Part shown: one piece after another, positions 1 to 64,000 of the stretch
Layout of the letters: every line of letters begins with the position of its first letter
Numbering within the stretch: position 1 is the first letter of the stretch
Origin: Dryocola clanedunensis subsp. sulfonylureivorans
Lineage (GTDB): Bacteria > Pseudomonadota > Gammaproteobacteria > Enterobacterales > Enterobacteriaceae
DNA length: 64,000 bases
Direction of reading: 5' to 3'
Assembly (NCBI RefSeq): GCF_016756775.1
Contig: NZ_JAERMU010000008.1
Coordinates: 62,001 to 126,000, forward strand
Notes under the pieces: generated by a model
Databases searched by the model: none
What the model was told of the DNA's origin: nothing
The model's input: only the letters and a program-made list of their open reading frames with translations
Made by a program: the position numbers and the translations under genes

Positions 1-1
1 G

Positions 2-1045
2 TTTGGCACGGTGGCAATAGGCCTGCTGCCGGACTACCGGCAAATCGGCATTTATGCGCCTTTATTGCTGGTGCTGATGCGTATGGCGCAGGGGTTTGGT
101 GCCGGGGCGGAGTACGCAGGCGCCCTGACGCTGCTGTATGAGTATGCTCCTAAGCGCTTAAGAGGTTTCTATACGGCCCTGCTCCAGTCGGCTACGGTAG
201 TGGGGATTATCCTGGCAAGCGTCGCGTTCTGGGGCGTTTCACAGATGTCGGAAGAGGCGATGACCAGCTGGGGCTGGCGAGTCCCGTTCCTTAGCTCTGC
301 CGTGCTGTTTGTGATTGCGCTGTATATCCGCCGCCATTTAGATGAAACACCGGAATATATAGAAGCCATGAAGCATGCGGCACAGGAGAAGAAAGAGAAT
401 CATATCCCGCTGCGCGTGGTGCTGACAAAGTACCCGAAGTCGTTGATATGGGGTTTTCTGGCGATGACCGGGCACAATGCCAATGTTTATATTCTTAGCG
501 CATTTAGCATCAGCTATATGACCAACACACTGCATCTTTCACGTTCAACCGCGCTGACCGCAGTCTTTATCTCTGCATTGTTCGGCGTCTTCAGCGCGCC
601 CTTTATGGGATGGATGGCAGATAAATTTAGTCCGGCAAAAATATATATCGGCGCGGCGCTGTTCACGGCGGTGTTCGCCTGGCCACTGTTTATGTTTATC
701 GATACCGGCAATCTCTTTTTGATTACCCTTGGCATGTCGATAGGCTTCCTGGTGAGCTACGGCGGGATGGCAGGGCCGCAGGGGGTATTGCTGGCCAATC
801 TGTTCCCGACCCGCTATCGCTTCTCGGGGATCAGCGTTTCCCGCGAGCTGAATGGCATGCTGGTGGCCGGGCCGACGCCGCTTATCTGTACGCTGCTGGT
901 TAATCTTGCCGACGGAAAACCTGTATATGTTTCGATGTATCTGGCAGTGTGCTGTTTGCTGACCGCGTTTGCGGTGATGAAACTTTATATGGCAGCAGGG
1001 CAGCCAATAAATACTTCGTTAGCGAAGCCGACTGTATCTGACTGA
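2..1045 (+). CDS. MFS metabolite:H+ symporter, 5'-truncated by the window edge
   Basis: C-terminal three quarters or so of a major-facilitator transporter. The reading frame is open from base 2, so the true start lies upstream of the window; an in-frame GTG at base 11 is not a credible start because it falls inside a conserved membrane region. The visible part has the RxxQGFGAGAEYAGA-type loop after a membrane helix, then the ERP-like segment YAPKRLRGFYTALLQ, typical of the metabolite:H+ symporter (MHS: ShiA, ProP, YdfJ, YhjE) branch. Roughly eight to nine hydrophobic helices follow, with a charged cytoplasmic loop in the middle (RRHLDETPEYIEAM). The substrate cannot be told from sequence. 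It is convergent with tcyP, and a repeat element sits between the two. In E. coli the neighbour of tcyP at this spot is different, so this is a lineage-specific gene. Confidence 0.85.
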   Translation, partial: FGTVAIGLLPDYRQIGIYAPLLLVLMRMAQGFGAGAEYAGALTLLYEYAPKRLRGFYTALLQSATVVGIILASVAFWGVSQMSEEAMTSWGWRVPFLSSAVLFVIALYIRRHLDETPEYIEAMKHAAQEKKENHIPLRVVLTKYPKSLIWGFLAMTGHNANVYILSAFSISYMTNTLHLSRSTALTAVFISALFGVFSAPFMGWMADKFSPAKIYIGAALFTAVFAWPLFMFIDTGNLFLITLGMSIGFLVSYGGMAGPQGVLLANLFPTRYRFSGISVSRELNGMLVAGPTPLICTLLVNLADGKPVYVSMYLAVCCLLTAFAVMKLYMAAGQPINTSLAKPTVSD

Positions 1046-1058
1046 TAAGCAAAAAAAA

Positions 1059-1077
1059 GGCCGCAAATTCTGCGGCC
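1059..1077. terminator. Terminator hairpin, left copy (tcyP side)
   Basis: GGCCGCA / TGCGGCC stem with a 5-base loop. Read on the minus strand it is followed by eight T residues, so it is the working terminator of tcyP. It is nearly identical to the hairpin at 1221-1239, and the repeat core lies between the two. Confidence 0.85.
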
Positions 1078-1082
1078 TTAGA

Positions 1083-1219
1083 TTGCTGACAAAGAAGGAA
1101 AAAGCGTGGTTTTTCCTTCTTTGTGGTAAGCAGGCGAAAATCAATGAATTGATTTTCCTTGTTATTTATTCGATGAGATCTTTGCGAAACGCATTTGCTT
1201 TAGGTTTGTCATCAGTCTG
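1083..1219 (-). repeat. Terminator-nested repeat (TNR), copy 1
   Basis: About 137 bp, one of three copies in the window (others at 5801-5938 and 45432-45568). Written on the minus strand it starts CTGATGACAAA and ends TTTGTCAGCAA, which form imperfect terminal inverted repeats. Inside are a 9-bp stem (GAAAATCAA / TTGATTTTC) and a long stem of about 15 bp (ACAAAGAAGGAAAAA / TTTTTCCTTCTTTGT) around loop CCACGC. It is flanked on both sides by copies of the local GGCCGC terminator hairpin. It lies between the convergent 3' ends of the MFS gene and tcyP. The name TNR is used only for this report. Confidence 0.85.
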
Positions 1220-1220
1220 A

Positions 1221-1239
1221 GGCCGCAAATTCGGCGGCC
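1221..1239 (+). terminator. Terminator hairpin, right copy (MFS side)
   Basis: GGCCGC-AAATTC-GGCGGCC hairpin followed by TTCTATTTTTT, so it can terminate plus-strand transcription from the MFS gene. One base differs in the stem from the hairpin at 1059-1077. Confidence 0.75.
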
Positions 1240-1258
1240 TTCTATTTTTTACGGAGAC

Positions 1259-2650
1259 TCAGCGGTGAGCGAGTTCAATCTCTTCTTCGCTGTTGAGGAT
1301 CTCTTTATCGGTCTGCTTCATTAACTGGCTGGTGATTGTCCCGGCAGTCATTGAACCGCTGACGTTCAGCGCGGTACGGCCCATATCGATCAGGGGTTCA
1401 ACGGAGATCAGCAGGGCAACCAGCGTCACCGGCAAGCCCATTGCTGGCAGCACAATCAGTGCGGCGAAGGTCGCACCGCCGCCCACGCCGGCCACGCCTG
1501 CGGAGCTGATGGTCACGATACCGACCAGTGTTGCGATCCACATTGGGTCCAGCGGGTTAATACCCACCGTTGGGGCAACCATCACCGCCAGCATTGCCGG
1601 GTAAAGACCTGCACAGCCGTTCTGACCGATAGTCGCGCCGAAAGAGGCTGAGAAGCTGGCGATTGACTCGGGCACACCCAGACGACGAGTTTGCGCTTCC
1701 ACGTTCAGCGGAATACTTGCCGCGCTGGACCGGCTGGTAAAGGCAAAGGTCAGCACCGGCCAGACTTTACGGAAGTATTTCAGCGGGCTGACGCCATTAA
1801 AGGCCAGCAGCACGGCGTGGATCCCAAACATAATCGCAAGGCCCAGATACGACGCGACCACGAAGCTGCCCAGTTTGATGATGTCCTGCAGGTTAGAGCT
1901 GGCGACCACTTTGGTCATCAGCGCCAGTACGCCGTAAGGCGTCAGCTGCATAACAAGACGAACCAGTTTCATCACCCAGCTTTGCAGCACGTCGATAGCT
2001 GCCAGCACGCGTTCGCCCTTCGGCGCATCGTCTTTCAGCAGCTTCAGCGCAGCCACACCCAGGAATGCAGCGAAGATAACGACGCTGATGATGGACGTTG
2101 GGTTGGCACCGGTCAGGTCAGCAAACGGGTTTTTCGGCACGAAGGAGAGGATCAGCTGCGGTACAGACAGATCGGCGACTTTCCCCACGTAGGTCGACTG
2201 GATAGCGCTCAGGCGAGCGGTTTCCGCCGTCCCCTGCACCAGACCTTCAGCGGTCAGGCCGAAGAGATTGGTCACCAGAACGCCTACCAGTGCCGCAATG
2301 AGCGTGGTGAACAGCAGGGTGCCAATGGTCAGGAAGCTGATTTTACCCAGCGATGAGGCGTTATGCAGTTTGGCTACCGCGCTCAGAATGGAAACAAACA
2401 CCAGCGGCATGACGATCATCTGCAGCAGCTGCACATAGCCGTTGCCGACGACGTTAAACCACTGGATGGAATCTTTCAGTACCTGGCTGTCTGCGCCATA
2501 AATGGTATGCAGCGCAATACCAAACACCACGCCGACCACGAGGCCAACCAGTACTTTTTTCGCCAGACTCCACTGTTTATGACGCGTTTGCGCCAGCAAC
2601 AGCAGCAGAATAACGAACACGATAACGTTCGCTATAAGTGGAAAATTCAT
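1259..2650 (-). CDS. tcyP: L-cystine:cation symporter TcyP (YdjN)
   Basis: Inner-membrane secondary transporter that imports L-cystine, of the dicarboxylate/amino acid:cation symporter (DAACS, GltP-like) family. The 463-residue product matches the E. coli length. The start was set at the ATG whose complement ends at 2650 (protein begins [10 protein letters not shown]), because AGGAGA lies just upstream; a longer reading that adds 28 residues has no support. Features seen: eight or more hydrophobic helices, the serine-rich re-entrant loop [15 protein letters not shown], the second hairpin region with [11 protein letters not shown], and the [12 protein letters not shown] motif near the end that carries the substrate-binding Asp/Arg. 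It ends in a charged cytoplasmic tail. In E. coli it is activated by CysB; I did not find a clear CysB site here. Confidence 0.95.
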
Positions 2651-2782
2651 CCCCGTATCTCCTGAAATTATTGTAGGCAGATGGGACTGGCCCATCTTTA
2701 TGCTGTAAATCGTATCAGATGTGAAACGGGTCACTTATATTCAAAAGGAATTGATTATTACTAAATGGATAGTTTCGTGCAT

Positions 2783-3373
2783 TTATTGTTCTGCGTGGTG
2801 ATTTAAGAAGCTATTAAAGGTCATTTGCAACGAATTTATCATCTGCGAAGACCAGCGCACTGCGCTGTTGTCGGGCAAACTTTGCGGCATCCACACGGCA
2901 AAACCAAACAGCGCCATGCACAGAAAACGTTCCAGCTGGTTGCCTTTTTGCGGCCTGATGACCGGGAAGCGAAAACGCCAGCGGCATGGCCAGAGCAAAG
3001 GCACGCCGGCAGGGGTCAGCATGTCGGCCAGGATATGGCTCAGATACCCCAGCACCATACCCTGTAGTGCATCTGCAGGAATGACCCAGTTTTCCGGCAC
3101 TTTCAGATAGAACAGCGCCAGCCCTGCAAACACGGCAAACAGGCTATGGGTAAAACCCCGGTGACCGCAGGCCCGGGCGATAGGTTTTGAGATCCACGTC
3201 AGACGCTGGCCAAGAAACGACTTCGGATGGTCAATATCCGGTAGCAGGCAAGTCAGAATAGCTGAGGGGACAATATGCCACCAGTCGCCCTGAGCCAGCA
3301 CAGGGGTGAGCTCGGCGTTTTTTGCAAATACTGCGCTGGCTATAGAAAAAAGCAGGTGGCCTTCCGCCGTCAT
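2783..3373 (-). CDS. ydjM: SOS-regulated inner-membrane protein YdjM (DUF457 / LexA-regulated)
   Basis: 196-residue membrane protein, the same length as E. coli YdjM. It belongs to the YdjM/YbcI family of predicted membrane-bound metal-dependent hydrolases. Conserved polar motifs are LPDIDHP (residues 44-50), HRGFTHS (71-77) and SHILAD with His113 and Asp117; together they resemble a metal site at a membrane face. The biochemical reaction is unknown. A longer reading through the upstream gene exists but lacks support; the ATG at 3373 gives the family N-terminus MTAEGHLLFS. Two overlapping LexA-type boxes lie directly upstream, as in E. coli, so DNA-damage induction is expected. The 112-bp gap to the upstream kduD-like gene holds these boxes, so ydjM has its own promoter. 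Confidence 0.93.
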   Translation of the reverse strand: MTAEGHLLFSIASAVFAKNAELTPVLAQGDWWHIVPSAILTCLLPDIDHPKSFLGQRLTWISKPIARACGHRGFTHSLFAVFAGLALFYLKVPENWVIPADALQGMVLGYLSHILADMLTPAGVPLLWPCRWRFRFPVIRPQKGNQLERFLCMALFGFAVWMPQSLPDNSAVRWSSQMINSLQMTFNSFLNHHAEQ

Positions 3374-3388
3374 GATAATACCCGGGAG

Positions 3389-3408
3389 AACTGTCAATTC
3401 ATCCAGTA
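3389..3408 (-). promoter_or_regulatory. LexA (SOS) box 2 of ydjM
   Basis: Minus-strand TACTG-N10-CAGTT arrangement (CTG-N10-CAG core). It abuts a second box. Matches the known double LexA site of E. coli ydjM in position and spacing. Confidence 0.75.
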
Positions 3409-3426
3409 TAGGGTTTTTATACAGTT
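3407..3426 (-). promoter_or_regulatory. LexA (SOS) box 1 of ydjM, degenerate
   Basis: Minus-strand AACTGTATAAAAACCCTATA: a good left half (CTGTATA) and a weak right half. It overlaps box 2 by two bases. The same asymmetry is known for E. coli ydjM. Confidence 0.6.
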
Positions 3427-3485
3427 GGCGGAAGAGGTGACGCTGTAACATTTTATCACTGCCATGAATACATAATGCGATGTGA

Positions 3486-4247
3486 TTAGCGTGCCAGCCA
3501 TCCCCCATCGACAGCAATCGTGTAGCCATTGATATAATCTGAGGCGCGTGAGGCCAGGAAGACGGTTGCACCCTGCAAATCTTCTGGCGTTCCCCATCGA
3601 CCAGCCGGGATCCTGGCAAGAATCTCTTTGTTTCTGGCCTCGTCTTCCCGCAGTTGCTGCGTGTTGTTGGTAGCCATATAGCCAGGCGCGATGGCGTTGA
3701 CGTTGATGTTGTGCGCTGCCCATTCATTGGCCAGCAGGCGCGTCACGCCCAGCACGGCGCTTTTCGATGCCGTATAAGACGGCACCCGAATCCCGCCCTG
3801 AAAAGAGAGCATGGAGGCGATATTGATGATTTTGCCGCCACCCTGCTGTTTGATGAACTGCTTCGCAATGGCCTGGGAGAGGAAAAACAGCGACTTAATA
3901 TTAAGGTTCATCACGTCGTCCCAGTCCTTTTCACTAAACTCCAGCGCGTCGGCCCGACGGATAGTTCCTGCGTTGTTCACCAGCACGTCGATTTTGCCCA
4001 TTTTCGCCACGGCCTGCGCGACGACATCGGGAATCACCGATGGCTGGCTCAGGTCAGCCTGAACAGCAGCAAAGCGACGTCCCAATGCGGCCACCTTTTC
4101 CGCCGTTTCCTGTGGGGTTTTGCGACCCACGCCAATAATGTCGCAGCCGGCCTCGGCAAGTCCGAGCGCCATGCCCTGGCCAAGCCCTGTGTCACATCCG
4201 GTGACCAGAGCAACCTTCCCCTGCAGATTAAAAGCGTCAAGAATCAT
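3486..4247 (-). CDS. kduD: SDR dehydrogenase, KduD-like (2-dehydro-3-deoxy-D-gluconate 5-dehydrogenase)
   Basis: Short-chain dehydrogenase of 253 residues, the length of KduD, which reduces 5-keto-4-deoxyuronate-derived diketo sugar acids to 2-keto-3-deoxygluconate with NAD(P)H in uronate catabolism. Seen: the nucleotide loop TGCDTGLGQG (16-25), NNAG (91-94), catalytic Ser145 and YxxxK with Tyr158/Lys162. The C-terminal GYTIAVDGGWLAR and NALEFSEKDWDD-type segments are highly KduD-like. The chosen start gives MILDAFNLQG after a GGGG ribosome site. In E. coli kduD sits with kduI elsewhere; here it stands alone between hxpB and ydjM, so it may be a second, transferred copy. A KdgR-type operator upstream supports a uronate role. 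A related gluconate 5-dehydrogenase function cannot be excluded. Confidence 0.8.
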   Translation of the reverse strand: MILDAFNLQGKVALVTGCDTGLGQGMALGLAEAGCDIIGVGRKTPQETAEKVAALGRRFAAVQADLSQPSVIPDVVAQAVAKMGKIDVLVNNAGTIRRADALEFSEKDWDDVMNLNIKSLFFLSQAIAKQFIKQQGGGKIINIASMLSFQGGIRVPSYTASKSAVLGVTRLLANEWAAHNINVNAIAPGYMATNNTQQLREDEARNKEILARIPAGRWGTPEDLQGATVFLASRASDYINGYTIAVDGGWLAR

Positions 4248-4326
4248 AATTACCCCGATAAAGTTCAGGCGCACACCGGCGCGTGTCTAAACAGGATAGG
4301 TAGGGGGACGCAGAAACACAAATAAA

Positions 4327-4345
4327 TATGAAATGGCGTTTCAAA
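4327..4345 (-). promoter_or_regulatory. Putative KdgR operator upstream of the kduD-like gene
   Basis: TATGAAATGGCGTTTCAAA matches the enterobacterial KdgR consensus AATRAAAYRNYRTTTYATT at 16 of 19 positions and is a near-palindrome (TGAAAT-GGC-GTTTCA). It lies about 80 bases before the kduD start. KdgR is the known repressor of pectin/uronate genes. Confidence 0.6.
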
Positions 4346-4371
4346 AATATGACGTGTGCGACATTGCCAAA

Positions 4372-4389
4372 GGGCGGCCTTCGCCGCCC
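4372..4389 (-). terminator. Intrinsic terminator after hxpB
   Basis: GGGCGGC / GCCGCCC stem with a 4-base loop, followed on the minus strand by TTTGG. It lies 8 bases past the hxpB stop. Confidence 0.7.
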
Positions 4390-4397
4390 CGGCTATT

Positions 4398-5066
4398 TTA
4401 CCCGCGCAGATGCGACGCGGTAAGGTCAACTAAGGTGTTCAGCTTCACGTCGGCCAGGCACCAGCGTGGGTTGGCCCGATTTTCTTCGGCTGGCACAACT
4501 ATCGACCTCATACGCGCCGCTTTGGTGGCAATCATGCCATTAACGGAGTCTTCCAGGGTGACGCAGCACAGCGGGTCGATACCCAGCTTTGCCGCTGCAT
4601 CAAGATAAACCTGAGGGTGAGGTTTGCTGAACGCCAGGTGCTCGGCTGAGGCAATGGCATCAAACTGCTCGCGTAAAGCAAACATTTCAAGCACGCGCTC
4701 CAGCATATGTAGCGGGGAAGCGGAGGCCAGCCCAACCTTCAGCCCCTGAGCCTTGCAAAGCGCTATGGCTTTGCGCACGCCGGGCAGCAACGGCTGACGC
4801 TCTTCGACCAGACTAATAGCACGCGCAATGACGCGCTGGGTCACGTCTTCTCGTGAAGGGCCATTCCACGGCTGTTGGGCAAACCATAAATCAACAACCA
4901 GGTCGATACGCAGGCCAAGCGTATCGGGTAATTCGTTACGGCGGGTGATATCCACCCCAAGGCTCGCCATGACTTCTAATTCAGCCTCATCCCACAATGG
5001 TTCAGAATCGATCAGTAAACCATCCATATCAAAAATTGCAGCTAATACCTGGCGCGTGTTGGCCAT
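4398..5066 (-). CDS. hxpB: Hexitol phosphatase B / 2-deoxyglucose-6-phosphate phosphatase (HAD family)
   Basis: 222-residue cytoplasmic haloacid-dehalogenase phosphatase, equal in length to E. coli HxpB (YniC), which removes phosphate from 2-deoxyglucose-6-P and several hexitol and sugar phosphates. Motif I is FDMDG with nucleophile Asp13 and acid/base Asp15; motif II is LASASPLHM; motif III/IV includes the Lys of SKPHPQVYL and the acidic LEDSVNGMIA. A helical cap (residues about 18-85) lies between motifs I and II, the class-I cap arrangement. It is transcribed alone on the minus strand with its own terminator, divergent from yniB. Confidence 0.93.
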   Translation of the reverse strand: MANTRQVLAAIFDMDGLLIDSEPLWDEAELEVMASLGVDITRRNELPDTLGLRIDLVVDLWFAQQPWNGPSREDVTQRVIARAISLVEERQPLLPGVRKAIALCKAQGLKVGLASASPLHMLERVLEMFALREQFDAIASAEHLAFSKPHPQVYLDAAAKLGIDPLCCVTLEDSVNGMIATKAARMRSIVVPAEENRANPRWCLADVKLNTLVDLTASHLRG

Positions 5067-5232
5067 CTCAGGACTCCTGTCAGCGTTTATTTAAAATATT
5101 GGCCCTATGAATAGCGGGAAAAGTCATCGGTTGCCACTGCTTTTATGAAAATCGCTCGCATAGCTCAGGCGCAATGCGCTAAATCCTTGTAGACTTTGTG
5201 CCAGTCAGTTGCGTCTTAACAAAGGGGAAAGA

Positions 5233-5769
5233 ATGACGTATCAACAAGCTGGACGCATTGCGGTGCTGAAACGCGTTGCCGGTTGGGTGATTTTCATCCC
5301 AGCGGTGATTTCCACGCTAATCTCTGTACTGAAGTTTATGTATGAGCATAGCGAAAAGCAGCCGGGTATCGATGCCGTCATGATGGACTTCGCCCATGTG
5401 ATGATTGAGATGATGCGTTTTAATACGCCGTTCCTGAATTTCTTCTGGTTCAACTCGCCACAGCCGGAGTTTCATCAGCATACGAACATTCTGTTCTGGG
5501 TAATTTTCGCGCTGATTTTTGTGGGGCTTGCCCTGCAGGCTTCTGGGGCGCGGATGAGTCGCCAGGCTACATTCCTGCGTGAGGGTGTCCAGGATCAGCT
5601 GATTCTTGAGCAGGCGAAAGGGGCAGAGGGCTTAAACAAAGCGCAGCTGGATGCCAAAATTGTGGTGCCACGCCATACTATCTTCCTGCAATTCTTTCCG
5701 CTGTACATCCTGCCGGTGATTGTGATTATCGCAGGCTACTTCTTCTTCTCATTGCTCGGTTTTATCTAA
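5233..5769 (+). CDS. yniB: Inner-membrane protein YniB
   Basis: 178-residue membrane protein of unknown function, equal in length to E. coli YniB. It has an N-terminal membrane helix (about residues 15-37), a second helix (about 85-105, FWVIFALIFVGLALQ) and a C-terminal hydrophobic segment (about 150-175), with a basic/polar central domain SGARMSRQATFLREGVQDQLIL. The start chosen is the ATG at 5233, preceded by AAAGGGGA, giving MTYQQAGRIA as in E. coli; an upstream in-frame start would add eight residues without a ribosome site. It is convergent with yniA, and a terminator-nested repeat separates them. Confidence 0.9.
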   Translation: MTYQQAGRIAVLKRVAGWVIFIPAVISTLISVLKFMYEHSEKQPGIDAVMMDFAHVMIEMMRFNTPFLNFFWFNSPQPEFHQHTNILFWVIFALIFVGLALQASGARMSRQATFLREGVQDQLILEQAKGAEGLNKAQLDAKIVVPRHTIFLQFFPLYILPVIVIIAGYFFFSLLGFI

Positions 5770-5774
5770 GCAGT

Positions 5775-5800
5775 AAACCACTCCTGGGTGGGAGTGGTTT
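5775..5800. terminator. Terminator hairpin, left copy (yniB/yniA gap)
   Basis: AAACCACTCC / GGAGTGGTTT perfect 10-bp stem, loop TGGGTG. It is six bases past the yniB stop. A near-identical hairpin lies at 5943-5968 on the other side of the repeat core; only the loops differ. Confidence 0.85.
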
Positions 5801-5938
5801 CAGACTGATGACAAACTCATACCGATTGAGTTTCGAAAAGATCTCATCGAATAGATAACAAGGAAAATCAAGTCATTGATTTTCGGCTGCTAACCACAGA
5901 AGAAGGAAAAACCACGCTTTTTCCTTCTTTGTCAGCAA
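5801..5938 (+). repeat. Terminator-nested repeat (TNR), copy 2
   Basis: About 138 bp, same family as 1083-1219 and 45432-45568. It begins CAGACTGATGACAAA and ends TTTGTCAGCA. It carries the GAAAATCAA/TTGATTTTC stem near 5871 and the long AAGAAGGAAAAA/TTTTTCCTTCTT stem at about 5900-5931. In this copy the 5' half also folds (AAACTCA / TGAGTTT). It is bracketed by two copies of the local ACCACTCC terminator hairpin. Confidence 0.85.
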
Positions 5939-5942
5939 TGTT

Positions 5943-5968
5943 AAACCACTCCTGAGCGGGAGTGGTTT
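5943..5968. terminator. Terminator hairpin, right copy (yniB/yniA gap)
   Basis: AAACCACTCC / GGAGTGGTTT stem, loop TGAGCG. It lies 10 bases past the yniA stop (minus strand). Same stem as the hairpin at 5775-5800. Confidence 0.85.
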
Positions 5969-5977
5969 AACCCGCTG

Positions 5978-6838
5978 CTAGGCGGCAAGAAGGCGATCCA
6001 ATGCTTTTTGTGCGGTCACGAGATGCTGTCCGCCAAACAGGATGGCACGGTTAAGCAAAGTATAAAGCTGGTAGACAGGTTGACGGTCTAAAAAGCCGGA
6101 AGGAAGCGGGGAGACCGACTGATAGCCGTCATAGATTTGCGGCGGCTGGTCAGGATGCAGTGGCAGCATCGCCAGATCGCACTCTCTGTCACCCCAGTAA
6201 CAGGCCGGGTCGTAGATAAACGGCCCTTCTGGCCCCAGCGCACAGTTCCCCGACCATAAATCCCCGTGAAGCAAAGAGGGCTGCGGCTGGTGCGAGGCGA
6301 GGGATTGATGCACAAAATCGACGATAAGATCGATATCCCCAAGATGGATGCCTTTTTCGGCGGCCATTTCCAGCTGCCAGCCGATGCGCTGTTCAGCAAA
6401 AAATGTCGACCAGCGTCGTAGCCAGGCGTTAGGTTGGGGGGTGGTGGAAAGATCGTTATCAAAATCGAGCCCAAACTGCGGCTGATCGCTCCATTCATGC
6501 AGCCGCGCAAGCTGCTGCCCGAGAAGAAACGCATTATGGGCATCCAGCGGTTTGGCTGGCAGATACTCCAGCAGCAGGAAGGCGTAATCTCTGTCGCTCC
6601 CTAATCCCCAGACCTTCGGCACCCGTACCGTATTGCTGCGTGACAGCAGCTCCAGCTGATCGGCTTCCGCTGTGAAGATCGGCAGCATCTCCCGTTCGTC
6701 GCTTTTGACAAAAATCTCATGACCGGCGTAGCGGATTCGCCAGGCCGCGTGGATCTCCCCGCCGGGCAGTTCGGTGCGTTGTTCAACTTCAGCCTCTCCC
6801 AACTGCTCACTCAACAGACGACTGATGGCTTGCCACAT
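5978..6838 (-). CDS. yniA: Fructosamine kinase-family protein YniA
   Basis: 286-residue predicted cytoplasmic kinase, same length as E. coli YniA, of the fructosamine/ketosamine-3-kinase family (aminoglycoside phosphotransferase fold). Family members phosphorylate sugar moieties on glycated amines. Seen: an N-lobe with Lys45 (EIFVKSDE), the catalytic loop HGDLWSGN (191-198, base Asp193) and the metal-binding DPACYWGDRE segment with Asp210. The start at 6838 gives MWQAISRLLS and is preceded by GGGAGGA; a reading 25 codons longer is unlikely. The exact substrate in bacteria remains uncertain. Confidence 0.92.
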   Translation of the reverse strand: MWQAISRLLSEQLGEAEVEQRTELPGGEIHAAWRIRYAGHEIFVKSDEREMLPIFTAEADQLELLSRSNTVRVPKVWGLGSDRDYAFLLLEYLPAKPLDAHNAFLLGQQLARLHEWSDQPQFGLDFDNDLSTTPQPNAWLRRWSTFFAEQRIGWQLEMAAEKGIHLGDIDLIVDFVHQSLASHQPQPSLLHGDLWSGNCALGPEGPFIYDPACYWGDRECDLAMLPLHPDQPPQIYDGYQSVSPLPSGFLDRQPVYQLYTLLNRAILFGGQHLVTAQKALDRLLAA

Positions 6839-6938
6839 GATATGTCCTCCCAGTTGCTCTGGTAGATCATTAGCTTGCACTGTTAACCGGGTAAAAACCT
6901 GGAACCAACGCACAACCCCGGTCAGGATTTAATTTAAA

Positions 6939-7232
6939 TTACGCTTCGCGACGCTTTTTCCACTCTTCCCATGTTGTCACGGTAACTTCTGGTTCAACGC
7001 CCAGGGCAACATGACCCAGTCCTTTGGTCAGCTCTTCCACCTCCTGAACGGACAAAGCACTGACCAGACCGTAAGTGTTGGTCCCTAACTCATGAATTTT
7101 TCCGTCATCATCGCTCATCGTGAGGAGAAAACCACCGCGAGTCAGGTGGTTATTGAGCTCATTGATATCGGTAAGGCTTTCTTCTTTATACTTAACGGTG
7201 ACGACATAGCGCACAATGTCCCCATTACTCAT
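6939..7232 (-). CDS. ydiZ: Small conserved protein YdiZ
   Basis: 97-residue soluble protein of unknown function, matching enteric YdiZ in length and place next to pfkB. The start is supported by GAGGTG seven bases upstream. The sequence is acidic and ends in a basic tail (WEEWKKRREA). No catalytic motif is visible. Same strand as pfkB upstream (102-bp gap) and yniA downstream. Confidence 0.88.
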   Translation of the reverse strand: MSNGDIVRYVVTVKYKEESLTDINELNNHLTRGGFLLTMSDDDGKIHELGTNTYGLVSALSVQEVEELTKGLGHVALGVEPEVTVTTWEEWKKRREA

Positions 7233-7333
7233 GGTTCACCTCATTGTTATCCCAAAGGTTTTAGCATAGTTCATCTGTATGAAATGGCGAGAATTAGCGC
7301 AACGGCCCCCGCACACGGAGGCCTTAAGAGAGA

Positions 7334-8263
7334 TTAACTGCGAAGGTAATCGTAGATTTTCTGTGTATTTTCAAGCGAGCACAGGCGGGTGCCCTGATTG
7401 ATCGTCGCAGCGCTACCGGCCGCCACACCGAAGCGAACCATATCCAACAGCGACGCGCCTTCTGCCAGCTTCAGCGTCATGGCTCCCACCATGCTGTCAC
7501 CCGCGCCAACGGTGCTCTGACTTTTAATCGGCGGCGGTACAACCTGGACACATGCTGTGGCATCAACGCCCAGCGCACCTTGTGGGCCGAGGGAGACAAT
7601 CACGCGGTGCGCCTGCCCACTCTGGACAATTTCCTGCGCGGCCTGGCGGACATCGTCCGGCTGTGTTAAATCACGATTAACCAGCGCGCTTAGCTCTTTC
7701 TGGTTGGGCTTGACCAGCTCAATATTACCGATAGCCAGCGTTGCCTTCAGCGCCTCACCCGAGCTGTCCACAATGCAGCGAATACCTTTATGCTGCGCGG
7801 CTTTCACCAGCGAACAGAGTTTTGCGACTTCGATACCCGGTGGCAGGCTGCCGCTTATTACCAAAATGGAACCCGCTTCAATCATCAGCACTTTTTCTTC
7901 CAGGCGACGGAACTCATCGTCAGTAAGGGCTGCGCCGGGCATGACGAAACGATACTGCTCACCGGTGGATTCGGCGTGAACGTGGAGATTTTGACGGGTC
8001 CAGTCCCTTGATTCTACGGTGTCTGTTGCAACCTGTTCATCAAGCAGCAGGGCAGAGAGATGCTCACCGGTAGCACCGCCTGCCGGGAAGATAGCCGTGG
8101 CTTTTCCGCCAAGATGGGAGATTGCCCGTGCGACGTTAATCCCACCGCCCCCGGGTTCGAATACGGGGACGGTACATCGTAATTTACCTTCTGGATAAAT
8201 TTGCGGGGTAAGGGTGGCGCTGTCGAGAGAGGGTGCAAGAGTCAATGTATAGATGCGTGCCAT
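7334..8263 (-). CDS. pfkB: 6-phosphofructokinase II
   Basis: 309-residue ribokinase-family sugar kinase; E. coli Pfk-2 has the same length. It phosphorylates fructose-6-phosphate to fructose-1,6-bisphosphate in glycolysis and is the minor isozyme. Seen: the N-terminal signature GGGGINVARAISHLGG (about residues 38-53), a substrate loop SGSLPPGIEV, the KPNQKEL motif and the ATP/anion-hole signature VGAGDSMVGA near residue 255, with catalytic Asp. A strong ribosome site (AAAGGAGG) precedes the ATG. It is divergent from ydiY across 286 bp. Confidence 0.96.
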   Translation of the reverse strand: MARIYTLTLAPSLDSATLTPQIYPEGKLRCTVPVFEPGGGGINVARAISHLGGKATAIFPAGGATGEHLSALLLDEQVATDTVESRDWTRQNLHVHAESTGEQYRFVMPGAALTDDEFRRLEEKVLMIEAGSILVISGSLPPGIEVAKLCSLVKAAQHKGIRCIVDSSGEALKATLAIGNIELVKPNQKELSALVNRDLTQPDDVRQAAQEIVQSGQAHRVIVSLGPQGALGVDATACVQVVPPPIKSQSTVGAGDSMVGAMTLKLAEGASLLDMVRFGVAAGSAATINQGTRLCSLENTQKIYDYLRS

Positions 8264-8549
8264 GTGACCTCCTTTTTCATGAATGTAGAGCTTAGCACCA
8301 TTCCGGAGGGATCAATTTTAATTAATGTCATGATTTTTCAATGTATTGTCAAAAAGCAAGCTCTTGCTATCTATATGAAAATAAAGATGTTTTAAGAGGT
8401 CTCTTATTCAAAAAATGAAAGAAGAATTCATTGCTATGTTATTCGGGCTTTTTTATAATTTGTAACCTTTCTGTAGGGCATAAACGTTTGATCCCAACAG
8501 AAGATTCCGGAACCTTAGTGGTTTCTTTTTTTGTCGTACGGATTAATAA

Positions 8550-9308
8550 ATGAAGCTTGTTAAGACAGTACCGGCTGCAATCTTGCTGACCGGAAGTGCG
8601 CTTTTGAGTCACTTTGCAGTTGCAGATACCACCGTTTTCACTGTCATGGATGACCCCAGTACCGCGAAAAAACCTTTCGAAGGTAACCTTAACGCCGGTT
8701 ATCTTGCCCAATCCGGCAATACCCAAAGCTCTACGCTGACCGCCAATACCAATATGACCTGGTATAGCGATGCAATGGCATGGTCTATTTGGGGGAATGC
8801 TAATAATACCTCCGCGAATGACGAGCGCTCCTCTGAGACTTACGCAGCCGGTGGTCGTAGCCGTTACAATATGACGGATAGCGACTATCTCTTCGGCCAG
8901 GCAAGTTGGTTGACCGACAGGTACAACGGCTATCACGCACGTGATGTGCTCACCGCGGGTTATGGTCGGCAGTTCTACAGTGGCCCGGTACATTTCTTCC
9001 GTCTTGAATTCGGTCCGGGTGTGCGTTACGACGAATATACAGAAGGCGGCCATGAAACCCAGGCGCTGGGCTACGCGTCAGGCATTTATAACTGGCAGCT
9101 TACGGACAATGCGAAGTTTATTCAGGGTGTTTCCGTGTTGGGCAGCGAAGATACAACGGTTAACTCAGAAACCGGGCTGGAAGTCGCTATCAACGAACAT
9201 TTTGGCCTGAAGGTGGCTTACAACGTGACCTGGAACTCCAATCCACCGGATTCGGCTCCAGACCATACCGACCGAAAGACTGCTATTACTCTCGGCTATA
9301 AGATGTAA
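8550..9308 (+). CDS. ydiY: YdiY, DUF481 outer-membrane beta-barrel protein
   Basis: 252-residue exported protein, same length as E. coli YdiY, described there as acid-inducible. An N-terminal signal peptide ends at about residue 25 (SHFAVA-DTT). The remainder is a DUF481 barrel of alternating, aromatic-rich beta strands (LNAGYLAQSGNTQSSTLT, YLFGQASWLTDRYNGY, FRLEFGPGVRYDEY, FGLKVAYNVTW) ending in the aromatic/hydrophobic strand ITLGYKM. No enzyme motif. Followed directly by a strong terminator. Confidence 0.92.
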   Translation: MKLVKTVPAAILLTGSALLSHFAVADTTVFTVMDDPSTAKKPFEGNLNAGYLAQSGNTQSSTLTANTNMTWYSDAMAWSIWGNANNTSANDERSSETYAAGGRSRYNMTDSDYLFGQASWLTDRYNGYHARDVLTAGYGRQFYSGPVHFFRLEFGPGVRYDEYTEGGHETQALGYASGIYNWQLTDNAKFIQGVSVLGSEDTTVNSETGLEVAINEHFGLKVAYNVTWNSNPPDSAPDHTDRKTAITLGYKM

Positions 9309-9328
9309 TTGCCCCAGCCAGAGTGCAT

Positions 9329-9362
9329 AAAAAGCCACGGGTTAACGCCGGTGGCTTTTTTG
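9329..9362. terminator. Bidirectional terminator between ydiY and the first 84-aa gene
   Basis: AAAAAGCCAC / GTGGCTTTTTT hairpin with inner GG/CC pairs. A-run on one side and T-run on the other allow use from both strands. A weaker, related hairpin follows the second 84-aa gene. Confidence 0.85.
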
Positions 9363-9368
9363 TTTCTG

Positions 9369-9623
9369 TTATCTGTGGAAAATCCAGGCTTTGCCTACGC
9401 CGCCGGTATCCGACATTAAATCCTCGCAGTGGCAAATATGCAGGCGTATAACCTCCAGCAGGTCTAAAAAGTCCTGCTGCCGGGTATCGGCAGCCTTAGT
9501 CATGACGATAACATCCATCTGAGGATCTTCCTGCGAGAGGGTGATATCCATTTTTAAGACTGACATCAGTCCTTTGTACCTGTCATAAAGTCCTTTCGGA
9601 ACAATAAACGATATGTCGGCCAT
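9369..9623 (-). CDS. Uncharacterised 84-aa protein, paralogue A
   Basis: Not recognised. An 84-residue soluble acidic protein with a very strong ribosome site (AAAGGAGG) before the ATG. It shares about half its residues with the protein at 9843-10097: the same start MAD..FI.PKG.Y, core LKMDI..SQ.DP..D, DFLDL.E..RL.IC, and the same end GG.GK.WIFH. Two conserved Cys/His positions (IC..C / IFH) are present in the C-terminal third. No signal peptide or membrane helix. The conserved length and ends show that both copies are under selection as proteins. Confidence 0.75.
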   Translation of the reverse strand: MADISFIVPKGLYDRYKGLMSVLKMDITLSQEDPQMDVIVMTKAADTRQQDFLDLLEVIRLHICHCEDLMSDTGGVGKAWIFHR

Positions 9624-9805
9624 AAGACCTCCTTTATATGGGGGGATAGATTTATCGGTTGCCCCATACAGAACTTTAGTGCAAATCTACCACTGCCCGA
9701 TGCCGGCTAGCTGGATAAGGTTATTTTCGAGTGCAAAAACAAATTACTAAACCATTTCCGCCGTGGCTGCAAAACATCCCAGGCCCTGGGGAAGTCGACA
9801 GAGAA

Positions 9806-9842
9806 AAGCCATCGGACTTACCCCGGTGGTGCTTTGCTTGTG
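9806..9842 (-). terminator. Probable terminator after paralogue B
   Basis: On the minus strand CACCACCGG-GGTAAGT-CCGATGGCTTTT forms an imperfect hairpin followed by TTTTC. It is recognisably derived from the same ancestor as the terminator at 9329-9362, so gene and terminator were duplicated as one unit. Confidence 0.5.
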
Positions 9843-10097
9843 TTACTTGTGAAAAATCCACACTTTTCCCGCGCCACCAGCCTCGGTGGTTAAGCCTTCT
9901 GCACGGCAAATAAACAGGCGCATAGCCTCTACTAAATCGAGAAAATCCTTTACGTCACCCCCCTTTACGCATGACATTTCATGAATGTCCACCGACGGGT
10001 CATCCTGAGAAACTGCGATGTCCATCTTTAGCAATGGGATGATTGCTTTGTATTTACCATAAATTCCTTTCGGAAGAATAAACGTTGCGTCGGCCAT
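9843..10097 (-). CDS. Uncharacterised 84-aa protein, paralogue B
   Basis: Not recognised. Tandem paralogue of 9369-9623, of identical length (84 residues) with about 50 percent identity. The ribosome site AAGGATG precedes the ATG. Sequence highlights: MADATFILPKG, LLKMDIAVSQDDPSVDI, DFLDLVEAMRLFIC, GGAGKVWIFHK. The Cys of LFIC is kept while the second Cys of paralogue A (HCED) is Ala (RAEG). The two genes are transcribed in the same direction, each with its own terminator, so they form two single-gene units rather than an operon. Confidence 0.75.
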   Translation of the reverse strand: MADATFILPKGIYGKYKAIIPLLKMDIAVSQDDPSVDIHEMSCVKGGDVKDFLDLVEAMRLFICRAEGLTTEAGGAGKVWIFHK

Positions 10098-10299
10098 AAA
10101 ACATCCTTTTTAAGGGGAAAGATTATTCATCGGCTGTGGTCAATTTAACTTTAGCGTTTATTGCCGGGTAAAATCATCTGTTAGTAATATCCAGAGACAC
10201 TGCAACGCTCGCGATTGACATTAATACCTTCAGATGAATACAGCGTCAGGCTACTCACTCATTTATACTCGTCTTGTTTTAAAAAATATTGAATTGTCT

Positions 10300-10443
10300 T
10301 TTTGATGTTATGCGATTTCACTTAGTGAAATGCCATGATAGGGTTTTATTGCTACGGGATAACCTGCGAAGGGGGAGTCCCGTCGGTGACATGAACTTTG
10401 AGATGTTTTTTCGCCGCCTCTGTGTCTTTGGCGGTTTTTTTTT
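10300..10443 (+). ncRNA. Candidate small RNA ending in an orphan intrinsic terminator
   Basis: CCGCC-(11 nt)-GGCGG followed by nine T residues (10414-10443) is a good intrinsic terminator with no gene before it on this strand. Upstream are a stem ATTTCACT/AGTGAAAT near 10317 and an interrupted stem ACGGGA/TCCCGT at about 10353-10382. An ORF of 83 codons runs through the terminator itself and is therefore unlikely. The 5' end is a guess; no clear promoter was found. Confidence 0.35.
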
Positions 10444-10690
10444 GTCCTTACCAGACCAAAAAATAACTATCCTCACTGACCCTATCCCAAAAGATCTACC
10501 AACCGGTGGTCTTCTTATTTGTGCTAAATCAATGGGTTGACTCAAACGCCTGACGCTCGTCAACAGACAACGATACAGAAGCTAAATGACGGGGATTCCA
10601 GGTATCAATACTTGCACCAGAGGGGCTTTGAATAAGGCCTTTCGTCAGAATCACGATAAATCCTAATGTCACCGCGCTGTGGTTTTTTCT

Positions 10691-10719
10691 TTGATATGGA
10701 TCAATAAAAGTGGTTTAAT
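10691..10719 (+). promoter_or_regulatory. Predicted sigma-70 promoter for the 63-aa gene
   Basis: TTGATA, 17-base spacer, TTTAAT. The -10 ends 40 bases before the ATG at 10760. Confidence 0.5.
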
Positions 10720-10759
10720 TTCTGTGATTGTTAAGAAAATGTGACGAAGGTTGATGAAT

Positions 10760-10951
10760 ATGGCTAGCAAGTACTATTGGATTGAGCATAAGGGGAGCAA
10801 GGAAATCGCGATGTTTTTACCTGAAGTTGTCGAGGATTTGACAACAGGTGAGTCTGTTTTTGGTATGTGGAGGCTGACATCCAATCCGGATGAGGTCTTA
10901 TTCATTAATGAAATTCAAGTTCTGTCAGGTCCGTTGATCCCCCCGAACTGA
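10760..10951 (+). CDS. Uncharacterised 63-aa protein
   Basis: Not recognised. The ATG at 10760 is placed nine bases after GAAGG; two upstream in-frame starts (TTG 10751, ATG 10754) are worse placed. The product begins MASKYYWIEHKG and ends GPLIPPN. It is soluble and acidic with three Trp/Tyr residues at the start and a beta-rich pattern (IAMFLPEVVEDL, SVFGMWRLTS, VLFINEIQVL). It has a plausible promoter upstream and a good terminator 20 bases after the stop, so it looks like a complete single-gene transcription unit. Confidence 0.6.
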   Translation: MASKYYWIEHKGSKEIAMFLPEVVEDLTTGESVFGMWRLTSNPDEVLFINEIQVLSGPLIPPN

Positions 10952-10978
10952 TCGCTTGCTATAATTAACACCCTGGTA

Positions 10979-11005
10979 AACCTCGCTCCGGCGGGGTTTT
11001 TCATT
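10979..11005 (+). terminator. Intrinsic terminator after the 63-aa gene
   Basis: AAACCTCGC-TCCG-GCGGGGTTTTT hairpin followed by T residues, 28 bases past the stop at 10951. Confidence 0.8.
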
Positions 11006-11160
11006 TTTACGAATATAAACATTTAATAAGCTTCCCTTAAGGAAGGTAGAATCGGGTGCCTGCCTGAGTACACAGGCGATCTGCCGACATCAGCATTGAA
11101 ATATTCAGCTAAACGTCTGGTTTTCATCAATCAGATAATGTGGGAGAGAGATTACGGACT

Positions 11161-11268
11161 ATGAAACCGAATACAGGCTACGCCAGTTATAAACGGGTCA
11201 AATGCCATCAAATGGAGGCGGTCCTGGCTTGCGTTAAAAAACGGCTTCAGCAGCAAAATACTAAATAA
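11161..11268 (+). CDS. Possible 35-aa small protein
   Basis: Open frame ATG to TAA encoding a strongly basic peptide (MKPNTGYASYKRVKCH ... KKRLQQQNTK) with two Cys residues. GGGAGAG lies 14-20 bases upstream, further than ideal. A strong terminator 110 bases downstream could end its message. Not recognised; it is not the E. coli YniD peptide of similar length at this locus. It may be chance. Confidence 0.3.
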   Translation: MKPNTGYASYKRVKCHQMEAVLACVKKRLQQQNTK

Positions 11269-11376
11269 CCAATTAAATGAAATGCAGTTTTTTAATAAAA
11301 AACATCATGATAAGGTCTGTCGTGTTGATGATATGCTAGGGATGGCTTTAAAAAAGAAGTACATCGTAACTTTGTC

Positions 11377-11410
11377 ACCCGCCGTTACTTATCGCCGGCG
11401 GGTTTTTTTT
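11377..11410 (+). terminator. Strong intrinsic terminator upstream of thrS
   Basis: ACCCGCCG / CGGCGGGT 8-bp stem, 11-base loop, eight T residues. It ends transcription of something upstream (35-aa ORF or a small RNA) before the thrS promoter. Confidence 0.85.
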
Positions 11411-11599
11411 GTCAAATGTTGCTGAAATGGCGGGGCAGGCGTCAAGTATTTGCAGTGGGTACATCCTGTTGCCATCAAGTTCTGCCTTTATCCCTCATTC
11501 AATGACGTGTACTATTGCCGGGTCTAATTGGCAGGCGGATGCGGGTACATTAGCGTTTCGTAAACCCAGATGTACACAGTTTGCAGAGTGAAGCATTCA

Positions 11600-11686
11600 A
11601 CTCATCCCAACCTTCTGATTTATCTAAACTAAATGAAATTGTATGTGATCTTACGTGCGGGTCACCACTGCAAATAAGGACTTATC
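11600..11686 (+). promoter_or_regulatory. thrS leader with anticodon-like translational operator
   Basis: Established for E. coli: ThrRS binds a tRNA-Thr anticodon mimic upstream of thrS and blocks its own translation. The same hairpin is present here: stem GTGATCT (11645-11651) / GGGTCAC (11659-11665) closing the loop TACGTGC, in which CGT imitates the threonine anticodon. The ribosome site ATAAGGA follows at once, 8 bases before the ATG at 11687. Confidence 0.85.
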
Positions 11687-13615
11687 ATGCCTGTTATTAC
11701 TCTTCCTGATGGCAGCCAACGCCATTACGACCACGCTGTTAGCCCACTGGATGTTGCTCTTGATATCGGTCCTGGTCTCGCCAAAGCCTGTATCGCAGGC
11801 CGCGTAGACGGTGAGCTGGTAGATGCATCCGATGCGATCGAACACGATGCCAAACTGGCTATCATCACCGTAAAAGATGAAGCCGGTCTGGAAATCCTTC
11901 GTCACTCCTGTGCCCACCTGCTGGGTCATGCTATCAAGCAGCTGTGGCCAAATACCAAAATGGCGATCGGCCCGGTTATCGACAACGGCTTCTACTATGA
12001 CGTTGATCTTGACCACACCCTGACCCAGGAAGATCTTGAGCTGCTCGAAAAGCGTATGCATGAGCTGGCTGAGAAAGATTACGATGTTATTAAGAAGAAA
12101 GTGAGCTGGCACGAAGCACGCGAAACTTTCGTCAACCGTGGCGAAAGCTACAAGGTTGCCATTCTTGATGAAAACATCAGCCATGATGACCAGCCTGGTC
12201 TGTATCATCATGAAGAATACGTTGATATGTGCCGTGGCCCGCACGTCCCGAACATGCGTTTCTGCCATCATTTCAAGCTGCAGAAAACCGCGGGTGCTTA
12301 CTGGCGTGGCGACAGCAACAATAAAATGCTGCAGCGTATCTACGGCACCGCATGGGCAGATAAAAAGCAGCTCAATGCCTACCTGCAACGTCTGGAAGAA
12401 GCGTCCAAGCGCGACCACCGTAAAATTGGCAAGCAGCTCGACCTGTATCATATGCAGGAAGAAGCGCCAGGTATGGTGTTCTGGCACAATGACGGTTGGA
12501 CTATCTTCCGTGAACTGGAAGTCTTTGTACGCTCCAAGCTCAAAGAGTACCAGTATCAGGAAGTGAAAGGGCCGTTCATGATGGACCGTGTGCTGTGGGA
12601 AAAAACCGGCCACTGGGACAACTATAAAGATGCGATGTTTACCACCTCTTCTGAGAACCGTGAATACTGCATCAAACCAATGAACTGTCCGGGGCACGTA
12701 CAGATTTTCAACCAGGGTCTGAAGTCCTACCGCGATCTGCCATTGCGTATGGCTGAGTTTGGTAGCTGTCACCGTAACGAACCATCAGGTGCGCTTCATG
12801 GTTTGATGCGCGTACGTGGTTTTACCCAAGATGATGCGCACGTTTTCTGTACAGAAGACCAGGTTCGTGATGAAGTGAACAGCTGTATTCGCATGGTTTA
12901 TGACATGTACAGCACCTTCGGTTTTGAAAAAATCGTCGTAAAACTGTCCACTCGTCCAGAAAAACGCATCGGTACCGACGAAATGTGGGATCGTGCGGAA
13001 GCTGACCTTGCGGTTGCGCTGCAGGAGAACGAAATCCCGTTTGATTACCAACCGGGTGAGGGCGCATTCTACGGTCCGAAGATTGAATTTACCCTGTATG
13101 ACTGCCTCGATCGCGCATGGCAGTGCGGTACAGTCCAGTTGGACTTCTCCCTGCCTACGCGTCTAAATGCGTCGTACATCGGCGAAAATAACGAGAAACT
13201 GGTGCCGGTTATGATTCACCGTGCCATTCTCGGATCCATGGAAAGGTTTATCGGTATCCTCACCGAAGAGTTCGCTGGGTTCTTCCCAACCTGGCTTGCT
13301 CCGGTCCAGGCAGTGGTCATGAATATCACTGATGGACAGTCTGAATACGTTAACGAATTGACCCGTAAACTACAAAATGCTGGCATTCGCGTAAAAGCAG
13401 ACTTGAGAAATGAGAAGATAGGCTTTAAAATCCGTGAACACACGTTGCGTCGTGTCCCTTATATGTTGGTTTGTGGCGACAAAGAGGTCGAAGCAGGCAA
13501 AGTTGCCGTTCGTACTCGTCGTGGCAAAGATTTGGGTAGCATGGACGTAAACGAATTGATTGAAAAGCTGCAGCAAGAGATCCGCAGCCGCAATCTAAAT
13601 CAACTGGAGGAATAA
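11687..13615 (+). CDS. thrS: Threonyl-tRNA synthetase
   Basis: Class II synthetase of 642 residues, same length as E. coli ThrRS. It charges tRNA-Thr and edits mis-charged Ser. Domains in order: TGS-like N1 (1-61), editing domain N2 (about 62-224, with the HxxxH motif [10 protein letters not shown]), catalytic core (about 243-535) and anticodon-binding domain (536-642). Motif 1 to 3 signatures are visible, including [10 protein letters not shown] with the zinc-binding Cys, and [13 protein letters not shown]. The leader operator gives translational autoregulation. Three bases separate its stop from the AUU start of infC. Confidence 0.98.
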
Positions 13616-14161
<546 letters not shown>

Positions 14162-14231
14162 GGCACACAAGTAACAGTTCCGGTGGGGCTCGCCTCGCCG
14201 GATTTGTTCGCCTTCTGGTTCGTTTAATTAA

Positions 14232-14453
<222 letters not shown>

Positions 14454-14481
14454 GCAACTTTTTAATTTTTTCAGAATATAG

Positions 14482-14853
<372 letters not shown>

Positions 14854-14863
14854 GCCAGTTATC

Positions 14864-14890
14864 AGAGGGAGCTTGTCTCCCTCTCTTAAT
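14864..14890 (+). terminator. Terminator after rplT
   Basis: AGAGGGAG-CTTGT-CTCCCTCT perfect stem followed by CTTAATTT; the T-run is short, so read-through toward pheM is possible. Confidence 0.65.
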
Positions 14891-14975
14891 TTCTAACACA
14901 ATCATTTTATTGACATTTCAGGTGTGAGGCTTTTCAATACACCGAACGAAATCGTTAATTAAGGTAACTGCAAGC

Positions 14976-15020
14976 ATGAATGCTGCTATTTTCCGTTTCT
15001 TTTTTTACTTTAGCGCCTGA
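14976..15020 (+). CDS. pheM: Phe leader peptide PheM
   Basis: 14-residue peptide MNAAIFRFFFYFSA with five Phe codons, four of them within residues 8-12 (FFFYF). In E. coli the residue 14 is Thr, otherwise identical. Ribosome stalling at the Phe codons during shortage of charged tRNA-Phe relieves the attenuator at 15066-15094 and raises pheST-ihfA transcription. Too short for routine gene calling. AAGGTAACTG upstream serves as ribosome site. Confidence 0.95.
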   Translation: MNAAIFRFFFYFSA

Positions 15021-15065
15021 CTCAGGGGGCTTTGCGCGTAAGAGAAGAAACGAAAAACAGCGCTG

Positions 15066-16137
<1,072 letters not shown>

Positions 16138-16151
16138 GGGCGGGATAGCCA

Positions 16152-18539
16152 ATGAAATTCAGTGAACTCTGGTTACGCGAATGGGTAAACCCAGCCAACA
16201 GCAGCGAAGCGCTTTCCGATCAAATCACCATGGCAGGCCTGGAAGTTGACGGCGTTGACGCCGTTGCTGGCGCATTCCACGGTGTGGTTGTGGGTGAAGT
16301 CGTTGAGTGCGGTCAGCATCCTAACGCTGACAAACTGCGCGTCACAAAAGTTAACGTAGGTGGAGACCGCCTGCTGGACATCGTCTGCGGCGCACCGAAC
16401 TGCCGTCAGGGGCTGAAGGTTGCGGTTGCCACCGTCGGCGCTGTGCTGCCGGGCGATTTTAAAATCAAAGCGGCCAAGCTTCGCGGTGAACCGTCTGAGG
16501 GCATGCTGTGCTCTTTCTCCGAGCTGGGTATTTCCGACGACCATAACGGCATTATTGAGCTGCCTGCAGATGCGCCAGTCGGCACCGATATCCGCGAATT
16601 CCTGAAGCTTAACGACAACACCATTGAAATCAGCGTTACGCCAAACCGTGCGGACTGCCTGGGTATCATCGGCGTTGCGCGTGACGTTGCCGTGCTGAAC
16701 AAGCTGCCGCTGGTAGAGCCGGAGATGGCACCGGTGGCTGCGACAATCAGCGATACTATCGCGATTAAAGTGGATGCACCTGAGGCGTGTCCGCGCTATC
16801 TGGGCCGCGTAGTTAAAGGCATCAACGTTAAAGCACCTACACCGCTATGGATGAAAGAAAAGCTGCGCCGCTGCGGCATTCGCTCCATCGACGCAGTGGT
16901 TGACGTGACCAACTACGTCCTGCTGGAGCTTGGTCAGCCAATGCACGCTTTTGACCTGGATTGCATCGACGGCGGTATCGTGGTTCGCATGGCGGAAGAG
17001 GGCGAAACCCTGACCCTGCTCGACGGCAACGAAGCAAAACTGAAAGCGGACACGCTGGTCATTGCCGACCATAACAAAGCGCTGGCCATGGGCGGTATCT
17101 TCGGCGGCGAACATTCTGGCGTGAACGATGAAACCCAGAACGTCCTGCTGGAGTGCGCCTTCTTCAGTCCGCTGTCCATCACCGGGCGTGCGCGTCGTCA
17201 TGGTTTACACACCGATGCTTCTCACCGTTACGAACGTGGTGTTGACTCTGCGCTGCAGTATAAAGCAATGGAACGTGCAACCCGCCTGCTGATCGACCTG
17301 TGCGGTGGCGAAACTGGCCCGGTTATCGACGTCACCAGCGAAGCGCATCTGCCAAAAGCGGCAACTATCACGCTACGCCGCAGTAAACTGGATCGCCTGA
17401 TTGGCCATCACATCGATGACGCGCAGGTAAGCGACATTCTGCGCCGTCTGGGCTGTGAAGTGACCGAAGGCCAGGATCAATGGACCGCCGTGGCGCCAGG
17501 CTGGCGTTTCGACATGCAGATTGAAGAAGATCTGGTGGAAGAAGTGGCCCGCGTCTATGGTTATAACAATATCCCGGACGAGCCGGTGCAGGCTGGTCTG
17601 ATCATGGGCAGCCACCGTGAAGCGGATCTCTCCCTGAAGCGCGTGAAAACCATGCTGGTGGACAAAGGCTATCAGGAAGTGATCACCTATAGCTTCGTGG
17701 ATCCCAAAATTCAGCAGCTGCTGCATCCGGGTGAAGAGAACCTGATCCTGCCAAGCCCAATCTCCAGCGAGATGTCGGCGATGCGTCTTTCTCTGCTGAC
17801 CGGTTTGCTCAATACGGTTGTTTACAACCAGAACCGCCAGCAGAGCCGCGCGCGTATCTTCGAATCAGGCCTGCGCTTTGTTCCTGATACGCAGGCAGAC
17901 CTTGGCATCCGCCAGGATCTTATGCTGGCAGGGGCCCTCTGCGGCAACCGCTATGAAGAACACTGGGATCTGGCGCGCAATACCGTCGACTTCTATGATT
18001 TGAAGGGCGATCTGGAGTCTATTCTTGATCTGACGGGCAAGCTTTCTGATATCGAATTCAGGGTGGCGAGCAACCCGGCCTTGCATCCAGGCCAAAGTGC
18101 AGCCATTTATTTATTGGGCGAATACGTTGGTTTCATTGGTGTTGTCCATCCGGAGCTGGAGCGTAAGCTTTCCCTCAACGGCCGTACGCTGGTCTTTGAA
18201 CTGCTGTGGAACAAGGTCGCAGACCGCGTGGTGCCTGACGCGCAGGAAATTTCTCGCTTCCCGGCGAACCGTCGCGACATCGCTGTGGTGGTCGCTGAAA
18301 ACGTTCCCGCAGCAGATATTTTGGTCGAGTGTAAGAAAGTTGGCGCAAATCAGGTAGTTGGCGTAAACTTGTTTGATGTGTACCGTGGCAAAGGCGTAGC
18401 CGAAGGTTATAAGAGCCTCGCCATCAGCCTTATCCTTCAGGATACCGGCCGTACACTCGAAGAAGAGGAGATTGCCGCTACCGTTGCAAAATGCGTAGAG
18501 GCATTAAAAGAGCGATTCCAGGCATCATTGAGGGATTGA
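16152..18539 (+). CDS. pheT: Phenylalanyl-tRNA synthetase beta subunit
   Basis: 795 residues, family length. Domains in order: B1/B5-type and tRNA-binding OB domain (about 40-150), B3/B4 editing domain (about 200-400) that hydrolyses Tyr-tRNA-Phe, B5 (about 400-475), the catalytic-like B6/B7 (about 480-690) and the C-terminal anticodon-binding FDX-ACB domain (about 700-795). The OB domain shows [15 protein letters not shown]. It ends four bases before the ihfA start, so the two are translationally close, as in E. coli. Confidence 0.98.
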
Positions 18540-18543
18540 ACGT

Positions 18544-18843
18544 ATGGCGCTTACAAAAGCTGAAATGTCAGAATATCTGTTTGATAAGCTTGGGCTTAGC
18601 AAACGAGACGCTAAAGAGCTGGTAGAGCTGTTTTTTGAAGAGATCCGTCGCGCTCTGGAAAACGGTGAGCAGGTTAAACTATCAGGTTTTGGCAATTTTG
18701 ACTTACGCGATAAAAACCAACGTCCCGGGCGTAACCCGAAGACTGGTGAAGATATTCCTATCACGGCCCGCCGTGTGGTGACATTCCGACCTGGTCAGAA
18801 GTTGAAGAGTCGGGTTGAAAACGCGTCGCCGAAAGACGAGTAA
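18544..18843 (+). CDS. ihfA: Integration host factor alpha subunit
   Basis: 99-residue HU-family DNA-bending protein; pairs with IhfB. Starts [18 protein letters not shown]. The beta-arm carries the intercalating Pro in [14 protein letters not shown]. It is the last gene of the pheM-pheS-pheT-ihfA operon and has a strong terminator 13 bases after the stop. Confidence 0.98.
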
Positions 18844-18855
18844 CCTGAGTTAACC

Positions 18856-18882
18856 AAAAAGGCCGCATTAGCGGCCTTTTTC
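18856..18882. terminator. Terminator after ihfA, usable from both strands
   Basis: AAAAAGGCCGC-ATTA-GCGGCCTTTTT. The A-run and T-run on both sides also allow it to serve fosA on the minus strand. Confidence 0.9.
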
Positions 18883-18901
18883 TTTGGTTCCGAGGGAGAA
18901 G

Positions 18902-19300
18902 CTAATAAAAAATCATCGCTTCGTATGGCTCCTCTTTACACGCCTGAAGTCTTGTCGCGAGATCGCCGCAATGCGCTTCCAGCCTGTGCCCATCAGGGTC
19001 CAAAAAATAAACAGACTCACCTTCGCTTTTATTGTCCTTCCATTCAATCACCCCGGCTGCACGTAGCTTGTCACGGAAGGCGTGGATATCTTTGCCGGAA
19101 AGGGTGAAGGCGTAGTGGGTGTAATCCTGCTTTGCATCGATCTTGTCCAGCGACAGGCACACCCACAGGTCACCCAGCGTCAGGTATGCACCTGTTAACC
19201 ATTTCGCCCGCGGAGTCAGGCCCAATACGCTGGTATAGAAAACAAGGCTACGTTCCAGATCGCTTACTGCAAGTGTGAGATGGTTTAATCCTGTTAGCAT
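18902..19300 (-). CDS. fosA: FosA-family fosfomycin glutathione transferase
   Basis: 132-residue vicinal-oxygen-chelate (glyoxalase-fold) enzyme. FosA adds glutathione to fosfomycin with Mn2+ and K+. All key residues map with a constant offset: metal ligands His7, His62, Glu108; Thr9; the K+ and phosphonate loop Lys88, Ser92, Ser96, Tyr98; and Arg117. The middle shows DYTHYAF, and the C-terminal half [13 protein letters not shown]. It is a few residues shorter than plasmid and Klebsiella FosA because of a deletion near residue 53. It is a single gene between ihfA and btuC with no mobile-element sequence nearby, so it looks like the resident chromosomal gene. Confidence 0.9.
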
Positions 19301-19424
19301 GTGCTTCTTATTCCGTCAGTTCAGGGATATCTGTGAAGATACATTCCTGCAACGGGCTGGCATAGTCCAGCCTCACCCCGTAAAATCAGCGGTTCGATCG
19401 CCAATCTATGGATCCGCCAGCCAG

Positions 19425-20405
19425 ATGCTCACTTTTGTCACTCATCAACGTCGCCTTGAACGCCTTTGGCTTATTGCTCTGATACTGATGTTGATCGCCA
19501 TGAGCGTCCTGAGCCTTTGCGCCGGTGACCAGTGGTTTGCTCCGCAACAATGGCTGAGCGATGAAGCACAGATATTTGTCTGGCAGATACGCTTGCCCCG
19601 TACCCTCGCTGTTTTGCTGGTAGGGGCGGCGCTGGCAATCTCCGGCACCATCATGCAGGCGCTGTTTGAAAACCCGCTGGCGGAACCGGGACTGCTCGGC
19701 GTCTCTAACGGTGCCGGTGTGGCGCTCATAGCCGGTGTGCTGCTGGGGCAGGGGATGCTCCCGACATGGGGGCTGGGGCTGTGTGCCATCGCCGGCGCAC
19801 TGTTCATTACGCTAATACTGCTGCGCTTCTCCCGTCGTCATCTGTCTACCAGCCGCCTGCTGCTGGCGGGCGTTGCGCTGGGAATTATTTGCAGCGCGCT
19901 GATGACCTGGGCCGTTTACTTCAGCAGCAGCCTCGATTTGCGGCAGCTGATGTACTGGATGATGGGGGGCTTTGGCGGCGTGGACTGGAGCCAGTGGTGG
20001 CTGATGGTCACCCTGCTGCCGGTCATGGCCTGGCTGTGCCGCAGCTACGCGCCGTTAAACCTGATGGCTCTGGGAGAGACCTCGGCTCGTCAGCTTGGGC
20101 TGTCGGTCTGGATGTGGCGTAATATACTCGTTATCGCTATCGGCTGGCTGGTGGGGGTCAGCGTGGCGCTTGCCGGAGCTATTGGTTTTATTGGCCTGGT
20201 GATCCCGCATATGCTGCGTCTGAAAGGGCTGACCGATCACCGGGTTCTGCTGCCCGCCAGTGCGCTTGCGGGAGCCGCCGTGCTGCTGGGGGCGGACATC
20301 ATCGCCCGTCTTGCCCTGACTTCCGCCGAATTGCCAATAGGCGTAGTGACCGCAACGCTTGGCGCACCCGTATTTATCGGCCTGCTTTTGAAATCCAGCC
20401 GGTAG
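19425..20405 (+). CDS. btuC: Vitamin B12 ABC transporter permease BtuC
   Basis: 326-residue inner-membrane permease of the FecCD family with about ten helices, same length as E. coli BtuC; works as BtuC2D2 with the periplasmic BtuF. The start at 19425 gives [10 protein letters not shown]; the longer reading extends back into fosA. Motifs: [35 protein letters not shown], and the L-loop [15 protein letters not shown] that contacts the ATPase. In E. coli btuC-btuE-btuD are contiguous; here two minus-strand genes sit between btuC and btuE. Confidence 0.96.
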
Positions 20406-20429
20406 ATTGCCATCCAGCCTTTGCCTCTG

Positions 20430-21299
20430 TCAGCGGTGCATTTCTTTAAACGCCGCCGGGGAGTCAACCAGCACGCCATCGGCCCCTAGTTCTGATGCCT
20501 TCTGGAAATCTTCCGGCGTGTTAACGCCGAACAGGATGATGTGCGCGCCGCCTGCGGCCCTGAAACAGTCCATGGCTTCTTTATCCCAGCTCAGAATGGC
20601 TCTGGAATGGCCCTCGCCGAGGGTGAATTTCTCAACGACGTCGACCTCGCGTTTCAGCTCAAGGCCATACCAGCGGTCGCTCTTTTCACTCGCGGGAATG
20701 CTGCACTGGTGGTTCATCGTAATATTGGCAAGCGCCGTGCGGGTAGTATCCCTGCTGGCGAAGCGGGCGATATTAGCGGGCAGGGCATGAAGATATTTTT
20801 CATCTGTGGAATAGACGCGTGTGCGACTGAGGCTACGGGTTTTCTTTAATACGGCCTCAAGCGCTGCGGCCATTTTATCCGCTGCGGCGTCAGGGGATTT
20901 TATATCAATAAAGAAAAAGGTTTCCGGCCATTTTTTCAGAACGCTTTCCAGCGTGGGAATGCCGTTCCCTTTGTTGCGGTAAGGAAAATCTGGTTTACCA
21001 AAGGAATAACCAGCATCGAGCTTATTCAGCTGTACGGCCGTATATGTGGATACCGGGCCGGTGGCGTTGGTCAAGGCTTTTAAATCTGCCGGACGGTAGA
21101 GTACGGGCACGCCATCCTTCGAAAGCTGTACCGTGATCCATATAGCATCTGCTTTGTTTTCCAGAGCCTTACCGATAGCGGCAAGCGTGTTCTCGGGCGC
21201 ATCCCCCGTGCCGCCGCGGTGGGCGACTATTGCCGGGCTGGCGTGAACCACGGCGGCGGAGCTTAATAACAACAGGCCCATCAGCGGTTTACATTTCAT
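20430..21299 (-). CDS. Secreted GDPD-like protein with degraded active site
   Basis: 289 residues with a signal peptide (cleavage after VVHA, about residue 20), so periplasmic. The fold is that of glycerophosphodiester phosphodiesterases (TIM barrel): HRGG at 27-30, PENT at 35-38, then KDGVPV and TNATG. Active enzymes have an E-x-D metal pair before the KDG turn, an HD dyad after it and an I-E-I-K metal ligand; here these positions read Trp54-x-Thr56, Arg69-Pro70 and Asp132. Only the first His-Arg is clearly kept. It may be a pseudoenzyme or bind a different ligand. The ribosome site AAGGATA precedes the ATG. Inserted between btuC and btuE relative to E. coli. Confidence 0.8.
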   Translation of the reverse strand: MKCKPLMGLLLLSSAAVVHASPAIVAHRGGTGDAPENTLAAIGKALENKADAIWITVQLSKDGVPVLYRPADLKALTNATGPVSTYTAVQLNKLDAGYSFGKPDFPYRNKGNGIPTLESVLKKWPETFFFIDIKSPDAAADKMAAALEAVLKKTRSLSRTRVYSTDEKYLHALPANIARFASRDTTRTALANITMNHQCSIPASEKSDRWYGLELKREVDVVEKFTLGEGHSRAILSWDKEAMDCFRAAGGAHIILFGVNTPEDFQKASELGADGVLVDSPAAFKEMHR

Positions 21300-21495
21300 G
21301 ATATATCCTTATTTTTTGCAATGATAAATAACCTCGTTCCTGCTTATTCGGTAGCGATTCCATTGATAATGGATGCGACTAAGCGTGTCTATATAATTAT
21401 CGATAAGGCACATTAAATGCCGTTTGGCGGGAATATAAATATTCAGGTGGTGATTGCATTTAATGAAATATATTTATAATAATGATTAATTGGCG

Positions 21496-21515
21496 GGCCG
21501 CCTGAGTCGGCGGCC
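21496..21515 (-). terminator. Hairpin after the B3/B4-domain gene
   Basis: GGCCGCC-TGAGTC-GGCGGCC perfect 7-bp stem, eight bases past the stop. No T-run on either side, so its terminator role is uncertain. Confidence 0.45.
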
Positions 21516-21522
21516 TGGGAAA

Positions 21523-22215
21523 TTACATTTCGGCGCTGAGATACTGCATTTTGATAGTTGCGCCCGGCATCATACGTTGCAGACCGGCAATAAATGCATC
21601 ACCTGCCTGTTGCAGGGCTTCCTGCGGCATCGCCGGTAAACTTTCGAGAATAAACCACATATGCTGTGCTTGAGAGTCCAGGCGGGTTCTGATGCCCTGA
21701 CGCCAGTTCCAGCGGCGGCAGGTGACCCCTTTGTCGTCACGCCAGATGACTTCACCAACATCCGGAGATTCGAGGGTAGGTTCGCCTTCCTTCATGATAT
21801 CGAAGGCTTCGTTGCCCTCTGCAAAGGTGAGGCGAGGGTTGCCAACGTAGGCCTGTGCATTTTCGCCGCCAACGGGCAGGGCATAGCGAATACTGATGGC
21901 GTTATACAGATCCACTACGGGGTCTATGGCGGGCAGAGAGCCATCTTTCAGGACGCGTTTGCGTAGCGCATCGGCAGAGTTTGGCGTGCGCTTTGGTTTG
22001 GCGCCGAAGGCTTTGAACACTTCATGCCAGGCATCCAGGTGGGCTGCCGCCCAGGGAACATCATTTTCAACTACGTCTTTGCACGCCTGCTTTAAGGCGG
22101 CCTCTGCCACTTCCGGGTGAAGAAGCGGGGCGGCTTCAACGAGGATGCTCAACGCCCTGAAGTCCGGCGCAATGCGGCTAAGGGACGGGTCGATAGAAGG
22201 TGAAAAAGAGCTCAT
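21523..22215 (-). CDS. Stand-alone B3/B4 (PheRS beta editing-like) domain protein
   Basis: 230-residue soluble protein of the COG3382 type, annotated in general as a B3/B4-domain protein related to the tRNA-editing module of PheT. Seen: an N-terminal helical part (PDFRALSILVEAAPLL), the segment KPKRTPNSADALRKRVLKDGSLPAIDPVVDLYNAISIRYALPVGGEN that carries the family signature (DLYNAIS, PVGG), and a C-terminal half with EVIWRDDKGVTCRRWNWRQG. The start at 22215 follows AGGAAA; 12 extra upstream codons are not supported. Role unproven; trans-editing of mis-charged tRNA is a reasonable guess. Divergent from btuE. Confidence 0.8.
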   Translation of the reverse strand: MSSFSPSIDPSLSRIAPDFRALSILVEAAPLLHPEVAEAALKQACKDVVENDVPWAAAHLDAWHEVFKAFGAKPKRTPNSADALRKRVLKDGSLPAIDPVVDLYNAISIRYALPVGGENAQAYVGNPRLTFAEGNEAFDIMKEGEPTLESPDVGEVIWRDDKGVTCRRWNWRQGIRTRLDSQAQHMWFILESLPAMPQEALQQAGDAFIAGLQRMMPGATIKMQYLSAEM

Positions 22216-22317
22216 GGACTTTTCCTGTCGTTGATGATTGAAGTTATTCACTATTTTACCCCCGACGAGGGCAAAAAAAACAAAAAACCTTTGCCGCTAT
22301 AGCTATTATTAAAGGCC

Positions 22318-22362
22318 AGGTGGTAGCCTGGCAGGCTCCCGGTCTGTGACCGGATACCACCT
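22318..22362 (+). promoter_or_regulatory. Three-way-junction RNA element in the btuE leader
   Basis: A closed fold: outer stem AGGTGGTA (22318-22325) / TACCACCT (22355-22362), inside it AGCCT-GGC-AGGCT (22325-22337) and CCGGTC-TGT-GACCGG (22339-22353). All three stems are perfect. It ends 27 bases before the btuE ATG. It does not match the B12-riboswitch box that I know. Confidence 0.5.
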
Positions 22363-22389
22363 CACCGCGCTAGATACTAAGGGGATGCT

Positions 22390-22938
22390 ATGCAGGATAT
22401 TCTGAACACCGAGATCAAAACCATTGATGGCGAAACGACGACGCTTGAGCGCTGGAAGGGAAACGTGCTGCTGCTGGTCAACGTCGCCTCGAAGTGCGGC
22501 CTGACCGCGCAGTACGAACAGCTGGAAAATATTCATAAGGCCTGGGCAGACAGAGGGTTTACCGTACTCGGATTCCCGTGCAACCAGTTTCTGGGCCAGG
22601 AGCCCGGCAGCGAAGAAGAAATTAAAACTTTCTGCAGCACGACCTACGGCGTCACTTTCCCGATGTTCAGCAAGCTGGAGGTAAACGGTGAAAACCGCCA
22701 TCCGCTGTATCAGAAGCTAATCGACGCGGCGCCGAAAGCGGTCGCACCTGAAGACAGCGGTTTTTACGAACGTCTGAGCAGCAAAGGCCGTGCGCCGCTC
22801 TACCCGGACGATATCCTGTGGAACTTTGAAAAGTTTCTGGTGGGTCGCGACGGACAGGTCGTGCAGCGTTTCTCTCCGGACATGACCCCGGAAGATCCTA
22901 TCGTAATGGAAGCCATCAAAATGGCGCTGGCGAAGTAA
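22390..22938 (+). CDS. btuE: Thiol/glutathione peroxidase BtuE
   Basis: 182-residue glutathione-peroxidase-family enzyme (E. coli 183), reducing peroxides with thioredoxin or glutathione. Peroxidatic Cys36 sits in NVASKCGLT; Cys64 in GFPCNQF and Gln70 fit the non-selenium family; the Trp of the active tetrad is in ILWNFEKF. Despite the name it is not needed for B12 uptake. The ribosome site is AAGGGG. It is four bases ahead of btuD, so both are co-transcribed; a structured leader lies just upstream. Confidence 0.95.
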   Translation: MQDILNTEIKTIDGETTTLERWKGNVLLLVNVASKCGLTAQYEQLENIHKAWADRGFTVLGFPCNQFLGQEPGSEEEIKTFCSTTYGVTFPMFSKLEVNGENRHPLYQKLIDAAPKAVAPEDSGFYERLSSKGRAPLYPDDILWNFEKFLVGRDGQVVQRFSPDMTPEDPIVMEAIKMALAK

Positions 22939-22941
22939 ATT

Positions 22942-23697
22942 ATGTCGCTTTTGCAGTTAACGGATGTGGGGGTTGTCGGCAGGCTTGGCCCCATTACTGC
23001 CTCAGTCAAACCGGGCGAACTCGTCCATCTTGTCGGGCCAAATGGTGCCGGGAAAAGTACCCTGATTACCCGTTTAGCGGGGTTATCTTCAGGGGAAGGT
23101 CAGATTGCCTTTAAAGCGCTTCCGCTAACGGAGTGGTCCCCGGTTGCACTTTCGCGCAGTCGAGCTTATCTCACGCAGCAGCAGCTCCCCCCTTTTGCGA
23201 TGCCCGTCTGGCACTACCTGCAATTACATCAGGCGGCAAAGCAGGCAGAGGAGGTCATGTTACAACTGGTGGATGCTTTCTGGCTGACGGACAAACTTAA
23301 CCGTCCAGTGAATCAACTTTCCGGAGGTGAATGGCAGAGGGTAAGGCTGGCTGCGGTGATCCTGCAGATTCACCCTCAGGTGAATCCGCAGGGAAGTTTG
23401 CTGCTGCTGGATGAGCCAATGAACAGCCTGGATGTGGCGCAGCAGGCTGCGCTTGACCGCCAGCTGCTCGCATTGTGTGAGGCGGGTATTGCGGTGGTCA
23501 TGAGCAGCCATGACCTGAACCATTCACTGCGCCATGCCCATACAGCCTGGTTGTTACGAGCAGGTAAAATGGTTGCACAAGGCGCGCGAGACGACGTTCT
23601 TACTCCGCAACATTTAGCAAAAGCCTACAACATGCATTTCAGACGGTTACAAATTGAGGGGCATAGTATGCTCATTACGCCGCTTTCCGGGGCCTAA
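22942..23697 (+). CDS. btuD: Vitamin B12 ABC transporter ATPase BtuD
   Basis: 251 residues. Walker [10 protein letters not shown] (32-40), signature [12 protein letters not shown], Walker [13 protein letters not shown] and H-loop SSHDLNHS are intact. Powers BtuC2D2-F import of cobalamin. Here it is separated from btuC by about 2.5 kb, so stoichiometric expression must rely on two transcripts or read-through. Confidence 0.96.
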
Positions 23698-23766
23698 AAC
23701 TTGCATCAATTCATGGGTAAGCGCTAAATTACAGACAATTATAAACGGTTAGGATTAGCCTGAAAA

Positions 23767-24228
23767 ATGCGCGTATGGCTTATAGCAGTGGCATGTCTGA
23801 TACTCGCAGGGTGTAGTCATCACGCTCCGCCGCCCAATGGGCGCCTTTCAGACTCAATAACGGTAATAGCAAAACTTAACGATCAGCTAAGTGGCTGGCG
23901 TGGCACGCCATATCGTTATGGCGGCATGAGTCGTCATGGCGTCGACTGTTCCGGGTTTGTCTTAACGACCTTCCGGGATCAATTTGATCTGCAACTTCCG
24001 CGTGAAACCAGTGCGCAGGCCGAGATCGGCACGGAAATCGATAAAAGTGATTTGCTTCCGGGCGATCTGGTGTTCTTTAAAACGGGAGCGGGGGACAGTG
24101 GGTTGCATGTTGGCATTTACGATACCGACAACCAGTTTATCCATGCTTCCACCAGCAGAGGCGTCATGCGCTCCTCGCTGGATAACGTCTACTGGCGTAA
24201 AAAGTTCTGGCAGGCTCGCCGTATCTGA
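23767..24228 (+). CDS. nlpC: NlpC/P60 lipoprotein, predicted cell-wall peptidase
   Basis: 153-residue lipoprotein: signal peptide with lipobox LAGC (Cys16). The papain-like NlpC/P60 domain has catalytic Cys61 (DCSGF), His114 (GLHVGIY) and a third polar residue at His126. Family enzymes cut gamma-D-Glu-DAP or related bonds in peptidoglycan peptides. Same position after btuD as in E. coli. Confidence 0.95.
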   Translation: MRVWLIAVACLILAGCSHHAPPPNGRLSDSITVIAKLNDQLSGWRGTPYRYGGMSRHGVDCSGFVLTTFRDQFDLQLPRETSAQAEIGTEIDKSDLLPGDLVFFKTGAGDSGLHVGIYDTDNQFIHASTSRGVMRSSLDNVYWRKKFWQARRI

Positions 24229-24267
24229 ATCTGTCTGGTCGTTAATTCGATGTGAAGGGGCCTGATG

Positions 24268-25239
24268 ATGACTCTTGAAGATGTCGCCGCAAGCGCCGGG
24301 GTTTCTCGCGCGACCGTTTCGCGGGTAGTCAACGGCGATGCTAAAGTGAAGCAGCAGACGCGCGTTAAAGTGGAAGCGGCTATCGCTGAATTAGGTTATT
24401 CCCCCCATCCTGCCGCCCGTGCTCTCGCCTCAAGCCAGAGCAACACGCTCGGGCTCGTCACCACCAATTATCGAGGCGGTTTTTTTGGTGCGCTGATGGA
24501 CACGGTGCAGAGCGAAACCGAGCTTCACGGCAAGCAGCTGCTGGTGACGCAAGGTCGTAGTAGCGCAGAAAATGAGCTAAACGCTATTCAGCGGCTTTAT
24601 AACCTGCGCTGCGACGGGCTGATTTTGCATATTCGCGCACTCGAAGATGAAACATTACGGAAACTAGCCGGGCAGGGCCGTCAATTTGTGGTGCTGGACC
24701 GTCATGTTGCAGGGCTTGAAGAGCGCTGTGTGGTATTCGATCATCGTTACGCAAGCGAGCTGGCAACACAGGTGTTCATTAACGGCGGACATACCAAGAT
24801 TGCCTGTCTGCATGGGCCAACAAATCGTGCTTCCAGTTTATTACGCAGGCAAGGCTTTCTGGATGCGATGCAGAAAGCGGGGTTAACGCCTGTCGCGCTC
24901 CTGGAAGGGGATTACGACATGCCAGGTGGGCATCATCAAACCTCTGTTTTACTGGACAGGGTGCAGCCGTCGGCAATTTATTGTTGTAATGAAGAAATGG
25001 CACTTGGTGCAATGCTGGCGATTAATGAACGGGGATTGCGCATTCCGCAGGATATCTCTTTGATATGTTATGACAGCGGCGAACGGGCACCGTTTGTTCG
25101 TCCGGCAATAACCAGCGTACATTTTCCAATTAGTGAAATGGCCCGTTACGCGACGCAGAAATTATTGAACGATCAATGTGATAAACAAACATTTCCCCCA
25201 CAGATAGTGGAACGAGATTCCGTACGTGATTATCACTAA
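24268..25239 (+). CDS. LacI/GalR-family transcriptional regulator
   Basis: 323 residues (or 324 from the ATG at 24265). N-terminal helix-turn-helix TLEDVAASAGVSRATVSRVVNG and hinge helix HPAARALAS are canonical; the rest is a periplasmic-binding-protein-like sugar-sensing core with DGLILH and the late SVHFPISEMA segment. It resembles AscG/GalR-type repressors. There is no sugar gene beside it (nlpC before, ydiV after), so it is an orphan regulator. The best LacI-type operator that I found in the window lies 15 kb away at 40077-40092, between a sugar transporter and a GH3 glycosidase; a link is speculative. Confidence 0.88.
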   Translation: MTLEDVAASAGVSRATVSRVVNGDAKVKQQTRVKVEAAIAELGYSPHPAARALASSQSNTLGLVTTNYRGGFFGALMDTVQSETELHGKQLLVTQGRSSAENELNAIQRLYNLRCDGLILHIRALEDETLRKLAGQGRQFVVLDRHVAGLEERCVVFDHRYASELATQVFINGGHTKIACLHGPTNRASSLLRRQGFLDAMQKAGLTPVALLEGDYDMPGGHHQTSVLLDRVQPSAIYCCNEEMALGAMLAINERGLRIPQDISLICYDSGERAPFVRPAITSVHFPISEMARYATQKLLNDQCDKQTFPPQIVERDSVRDYH

Positions 25240-25408
25240 GACTAGCCTTAAAGAGGTATCCAGGATAAGCTAAATATATCCTTAAAGGACTAATCTTAAG
25301 TATTCCAGGGAAACAAGTGACCTTAATCCATGTAAAATCAATCCAGTGGATACTGGATGCTCATCGCACGACGGTGCCGTCCGCCTTTTTAGACTCACGG
25401 CTGGCAAC

Positions 25409-26125
25409 ATGATCGTCTCTCTGGATATTGTTTATCACTCGCAGTTTTATTTCATGCCTCTTCGAACGCCGGAAGGGCTGCTCTATGGCGCTGAGTTAAT
25501 CACTAACTTCGTGGGTGTTGATACGCCCGTGCGTATTCCAACGGGATTGATTTCGCCTTATATTACGGCGGAACAAGAACTCGCGTTGTTCAAAGAAAAA
25601 TTATCCCTGCTGGGAAACTATGAAAAAATCTTTCAGTTTCGTGAACTCGTTATCTGGCTAAATATAAGCGAGGAAATCGTTAGTGCTATTCTGTCTACTC
25701 CAGAATTAATTGCCCGCCTGAAGCAATTATCGTTCATCGCGTTAACTATTAATGAAAACTTTAGTGATTTAAATCTGGGCAATGACAATTTGCGGCTGCG
25801 GGAATTAGGTAGGCACTTCCCCCTGGCGCTGGCCAATTTTGGTGCAGGTATTGCTACCACAAAATCCATCTTTGATGGCGTCTTTACCTCTGTCAGGCTG
25901 GATCGGGCATTTATCCAAAAACAGCTGCCTGCAAAATCTTTTGTCCCGTTCATGATGGCCATACGTGCTCAGCTGTCGCCGTTTTGCCGTGACATGCTGG
26001 TGGCGGGTATCGATGATGAAGCGGCTCGCAGCAGAGTTGCGCCACTCGGCTTTAGCGCCATGCAGGGTGGGCTTTGGCCGGCTGTGCCAGCAGATTCCCT
26101 GAGCAAGCTTATCCCACCGCCTTAA
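25409..26125 (+). CDS. ydiV: YdiV, degenerate EAL protein, anti-FlhDC factor
   Basis: 238 residues (E. coli 237). A degenerate EAL-domain protein: the EAL motif reads GAELI, so c-di-GMP hydrolysis is not expected. In E. coli and Salmonella YdiV binds FlhD and blocks flagellar gene activation, and delivers FlhDC for degradation. Similarity to E. coli YdiV is moderate but runs the full length (VRIPTG, LNISEE, NENFSDLN, LQGGLWPAVP-like end). The ATG at 25409 was chosen by alignment to the E. coli N-terminus; it has only a weak ribosome site (GGCTGG), as befits a poorly translated gene. Confidence 0.85.
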   Translation: MIVSLDIVYHSQFYFMPLRTPEGLLYGAELITNFVGVDTPVRIPTGLISPYITAEQELALFKEKLSLLGNYEKIFQFRELVIWLNISEEIVSAILSTPELIARLKQLSFIALTINENFSDLNLGNDNLRLRELGRHFPLALANFGAGIATTKSIFDGVFTSVRLDRAFIQKQLPAKSFVPFMMAIRAQLSPFCRDMLVAGIDDEAARSRVAPLGFSAMQGGLWPAVPADSLSKLIPPP

Positions 26126-26190
26126 TAACCCTGCTGTCAGCCCGTGTTTAATGACTGACGTAACCACTACACTGTCAGTCAGGAGGATCC

Positions 26191-27636
26191 ATGACTGATA
26201 ACCCCGTATTTAAAAATAGCTGGCACGACGAGCTGGTCGGCTTTTACAGCGAACTCAATCCCACGCCGCTGCGTAATCCGCATTTGCTTTATCATAACCG
26301 CCAGCTGGCGAACGAGTTGGGCCTCGCGGCCGATCTTTTCGACGCGGCACACACGGGCATCTGGAGCGGAGAGGCTCTGCTTCCGGGTATGCAGCCTGTG
26401 GCTCAGGTATACAGCGGACATCAGTTCGGCGTCTGGGCAGGCCAGCTGGGGGACGGACGAGGGATCCTGCTGGGTGAACAACAGCTCCCCGACGGCCGCA
26501 AATTCGACTGGCATCTGAAAGGTGCAGGCCTCACGCCGTATTCCCGCATGGGTGACGGCAGAGCGGTGCTTCGTTCTACGATCCGCGAGTTTCTGGCCAG
26601 CGAAGCGATGCATGGCCTGGGGATCCCCACAACCCGAGCGCTGACAATCGTTACCAGCGATACGCCGGTAAGACGCGAAACGACCGAGCAGGGTGCAATG
26701 CTGATGCGTATTGCCCAAAGCCACGTTCGCTTTGGCCATTTCGAACATTTCTACTACCGACGCGAACCCCAAAAAGTCCAGCAGCTGGCCGATTACGTTA
26801 TTGCCCATCACTGGCCTGAACTGGTCGGGCAGGAGGATCGCTATGCGCTGTGGTTCCGGGATGTTGTTGAGCGCACGGCCAGTATGATTGCCCAATGGCA
26901 GGCCGTCGGTTTTGCTCATGGCGTGATGAACACCGACAATATGTCGATCCTCGGCCTCACGATGGATTACGGCCCGTATGGCTTCCTGGATGACTACCAG
27001 CCAGATTTTATCTGCAACCACTCAGACCACCAGGGCCGTTACGCTTTTGATAACCAGCCCGCCGTTGGCCTGTGGAATCTGCAGCGTCTGGCGCAGTCGC
27101 TGTCGCCGTTTATTGATGTGGACGTTCTGAACGAGACGCTCGACCACTATCAGTTTGCCCTGATGCGTATGTTCGGCACCATGATGCGGGCGAAATTAGG
27201 TTTTCTCACCGAGGAGAAGGCGGATAACGATTTGCTCACCGAACTCTTCGCCTTGATGACGAAAGAGCACAGCGACTATACGCGAACCTTCCGCATGCTG
27301 AGTGACACGGAGCAAAACGTTGCCAGCTCGCCTCTGCGTGATGAGTTTGTCGACCGGGCTGCTTTCGACAGCTGGTTTACCCGTTACCGGGACAGATTGC
27401 AGCTTGAGCAAATCAGCGATGCGCAGCGTCAGGCAGTGATGAAAGCCGCGAATCCATCGGTGGTGCTGAGAAACTGGCTGGCGCAGCGGGCAATCAGTGC
27501 GGCTGAGGAAGGGGACGTCAGCGAGGTGGCCCGTCTGCATGAGGCGCTGAGCCAGCCGTTTGCAGATCACGCGGATGATTTAGCCCAGCGCCCGCCGGAC
27601 TGGGGTAAACATCTGGAAGTGAGCTGCTCAAGCTAG
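26191..27636 (+). CDS. selO: Protein AMPylase SelO (YdiU)
   Basis: 481-residue pseudokinase-fold enzyme (E. coli 478) that transfers AMP to Ser/Thr/Tyr of target proteins during oxidative stress. Seen: glycine-rich [20 protein letters not shown]-binding [24 protein letters not shown], the [20 protein letters not shown] catalytic/metal segment and the conserved end EVSCSS, with Cys where eukaryotic SelO has selenocysteine. AGGAGG precedes the ATG at 26191. Single gene, followed by a REP sequence. Confidence 0.95.
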
Positions 27637-27642
27637 AATTGT

Positions 27643-27711
27643 GTTGGATGACGCTTCGCTTATCCCCCCTACAATACTTCGACGGTCGGCTAAGCGTTGC
27701 GTCATTCGATA
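27643..27711. repeat. REP/BIME-like palindromes between selO and hmuV
   Basis: Two inverted REP-like units: GTTGGATGACGCTTCGCTTA ... CCCCTAC and GGCTAAGCGTTGCGTCATTC. They sit between convergent genes. Same head motif (GGATGACGC / GCGTCATCC) as at 33732 and 42659. Confidence 0.7.
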
Positions 27712-27715
27712 CACA

Positions 27716-28495
27716 TCACGGCTTCAGTAAAACCTGTGGAACAGGGTGTTCAGGGCTGCTGAACACCTTTAGTTCTGCCTGATACCAATGCTGAAGCGTT
27801 GCCTCATTTAATACCTCCCGCGGTGTGCCTTCGGCAACCAACCTGCCGCCGTGCAACAAAACGATGCGATCGGCCCACAGGGCTGCCTGATTGAGATCGT
27901 GCACCACCACGCAAACCGCTAACGTTCCCATCTGCGCCAGCCTGCGCAGCAGGCGCAGAACATGCTGCTGGTGGTAGAGGTCTAACGCGGAAGTCGGTTC
28001 ATCCAGAAACAGCCAGCCGCGCGGCTGCCCGCGGTGCCAGAGCTGCGCCAGCGCTCTCGCCAGCTGAACCCGCTGCTGCTCGCCGCCGGAGAGCTGACAG
28101 AAGTCCCGGCCCGCAAGGGCATCACAGCCGGTCAGCGCCATCACTTCTTTTACCACCGCGGCGGAATCAGCCGCAGGCCACGGCGCGCGGCCCATCTTGA
28201 TGACGTCTTCTACCTTCCAGCTAAAGGCCATGCCCCCACGCTGCCGCATCACCGCCCGCCTGCGCGACAAGGCTTCATTGGACCATGCATCCAGGGAATG
28301 CCCGGACAGAAGTACCCTTCCTTGATCCGGCGGCTGGTAGCCGGTGAGGACCCGTAATAACGTTGATTTTCCTGCGCCGTTCGGCCCGATTAACGCGACG
28401 ACTTCACCAGGTGCCAGCTTCAGGCTGACATCATCAAGCAGCTTACGGGTCCCGGCATACAGCGAAATATGCTGCGCCTGAAGAAACTCACCCAT
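27716..28495 (-). CDS. hmuV: Haemin ABC transporter ATPase HmuV
   Basis: 259 residues. Walker [10 protein letters not shown] (37-45), signature LSGGEQQRVQLARAL, Walker B WLFLDEPTSALD, H-loop VHDLNQA. It energises HmuU for import of haem across the inner membrane. It overlaps hmuU by eight bases, the last gene of the operon. Confidence 0.95.
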   Translation of the reverse strand: MGEFLQAQHISLYAGTRKLLDDVSLKLAPGEVVALIGPNGAGKSTLLRVLTGYQPPDQGRVLLSGHSLDAWSNEALSRRRAVMRQRGGMAFSWKVEDVIKMGRAPWPAADSAAVVKEVMALTGCDALAGRDFCQLSGGEQQRVQLARALAQLWHRGQPRGWLFLDEPTSALDLYHQQHVLRLLRRLAQMGTLAVCVVVHDLNQAALWADRIVLLHGGRLVAEGTPREVLNEATLQHWYQAELKVFSSPEHPVPQVLLKP

Positions 28496-29489
28496 CTGTC
28501 TCTCTCCGTTGACGGAAAATCAGCGCCAGGAACCACGGGCCGCCCAGCAGGCTGGTCAACAGGCCGACCGGCATTTCCGCCGGTGCAACCAGGGTGCGGG
28601 CGAGCGTATCGGCGACCAGCAGCAGTATCGCCCCCGCCAGTACCGAGCCGGGGATCAGCCAGCGGTGATCTGCACCCAGCCACATTCTCACCAGGTGAGG
28701 AATGACCAGCCCGACAAAGCCTATAACACCGCTCACCGCGACGGCTGCCGCAACCAGCAGGGCGCTGAGCACCAGCAGTTGCCGCTGGGTACGCTTGACG
28801 TCGACTCCCAGATAATGCGCCTCTTCATCACCAAGCTGGAGGAGGTTCAGCCGTGAGCAGAGGTAAGCGATACCCAGAGAGGCGGGAAGCACAAAAGAGG
28901 CCGTGGCGAGCAGCGTTGACCACTGCGCCTGCCCAAGGCTGCCCATGCCCCACAGCGACAGCTGACGAAGCTGGGCGTCGTTACTGACCCATGAAAGCAC
29001 GCCAACCGCCGCACCGCAGAGGGCGTTAATAGCGATGCCAACCAGCAGCAGTCGTGACAGGCTATTACTGCCCTGGCGACTTAAGACAAAAATTGCCAAC
29101 GTGACGACGAGACTGCCAACAAACGCCGCTAGCATTGGGGCGTATAGCGCCAGTACGGCGGGCAACGCCAGAGGCAAAACGACCGACAGGCCAACGGTAA
29201 GCGCGGCACCGCTGCTGATACCTAGCAGCCCAGGATCCGCCAGAGGATTACGGAACAGCCCCTGCATAACACAGCCGGAAAGCGCCAGTGCGCCCCCTAT
29301 CAGCGCAGCCAGCAGCACGCGCGGCAGACGGATATTCAGCCAGATGTGACGAAACGTTTCATCATGTGCCTGCCATAGCACGGCAATCGACAGACGCATT
29401 GCCCCCAGGTTGGTGGCAATCAGCGCCAGCGCCAGCAGCACCAGCCCCATAGCCCAAAGAGCATGGCCGGGGAGAGGGCGTTTAATCAC
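28488..29489 (-). CDS. hmuU: Haemin ABC transporter permease HmuU
   Basis: 333-residue FecCD-family permease with about ten helices. Motifs [36 protein letters not shown] and [15 protein letters not shown] match the BtuC/HmuU family. It overlaps the hmuT stop by an ATGA arrangement and hmuV by eight bases. Confidence 0.95.
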
Positions 29490-30301
29490 GGCAGCCGCTC
29501 CGCTTTTTGACGCAGCGCGACAATAGCGTCCGGCGTTTGCAGGCCGAAGCCGAGCAGCGCCATATCATCCACGACCAGCAGCTGACGGTTTTTCCCCGCC
29601 GGAGTTTGCGCCAGACCCGGCAGCGTCCAGACGTTGTTTTCCCCTCCAAGCGTTCTGACCCCGTCAGCCGTGATCAGCACCAGCTGCGGCTGGCTTGCGA
29701 TGACCCCCTCCTGGGACAGCGGTTGATAGCGCTTAAAGCCCTGCATCGCATTTTGCAGCCCGGCGGCCCGAATGGCGGCGTCGGCAGCCGTTTCCTGCCC
29801 GGCAGCCATCGCGCTCATCCCACCGTGACTCATAATGAACAGCACTTTGACGGGCAGCGACCGTGTGGGTACCGAGGCCAGCTTATCGTTGACTTCTTTG
29901 CGTAAAGCCGCACCTTCTGGAGATTTACCCAGCGCTTTTGCTACGGCGGCAATTTTGCCGTCAATGCCGCTGAGCGAGTTTTCAGCAGGAATGGTGACCA
30001 CTTCAACTTTGCTTGTCGCAACCTGCTCCAGCGCCAGCGAAGGCTTTGCCTGCGCGCTCGCCAGCACAAGCGTAGGCCGCATGGCAAGAATGCCCTCTGC
30101 ATTTAGCTGGCGCATATACCCGACATCCGGCAGCCTCGCAGCTGCCGCCGGATGCAGGCTGGTACTATCGCGGGCAACCAGCTCGCTGCCCGCTCCCAGC
30201 GCCCAGGCGATCTCGGTCACATCGCCGCCAATCGTGACCACGCGCGCCTGAGCACCCGCAAGCATCGGCAGCGCGAGCAGGGCGGCTAACCAACGTTTCA
30301 T
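29486..30301 (-). CDS. hmuT: Periplasmic haemin-binding protein HmuT
   Basis: 271 residues with a signal peptide ([19 protein letters not shown], cleaved near residue 19). Cluster A-2 type binding protein (BtuF/HmuT-like) with [14 protein letters not shown] and [24 protein letters not shown]. It passes haem from HmuR to HmuUV. Starts with an ATGA overlap on the hmuS stop. Confidence 0.94.
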
Positions 30302-31329
30302 GCCGCAAGTCCTTTGTCAGGCAATGCTGCCAGCTGAGCGCGCCACTGCTGCTGCTCCGGCTGGCCCTCGGTACGCTGACCGTAAAGCTGCGCGATCTGC
30401 GTACCGTCGGCGGCAAACAGCTCCAGGCTGGTGACGAAACCGTCGCCGCTCGGTTTGCGGGTGATCCAGCTTTCCGCGATGGTGTCCGCCATCAGGTGCA
30501 GGGTGAACTGAGGGTTGAAGATGTTGATCCAGTTGTCCATCGGCACCAGTTTTTCCACGACGCCGGTGAAAATCTGTACCGCACCACGGTTGCCGACAAA
30601 AATCATAATCTCGTTTTGATCCTGCAACGCCAGTGACAGAAGCTGCTCCAGCGCGCCATTATCAACCTGCTGAGCCAGATCGTCTGCCACCAGATGGAAC
30701 GCCTGCTGGCGCGTCAGCCGGTGGCGCTTAAGCAGGCCGAAGAACTGGTGAACGTCGTTCATGCTGCGCCATTCTTCCTCAACCAGGCGAGCATCCACCG
30801 CCGGAGACATCACGCTTTCTTCTGCCTTCTGCAAAGCCAGCGCCGGGTTATCCGCAAAGATAAACTTCGCCAGTACCTGGCCCCAGGCGCTGAAGTCGGT
30901 GTTATCCGTGGTGTAGACCTTCAGCAGCGCATCCCCCTGGTGGTCAAAGAACTGAAGACTCTGACGTTCACCGCGGGCGGTGGCTTCGCGAACGTGAAAC
31001 GCGCTTGCCCACTGATTCAGAAACAGACGCAGATCCAGCGCACGTGGATTCAGCACCAGGCCCGCATGGCCTTCAAGGTGCTGGTTTTCATAGCGTCCGA
31101 CCTGTTCGTGTACCGCATATTCATTGCGGCAAATAGATTTGGTTTCCCCCACGCTTTCCAGCGCCGCCAGGATCTCGCGGGCTTCACCTTTCAGGCGCCA
31201 GGCGTCATGCCCGACCCGGAAGTGGGTTAACTCGGCTTCACTGATTTTCATCCGTTTTGCGATGTCGCGTGCATATTGCTTAGGGTGCTGCTGTTTAAGC
31301 TGCAGCCACTCTTCATAACGTTGCGTCAT
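30298..31329 (-). CDS. hmuS: Haemin-handling protein HmuS (ChuS/HemS family)
   Basis: 343 residues, two tandem structurally similar HemS halves (about 1-170 and 180-343). Family members bind cytosolic haem and either hold it or degrade it and release iron. The start at 31329 follows AAGGAG and gives [10 protein letters not shown]; a longer reading runs into hmuR. It lies 10 bp after hmuR. Confidence 0.94.
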
Positions 31330-31339
31330 GCGATACTCC

Positions 31340-33316
31340 TTACCATTGATAACTAACGAATAACCTACCGTTACGGCCATCCTGAGGAAGGCCCTGTGGC
31401 GACCAGTACGCTTTGTCGAAGGCGTTGCCAAACACCAGCGATGTTGTCAGACCCCGCCATGCCTGCTGGCCGCGATAGCTGACGTAAAAATCGTTCACGC
31501 CGTAGCCTGGCTGCTCGCTGTAGCTGCTGCTGATATGCGTCGATCGCTCTGCAAAGGTGCCTACCCAGCCAACGGAGAAGCCGCTCTGCGCCACCGGAAT
31601 ATCCAGGATGCTGGTGACGGTGTCCGGGTTGAGGCTGGAGATCCAGTCGCCGGTATCCCTGTCTTTACCACGTGTACGGTTGTAGGCCAGGTCCAGGCTG
31701 AACAGATCGCTGGTGTACCTGGCCATCATGTCCCAGCCCCAGATTTTCGCGTCAGGAACGTTGTAGGACATGGTGGTTGCTTTCGCGAAGTCCACGGTGG
31801 TTGAAATATAGTCCCTGGCGTTGGTGTCGAAGTAGCTGGCTTTAAACTCAATGCCGTCGTTGGCGAGCATCAGGTCATCAAAGCGCAGGCCGAATCCATA
31901 CTCCTGCGTCTCATTGGTTTCCGGGCGCAGGTTCGGGTTTGGCACCCAGTAGTTGGTGTAAAACGATCCAATTGAGAAGTGTTTGGCATCGTTGTACATC
32001 TCGCCCATGGTAGGCGCACGGAAGGCCTGGGCGTAGGAGCCAAACAGCATTAACCAGTCGGTTGGCGTGATGGATACCGCGCCGCGGGATGACCATTTAT
32101 CCGCGTCCACGTCGTCGTAACCGTCGCTGCTGCCGCTATAGTTGTCATAACGTGTACCGGCGAGCAGGGAAACAGGGAGGTCGCGCAGGGTGATTTCGTC
32201 CTGCAACCAGCCCGAACTAAAGTCGATCTTAGCCTGCGGAAAACCGGTGGTATTGCCAGCAGGGTTCTGCTCCTGGCGGTAGTATTCGCCGCCGTAGGTC
32301 AGCAGGTGCGCGGCGAAACTGTCGGTAAACAGGTGGCTGCGGTTTTCAACCTTACCGCCTTTGGTCGTTTGTTTACGGAATTCACCCCCGTCTGTCGGCG
32401 TCTGGGCGTTGATGCGCGCTTCGGACCAGTAGGCCGTAGCGTCAGCGTTCAGCCAGTCGTTATCCCGCGGCCCAAGGTGGTATTTAAGCTGGGCGTCACG
32501 CTGGATGGTTGAACGGTTCGCCATTGGATTTGAATCGGTTGCGTCTGTCGTTTGCGGATTTTTTGGCTCCAGCGCGTCGTTGTTGTAATAGCGCAGAGAG
32601 CCAGAAAGGGACTGGGCCGAGTCAATACGCCAGGTGCCTTTGGTCAGGAAGTTGCTGATATTTTCATCGTTAGGTGCGGTTTCGCCATCGCTCTGCCGGA
32701 TATCTCCACGATCGCGGCTGGACCAGGCCACTACGCCGTCGAGATCGTCGGTTCGGCCAAAGGCGCTGGCACCCATGCCAATACTATGGTCGCCCGTAGC
32801 GCCAGTCCCAAACACGCGGTAGCCGCTGTTCTGCCCGGCAAAGAGCAGATCGCTTGCATCAGCAGTTTCATAAGAAATGACGCCGCCCAGCGCGCCGCTG
32901 CCATACAGCAGGGCGCCAGGGCCACGGACGATCTCAACGCGTTTGACAAGCGCGGGATCTAAAAAGGTGCTGTTCAGGTGCCCGGTGTCGGTTCCCTGAC
33001 GTATACCATCAACCAGTATCAGTACGCCACGGCGATCGTAGCCGCGCATTGAAACATCCTGGCCGTTGGTGCGTCCGCTTCCGGAAAGGGTAATACCGGG
33101 GACTTTGCGCAGCATATCGGCTGCCGAAGAAGCGGTCTGTCCTTCCGGCGTGTCCGCGTCGAGCACGCTGACCATCATCGGTGCTTCAAACGTACTGCGT
33201 TCGTTCCCGGTAGCAACAACGGTGACCTGATCGTCTGCTGCTAAGGCGGGCAGGGCAGTGAACACCGCAACGGTCAAAAGAGACAGGCGGAATCCGGCTG
33301 TGTGTAAAAATGGCAT
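31340..33316 (-). CDS. hmuR: TonB-dependent haemin receptor HmuR
   Basis: 658-residue outer-membrane receptor. Signal peptide about 1-26 (ends PALAADD), TonB-box-like DQVTVVAT, plug domain with RKVPGITLSGSGRTNGQDVSMRGYDRRGVLILVDG and the IVRGPGALLYGSGALGGVISYET motif, then a 22-strand barrel with the receptor signature (FRAPTMGEMYN, NPNLRPETNETQEYG) and terminal LFVSYQW ending in aromatic Trp. The ATG at 33316 follows GGAGAG. Expression is expected to be Fur-controlled from the box upstream of hemP. Confidence 0.95.
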   Translation of the reverse strand: MPFLHTAGFRLSLLTVAVFTALPALAADDQVTVVATGNERSTFEAPMMVSVLDADTPEGQTASSAADMLRKVPGITLSGSGRTNGQDVSMRGYDRRGVLILVDGIRQGTDTGHLNSTFLDPALVKRVEIVRGPGALLYGSGALGGVISYETADASDLLFAGQNSGYRVFGTGATGDHSIGMGASAFGRTDDLDGVVAWSSRDRGDIRQSDGETAPNDENISNFLTKGTWRIDSAQSLSGSLRYYNNDALEPKNPQTTDATDSNPMANRSTIQRDAQLKYHLGPRDNDWLNADATAYWSEARINAQTPTDGGEFRKQTTKGGKVENRSHLFTDSFAAHLLTYGGEYYRQEQNPAGNTTGFPQAKIDFSSGWLQDEITLRDLPVSLLAGTRYDNYSGSSDGYDDVDADKWSSRGAVSITPTDWLMLFGSYAQAFRAPTMGEMYNDAKHFSIGSFYTNYWVPNPNLRPETNETQEYGFGLRFDDLMLANDGIEFKASYFDTNARDYISTTVDFAKATTMSYNVPDAKIWGWDMMARYTSDLFSLDLAYNRTRGKDRDTGDWISSLNPDTVTSILDIPVAQSGFSVGWVGTFAERSTHISSSYSEQPGYGVNDFYVSYRGQQAWRGLTTSLVFGNAFDKAYWSPQGLPQDGRNGRLFVSYQW

Positions 33317-33393
33317 AGCGCAACTCTCCATGAGGAACAATAAGCGCTGGCTGCCTGGGGGACCTGGGTGGCTTGCGAAAAGAAATTTGCTTT

Positions 33394-33558
33394 TTATTTA
33401 GTCAGGATTAATTTCCCGGCCTGGGTCTGGCGCAGCAGATATTGCTGGCCCTGGTGGACAATCACAACTCGACCGTCAGAACCGAGCAGAGCTTTACTGT
33501 CGATATGACGAGGTTCTGCCGCAGGCTGCGGGCGGGTAGAAGTGAAAGGTTTGTCCAT
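33394..33558 (-). CDS. hemP: Haemin uptake protein HemP
   Basis: 54-residue HemP/HmuP family peptide: IDSKALLGSDGRVVIVHQGQQYLLRQTQAGKLILTK is the conserved body. The start MDKPFTS at 33558 is chosen by resemblance to Yersinia HemP; in-frame starts at 33567 and 33585 are possible and none has a strong ribosome site. It leads the operon, just downstream of a Fur box. In some proteobacteria HemP/HmuP helps activate the haem receptor gene. Confidence 0.88.
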   Translation of the reverse strand: MDKPFTSTRPQPAAEPRHIDSKALLGSDGRVVIVHQGQQYLLRQTQAGKLILTK

Positions 33559-33592
33559 ACGATCCATTCTGTTTGTAAATGACAATTAATGT

Positions 33593-33614
33593 AACAATGA
33601 TAATCATTATCAAT
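33593..33614 (-). promoter_or_regulatory. Fur box upstream of hemP-hmuRSTUV
   Basis: Palindrome AATGATAATCATTATCAAT; 17 of 19 positions fit the consensus GATAATGATAATCATTATC. About 35-55 bases before the hemP start, so iron-replete Fur would block the operon. Confidence 0.88.
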
Positions 33615-33731
33615 AAACTTCATTGCAGCAGCAAGCGTTATTTGTAAGAAAAATGTGAATGGATCAATGTTGAGCGAAAAGAGGAAAAAGGCGGATGAGC
33701 TTTCGCTAATCCGCGCTGTAAGGAAGCAGTG

Positions 33732-33764
33732 AGTAGGGTGGATAAGCGTAAGCGTCATCCACCA
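33732..33764. repeat. Single REP sequence downstream of aroH
   Basis: GTAGGGTGGATAAGCG with inverted arm CGTCATCCACC; 7 bases past the aroH stop. Confidence 0.75.
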
Positions 33765-33770
33765 TGAAAA

Positions 33771-34817
33771 TTAAAAACGGCTACCGGCGGCATCCGCCAG
33801 CATTGCCAGCAAGGTTTCTGTATCTTCCCAGCTCAGGCAAGGGTCGGTGATGGACTGGCCATATTTAAGCGGCTGTCCGGCAACGATTTTCTGCGTGCCT
33901 TCGAGGATAAAACTTTCAGCCATGATCCCCGCAATCGCGCGTGAGCCGTTGCGGATCTGGTTGCAGACGTCTTCACAGACTTCCAGCTGGCGGCGGTGCT
34001 GTTTCTGGCAGTTGCCGTGGCTGAAATCGACAACCAGCTGCTCCGGCAGGTCAAACTCCTGCAGGCTGTCGCAGGCGGCGGCGATATCTGCCGCGTGATA
34101 ATTCGGCTGTTTGCCCCCGCGCATGATCACATGGCCGTACGGGTTGCCGCTGGTCTGGTAAATCGTCATCTGGCCGTGTTTGTCCGGAGACAGGAACATA
34201 TGGCTGGCACGGGCAGCGCGAATGGCATCTATCGCGATACGGGTATTGCCGTCCGTGCCGTTTTTAAAACCGACCGGGCAGGAGAGCGCCGAGGCCATTT
34301 CGCGGTGGATCTGGCTTTCGGTAGTCCGTGCGCCAATGGCGCCCCAGCTGATCAAATCGGCAATAAACTGGCCGATCACCATATCCAGAAACTCCGTCGC
34401 GGTAGGAACGCCCAGCTCGTTAACCTGTAACAGCAGACGGCGGGCTTGCTCAATACCGTGATTCACGCGATAGCTGCCGTTCAGCTCCGGGTCGGAGATA
34501 AGCCCTTTCCAGCCCACCACGGTACGCGGTTTTTCGAAATAGGTACGCATCACGATTTCGAGGCTGTCACCATGTTTCTGGCGCATAGTTTCGAGACGGC
34601 GGGCGTAATCCATAGCCGCGTCCAGATCGTGAATAGAGCATGGCCCCACAATCACCAACAGGCGATTATCTTCACCGTTCAGGATTTTTTCGATGCGGCG
34701 GCGGGAGGCGATGACATTTTGTGCCACCTCAGGCGAAACGGGTAAACGATCGGCAAGTTCTGCGGGTGTAATCAAACTGTCGATGCGCGCGGTTCGCAGT
34801 TCATCTGTTTTATTCAT
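33771..34817 (-). CDS. aroH: DAHP synthase, Trp-sensitive
   Basis: 348 residues, same length as E. coli AroH, with much higher resemblance to it than to AroF/AroG. Condenses PEP and erythrose-4-phosphate to DAHP, the first step to aromatic amino acids. Seen: VGPCSIHD, KPRTVVGWKGLI, GARTTESQIHREMAS, GFKNGTDGN, and the metal ligands in DFSHGNCQKQ. The start is placed at MNKTDEL by alignment to E. coli. A TrpR operator lies 150 bp upstream in the end of ppsR. Confidence 0.96.
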   Translation of the reverse strand: MNKTDELRTARIDSLITPAELADRLPVSPEVAQNVIASRRRIEKILNGEDNRLLVIVGPCSIHDLDAAMDYARRLETMRQKHGDSLEIVMRTYFEKPRTVVGWKGLISDPELNGSYRVNHGIEQARRLLLQVNELGVPTATEFLDMVIGQFIADLISWGAIGARTTESQIHREMASALSCPVGFKNGTDGNTRIAIDAIRAARASHMFLSPDKHGQMTIYQTSGNPYGHVIMRGGKQPNYHAADIAAACDSLQEFDLPEQLVVDFSHGNCQKQHRRQLEVCEDVCNQIRNGSRAIAGIMAESFILEGTQKIVAGQPLKYGQSITDPCLSWEDTETLLAMLADAAGSRF

Positions 34818-34966
34818 TGTGTGTCTCAGAAATTTTTGTCTTCTGCACGGCGAGAGTGCCGGGAAGTGATGGCGATCACGATAAACCAATTTATGCCGAT
34901 TTCAACCGCACAAAGGGAATAACGCCATCGCAATCTGTCTATCCTGACATACAATGTAAATCTTGT

Positions 34967-34984
34967 GTACTAGTTTCTTAGTAC
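34967..34984 (-). promoter_or_regulatory. TrpR operator of aroH
   Basis: GTACTAGTT-TCTTAGTAC palindrome with the GTACTAG / CTTAGTAC half-sites of the trp operators. It overlaps the last codons and stop of ppsR. Fits the known tryptophan repression of aroH. Confidence 0.88.
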
Positions 34985-35811
34985 ATGCGACGATTCAGGC
35001 CCATGATATCCAGAATCTTTGTCGCCATCTCCTCAACGGAAAAGTTCGTGCTGTTGAGGTAGCGGATCTGGTTTTTACGGAAGAGGGCCTCAACCTCGGC
35101 CACTTCCATGCGGCACTGGCGCATGGAAGCATAGCGGCTGTTCTCACGGCGTTCCTCACGGATGGCCGCGAGACGTTCAGGATTAATTGTCAGGCCGAAC
35201 AATTTGTGCTGAAGCGGCTTCAGCTCGGCAGGAAGCTGAATATTGTCCATATCGTCGGCGATAAACGGGTAGTTTGCGGCGCGGATACCAAACTGCATGG
35301 CGAGGTACAAACTTGTTGGCGTTTTGCCACAGCGTGACACGCCCAGCAGGATAACCTGAGCCTGATCGAGGTTGCGCATTGAAATGCCGTCATCATGGGC
35401 AAGCGTGTAGTCAATGGCGGCGATCCTGGCGTCATATTTAATCAAATTGCCAGGATTCAGGCCGTGGGTACGGTGGGCTATCGGCGTCGGGTCGAGCTTA
35501 AGCTCTTGCTGTAAAGGTGCGACCAGCGCCTGAACGATATCCTGACAAAATCCTTCGCTTTGCACGATGATCTTGCGAATCTCAGGCAAAACGATGGAGT
35601 AGAACACCAGCGGGCGGATGCCAGTCTGTTGATAAATAGCATCTATTTGTTCTTTCACCGCTTTGGCGCGGCTTTCATTTTCAACAAAAGGGAGCGTAAT
35701 ACTGTTGATAGCGACGGGAAACTGGGACATGACCGCATGGCCAAGGACTTCGGCAGTAATGGCGGTGCCATCAGAAATATAAAAAACCTGTCGATCTACG
35801 GCGTTATCCAT
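34978..35811 (-). CDS. ppsR: PEP synthase regulatory protein (PSRP)
   Basis: 277-residue bifunctional ADP-dependent kinase and phosphate-dependent pyrophosphorylase that inactivates and reactivates PpsA by a Thr next to its catalytic His. The DUF299 P-loop [11 protein letters not shown] begins at residue 157. It is divergent from its target ppsA across 332 bp, the standard arrangement. Confidence 0.96.
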
Positions 35812-36143
35812 TTTTGTTCCTATAATTTTTAGGCAGTGGGCTAAAGCATAAATTAAAACAACGCACTCTGGGATAATCCTTATCGCAAATTGAAAAATGA
35901 ACCAGTGTTTTTATTTTTAATGAAACGGGTAAGTCATTTATTTTGATATTGATTACCCATAGTTAAGATAGGGATTAAATGAATAATCAACAAGTTAGCT
36001 AAGGGGCGATATTTCTGAAAAAGCCTGATTTTTATTTTGCTTGAACGATTCACCCGTTTCACTCAACGGATGAATTATGGCAGGCTAATAACGATGTAAT
36101 ACGATTCTGGTACCCCTTCATTTATCACAAAAGGATTGTCTCG
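35812..36143. other. ppsR-ppsA divergent promoter region
   Basis: 332 bp, AT-rich, no gene. Holds a probable Cra site (36041-36054) and the ribosome site of ppsA (AAAAGGATTG). Nothing else could be resolved. Confidence 0.7.
36041..36054 (-). promoter_or_regulatory. Putative Cra (FruR) site for ppsA
   Basis: Minus-strand GGTGAATCGTTCAA; TGAATCGTT keeps the strong half-site of the Cra consensus TGAAWCGWTTCA (10 of 12). ppsA is a known Cra-activated gene; 90 bases before its ATG. Confidence 0.6.
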
Positions 36144-38516
36144 ATGTCCAATTCGTCACAGCTGGTGCTTTGGTATAACCAACTCGGCATGAATGATGTA
36201 GACAGGGTCGGGGGAAAAAATGCCTCCCTGGGTGAAATGATTACCAACCTTTCGGGTATGGGTGTCTCTGTGCCGAATGGGTTCGCCACTACCGCCGAAG
36301 CGTTTAATTTGTTCCTCGACCAAAGTGGTGTAAACCAGCGTATATATGAACTGCTTGACCAAACGGATATTGATGATGTCTCCGCGCTGGCTAAAGCAGG
36401 GGCGCAAATCCGCCAGTGGATCATCGACACGCCTTTCCAGCCCGAGCTGGAAAAAGCCATTCATGACGCCTACGAACAGCTTTCCGCTGACGATGCTGAA
36501 GCCTCCTTTGCCGTGCGCTCTTCCGCAACCGCAGAAGATATGCCGGATGCGTCGTTTGCCGGACAACAAGAGACGTTCCTCAACGTACAAGGGTACGATG
36601 CGGTGCTGGTCGCCGTGAAGCATGTGTTTGCTTCGTTGTTTAACGACCGCGCCATTTCCTATCGTGTGCATCAGGGTTACGACCACCGTGGCGTGGCGCT
36701 TTCCGCCGGCGTTCAGCGTATGGTGCGCTCAGACCTTGCCTCTTCGGGGGTGATGTTCTCCATTGATACCGAATCCGGCTTCGACCAGGTTGTCTTTATC
36801 ACTTCTGCCTATGGGCTGGGTGAGATGGTCGTGCAGGGTGCGGTTAACCCGGATGAATTCTACGTCCACAAGCCGACGCTTGCTGCAGGAAAGCCGTCAA
36901 TTGTGCGCCGTAACATGGGATCGAAAAAGATCCGCATGGTCTATGCCCCAAGCCAGGAGCACGGCAAGCAGGTCCGTATTGAAGACGTCCCGCAGGCTGA
37001 CCGCGACCTCTTCTCCATCACCCCGGATGAAGTGCAGGAGCTGGCTAAGCAGGCCGTACAAATCGAAAAACACTATGGCCGCCCAATGGATATCGAATGG
37101 GCGAAAGATGGCCATACCGGCAAGCTGTTTATTGTCCAGGCCCGTCCGGAAACCGTACGCTCGCAGGGACAGGTCATGGAGCGCTATCAGCTGCATGCGC
37201 AGGGCAAAATCGTCGCCGAAGGGCGCGCTATCGGCCATCGCATCGGTGCCGGCCCGGTGAAAATTATTCATAATATCAGCGAAATGCACCTTATCCAGCC
37301 GGGGGATGTACTGGTCACCGACATGACCGACCCGGACTGGGAACCGATTATGAAAAAGGCCTCGGCCATTGTGACCAACCGCGGGGGACGTACCTGCCAT
37401 GCGGCCATCATCGCCCGTGAACTTGGGATCCCGGCGGTCGTGGGCTGTGGTGATGCTACCGAACGCATGAAGGACGATCAGAACGTCACGGTCTCGTGTG
37501 CGGAGGGGGATACTGGCTATGTGTATCAGGACCTGCTCGATTTCAGCGTGAAAAGCTCTACCGTTGATACCATGCCGGACCTGCCGCTGAAAATCATGAT
37601 GAACGTCGGCAACCCTGACCGTGCCTTCGACTTCGCCTGTCTGCCTAATGAGGGCGTTGGCCTCGCGCGTCTGGAGTTCATCATTAACCGCATGATTGGT
37701 GTGCATCCACGTGCGCTGCTTGAGTTTGACCAGCAGGAGCCGGGGCTACAGAACGAAATCCGCGAAATGATGAAAGGCTACGACGACCCGATCGAGTTCT
37801 ACGTGGGTCGTCTGACGGAAGGGATCGCGACGCTGGGCGCTGCCTTCTGGCCTAAGCGCGTCATCGTACGACTGTCCGACTTCAAATCTAACGAATACGC
37901 CAACCTGGTGGGCGGCGAGCGTTACGAACCGGAAGAGGAAAACCCAATGCTGGGCTTCCGTGGCGCAGGCCGCTACGTAGCGGACAGCTTCCGTGACTGC
38001 TTCGCGCTGGAATGCGCCGCCATGAAGCGCGTTCGTAACGAGATGGGGCTGACCAACGTAGAAGTGATGGTGCCGTTTGTCCGTACCGTCGCTCAGGCGA
38101 AAGCCGTGGTGGAAGAGCTGGAGCGTCAGGGGCTGAAACGTGGCGAAAACGGTCTGAAAATCATCATGATGTGTGAGATCCCATCGAACGCCCTGCTGGC
38201 GGATGAGTTCCTGCAATACTTTGATGGTTTCTCTATCGGCTCCAACGACATGACGCAGCTGACGCTGGGCCTCGATCGCGACTCCGGCGTGGTTTCTGAA
38301 CTGTTTGATGAGCGTAACGACGCGGTAAAAGCGCTGTTGTCGATGGCCATTAAAGCCGCGAAGAAGCAGGGTAAATACGTGGGCATCTGCGGTCAGGGGC
38401 CATCGGATCACGAAGATTTTGCCGCGTGGCTGATGGAGGAGGGGATCGACAGCCTCTCCCTTAACCCGGACACCGTGGTGCAAACCTGGCTAAGTCTGGC
38501 TGAGATTAATAAGTAA
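36144..38516 (+). CDS. ppsA: Phosphoenolpyruvate synthase
   Basis: 790 residues (E. coli 792). Converts pyruvate + ATP + water to PEP + AMP + Pi for gluconeogenesis. N-terminal ATP-grasp domain (about 1-350, [27 protein letters not shown]), central phosphohistidine domain with [21 protein letters not shown] (swivelling His; adjacent Thr is the PpsR target) and C-terminal PEP/pyruvate TIM barrel with the [17 protein letters not shown] and CGQGPSD motifs. Confidence 0.97.
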
Positions 38517-38521
38517 AACTC

Positions 38522-38545
38522 AGGCGGGTGCTTTGTCACCCGCCT
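38522..38545. terminator. Shared terminator of ppsA and the GPH transporter
   Basis: AGGCGGGTG-CTTTGT-CACCCGCCT perfect stem. On the minus strand it is followed by GAGTTTTA; on the plus strand the T-run is missing. Confidence 0.7.
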
Positions 38546-38551
38546 AAACGT

Positions 38552-39940
38552 CTACTGCGATACTGCTTTGGTTAACTCTGTCTGCAGCTGAAATTTCCCT
38601 TCACTCAGATCGCCAACAATCTCGTTCATTTTCGTTTCCGTTAACCGATAATAACGAATTGAAAATGCCGTAATCAGATAAAATACGGCCGGTAATACTG
38701 TGAATAAAATTAGCACGCCACGTACCGCCTCAGCCGACTGTTGTTCAACACCCGCCTGATAACCAAATGCCGCAAGCCCCCATCCTGTCAGCGCGCCACC
38801 AATAGCGACCCCGAGTTTAATAATAAATATATTCGCCGCGACGTTCATGCCGGTGATCCTGCGCTGGGTTTTCCATTCGCCGTAATTATTTGCGTCGGTA
38901 ATCATAGACCACTGCAAAGGGGCGTTAATACCCTGAAGGATATTGAGGATAATATGTACGGTAAACGCAGGTAGCCAGTAGCTGGTGGGCAAAACCAGGA
39001 AGAGTAAGCCAACCAGCGCGCTCAGGATATTAATCCATACTGATGCCCGTATTTTACACATCCACGATCCAACCCATTTGGCGGATAAGCTGCCAATCAC
39101 CGCTGCTACCGTAGTGGCAAGCATGAACAGAGAAATAATGCTGCTGCCCTGGTTAAGTATATATTGAACGAAGTAAACTAATAAACTTCCGCGGACGACC
39201 ACACCACACAGCATCGCCAGATTATAAACCGATAAAATACGCCACTGATCGTTTTGCAACAAAATGCGCACGTCGCGATAAATATTCAGGTTCTCTTCCT
39301 TTACTGGGGTTATACGTTCGCGGGTGGTGGCAAAGCAGACCAGAAACATCAGACAGCCGACGATGCCGAAAATGCCCATCGCCCACTGCATTCCGCTGGC
39401 TCTGTCCCCCGGTGCAATAAAATCGGCCAGCGGCAGGATCAGTGCCGTACCCATTGCGCCGCCAATAGGGGCAATGGCAAATCGCCAGGATTGCAATGAC
39501 AGATTTTCCTGCGGATCGGCCGTGATGGCCGCGCCGAGTGAGCAGTAAGGGATATTAATTGCCGTATACATTAAGGTCATAAAAATATAAGCAAGAACGG
39601 CGTAGATGATTTTTCCAGTTTGTTCAAGATCTGGCGTGGAATAAACCAACACGCAGCTTACCGCAAACGGGATACAGATAATTAATAGCCAGGGACGAAA
39701 CCTTCCCCAGCGGCTTTTGGTCTGATCGGCAATCGCCCCCATAATCGGATCTGTAATGGCATCAAGCACTCTGACGACTAGAAACAGCGTACCCATAACC
39801 GCAGGGGGCAGGCCGTAAATATTGGTATAAAAGTACGCCAGAATAGCCACTGAGGAATCAAAAACGATATGGCTTGCTGCATCTCCTAGTCCAAAACCAA
39901 ACTTTTCTTTATTGCTGATTCTTCCCGTTATTGTCGACAT
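38552..39940 (-). CDS. GPH-family glycoside/pentoside:cation symporter
   Basis: 462-residue 12-helix transporter of the glycoside-pentoside-hexuronide family (MelB, XynT, YicJ, XylP). Family marks: KFGFGLGDAASHIVFD at the start, DAITDPIMGAIADQTKSRWGRFRPWLL in loop 2-3 and NNYGEWKTQRRITGMN in the second half. The substrate is probably a beta-glycoside or xylo-oligosaccharide because the divergent neighbour is a GH3 glycosidase. Convergent with ppsA. Confidence 0.9.
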   Translation of the reverse strand: MSTITGRISNKEKFGFGLGDAASHIVFDSSVAILAYFYTNIYGLPPAVMGTLFLVVRVLDAITDPIMGAIADQTKSRWGRFRPWLLIICIPFAVSCVLVYSTPDLEQTGKIIYAVLAYIFMTLMYTAINIPYCSLGAAITADPQENLSLQSWRFAIAPIGGAMGTALILPLADFIAPGDRASGMQWAMGIFGIVGCLMFLVCFATTRERITPVKEENLNIYRDVRILLQNDQWRILSVYNLAMLCGVVVRGSLLVYFVQYILNQGSSIISLFMLATTVAAVIGSLSAKWVGSWMCKIRASVWINILSALVGLLFLVLPTSYWLPAFTVHIILNILQGINAPLQWSMITDANNYGEWKTQRRITGMNVAANIFIIKLGVAIGGALTGWGLAAFGYQAGVEQQSAEAVRGVLILFTVLPAVFYLITAFSIRYYRLTETKMNEIVGDLSEGKFQLQTELTKAVSQ

Positions 39941-40262
39941 GGTTGTTACCTATTTTAATAGTCCAGGGTACGGCTTAGAAGGTAATCGGGGAAGGTCAGT
40001 GCGGGTATTGAGATTTTTAACTTATAAATTATGTTTCTTATCATTTGTGACGCAGATGGGTAATGCGATGATTTTTATGTAACCGGTTGCATGCATTTTC
40101 ACTCTCTATTTGAGTCTCATCACATTCGGCGAATAAAACAAAAAATCGTAAACGCGCTGTCTGTTTCGGTAATTGCTACAGGCGCTGTACATCAGCAATA
40201 TCTTCAGTTGCGAAACTCATGCTGCGTGTCGGCAGTCTCGACGAATTTCTGAGGGGAAAATA
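39941..40262. other. Divergent control region, GPH transporter / GH3 gene
   Basis: 322 bp, AT-rich, no gene. Contains one LacI-type operator (40077-40092). Promoters for both directions are expected here but were not resolved with confidence. Confidence 0.6.
40077..40092. promoter_or_regulatory. LacI/GalR-family operator
   Basis: ATGTAACCGGTTGCAT: 16-bp palindrome centred on CCGG with one mismatched pair, of the type bound by AscG, GntR and GalR-like repressors. It is 136 bp from the GPH start and about 170 bp from the GH3 start, suited to joint control of both. Confidence 0.65.
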
Positions 40263-42638
40263 ATGTCTGCTATTTACAAAGATGCTCATCGCCCGGTTAG
40301 CGAACGCGTTGCTGATTTGCTCTCGCGTATGACTGCGGAAGAAAAATTTGCCCAAATGCATGCCTTCTGGCTGATTTTGTCGAGCGACGGCAACCATCGG
40401 GAACGAACCGATCTAAGCGATGAATTTGCGGGCGTTACGAAACAGGCGGGCCTTGCCGAACGGTTAAAAACTGGCATTGGGCAAATCACGCGCCCGCTCG
40501 GCACGCACATTGTCGATGCGAAAGAGGGCGTCCGGGCGGCAAACTGCCTGCAAAAGACGCTGGTGGAAGAATCGCGGCTGGGCATTCCTGCGCTGTTTCA
40601 CGAAGAGTGTCTGGTCGGGCTGTTGTGCAAAGATGCAACGCTATTCCCCTCATCGCTAAACTATGGATCCACCTGGGACCCTGAACTGATTGAGCGTGTC
40701 GCTGAGGCGATAGGCAACGAAGCCCGATCTACCGGCTGTCATCAGGGACTAGCCCCCGTGCTGGACGTTTCCCGGGATGTTCGTTGGGGTCGCACCGAGG
40801 AAACCTTCGGCGAAGACCCCTGGCTGGTTGGCATGATGGCGACCCACTATGTGAAAGGCCTGCAAGGTAAGCAGCGCGATCTGCTGGCAACGCTTAAACA
40901 CTATGTTGGCCATTCTTTTAGCGAAGGCGCGCGCAATCACGCTCCGGTACACCTGGGTTTCTGCGAGCTGAACGATACCTTCCTGCTGCCCTTTGAGATG
41001 GCGGTCAAGCTGGCCAACGCGGGTTCTGTCATGCCTGCTTATCACGATATTGATAACCAACCCGGGCATTCTGATGAGTTTCTGCTGACCACTATCCTGC
41101 GTGAGCTATGGGGCTTTAATGGTCTGGTGGTTGCGGACTATGGTGGCGTCAGCCTGCTGCATCAGCACCACGGCATTTCACATGACGCAGCAGAGTCGGC
41201 GGCGCTGGCATTTAATGCCGGGCTGGACGTGGAGCTGCCGAAGGATGACTGCGCCCGCCATCTGGCTGAAGCTGTTGATCGAGGTCTTATCACGATGGCG
41301 AAGATTGATGAAATCGTGGCGCGCGTGCTGCAAGAGAAGTTTCGACTGGGGCTGTTTGAACAGCCGTACGCCGATGAGAGCCGGGTGGAATTACAAAGTG
41401 AATCGACGAAGCTGCTTGCCCGCGAAGTGGCTACCCGCTCCATTACGTTGCTTGAGAATAAGGAGGGGTTGCCGCTGAAGGGCAAGCAGCGCGTCGCTGT
41501 CGTTGGGCCAACGGCGGATGACCCGCTGGCGCTGCTCAGTGGGTACAGTTTCCCGGTCCACCTGATCATCAGCGATATGCTCGAGCAGACGTCACAGGTG
41601 GTGACCCCGCTCGTGGCGCTACGTGAACAGCTTGGCCGTGAGAACGTTCGCTACGCCAAAGGTTGCCATATCATCGAAAAGCGCATGGCTGGAGCACCGG
41701 TATTTCCGGGTGACAGCGGCGGAAAGCCAATGCAACGCTCCCCGGTCTCGCAGGATACCAGCCTCATTCCAGAAGCAGTCAGCGCAGCGCAGCAAAGCGA
41801 AGTCGTGGTGCTTTGCATCGGCGACCTTGCCGGGCTGTTCCAGAGCGGAACGGTGGGGGAAGGTTCAGATACCGACAGCCTGGCGCTGCCTGGTGTCCAG
41901 CAGCAACTGTTGGATGAACTGGTGGCAACGGGGAAACCTGTGGTGGTGGTAATGACGGGGGGACGTCCTTATAACCTGGGCGGCCAGGAAGATAACGTTG
42001 CGGCTTTGCTGATGGCCTGGGCACCGGGACAAGAGGGGGGCTATGCGATTGCCGACGTATTAACCGGGCAGGCTGAACCTGGCGGGCGACTGGTCGTGTC
42101 CGTACCGAAAAGCGCCGGGGCCATGCCTTACTATTACAACCACAAACTGAAAAGTGGCGGTACGCCGTTCGCCTTCCACTTTGGTTCGCGATATCCGTTT
42201 GGTTACGGCAAGACATGGACAGATTTCAGCTATGGCCCACTTAACCTTGCCGGCAAATCCGTCGTTAGTCAGGGCGGTGAAGTGATTGCAAGCGTGACGG
42301 TGACAAACTGCGGTCATCATGCGGGGAGTGAGGTCGTCCAGCTCTACGTTCGAGATAAAGTCGCGTCGATGGTACGCCCCGTGCAGGAGCTTAAAGCGTT
42401 CAGACGAGTGCATCTGCAACCGGGTAAAAGTGCGGAGCTTACGTTCATCGTGCCGACAGATATGCTCAACTTCACCCGCCGCGACGGGCAGCGCGTCGTG
42501 GAACCCGGCGAGTTTGAAATCATGGTCGGGGCGTCAAGCGGCGATATTCGCAGCCGTGATGTGGTGACTGTCGAGGGTGAAGTTCACGTTCTGCAAGGGC
42601 ATTGGCGCATGGTCAGCCACTGCGAGGTGAAGCAGTAA
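40263..42638 (+). CDS. Glycoside hydrolase family 3 (beta-glucosidase/beta-xylosidase)
   Basis: 791 residues. The (beta/alpha)8 domain (about 40-310) shows HEECLVGL, LAPVLDVSRDVRWGRTEETFGEDP, LKHYVGHS and the nucleophile Asp292 in LVVADYGG. The alpha/beta sandwich domain follows (about 380-640, with GEGSDTDSLALPGVQQQLLD holding the acid/base region) and a C-terminal fibronectin-III-like domain (about 690-770). No signal peptide, so cytoplasmic: it acts on imported oligosaccharides. The start at 40263 follows GAGGGG; 30 upstream codons are not supported. Exact sugar unknown. Divergent with its likely transporter. Confidence 0.9.
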   Translation: MSAIYKDAHRPVSERVADLLSRMTAEEKFAQMHAFWLILSSDGNHRERTDLSDEFAGVTKQAGLAERLKTGIGQITRPLGTHIVDAKEGVRAANCLQKTLVEESRLGIPALFHEECLVGLLCKDATLFPSSLNYGSTWDPELIERVAEAIGNEARSTGCHQGLAPVLDVSRDVRWGRTEETFGEDPWLVGMMATHYVKGLQGKQRDLLATLKHYVGHSFSEGARNHAPVHLGFCELNDTFLLPFEMAVKLANAGSVMPAYHDIDNQPGHSDEFLLTTILRELWGFNGLVVADYGGVSLLHQHHGISHDAAESAALAFNAGLDVELPKDDCARHLAEAVDRGLITMAKIDEIVARVLQEKFRLGLFEQPYADESRVELQSESTKLLAREVATRSITLLENKEGLPLKGKQRVAVVGPTADDPLALLSGYSFPVHLIISDMLEQTSQVVTPLVALREQLGRENVRYAKGCHIIEKRMAGAPVFPGDSGGKPMQRSPVSQDTSLIPEAVSAAQQSEVVVLCIGDLAGLFQSGTVGEGSDTDSLALPGVQQQLLDELVATGKPVVVVMTGGRPYNLGGQEDNVAALLMAWAPGQEGGYAIADVLTGQAEPGGRLVVSVPKSAGAMPYYYNHKLKSGGTPFAFHFGSRYPFGYGKTWTDFSYGPLNLAGKSVVSQGGEVIASVTVTNCGHHAGSEVVQLYVRDKVASMVRPVQELKAFRRVHLQPGKSAELTFIVPTDMLNFTRRDGQRVVEPGEFEIMVGASSGDIRSRDVVTVEGEVHVLQGHWRMVSHCEVKQ

Positions 42639-42658
42639 GTTCTCGATGGTGCGGCTTG

Positions 42659-42729
42659 TCGGATGACGCTGCACTTTTCCGATCTACGATTCGGTGTTGT
42701 AGAGAGGGAAAGCGATAGCGTCATCCAAT
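42659..42729. repeat. Inverted REP pair between the GH3 gene and btuR
   Basis: GTCGGATGACGCTGC ... ATCTAC and GTAGAGAGGGAAAGCGATAGCGTCATCC face each other (BIME-like). Lies between convergent genes. Confidence 0.75.
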
Positions 42730-42733
42730 AACA

Positions 42734-43324
42734 TCAGTAATCAATCCCGATCTGCGCTTTAACACCGGCATCAAAGGCATGCTTAACGGGGCGCAGTTCG
42801 CTGACCGTATCGGCTATCTCCAGAATATCCCTGTGGCATCCACGGCCGGTCACGATGACCGTCTGGCTGGCAGGACGCTGCTGCAAGGCATCCATCACTT
42901 CATCAAGCGGCAAATAATCGTAGGCCACCATATAAGTGATTTCGTCCAGGATCACCATATCCAGCGAGGCATCCGCCAGCATGCGCTTTGCATGTTGCCA
43001 GACGGCCAGACACGCTTCGGTATCTGTTTCCCTGTTCTGTGTCTCCCAGGTGAAGCCGGTCGCCATGACCTGAAACTCAACGCCATGCGGCTCCAGCAGG
43101 TTGCGTTCGCCGTTAGGCCACTGACCTTTAATAAACTGGATGACGCCAACCTTCTTACCGTGGCCGACCGCACGAGTTGCGGTGCCAAACGCTGCCGTTG
43201 TTTTGCCTTTGCCGTTGCCGGTAAAGACGATCAGGATGCCGCGCTCTTCCTGGGCCGCTTCTATACGGGCATCAACTTTTTCTTTCTGGCGCTGGGCGCG
43301 CTGCTGGTAACGATCGTCGCTCAT
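42734..43324 (-). CDS. btuR: Cob(I)yrinic acid a,c-diamide / cobalamin adenosyltransferase
   Basis: 196 residues, same as E. coli BtuR (CobA type). It adds the adenosyl group from ATP to cob(I)alamin. P-loop GNGKGKTT (36-43), ATP-binding GRGCHRDILEIADTVSE, end KAQIGIDY. Its ATG overlaps the yciK stop (ATGA), so the two are co-translated. Confidence 0.96.
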   Translation of the reverse strand: MSDDRYQQRAQRQKEKVDARIEAAQEERGILIVFTGNGKGKTTAAFGTATRAVGHGKKVGVIQFIKGQWPNGERNLLEPHGVEFQVMATGFTWETQNRETDTEACLAVWQHAKRMLADASLDMVILDEITYMVAYDYLPLDEVMDALQQRPASQTVIVTGRGCHRDILEIADTVSELRPVKHAFDAGVKAQIGIDY

Positions 43325-44082
43325 TCGGAAATTCCTGGTTTGCGGTTAGGTTGCGCATCAAAACTCATGCCGGTTTTACGACGGCTGTCGTCACCCATCA
43401 GCCATAAATATAGCGGCATTAAATCCTGCGGCGTTTTCAGCTTCTGCGGATCTTCGGTCGGGAACGCGTTTGCTCGCATAGCGGTGCGGGTGCCGCCTGG
43501 ATTGATACAGTTCACGCGCAGGTTCTGCTGTTTATACTCCTCTGCCAGCACCTGCATCATGCCCTCGGTGGCAAATTTAGACGCCGCATAAGCCCCCCAG
43601 CCCGCACGGCCCTGACGGCCAACGCTTGAGCTGGTAAAGACCAGTGAACCAGCATCGGACTTCAGCAGCAAAGGGAGCAGCGCCTGGGTAAGAAAGAAAG
43701 TGGCATTGACGTTGACCTGCATAACCTGCTGCCAGGTCTGCGGATCCTGCTTTTCCATCGGCACCACGTCACCGAGCATTCCCGCATTGTGCAACACGCC
43801 ATCGAGGCGTGGAACAAGGCCCGCCAGCTTCTGTGCCAGATGCTCGCAATCCTGAGGCGTGGCGATCAGCAGATCCAAAGTGAACCAGTGCGGCGTGGTG
43901 CCATATAAATGATGTAGTTCTTGCGCGACGGCGCGCAGTTTCTCTTCGTTACGCCCGAGCAGAATAACGCTGGCACCGTAACGGGCGTAGGTCAGGGCAG
44001 CTTCACGGCCAATGCCGTCGCTTGCGCCGGTGATCAGAATAATGCGGTTTTGCAGCAGATCGGTTTTCGGTTGGTAATGCAA
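43321..44082 (-). CDS. yciK: YciK short-chain dehydrogenase, UUG start
   Basis: 253-residue SDR of unknown substrate. Seen: TGASDGIG (18-25), HNAG, SSSVGRQGRAGWGAYAASKFA with Ser/YxxxK. The E. coli protein starts M-HYQPK; here the codon at that place is TTG (complement of 44080-44082), with GAGGAG six bases upstream. A longer ATG reading adds 21 residues (MSKTPSEIRRE...) that E. coli YciK lacks and is less likely. Upstream partner of btuR. Confidence 0.9.
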   Translation of the reverse strand: MHYQPKTDLLQNRIILITGASDGIGREAALTYARYGASVILLGRNEEKLRAVAQELHHLYGTTPHWFTLDLLIATPQDCEHLAQKLAGLVPRLDGVLHNAGMLGDVVPMEKQDPQTWQQVMQVNVNATFFLTQALLPLLLKSDAGSLVFTSSSVGRQGRAGWGAYAASKFATEGMMQVLAEEYKQQNLRVNCINPGGTRTAMRANAFPTEDPQKLKTPQDLMPLYLWLMGDDSRRKTGMSFDAQPNRKPGISE

Positions 44083-44345
44083 AATTAACTCCTCGCGTGA
44101 TGCTGGCAGGTGCTCACGTCTTATTTCTGAAGGTGTCTTACTCACAGGGCTTTATGCCTGAAAGGAGGGGTTATTTCAATCAGCCATCAGGAGACATTAC
44201 CGTTGATTAACATTTTGCGAAAATTTCATGGCGATATTTCCATTCAGGAAGCCATCTCGCAGCGTATAAAGTTGCCTGGAGACGTGGATTGCCCCCTGAG
44301 GTAAACTCCACGGATGATTAATGCTCTGAAATTAAGGCGGAATGC

Positions 44346-45395
44346 GTGGATCTTATTGCGAATTATGGACTGTTTCTGGCCAAAATTGTCACTGTTGTCG
44401 TCGCTATTGCGGCTGTTGTCCTGATTATCGTCAATGCTGCTGTGCGCAAGAAACACCAGCGGGGTGAGCTGCGCCTCACCAACCTGAGCGAACAGTATCA
44501 GGAGATGCGGGAGGAAATGCAGGTTGCGCTTCTTGACGACCATCAGCAAAAACAGTGGCATAAAGCGCAGAAGAAAAAACATAAGCTTGAGGCAAAACAG
44601 GCCAAAGCGCGGGCAAAACGGGGTGAAACGGTTAGTTCTGACAAACCCACACTGTATGTGCTGGATTTTAAAGGCAGTATGGATGCCCATGAAGTCACTT
44701 CTTTGCGTGAAGAGGTCACCGCGGTATTAGCCTCGATTAAGCCTGAAGATGAAGTGCTACTGCGTCTGGAAAGTCCGGGGGGAGTGGTACATGGTTATGG
44801 TCTGGCAGCATCCCAGCTGCAGCGTTTACGCGATCATAAAGTCCGTCTGACGGTGGCCGTGGATAAAGTCGCAGCGAGCGGGGGTTACATGATGGCCTGT
44901 GTGGCGGATCGTATCGTTGCGGCACCATTTTCTATTATTGGTTCTATCGGCGTAGTGGCACAGGTTCCTAACTTCAACCGCCTGTTAAAACGCAACGACA
45001 TCGACATTGAGCTACATACTGCCGGGCAGTACAAACGTACCCTGACGCTGTTGGGTGAAAACACCGAAGAGGGCCGTGAAAAGTTTCGTGAAGACCTGAA
45101 TGAAACCCACCATCTCTTTAAGTCATTTGTGCATGAAATGCGCCCGAGCCTTGATATTGAAGCCGTAGCCACCGGTGAGCACTGGTATGGCCTGCAGGCG
45201 AAAGAGAAAGGGCTAGTGGATGAGGTCAGCACCAGTGACGACTTGCTGATTAACCTGATGTCCAACCACGACGTGATTGGCGTACGCTACTTGCAGCGCA
45301 AGAAAGTGATGGATCGTTTTACCGGCAGTGCGGCAAACAGCCTTGACCGATTGTTACTGCGCTGGTGGCAGCGTGGCGAAAAGCCGCTATTGTAA
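44346..45395 (+). CDS. sohB: Inner-membrane serine protease SohB
   Basis: 349 residues as in E. coli. GTG start after AAGGCGG. One N-terminal membrane helix (about 10-32), a charged helical linker rich in Lys/Gln/Ala (about 50-95), then the S49 (SppA-like) domain: nucleophile Ser178 in AASGGYMMA and general-base Lys230 in AGQYKRTL. A multicopy copy suppresses htrA (degP) loss in E. coli. Convergent with yciN across a terminator-nested repeat. Confidence 0.95.
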   Translation: MDLIANYGLFLAKIVTVVVAIAAVVLIIVNAAVRKKHQRGELRLTNLSEQYQEMREEMQVALLDDHQQKQWHKAQKKKHKLEAKQAKARAKRGETVSSDKPTLYVLDFKGSMDAHEVTSLREEVTAVLASIKPEDEVLLRLESPGGVVHGYGLAASQLQRLRDHKVRLTVAVDKVAASGGYMMACVADRIVAAPFSIIGSIGVVAQVPNFNRLLKRNDIDIELHTAGQYKRTLTLLGENTEEGREKFREDLNETHHLFKSFVHEMRPSLDIEAVATGEHWYGLQAKEKGLVDEVSTSDDLLINLMSNHDVIGVRYLQRKKVMDRFTGSAANSLDRLLLRWWQRGEKPLL

Positions 45396-45409
45396 ATGAA
45401 AGAAAAATT

Positions 45410-45430
45410 AGCGAGGCCAACGGCCTCGCT
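45410..45430. terminator. Terminator hairpin, left copy (sohB/yciN gap)
   Basis: AGCGAGGCC-AAC-GGCCTCGCT perfect 9-bp stem without a T-run on its right. Repeated exactly in the stem at 45574-45592. Confidence 0.85.
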
Positions 45431-45431
45431 T

Positions 45432-45568
45432 CAGGCTGATGACACATCTGAAACTTTTGAGAAGCGAAGAGCGAACGCTAATAAAATAACAAGGAAAATC
45501 AATTCATTGATTTTCGGCTGCTCACCACAAGGAAGGAAAAACCACGCTTTTTCCTTCCTTGTCAGCAT
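45432..45568 (+). repeat. Terminator-nested repeat (TNR), copy 3
   Basis: About 137 bp, same family as 1083-1219 and 5801-5938. Starts CAGGCTGATGACA, ends TTGTCAGCA. The long stem reads CAAGGAAGGAAAAA / TTTTTCCTTCCTTG: a G-C pair stands where the other copies have A-T, a compensatory change. The ATAACAAGGAAAATCAA-TTCA-TTGATTTTC block is nearly identical in all copies. Flanked by two copies of the local GCGAGGCC hairpin. Confidence 0.85.
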
Positions 45569-45573
45569 CATTT

Positions 45574-45597
45574 GCGAGGCCAACGGCCTCGCTTTTT
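45574..45597 (+). terminator. Terminator hairpin, right copy (sohB/yciN gap)
   Basis: GCGAGGCC-AAC-GGCCTCGC followed by TTTTTA. Full terminator on the plus strand for sohB. Confidence 0.88.
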
Positions 45598-45610
45598 ACA
45601 TCAAATGTAG

Positions 45611-45862
45611 TTAATCCTGCAGATGATATTTTTCAGAAAGCAGGTGGGCCAGATGTTTAAACATATTAAATACCGCGGTGCTTTTTCCGGTCGGTAAGCC
45701 TTGCTCATCAAGGAAATATTCACCGCTAAACACCAGCACGCCGTTCTTCTGCTCAACGCCAGTGGCATGCATACCGTGCATAAAGTCTTCGTGTTCACGA
45801 ATGATTTTGTTGGCCTCGACCAGAAGCGTTTCACGGTCAATAGGCTGGGTTGTAGATTGCAT
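45611..45862 (-). CDS. yciN: YciN family protein
   Basis: 83 residues, same as E. coli YciN, a small soluble protein of unknown function. Conserved blocks [61 protein letters not shown] precedes the ATG. Single gene. Confidence 0.92.
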
Positions 45863-46266
45863 GTTGTCTCCTCCAGAAAACTGGCGCTAGTTTACGTCTT
45901 CCCGGAGGGATTGGGCAATATCTCCCTGTAAACATCAGGGCTGTAAAAAAGTTGACCATGCTGGCGAGAAACAGTTTTGCATGCTAATAAAGTTGCGTAT
46001 CGGATTTTATCAGGTAGAGTGTGACGCTTTCGCAAATCTGGCAAAGGATTTGCTTGACATTCAACCAAACTTCCGTCGTGCTATGTCACCTGCACGAAAG
46101 AGCCGTTATCTCAATCACCTGCGTTACGTCAGCTTTCAGGCAGGGTGTTTGAAAAAAGAGTTGATCTCCCCTGAGTCTGCCGCAATATAAAAAAGGCGCG
46201 CCGTAAGTGAGAGATTGAGACTGCGTGCGACGTATTCTGGATGAATTAAATTAGGTAAAGGTGAAT
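45863..46266. other. yciN-topA intergenic region
   Basis: 404 bp. In E. coli this gap holds several topA promoters, including a heat-shock one. Apart from the weak ORF at 45981 I see no gene. GCGCGCC near 46197 and the AGGTAAAGGTG ribosome site of topA are at its right end. Confidence 0.6.
45981..46190 (+). CDS. Doubtful 69-aa ORF upstream of topA
   Basis: ATG to TAA, basic product with no ribosome site at its first ATG; a second ATG at 46083 would give a 35-aa basic peptide (MSPARKSRYLNHLRYVSF...). Codon use is tolerable. Not recognised. It lies where topA promoters are expected, so it may be chance. Confidence 0.25.
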   Translation: MLIKLRIGFYQVECDAFANLAKDLLDIQPNFRRAMSPARKSRYLNHLRYVSFQAGCLKKELISPESAAI

Positions 46267-48864
46267 ATGGGTAAAGCTCTCGTCATCGTTGAGTCCCCGG
46301 CAAAAGCCAAAACGATCAACAAATATCTCGGTAATGACTATGTGGTTAAGTCCAGCGTAGGTCATATCCGCGATTTGCCGACCAGTGGATCAACCACCAA
46401 GAAGAGCGCTGACTCTGCCTCCACCAAAACGACCAAAAAGGTCAAAAAGGATGAACGCGGCGCGCTCGTAAACCGTATGGGTGTCGACCCGTGGCACAGC
46501 TGGGAAGCCCGGTATGAAGTGCTGCCGGGCAAAGAAAAGGTGGTTTCAGAACTGAAATCCCTTGCTGAGAAAGCCGACCATATCTATCTCGCAACCGACC
46601 TTGACCGCGAAGGGGAGGCCATTGCATGGCACCTGCGGGAAGTGATCGGCGGCGATGAATCGCGCTATAGCCGCGTGGTGTTTAACGAAATCACCAAAAA
46701 TGCTATCCAGCAGGCTTTTGAAAAGCCGGGCGAACTGAATATTGACCGTGTTAATGCACAGCAGGCGCGTCGCTTTATGGACCGCGTTGTGGGTTACATG
46801 GTGTCACCGCTGCTGTGGAAGAAAATTGCCCGTGGCCTGTCCGCCGGTCGCGTACAGTCTGTCGCGGTGCGTCTGGTTGTTGAGCGCGAACGCGAAATCA
46901 AAGCGTTCGTGCCGGAAGAGTTCTGGGAAATTGATGCCAACCTGGCAACGCCGAAAGGCGACAATTTACCGGTTCAGGTCAGCCACCACAAAGATAAACC
47001 GTTCCGTCCGGTTAATCGTGAACAGACCATGGCGGCGGTCAGCGAGCTTGAAAAAGCGAGCTACAGCGTGCTTGAGCGTGAAGATAAGCCGACCAGCAGC
47101 AAACCTGGCGCGCCGTTCATCACCTCCACGTTACAGCAGGCTGCCAGCACCCGTCTTGGTTTTGGCGTGAAGAAAACCATGATGATGGCGCAGCGTCTGT
47201 ATGAAGCGGGTCATATCACCTACATGCGTACTGACTCCACTAACCTGAGCCAGGATGCGGTTGGCATGGTGCGTGGGTACATTGAGGACAACTTTGGCAA
47301 GAAGTACCTGCCAGAGTCGCCGCTCCAGTACTCCAACAAAGAGAATTCTCAGGAAGCGCACGAAGCCATTCGTCCTTCCGACGTCAGCGTTGTTTCTGAA
47401 TCCCTGAAGGATATGGAAGCGGACGCGCAGAAGCTGTACCAGCTGATCTGGCGCCAGTTTGTTGCCTGTCAGATGACGCCTGCGCAGTACGACTCCACGA
47501 CCTTAACAGTCGCCGCCGGTGATTACCGCCTGAAAGCGCGCGGTCGTATCTTGCGCTTCGATGGCTGGACAAAAGTGATGCCTGCACTGCGCAAAGGCGA
47601 TGAAGACAAAACGCTGCCTGCGGTGAACAAGGGTGACGCGATGTCGCTCGTTGAACTGCTGCCGGGCCAGCACTTTACCAAGCCGCCTGCTCGTTTCAGC
47701 GAAGCCTCGCTGGTTAAAGAGCTGGAGAAACGTGGTATCGGCCGTCCGTCTACCTATGCGTCAATCATTTCCACCATCCAGGATCGTGGCTATGTGCGTG
47801 TGGAAAACCGTCGCTTCTACGCTGAAAAAATGGGTGAGATCGTCACCGACCGCCTGGAAGAGAATTTCCGCGAGTTGATGAACTACGACTTTACCGCGCA
47901 GATGGAAAACAACCTCGACCAGGTGGCCAACAATCAGGCCGAATGGAAAGGGGTGCTGGACGAATTCTTCTCTGACTTTAGCGGCCAGCTTGAAAAAGCG
48001 GCGCAGGAGCCGGAAGAGGGCGGAATGCGTCCGAATCAGATGGTGCTGACCAGCATCGACTGTCCGACCTGCAGTCGTAAAATGGGTATTCGTACCGCCA
48101 GTACGGGCGTGTTCCTGGGCTGTTCTGGGTACGCGCTGCCGCCGAAAGAGCGTTGCAAGACCACCATTAACCTGGTGCCGGAAAACGAAGTGCTCAACGT
48201 CCTTGAAGGCGATGACGCGGAAACCAATGCCCTGCGTGCGAAACGTCGCTGTGCCAAATGCGGCACCGCGATGGACAGCTACCTTATCGATCCAAAACGT
48301 AAGCTGCATGTTTGTGGTAACAACCCAACCTGTGACGGTTATGAGATCGAAGAAGGTGAGTTCCGCATCAAGGGTTATGACGGCCCAATCGTTGAGTGCG
48401 AAAAATGTGGTTCTGAAATGCACCTGAAAATGGGGCGTTTCGGTAAGTACATGTCCTGCACCAACGACGACTGCAAAAATACGCGTAAGATCCTGCGTAA
48501 CGGCGAAGTCGCACCACCTAAGGAAGATCCGGTTCCGCTACCTGAACTGCCATGCGAAAAATCGGACGCTTATTTTGTTCTGCGCGACGGTGCTGCGGGC
48601 GTGTTCCTGGCGGCCAATACCTTCCCTAAATCGCGTGAAACCCGCGCTCCGTTAGTGGAAGAGCTGTACCGCTTCCGTGACCGTTTGCCAGAGAAGCTGC
48701 GCTATCTGGCCGATGCGCCACAGCAGGACGCCGATGGCAACAAGTCGGTTGTACGCTTCAGCCGGAAGACCAAACAGCAATACGTTTCCTCAGAGAAAGA
48801 CGGCAAAGCCACCGGCTGGTCTGCTTTCTTCGTCGACGGGAAATGGGTCGAAGGGAAGAAGTAA
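46267..48864 (+). CDS. topA: DNA topoisomerase I
   Basis: 865 residues as in E. coli; type IA enzyme that relaxes negative supercoils. The ATG at 46267 gives [13 protein letters not shown]; an in-frame GTG two codons earlier is not needed. Toprim domain (about 1-155, with the DLDREGEA metal motif), active-site Tyr near residue 319 in [11 protein letters not shown], then C-terminal zinc ribbons: CPTCSRKMG...[12 protein letters not shown]...C and CEKCGSEMH...CTNDDC, followed by the non-zinc tail. Confidence 0.97.
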
Positions 48865-48879
48865 TCTTCCCCTGATGTG

Positions 48880-48909
48880 AAAAACCGGAGCCTGGCTCCG
48901 GTTTTTTTA
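48880..48909 (+). terminator. Terminator after topA
   Basis: AACCGGAGCC-TGG-CTCCGGTT core with TTTTTTTA tail, 16 bases past the stop. Confidence 0.92.
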
Positions 48910-49049
48910 TATCCTCTTATATAACCTGTTTATTATTTTTTCTTACCATCTATACAGAGTAGATATAACTGATATAGTGATCCCATCGCATATTCTTTCA
49001 ATCTCATAGCGTCTTACTCCCCGCACCGCCTGCGTCGGGGGCGTGATGA

Positions 49050-50039
<990 letters not shown>

Positions 50040-50370
50040 TTCTGCAAGGTATCTTCTTTTCCCAAAGAAGATACCTTATATATCCTGTAAAATAATACGA
50101 ATTAGACTCATCCCGATTTATTCCCGCCTTTTATATCCCTGCAAAACAAATGGTTATAATGTCTCTAATTAGCGACAGAGGTAGCTAACAATTACCCACA
50201 ACGCAAACTCGAGACTTCAATAACTTATTTCATGTCAAAAGATTTAATCTTTTTCTGAAAACAGCGCGCAAATGTGCTGGCTTTTGGGCTAGAGTTTCTT
50301 TAGGATTAATCCCAACAACCGATTGTTTATACCGATTGTTAATAAAATTCTGATAAGTGGTGTCGATTGT
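50040..50370. other. cysB-ymiA intergenic region
   Basis: 331 bp. Contains the cysB terminator at its left edge, and near 50320-50342 a short direct repeat CCGATTGTTTATA/CCGATTGTTAATA. Otherwise AT-rich with no gene that I can support. Confidence 0.6.
50046..50077. terminator. Terminator after cysB
   Basis: AAGGTATCTTCTTT / AAAGAAGATACCTT: perfect 14-bp stem, loop TCCC, six bases past the stop; short T-rich tail. Confidence 0.85.
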
Positions 50371-50511
50371 ATGAGGTTAGCAATGCCAGCAGGACGTGAA
50401 CAACCGCAAAGGGATCCCGAGCTCAAACGCAAAGCCTGGCTGGCGGTCTTTTTGGTATCAGGCCTGTTCTGGCTGGTGGTTGCGCTGGTGGCATGGCACT
50501 ACTGGAGCTGA
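50371..50511 (+). CDS. ymiA: Small membrane protein YmiA
   Basis: 46 residues, as in E. coli YmiA. A polar N-terminus (MRLAMPAGREQPQRDPELKRK) is followed by one membrane helix (AWLAVFLVSGLFWLVVALVAW). Function unknown. A longer reading from 50323 is less likely. Its stop is two bases before the yciX start, so translation is probably coupled. Confidence 0.85.
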   Translation: MRLAMPAGREQPQRDPELKRKAWLAVFLVSGLFWLVVALVAWHYWS

Positions 50512-50513
50512 AT

Positions 50514-50693
50514 ATGGTGACTCGCGGGCAGGCGCGGCAGGCTAAAGCTGTATGTCAACCAGATGACAACGCCGTTCAGACACCGAAAGGAACCAAAAGC
50601 GTAAAAATTGCGGCCCCTGAGTCCTGGAAGCTGTCGAAACAGCAGCAGGAATTTATTGATTTGTTCTCAGCGGACGATCACAAAAAACAATAA
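50514..50693 (+). CDS. yciX: Small protein YciX
   Basis: 59 residues, starting MVTRGQARQAKAVCQPDDNA; soluble, polar, ending DDHKKQ. The ATG at 50514 uses GGAG located in the last codons of ymiA. Same order ymiA-yciX ahead of acnA as in E. coli. Function unknown. Confidence 0.82.
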   Translation: MVTRGQARQAKAVCQPDDNAVQTPKGTKSVKIAAPESWKLSKQQQEFIDLFSADDHKKQ

Positions 50694-50855
50694 TCATTCA
50701 TTTCATTTACGTTTAATTAACTTGCTGTCAATCACACTTTTTATATTAGCGGCAGCAAACTGGCGTACTTATTAATCACTACACACAGCAATATTCTTCG
50801 CGACTGCTTAATTAGTCAGTCAATGTGCATAGCGTATATAAAAAGAGTAATGCTT

Positions 50856-50954
50856 ATGATTCACTTCGGAAGTCTTAAATACTGGTCATGGGTTGGCGCG
50901 TTCGCCGTTTCGGTGTTGTTCTGGGCGCAGCTGATCGCCACGCTGGCTAACTAA
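50856..50954 (+). CDS. ymiC: Small membrane protein YmiC
   Basis: 32 residues: MIHFGSLKYWSWVGAFAVSVLFWAQLIATLAN. It resembles the 31-residue E. coli YmiC (same KYWSW.GAF.....FWA pattern) and lies in the same place before acnA. One membrane helix. AAAAGAG 10 bases upstream may serve as ribosome site. Too short for usual gene calling. A terminator follows. Confidence 0.8.
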   Translation: MIHFGSLKYWSWVGAFAVSVLFWAQLIATLAN

Positions 50955-50956
50955 TT

Positions 50957-50988
50957 CAAACGCCCTGGCTGCATGCCCGGGCGTTTTC
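50957..50988 (+). terminator. Terminator after ymiC
   Basis: AAACGCCC ... GGGCGTTTTC hairpin, three bases past the ymiC stop; separates the small genes from acnA. Confidence 0.8.
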
Positions 50989-51110
50989 GTCTCCGCAGCC
51001 GCCAAAATGGGCCATTTATCATTTTGGGTTGTTATCAAAACGTTACGACATGTTTGTGTTATCTTTAATAGTGACCCTGAATTCACTCAGGACATCGTTA
51101 AGGAGGAGCT

Positions 51111-53786
<2,676 letters not shown>

Positions 53787-54125
53787 AAGAGTAGTTCCGC
53801 CTGAAGCGTAGGGCGGATAAACGAGGTGTCATCCGCCGCAAGGTTGTCTGGTGGATGGCGCTGCCGCTTGTCCGCCCTACAATTTCTCGAGAATTATTCG
53901 GAAAGCAAATGCCCATCTGAAGCGTAGGGCGGATAAACGAAGTGTTATCCGCCGCAGGGTTATCTGGTGGATGGCGCTGCCGCTTATCCAACCTACAATT
54001 CCTCGAGAATTATTCGGAAAGTAAATGCCCATCTTAAGCGTAGGGCGGATAAACGAGGTGTCATCCGCCGCAAGGTTGTCTGGTGGATGGCGCTGCCGCT
54101 TATCCACCCTACAATTTCTCTATGA
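53787..54125. repeat. 116-bp tandem array of REP unit plus ribA 3'-end copies
   Basis: Repeat units begin at about 53806, 53922 and 54038 with a constant 116-bp period. Each has GTAGGGCGGATAAACGA, an inverted REP half (GGTGGATGGCGCTGCCGCTT.TCC..CCTAC) and, in the first two, the segment ATTATTCGGAAAGCAAATGCCC that copies the last codons of ribA (54126 onward). Open frames that cross the array merely repeat one peptide and are not genes. The array lies between the convergent acnA and ribA. Confidence 0.9.
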
Positions 54126-54716
54126 TTATTCGGAAAGCAAATGCCCCATCTTGGCGGCTTTAGTGTCCAGATAGTGCGCGTTCTTCGGGTTACGCCCCAC
54201 GATTAACGGCACTCGTTCAACGATATTAATACCCGCCTCGCTCAGAATTTCGACTTTCTTCGGGTTGTTGGTCAGCAGACGCACCGCGTCCACGCCCAGT
54301 AGCTTGAACATATCCGCGCATAGGGTGAAGTCCCGCTCGTCTGCCGCAAAACCTAACTGGTGATTTGCCTCAACCGTGTCGTAGCCTTTGTCCTGCAGGG
54401 CATAGGCGCGGATTTTATTCAGCAGCCCGATGTTGCGGCCTTCCTGGCGATGATAAAGCAATACGCCACGGCCTTCTTCGGCAATGTGCGACAGCGCGGC
54501 TTCAAGCTGGAAACCGCAGTCACAGCGCAGGCTAAACAGCGCATCACCCGTCAGGCATTCAGAATGCACGCGGGCGAGTACGGATTCTTCCCCGGTAATA
54601 TCACCAAAAACCAGGGCGACGTGATCCTGCCCGGTTGCCAGTTCTTCAAAACCCACCATCAGGAAATCGCCCCATGGGGTTGGCAGTTTGGCTTCTGCCA
54701 CACGTTTAAGCTGCAT
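54126..54716 (-). CDS. ribA: GTP cyclohydrolase II
   Basis: 196 residues as in E. coli RibA. Opens GTP to give 2,5-diamino-6-ribosylamino-pyrimidinone phosphate, formate and pyrophosphate at the start of riboflavin synthesis. Zinc ligands Cys54, Cys65 and Cys67 ([20 protein letters not shown]); RQEGRNIGL and the Tyr/Arg-containing [10 protein letters not shown] region follow. Its last eight codons and stop are duplicated twice downstream. Confidence 0.96.
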
Positions 54717-54922
54717 GTGATTCTCCAGGTACTTTTTTTGACGCCCGCAGGCGACTGCCAGCTTTCTGGCGGCAATGATTATCGTTATTTTGCCACAAGG
54801 CAGAACACTTCGCCTAATAGACTGGTTGGTCTGCTATTTTTACCTGTAGCACAACGTGCCATTTTCCCTTCCGTGCACTTTTTCGGGTATCCTTGGGCGA
54901 CTTTGATTGTTAAGGAGCAACA

Positions 54923-55687
54923 ATGCGGGCTATCGCTAAACGAACGGCTGCCGGTGCCGGACTGCTGTTAATCATGCCGTTAACCGTCTGGTTTTCAGGC
55001 TGGCAATGGGCGCCGGACGGCGGGAATGCATTGCTAAAAGCGATGTATTGGGTCACCGAGACCGTGACTCAACCCTGGGGCATTATCACGCACGTTTTGC
55101 TCTGCGGCTGGTTCCTGTGGTGCCTCAGGTTCCGCTTAAAAGCGGCGCTGATGCTTTTTGCTATCCTTGGTTCGGCTATCCTTATTGGTCAGGGCGTTAA
55201 GTCGGTTATTAAAGATAAAGTCCAGGAGCCGCGTCCGTTTGTGGTCTGGCTTGAAAAAACGCAGCATGTCCCGACCGATGAGTTCTACAATTTAAAGCGT
55301 AAGCAGCGCGGCGAGCTGGTTAAAAACCAACTTTCCACCCACAGCGAAGTGCCGGGCTGGCTGCGTCAGCACTGGCAAAAAGAGACCGGTTTTGCATTTC
55401 CGTCGGGCCACACAATGTTTGCCGCCAGTTGGGCATTATTAGGCGTTGGGCTGCTCTGGCCCCGTCGCCGCACGTTTACCATCGTCCTGCTGCTGGTATG
55501 GGCTACGGGCGTAATGGGGAGCCGTTTGCTGCTGGGCATGCACTGGCCACGGGATCTGGCGGTGGCTACGCTCATCTCCTGGCTGCTGGTCACGCTTGCC
55601 ACCTGGCTTGCTCAAAAGTGGTGTGGGCCGCTTACGCCGCCGGCAGAAGAAGACCAGGAAATAGCCGAAAGGGACGAAGAACCTTGA
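54923..55687 (+). CDS. pgpB: Phosphatidylglycerophosphatase B / undecaprenyl-PP phosphatase
   Basis: 254-residue inner-membrane PAP2 phosphatase as in E. coli. Motifs: KDKVQEPRP, PSGHTMFA, and SRLLLGMHWPRD with the catalytic His residues. Six helices. AAGGAGC precedes the ATG. Acts on phosphatidylglycerol phosphate, undecaprenyl pyrophosphate and related lipids at the periplasmic face. Confidence 0.95.
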   Translation: MRAIAKRTAAGAGLLLIMPLTVWFSGWQWAPDGGNALLKAMYWVTETVTQPWGIITHVLLCGWFLWCLRFRLKAALMLFAILGSAILIGQGVKSVIKDKVQEPRPFVVWLEKTQHVPTDEFYNLKRKQRGELVKNQLSTHSEVPGWLRQHWQKETGFAFPSGHTMFAASWALLGVGLLWPRRRTFTIVLLLVWATGVMGSRLLLGMHWPRDLAVATLISWLLVTLATWLAQKWCGPLTPPAEEDQEIAERDEEP

Positions 55688-55824
55688 GATTATTGATTTA
55701 AGCCCCATTTCTTATGAATTGGACGTCGCTAATGGATTCCCCGGGCTCCCCGGAAATGGTAATTTATACCGTTGAAAAGCATTAGGGCATAACAGTCGCG
55801 CAAGACCACATAACGGGAAGTAAT

Positions 55825-56130
55825 GTGAAATATTTATTCATCTTTTTACTGCTGCTGGCGATCTTTGTGGTTTCCGTTACCTTGGGTGCGCAAAACGATC
55901 AGGTAGTCAATTTTAATTACCTGTTGGCACAGGGCGAATACCGTGTCTCCACGTTGCTGGCAACACTCTTTGCCGCTGGTTTTATCATCGGCTGGCTCAT
56001 TTGCAGCCTGTTCTGGCTACGCGTGCGCATTCTGCTGGCGCGGGCCGACCGTAAAATTAAACGCCTTGAGCAACAGGTGACCGTGGACCCAGTGGTGCCA
56101 GCGACCTCCGTTCCGGCAGTGAAGGAATAA
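55825..56130 (+). CDS. lapA: LPS assembly protein LapA (YciS)
   Basis: 101 residues (E. coli 102). Two membrane helices (about 2-20 and 43-67) and a short cytoplasmic basic tail. Partner of LapB in control of LPS amount through LpxC. Six bases separate it from lapB. Confidence 0.93.
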   Translation: MKYLFIFLLLLAIFVVSVTLGAQNDQVVNFNYLLAQGEYRVSTLLATLFAAGFIIGWLICSLFWLRVRILLARADRKIKRLEQQVTVDPVVPATSVPAVKE

Positions 56131-56136
56131 CCGTAT

Positions 56137-57306
56137 ATGCTGGAGCTGCTGTTTCTGCTGTTGCCCGTGGCTGCCGCTTACGGCTGGTACATGGGACGCA
56201 GAAGTGCGCATCAAGATAAACAACAGGAAGCCAACCGCCTGTCGCGAGACTACGTCGCCGGGGTGAACTTCCTGCTGTCTAATCAGCAGGACAAAGCGGT
56301 CGATCTCTTCCTGGATATGCTGAAAGAAGATACCAGCACCGTGGAGGCTCACCTGACGCTTGGCAATCTGTTTCGCTCACGTGGGGAAGTCGATCGCGCC
56401 ATTCGCATCCATCAGTCGTTGATGGAAAGCGCCTCGTTGACCTACGAGCAGCGCCTGCTTGCCGTTCAGCAGCTGGGGCGTGACTACATGGCCGCCGGAC
56501 TGTATGACCGGGCAGAAGATATGTTTGCTCAGCTGGTCGACGAAACCGACTTCCGGGTCAGCGCGCTGCAGCAGCTGCTGCAAATTCATCAGGCAACCAG
56601 CGACTGGCAGAAAGCTATTGAAGTCGCGGAGCGCCTGGTCAAGCTCGGCAAAGACAAGCAGCGTACCGAAATCGCCCACTTCTATTGCGAGCTTGCTTTA
56701 CAGCTGATGGGCAGCGACGATCTGGATCGCGCCATGTCGCTGCTGAAGAAAGGCGCGGCGGCGGACAAAAACTGTGCCCGCGTCTCTATCATGATGGGCC
56801 GCATTTTCATGGCCAAAGGCGAGTACGCCAAAGCCGTAGAATCCTTACAGCGCGTTATCGATCAGGACAGCGAGCTGGTCAGCGAAACGCTGGATATGTT
56901 GCAGGTTTGTTTCCAGCAGCTCAATAAGCCCGACGAGTGGGAAGCGTTCCTCAAGCGCTGCGTTGAAGAGAATGCCGGTGCCGTAGCGGAACTGATGCTG
57001 GCCGGTATTCTGGAGCAGAAAGAGGGGGCCGATACGGCGCAGGTGTATATCAACCGGCAGCTGCAGCGCCACCCGACAATGCGCGTCTTCCACCGCCTGA
57101 TTGATTACCATCTCCAGGAAGCAGAAGAGGGGCGTGCGAAAGAGAGTTTGATCGTGTTACGTGATATGGTGGGCGAGCAGGTGAGGACTAAACCGCGCTA
57201 TCGCTGCCAGAAGTGTGGCTTCACCGCCTTTACGATGTACTGGCACTGCCCGTCATGCCGGGCCTGGTCAACCGTTAAGCCCATTCGGGGTCTGGACGGA
57301 CAATAA
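56137..57306 (+). CDS. lapB: LPS assembly regulator LapB (YciM)
   Basis: 389 residues. N-terminal membrane helix (about 1-18), a long run of tetratricopeptide repeats (about 35-330; VEAHLTLGNLFRSRGEVDRAI and similar), and a C-terminal rubredoxin-type metal knuckle with CQKCGF and CPSCRAW. Adapter that presents LpxC to the FtsH protease. Confidence 0.95.
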   Translation: MLELLFLLLPVAAAYGWYMGRRSAHQDKQQEANRLSRDYVAGVNFLLSNQQDKAVDLFLDMLKEDTSTVEAHLTLGNLFRSRGEVDRAIRIHQSLMESASLTYEQRLLAVQQLGRDYMAAGLYDRAEDMFAQLVDETDFRVSALQQLLQIHQATSDWQKAIEVAERLVKLGKDKQRTEIAHFYCELALQLMGSDDLDRAMSLLKKGAAADKNCARVSIMMGRIFMAKGEYAKAVESLQRVIDQDSELVSETLDMLQVCFQQLNKPDEWEAFLKRCVEENAGAVAELMLAGILEQKEGADTAQVYINRQLQRHPTMRVFHRLIDYHLQEAEEGRAKESLIVLRDMVGEQVRTKPRYRCQKCGFTAFTMYWHCPSCRAWSTVKPIRGLDGQ

Positions 57307-57333
57307 AACGGCGGCGGGTTAGCGCCGTTTTTA
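57305..57333 (+). terminator. Terminator after lapB
   Basis: AACGGCG / CGCCGTT stem with TTTTT tail, starting at the lapB stop. Confidence 0.8.
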
Positions 57334-57513
57334 AAAAAGCCCGCACTTTAGTTACAACATACTTATCTGTGGTTAAATCTCCTTATTCCGGCCTCGAGCA
57401 GCCATCGCCTGGCAGGGTGCAATGGCAACTGTAAATTTTCCCTGCGCGCGAGTAGAATGCTTGCCGTTTATCCCCTGCGCCGCGCTGGTGCCCAACAGTC
57501 AGAAGGTTAAGTC

Positions 57514-58251
57514 ATGAATTCAACTGCATCCTCCTCCTCCCGTGTTGCCACCGATTCGCCCGTTGTCGTTGCGCTCGACTACGACAAGCGCGACAGCGCG
57601 CTGGCATTCGTCGACCGTATCGACCCGCAGGACTGCCGCATGAAGGTCGGTAAGGAGATGTTCACGCTGTTCGGGCCGCAGTTCGTCAGCGATCTGCAGC
57701 AGCGCGGCTTTGATGTCTTCCTCGATTTAAAATTCCACGATATTCCAAACACCACCGCCCGTGCGGTTGCGGCGGCGGCCGATCTTGGCGTATGGATGGT
57801 TAACGTCCACGCCAGCGGCGGGGCGCGCATGATGAGCGCGGCACGTGAGGCGTTAACACCGTTTGGCAAAGATGCTCCGCTGCTGATCGCCGTCACCGTG
57901 CTGACCAGCATGGAAGCCAGCGACCTGGCTGATTTAGGCATTCATACAACCCCAGCGGATTACGCAGAGCGCCTGGCACGTCTGACGCAAAACTGCGGTC
58001 TGGACGGCGTGGTCTGTTCGGCTCATGAAGCAGTACGTTTTAAAAATGAGCTGGGTCAGGCATTTAAGCTGGTCACGCCGGGCATCCGTCCGGTTGGCAG
58101 CGAGGCAGGCGATCAGCGTCGTATTATGACGCCGGTTCAGGCGCAGACGGCGGGCGTGGACTATATGGTTATCGGGCGTCCGATCACCCAATCTGCCGAT
58201 CCGGCGCAAACCCTACGTGATATTCGCGCGTCGCTGCAACAGGGAGCATAA
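57514..58251 (+). CDS. pyrF: Orotidine-5'-phosphate decarboxylase
   Basis: 245 residues as in E. coli. Final step of UMP synthesis. Catalytic DxKxxD motif in [12 protein letters not shown] with Lys and paired Asp; phosphate loop [10 protein letters not shown]. Two bases between its stop and the yciH start; the two form an operon. Confidence 0.97.
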
Positions 58252-58253
58252 GC

Positions 58254-58580
58254 ATGAAAGATGACAACAGCCGTCTGGTCTACTCCACGGATACGGGACG
58301 AATCGACGAGCCTAAAGCGGAAGTGGTGCGTCCAAAAGGGGACGGTATTGTACGAATCCAGCGTCAGACCAGCGGGCGCAAAGGCAAAGGGGTTTGCCTG
58401 ATTACCGGCATCGATGCGGACGATGCAACCCTTGCAACCCTTGCCGCCGAGCTGAAAAAGAAATGCGGCTGCGGTGGCTCGCTAAAAGACGGAGTGATTG
58501 AAATTCAGGGGGATAAACGCGACCTGATTAAATCATTGCTGGAAGCAAAAGGAATGAAAGTAAAACTGGCGGGTGGCTAA
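58254..58580 (+). CDS. yciH: eIF1/SUI1-family protein YciH
   Basis: 108 residues as in E. coli YciH. A basic N-terminus is followed by the SUI1 domain (about 30-108) with KGKGVCLITGI, CGCGGSLKDGVIEIQGD. Binds the 30S subunit and affects start-site fidelity under stress. Confidence 0.96.
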   Translation: MKDDNSRLVYSTDTGRIDEPKAEVVRPKGDGIVRIQRQTSGRKGKGVCLITGIDADDATLATLAAELKKKCGCGGSLKDGVIEIQGDKRDLIKSLLEAKGMKVKLAGG

Positions 58581-58604
58581 CGCTTTTATTTCATAGAAAT
58601 TATC

Positions 58605-58635
58605 AGGCCACGGTAATTACCGTGGCCTTTTGTTA
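58605..58635. terminator. Terminator after pyrF-yciH
   Basis: GGCCACGG-TAATTA-CCGTGGCC perfect stem followed by TTTTG. Confidence 0.88.
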
Positions 58636-58710
58636 TGTCTGCTGCAAGACCTGAAAGTCGTTACGTTTTTTATTCGTCAAAGCCCGTTAGGCTCTTGCTG
58701 GCATCCTGCC

Positions 58711-58932
58711 TTATTTACCGACCTGGTGACCAATAATACCACCTACCGCTGCACCACCCAGGGTACCCAGGGTACTGCCATCGGTAAGTACCGCACCGCC
58801 TAACGCACCTGCACCCGCGCCAATCGCGGTATTTCGATCGCGTTTGGACCAGTTTGAACAAGCGCTCAGAGACATCGCAACGGTCACAGCCAGCACAATG
58901 GCGGCAATTTTTTTGTTATTTAAGGTCATCAT
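58711..58932 (-). CDS. osmB: Osmotically inducible lipoprotein OsmB
   Basis: 73 residues (E. coli 72). Signal peptide with lipobox LSAC (Cys25) and a glycine-zipper domain (GAGAGALGGAVLTDGSTLGTLGGAAVGGIIG). GGAG precedes two adjacent ATGs. Osmotic, RpoS- and Rcs-dependent control is known in E. coli. Confidence 0.95.
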   Translation of the reverse strand: MMTLNNKKIAAIVLAVTVAMSLSACSNWSKRDRNTAIGAGAGALGGAVLTDGSTLGTLGGAAVGGIIGHQVGK

Positions 58933-59189
58933 TTTTTTCTCCTGAATAATCGATTCACGGAAATTAACCTCCCCACAAGTATAGTGGCTTAAGCGGAGTT
59001 ATCGTGAAACTGTATGGCAATACCAACCCAGAAAAATAACCCGGGTGATAGTTACATCCTGTTATATGGCTAATTAACATTCTAAGTTTTGCAGGAGATT
59101 ACGACAGGTAAAAAATCTTAAAGGAGGCGCAGGAAAAATCTGATTCAAGCACTGCCTGCGAAAGCACAGGCAATGGCAAAGGATTTTAG

Positions 59190-59948
59190 TTAACTTAAAG
59201 GAAATTGCTTCACGATATCAACGAGCAAACCATTGTTTTGCAACTGCTGACTTGCCGTGTCGCTCAGACCATCGTCGGTAATCACACGGCTAAAACGATC
59301 CATCGGACCAAGTGTATACGGATGCGTTGCGCCAAACTTGCTGCTGTCCGTCAGCACAATTGCTTCACTGCCTTTTTCCAGCACCGCGTTTACCACGTCG
59401 GCGCGCATCATGTCGCGGCCGGTAAAGCCTGTTTCTGGCAAGAATCCATCAATACCGATAAATGCCTTACTGAAGTGAACCTGCTGGATGAACTGACGGG
59501 TCAGGGGGCCGACCATGCTTTCACTTTTCTTCTGGTAAATGCCGCCCAGCAAAATTACTTCGCAGTTGGTATCTTTGAGAAGATGAGCGATATAGCTGCT
59601 GACGGTGATAAGCGTCACACGCTTACGTTCGGCAAGCGTACGGGCGAGAAGTGCATTGCTGCTACCGTTCTCAATGAACACAGTCTCACCGTCGCTAACC
59701 AGCGATGCCGCAAACTCAGCAAGATTTTGCTTCAGCGTGAAGTTGTTCATCATGCGGGTTTCGACGTCGTCACTTTCCAGCGGCACCGCGTAACCGTGGG
59801 CGCGACGCAGGTAGCTCCGCTTTTCCAGAAGATTCAAATCCTGACGGATGGTCACTTCGGAAACGCCGGTTGTCTTAGCGAGATCGGCCACGCTCATACG
59901 GCCCTGATCGATCACCATCTGTAATATGATTTGTTGTCTGGAATTCAT
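59190..59948 (-). CDS. yciT: DeoR-family regulator YciT
   Basis: 252 residues. N-terminal DeoR helix-turn-helix ([27 protein letters not shown]) and sugar-phosphate-isomerase-like effector domain with [28 protein letters not shown] and LTDSSKFG. Closely like E. coli YciT. The ATG at 59948 gives MNSRQQ. Here it lies 43 bp behind ybiW on the same strand, so it may be the last gene of ybiY-ybiW-yciT; a TATAAT sequence 10 bases before the ATG could also give it its own short-leader transcript. Confidence 0.92.
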
Positions 59949-59962
59949 GTCAGCCAATTATA

Positions 59963-59984
59963 GGCGGTGGTTTTCGCCACCGCC
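59963..59984 (-). terminator. Hairpin between ybiW and yciT
   Basis: GGCGGTGG / CCACCGCC perfect 8-bp stem, six-base loop. On the minus strand it is followed by TATAATTGG instead of a T-run, so it would terminate weakly at best. Confidence 0.5.
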
Positions 59985-59991
59985 GAAGTTA

Positions 59992-62424
59992 TCAAAGAGT
60001 GTGTTCAGTTCGGGCTATAATATCATCCTGCGCGTCCGGAGATAAGGCCGTAAAGAATGCCGAATAACCTGCTACGCGCACCACTAAATCGCGATACTTG
60101 TCAGGATGTTGTTTGGCATCGAGCAGCGTTTCGCGGGAAACGATGTTGTATTGCACGTGCCAGCCTTTATGCGCTTCGAAGAAGGTGCGCAGCATAAACA
60201 TCAGTTTCTCACGGTCGCGCGGGTTATCGAGCGTGGCGGGATTCAGTTTCTGATTAAGCAGTACGCCGCCCAGAATCTTGCTGGTTGGCAATTTCCCAAC
60301 GGAGCTTATTACCGCAGTCGGCCCCAGGCGGTCAGTACCTGATGCCGGGCTTGCCCCTTCCGCCAGCGGCGTTGTCGCCTTACGGCCGTCAGGCGTTGCC
60401 ATAGTTGCGGCTCCAAAAGGCACGTTTGCAGAAATTGACGAGGTGCCCGCATAGTAGGTGCCGCCAATGGGCCCGCGTCCAAAACGGGTATTGTGATACT
60501 GCTTCAGTTCATCAATATAGGTCTGGTAGGCTCGCGCCAGCAGCAGATCCACTTCGTCTTCGTCATTGCCATACTTAGGCGCGCCGTTGATCAGACGCTG
60601 GCGCAGCTGTTCGCCGCTAAGCCCGTCAAAATCGTTCGCCAGCGCTTCGGCGAGCTGCTGCTGACCAATCACACCCTGTTCAAACACCAGCTTACGCACC
60701 GCCGCCAGGCTGTTGCCCAGGTTGGCGATCCCCACCTGCAGGCCAGAAACCCAGTCGTACTTCGCGCCACCCTGTTTGATGCTCTTACCGCGTTCGATGC
60801 AGTCATCCACCAGCGCAGAGCACAGAATATCGTGGGCGTTTTCTTCCAGCACGGTATCCACCACGCATTCGATCTCAATGGACTTCTGCGTGTAGTAGCG
60901 AATCTGCTCGTCCCAGGCGTTCATCACCTCGTCGAAAGAGGTGAAGCTGCCGTCAGACAGCGCCTTTTCCTGCGGCAGGAAAACTTTCCCGCTGGTGGCG
61001 TCACGGCCATGCTCAAGCGTTGCCAGCATGACGCGGGCAAAGTTGATGAAGCTCATGCCGGTGCAGCGGTAGCCCCACTTGCCGCCGACGGCGGTTTCGA
61101 TGCAGCCAATCGCCGCATAGTCGTAGGCATCTTCGCGGCTGACGCCGAGCCTGATGAACTCGTCGATAACTATTTCGTCGTTGTTAAAGGCAGGCATCCC
61201 AAAGCCGCAGCGAATGACCTGAACGCAGGCGTCCAGGAAGTCATTGCTCATTCCCGCGTGGTAACGCACGCTGAGATTTGGCTGGGTAGATCGCAGCTGG
61301 CCGCAGGATTCCAGTACGGCATAAGAGAGCGGGTTGACCGCATCGACCGCATCCCCGTTGAGCAGCGTCTGGCCGCCGATGGTCACGTTCTGATACAGCG
61401 GGCTGCCCGCCGAGGCTTTGGAATGCGAGCCGGAGCGAATTTTGTTTACCTCCAGCAGCTTAAGCCAGCAGCTTTGCAGCAGTTCGATGGCCTGCTCGCG
61501 GCCCAGGGTTTGCTCCAGCTCAACGTCGCGGCGATACCAGGGATAAAGGTACTGGTCCAGACGACCAAAGCTGACGGAGTGGCCGTTGGACTCAATCTGC
61601 AGCACCAGCTGTACGAAGTAGCTCAGCTGTAGCGCCTGCCAGAAGGATTTCGGCGGCCGGTGGGCGATATATTCGCAGTTATCCGCCATTGCCAGCAGCT
61701 CGTCGCGGCGGGCAGGGCGAGATTCTTTGCCCGCCATCTCTTTTGCCAGCGCCGCAAAGCGCAGGATATGGTCGCTCAGGGCGCAGAAAGTAATCTCGAT
61801 CGCCTTCAGGAACTGCTCTTTATGCAGATCGTCCCAGTCGGTGAGATGCAGACGTTCGCGGCGTTCGGCGACTTTCTCGCGCAGCCCGTCAAGCCCCAGC
61901 TCCAGCAGCAGCGGGAAATTCACCGCCAGGTGCGCGTCGCCGGAGGTCATGTTGCCTTCAGCTTTGATAATGCCAGTGGCCAGCAGCGCTTTTTGCTCGT
62001 CGGTAAACATCCCGTAGCAGCGGTCCTGCACAGTCTGGCCTTTCCACCACGGGCAGATTTCATGCATCACGGCTTTGTCTTCTTCCGTAATAGAGAAGCC
62101 CGCGCCCGGACGGTCGCCCAGCTCGTCGATCTCTGTTTCAATCCAGCCCACGGTATATTCCGGGAAGAAAGGCGCACCGCGCACGTGGCTGGCCTGGTTG
62201 CCGACAATCAGCTCATCATGTTTGATCCAGATGGTGCGTTCGGCGAGATGATGTGCCAGCGCCAGCGCGCGGCGAACCGGCAGCGGTTTATCCTGATGCT
62301 GCTGATAAATAGTAGTGTAGTGCCGGGCGCGCTCGGTACACACCGGCGGCTTCACGATATGGATCAGCGCTTCTTTGTGCGCTTTGACGCGCGGGCTGAG
62401 AAAGTTCAGGTTCAGTTCGGTCAT
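59992..62424 (-). CDS. ybiW: Glycyl radical enzyme YbiW (PflD-like)
   Basis: 810 residues, same length as E. coli YbiW. Ten-stranded barrel of the pyruvate-formate-lyase/dehydratase superfamily: active-site Cys in AIGCIETAVGG and the glycyl-radical loop RVAGYSAFF near the C-terminus. From memory of recent work, E. coli YbiW opens the ring of 1,5-anhydroglucitol-6-phosphate to give 1-deoxyfructose-6-phosphate, which FsaA cleaves; the neighbours here (activase, fsaA) fit that. GAGGATA precedes the ATG. Oxygen-sensitive, so it works anaerobically. Confidence 0.93.
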   Translation of the reverse strand: MTELNLNFLSPRVKAHKEALIHIVKPPVCTERARHYTTIYQQHQDKPLPVRRALALAHHLAERTIWIKHDELIVGNQASHVRGAPFFPEYTVGWIETEIDELGDRPGAGFSITEEDKAVMHEICPWWKGQTVQDRCYGMFTDEQKALLATGIIKAEGNMTSGDAHLAVNFPLLLELGLDGLREKVAERRERLHLTDWDDLHKEQFLKAIEITFCALSDHILRFAALAKEMAGKESRPARRDELLAMADNCEYIAHRPPKSFWQALQLSYFVQLVLQIESNGHSVSFGRLDQYLYPWYRRDVELEQTLGREQAIELLQSCWLKLLEVNKIRSGSHSKASAGSPLYQNVTIGGQTLLNGDAVDAVNPLSYAVLESCGQLRSTQPNLSVRYHAGMSNDFLDACVQVIRCGFGMPAFNNDEIVIDEFIRLGVSREDAYDYAAIGCIETAVGGKWGYRCTGMSFINFARVMLATLEHGRDATSGKVFLPQEKALSDGSFTSFDEVMNAWDEQIRYYTQKSIEIECVVDTVLEENAHDILCSALVDDCIERGKSIKQGGAKYDWVSGLQVGIANLGNSLAAVRKLVFEQGVIGQQQLAEALANDFDGLSGEQLRQRLINGAPKYGNDEDEVDLLLARAYQTYIDELKQYHNTRFGRGPIGGTYYAGTSSISANVPFGAATMATPDGRKATTPLAEGASPASGTDRLGPTAVISSVGKLPTSKILGGVLLNQKLNPATLDNPRDREKLMFMLRTFFEAHKGWHVQYNIVSRETLLDAKQHPDKYRDLVVRVAGYSAFFTALSPDAQDDIIARTEHTL

Positions 62425-62429
62425 GATGT

Positions 62430-63329
62430 TTATCCTCTTATCCAGGCGGTCATGCCTTTCTGGCTGGCATACTGTTCGGCAAACTGCAGCAGGTCGGGCG
62501 CATCAAGGGGTTTCTGCGCTGCCAGATAGGGCACGTTCAGGAGTTTGTATTTGTTGATACCTAAGGTGTGGTAGGGCAAAAAATGAATCGCCTTCGCGCC
62601 GATTTCGTCGGCGGCAAAATCGCTGATGGCGCGAATGGACCGCTCATCAGCGTTAAAATCAGGGATCAGCGGCACGCGAATGGTCATCTCCACGCCGTGG
62701 GCGGCAAGCCTGCGGAAGTTATCCAGCACCCGGTCGGCATTGCCGTCCGTCCACTGCTTAAAGCGCTGTTTATCGACGTGTTTGAGATCCGCCAGCAGCA
62801 GATCCAGATGCGGGAGTGAAGGTTCGATATACTTCCACGGCACGTGCAGACAGGATTCTACGGCGGTGTTGATTCCGGCTTCTTTGCTGCGTTGCAGCAG
62901 CGTGCGCGCCAATTCAGACTGCATAAACGGCTCGCCGCCCGAGAGGGTAATGCCGCCGCCGCTGCGGTCGTAAAACGGCTTATCGCGCAGCACTTTTTCC
63001 ATAATGGCGTCTGCGCTATGGGTTTCGCCGCACACGGTCAGCGCCTGCGTCGGACAGCAGTCGTTTAAAGCAAGAATGTCGGCATCGGTGACTTTTCCCC
63101 GGGCGATAACCAGTTTGTTATCTGTGCGGGAGATCGCCTGCGGCGCGGCATGCTGGCAAAGCTCGCATCCGGCGAGGCAGAGACGTTCGTCAAATAAGAT
63201 GTCGTGCGTGCGGGCGCGGCTTTCAGGGTTCTGGCACCAGCGGCAGCCGAGAGAGCAGCCTTTCAGGAAGACGACCGTGCGGATGCCCGGGCCGTCATGT
63301 GTCGAGTAACGCTGAATATTGAAAAGCAT
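62430..63329 (-). CDS. ybiY: Radical SAM activating enzyme YbiY
   Basis: 299 residues (E. coli about 308). Radical-SAM CxxxCxxC in [15 protein letters not shown], extra Cys groups of a ferredoxin-like insert ([16 protein letters not shown]), the GGE motif LSGGEPFMQ and DLKHVD. Generates the glycyl radical on YbiW. Five bases before ybiW, so co-transcribed. The first N-terminal ATG follows AAGGGCG. Confidence 0.94.
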
Positions 63330-63462
63330 AATTACGCCCTTAACTTTCTTTCGTAAATTAAATAGGTTTCGAATGAAAGTTTTATTGATTTCGATCAGGA
63401 ATCAATCAGAAGGCGAAGCTATGATGACGGCAATGAGATCTGCAACGAATCTGGAGAACCTT

Positions 63463-64000
63463 ATGGAACTGTATTTAGATACCGCCGACGTGGCTGCCGT
63501 TAAGCGGCTGGCTCGCGTTCTGCCCCTGCAGGGCGTGACGACTAACCCATCGATTGTTGCCAAAGCCGGCAAGCCGATCTGGGACGTATTACCTGCGTTG
63601 CAGGATGCGCTGGGTGGAGAAGGCAAGCTGTTTGCTCAGGTCATTGCGGCAAATGCGGATGAGATGGTGCGTGAAGCGCAGCTGTTGACCAGCCGTATAC
63701 CGGGAATCGTAGTGAAAGTACCGACGACGGTCGAAGGCCTTGCGGCGATGAAACAGCTGAAAGTTCTGGGCATCCCAACGCTTGGCACCGCTGTCTACGG
63801 TGCGGCACAGGGGCTGCTGGCCGCGCTGGCCGGTGCGGAATACGTTGCGCCGTATGTGAATCGCCTGGACGCGCAGGGCGGCGACGGCATTCAGATGGTT
63901 CAGGATCTGCAGCAGCTGCTGACGCTGCATGCGCCGCAGTCCAAAGTGCTGGCCGCGAGCTTCCGCACGCCGCATCAGGCCATGTCCTGCCTGCTGGCGG
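63463..64000 (+). CDS. fsaA: Fructose-6-phosphate aldolase FsaA, 3'-truncated by the window edge
   Basis: First 179 codons of a transaldolase-like class I aldolase (full length about 220). Begins [10 protein letters not shown], with [13 protein letters not shown], the Schiff-base Lys in [42 protein letters not shown] and [15 protein letters not shown] precedes the ATG. It cleaves fructose-6-phosphate or 1-deoxy analogues to glyceraldehyde-3-phosphate and dihydroxyacetone/hydroxyacetone. Divergent from ybiY over 133 bp, so both probably share a control region. Confidence 0.95.

Follow-up and report, generated by a model that had tools for sequence, protein, structure and literature searches.

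The window, the whole 64-kb (64,000-nucleotide) stretch of DNA analysed here, contains three copies of a short repeat, each enclosed by convergent ORFs and set inside a pair of terminator hairpins belonging to its own locus. Copy 1 (141 bp, positions 1079–1219 on the reverse strand, CAGACTG...CAATCTA) is flanked by 21-bp hairpins, one adjoining its right end at 1058–1078, with one mismatch relative to its partner, and the other adjoining its left end at 1220–1240. Copy 2 (142 bp, 5801–5942, forward strand) lies between 26-bp hairpins at 5775–5800 on the left and 5943–5968 on the right, the latter with two mismatches relative to the former. Copy 3 (45430–45573, forward strand), whose ends are diverged and whose limits are given to about ±2 bp, is bounded by identical 19-bp hairpins at 45411–45429 and 45574–45592. 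A sequence-only reading of the window had described a repeated core of ~137 bp (1083–1219, 5801–5938 and 45432–45568), bracketed by locus-specific hairpins and located between convergent genes; the three copies, their hairpin pairs and their setting are all borne out, and the limits of the core were drawn slightly too short for an element of ~141 bp. Elsewhere in the window, Rfam models match a phenylalanine leader (RF01859, 14971–15094) and the sRNA STnc180 (RF02079, 50772–50994).

The repeat is a non-coding, non-autonomous MITE of ~141 bp, with 140 nt separating CAGACTG from CAATCT inclusively in 50 of the 56 copies in which both ends were recognised. Its ends are imperfect inverted repeats of ~15–17 bp, a strong hairpin lies immediately inward of the right end, and the region as a whole has a very stable predicted fold (z −9.2). 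Rfam at gathering score returned nothing over the MITE, and, with regard to ERIC, REP/BIME and BoxC, its ends show no resemblance by eye to RU-3 in its printed form. When up to two mismatches are allowed, the end pattern TTNAGAYTGNTGACAAA matches the draft genome (5.1 Mb, 88 contigs) 165 times, compared to 3 for the reversed control, suggesting the presence of ~80–100 copies; with copy 1 as the query, at least 41 long matches were found in this genome among the 40 of 96 candidates that were scored. These matches, together with the 65 distinct copies taken for analysis, agree with the initial proposal of a mobile repeat present in many copies per genome. Of the 25 regions opened around unpaired end-pattern matches (L010–L034), most hold a MITE that is diverged or truncated, a few hold chance matches, and none holds an IS. 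When copy 2 was used as the query, 10 of 40 genomes were positive, including the source genome and with all six genomes of the genus among them. An exact 26-mer pattern from the core was found in 48 stretches, with named carriers including Cedecea, Mangrovibacter, Buttiauxella, Intestinirhabdus, Citrobacter, Enterobacter, Serratia and Providencia, among others, and ten plasmid records (nine Klebsiella and one Providencia) were positive for the MITE. Collections of E. coli genomes and of phages contained nothing that matched the MITE, and a scan of viral contigs using a neighbouring transporter returned a single, uninformative locus.

The 65 distinct copies were drawn from 60 fetched regions, the window and eight search loci, with matches below 64 bits excluded and a few of ~80 listed places left out. 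Nine copies in which an end went unrecognised were dropped, leaving 56; copy 3 of the window, whose ends escaped recognition, is one of the nine and does not enter the statistics. As the sample was taken from the top-ranked matches, divergent copies are under-represented, and many of the compared genomes are drafts. The copies deviate from their consensus by 5.3% on average.

At 49 of these 56 copies a stem-loop, the terminator hairpin of the locus itself, is directly duplicated on the two sides of the element, and at the other seven a matching pair is absent. This is in keeping with the earlier suggestion that the element inserts at terminators and that the hairpin is duplicated like a long target-site duplication, and paired hairpins are present around most genomic copies. 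The duplications are 16–30 bp in length and symmetric about the hairpin dyad: their outer five positions pair at 4.24 of 5 in the true register, versus no more than 1.47 when shifted by 1–5 bp. Hairpins abut both ends of 45 of the 56 copies; when the flanks were shuffled 100 times, the corresponding number averaged 0.07 and never exceeded 1. The length of the duplication grows with that of the hairpin (Spearman 0.55, P 4e-5) under a stricter hairpin rule; a cruder first rule, by which two loci were misjudged, had yielded an r of 0.33, a value that shuffled pairings could exceed (maximum 0.58 in 10000). The paired hairpin copies differ at 61 of 1047 positions, similar to the divergence of the elements from their consensus, and 37 of the 49 pairs are non-identical under one choice of termini. 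These differences number 25 in 249 positions in the central six bases and 36 in 798 outside them, a pattern that fits older insertions with stems under selection. An A-run is kept outside the left hairpin copy at 40 of 49 sites and a T-run outside the right copy at 36 of 49. Tandem MITEs sharing an intermediate hairpin were observed at L007 and L008 (G000 C2:273588–273901), and elements at L093 (G119) are arranged likewise, as if the second element had entered an already duplicated hairpin.

Empty sites in sister genomes, proposed in the sequence-only reading as a check on insertion, were found at all three window loci. At the copy 2 site, all five genus relatives lack the element and carry one hairpin in place of the pair (5775–5800 in the window). 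The copy 3 site, which follows sohB, is empty with one hairpin in three of five relatives; in a fourth, G002, an element in the opposite orientation lies between two copies of that genome's own version of the hairpin, and in G003 (L152, after a sohB-like gene) a single hairpin is followed by TTTCAGATTGATGGCAAAC, which looks like a remnant of one MITE end. The copy 1 site is likewise empty with one hairpin in three of five relatives, is filled in the opposite orientation in G002, and is occupied by an unrelated terminator in G005. Independent insertion is the simplest reading of the opposite-orientation elements of G002, and inversion of the element in place is possible.

By a rough ORF rule, the 65 copies comprise 26 in convergent, 34 in tandem and 4 in divergent settings, with one copy left without a call; the convergent count becomes 27 of 65 once window copy 3 is corrected, this copy having been miscalled as tandem because its 83-aa neighbour falls under the ORF cut-off. 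Convergent genes are not the genome-wide rule for MITE sites. Under the same rule, the MITE lies along the direction of transcription at 15 of the 34 tandem settings and against it at 19, with window copy 3 wrongly counted among the 15. The claim that insertion is oriented relative to the terminator does not survive these counts, nor the finding that two of the window hairpins carry an opposite-orientation element in G002. That the T-run appears at the same end of the element is a matter of geometry, since a duplicated hairpin keeps its A-run beside the left copy and its T-run beside the right one.

A transposase-bearing element with matching ends, another check proposed at the outset, was found in other genomes. 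Exact matches to MITE-type ends occur in 34 of 295 Enterobacterales genomes, and those in G240 revealed inverted pairs with a spacing of 1544 bp; the elements with such ends in G240 and G119 measure 1544 and 1597 bp, respectively. The G119 element encodes an ORF of 478 aa from its ATG (488 aa as scanned) that matches the NCBIfam IS1182 model with 493 bits against a cut-off of 270, and that also matches Pfam DDE_Tnp_1_6, DUF772 and DDE_Tnp_1; all three examined copies of this IS in G119 are flanked by whole-hairpin duplications. In the 1544-bp IS1182 element of G240 (L085–L090), present in five copies, the transposase is specified in two overlapping frames of 204 and 289 codons, possibly through a programmed frameshift. 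Relatives were detected in 21 of 392 family genomes (E 1e-20), none of them in the source genus, and in 1315 plasmid records (E 1e-30), 19 of which show at least 60% identity. An apparent 1046-bp element (L091) proved to be a broken IS1182 with internal deletions, and at L100 an IS481-like gene lies beside an IS1182 end. MITEs of 143–218 bp with the same ends and otherwise unrelated in appearance were seen in other genomes (L095, L096, L101 and L103), and hairpin duplications of up to 32 bp are present at three of five examined other-genome MITEs with these ends.

The target habit of the IS1182 elements was assessed in 27 two-ended copies: 12 from the family (30 loci with matches, of which 19 were opened and 12 had both ends), 8 from G240 and G119, and 7 from plasmids. 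Whole-hairpin duplications of 14–25 bp are present at 18 of these 27, and their outer five positions pair at 5.00 of 5, versus 1.56 or less when shifted. The element termini are uncertain by 1–2 bp, so that duplication lengths vary slightly among analyses; with termini CAGA...TCTG, full outer-five pairing is obtained in 14 of 18 IS and 24 of 49 MITE duplications, and with TCAGA...TCTGA in 18 of 18 and 32 of 49. The remaining nine IS copies lack a matching pair, several having two different hairpins. At L108, L113 and L116 the ends are weak and were possibly misassigned. Nine extra plasmid copies, from Rhizobium (two), Aminobacter, Acinetobacter, Alkalihalophilus, B. subtilis, Sutcliffiella, Exiguobacterium and Peribacillus, provided seven more hairpin duplications, the exceptions being L247, which has no recognisable ends, and L246, which has two different hairpins. 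Overall, 25 of 36 examined IS1182 copies, from the Gammaproteobacteria, Alphaproteobacteria and Bacillota, duplicate whole hairpins. Two named pairs of filled and empty sites were found for the IS itself: the K. pneumoniae plasmid pRWS292.s4 with an IncC plasmid from E. coli AR434, and the V. penaeicida plasmid pTUMSAT-OK2 with pAQU2, the empty plasmid carrying one hairpin in each case. The copies located between two different hairpins (L109, L126, L127, L144 and L246) perhaps arose by recombination between copies or by adjacent deletion.

The MITE thus displays two marks of an IS1182-family MITE, namely ends as in an autonomous IS and the same kind of target duplication. A first search of 40 relatives with the IS1182 profile matched 10, one of them over the cut-off and none in the source genome, and no matching end pair was present at the 15 loci fetched from it. 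As no IS1182 transposase was found in the draft source genome or in its five genus relatives, the case that IS1182-type transposases probably mobilise the MITE in trans is built on common ends and target habit.

In our judgement, an IS1182-family DDE transposase acting in trans is likely to move the MITE, joining the ends of the element at the borders of a stem-loop, with duplication of the whole hairpin. Such a transposase would recognise ends of the type CAGA(C/T)TGnTGACAAA and would join them to both borders of the target stem-loop, one per strand, the target usually being a Rho-independent terminator. Gap filling would then copy the entire stem-loop, so that the hairpin, rather than a fixed stagger, would dictate how long the duplication is. 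The sequences compared show that the duplication follows the hairpin; the hairpin would be extruded at the moment of strand transfer, most likely as a cruciform, in which the two bonds under attack, each located at a hairpin's 5' foot, would be distant along the duplex and would lie opposite one another across the four-way junction. Because the duplication would leave a hairpin and U-tract beyond the element each way, transcripts from either side should still meet a terminator after crossing it; insertion should therefore be nearly harmless, and the repeat would be able to fill terminators. The inserted element would become part of the 3' UTR, where a later role for the MITE is possible. On balance, we lean towards a broader view in which IS1182-type transposases are structure-guided, attacking an extruded hairpin at both of its 5' feet, across a four-way junction, with target shape setting both the site and the duplication length, and in which the same system, via MITEs such as the one described here and YPAL, has repeatedly colonised bacterial 3' UTRs through duplication of the terminator at each landing site.

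The same duplication might instead arise from a transposase acting on a single-stranded hairpin, on the lagging strand or in a transcription bubble, with no cruciform. Single strands also mark hairpin borders, and terminators get transcribed; however, cutting opposite strands symmetrically is more readily achieved when both arms are extruded, and no orientation bias with respect to transcription was seen (15 versus 19), leaving this route possible and a good deal less probable than not. Considerably more doubtful is the proposal that an ordinary fixed-stagger transposase inserts widely and that selection retains those insertions with a terminator on both sides. Hairpin copies would indeed preserve termination, and the outer tract is kept at 36 (T-run) and 40 (A-run) of 49 sites, but the duplications range from 14 to 30 bp and are nonetheless centred on the dyad, selection among sites cannot set both cuts symmetrically at the borders of each hairpin, and plasmid IS show like behaviour. 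An immobile, conserved composite 3'-end structure with duplicated terminators, with which the very stable fold (z −9.2) and the location at gene 3' ends would agree, is scarcely credible given a common core inside locus-specific hairpins, and is refuted for these loci by the one-hairpin empty sites and the opposite-orientation occupancy.

Most DDE transposons generate duplications of nearly constant length. The duplications described here vary ~two-fold, tracking the hairpin, in elements from the Gammaproteobacteria, Alphaproteobacteria and Bacillota, and present a concrete, testable case of shape-directed transposition; the site of DNA cleavage would seem to be determined by how the target folds. 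The IS1202 long-duplication group, with duplications of 16–28 bp comparable to those of the MITE, was considered as a mobiliser and rejected: its members are described in PMC10132070 as having 5'-TGT...ACA-3' ends and a TnsB-like transposase, which do not fit, and no relation to the MITE was found. A literature search with coverage outside most subscription journals and ISfinder found no link between YPAL and IS1182 and no account of hairpin-length duplications, and nothing decisive was found in PMC2267715, PMC3196728, PMC3281130, PMC10969869 and PMC11708052. Within the reach of these searches, two points are new: the connection to IS1182, and a duplication whose length is dictated by the target hairpin.

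The initial reading, in which the repeat did not fit ERIC, REP/BIME or BoxC, is incomplete: the repeat has one named relative, YPAL/RU-2. The RU-2 sequence printed in PMC2759123 (Table 1b) begins with TTCAGACTGCTGACAAA, and the left end of the MITE, TTCAGACTGATGACAAA, agrees with it in 16 of 17 bases. Both elements contain internal palindromes and have duplications at dyad symmetry, those of YPAL being given as 3–26 bp, at or adjoining the dyad, in PMC2229807 (citing De Gregorio 2006); duplications as short as 3 bp are not explained by whole-hairpin duplication and count against the proposed mechanism. In contrast to the ~141-bp MITE, YPAL/RU-2 measures 168 bp, and with RU-2 as the query nothing was matched at E 1e-10 in the source genome or the listed genus relatives, so that homology over the whole element was not detected. 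RU-2 matches are present in 15 of 246 family genomes; seven of 30 RU-2-like loci have both ends at 168 bp, and hairpin duplications flank six of these seven, a weak one in one case. De Gregorio's 2006 study is said to have found that many YPAL targets overlap terminators. To our knowledge no mover of YPAL has been named so far, and IS1182 offers a candidate. Because YPAL/RU-2 starts with the same end, the MITE is classed, from its sequence, as a new YPAL-like family, and the data fit an IS1182 origin for both.

Among IS1182-like elements, a copy annotated as ISBspe1 on an Alkalihalophilus plasmid, with ends CAGGCTGTTGAGAAAG, resembles the MITE in duplicating a whole hairpin, here of 20 bp; ISBspe1 differs in being autonomous, in belonging to the Bacillota and in having ends that are shared only in part. 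According to a 2015 review as cited in PMC5678879 and PMC4923244, palindromes are the targets of some IS1182 members. IS1272, of the IS1182 family, targets stem-loops that are often terminators, as the MITE does, but it is described in the same two papers as replacing the stem-loop without duplication, whereas the MITE and IS elements examined here duplicate it whole. For IS1272, PMC5678879 (2017) also drew, without testing it, a pathway b, by which the whole stem-loop would be duplicated if joining took place at its 5' feet, and the MITE and IS duplications look like a natural instance of the pathway as drawn there.
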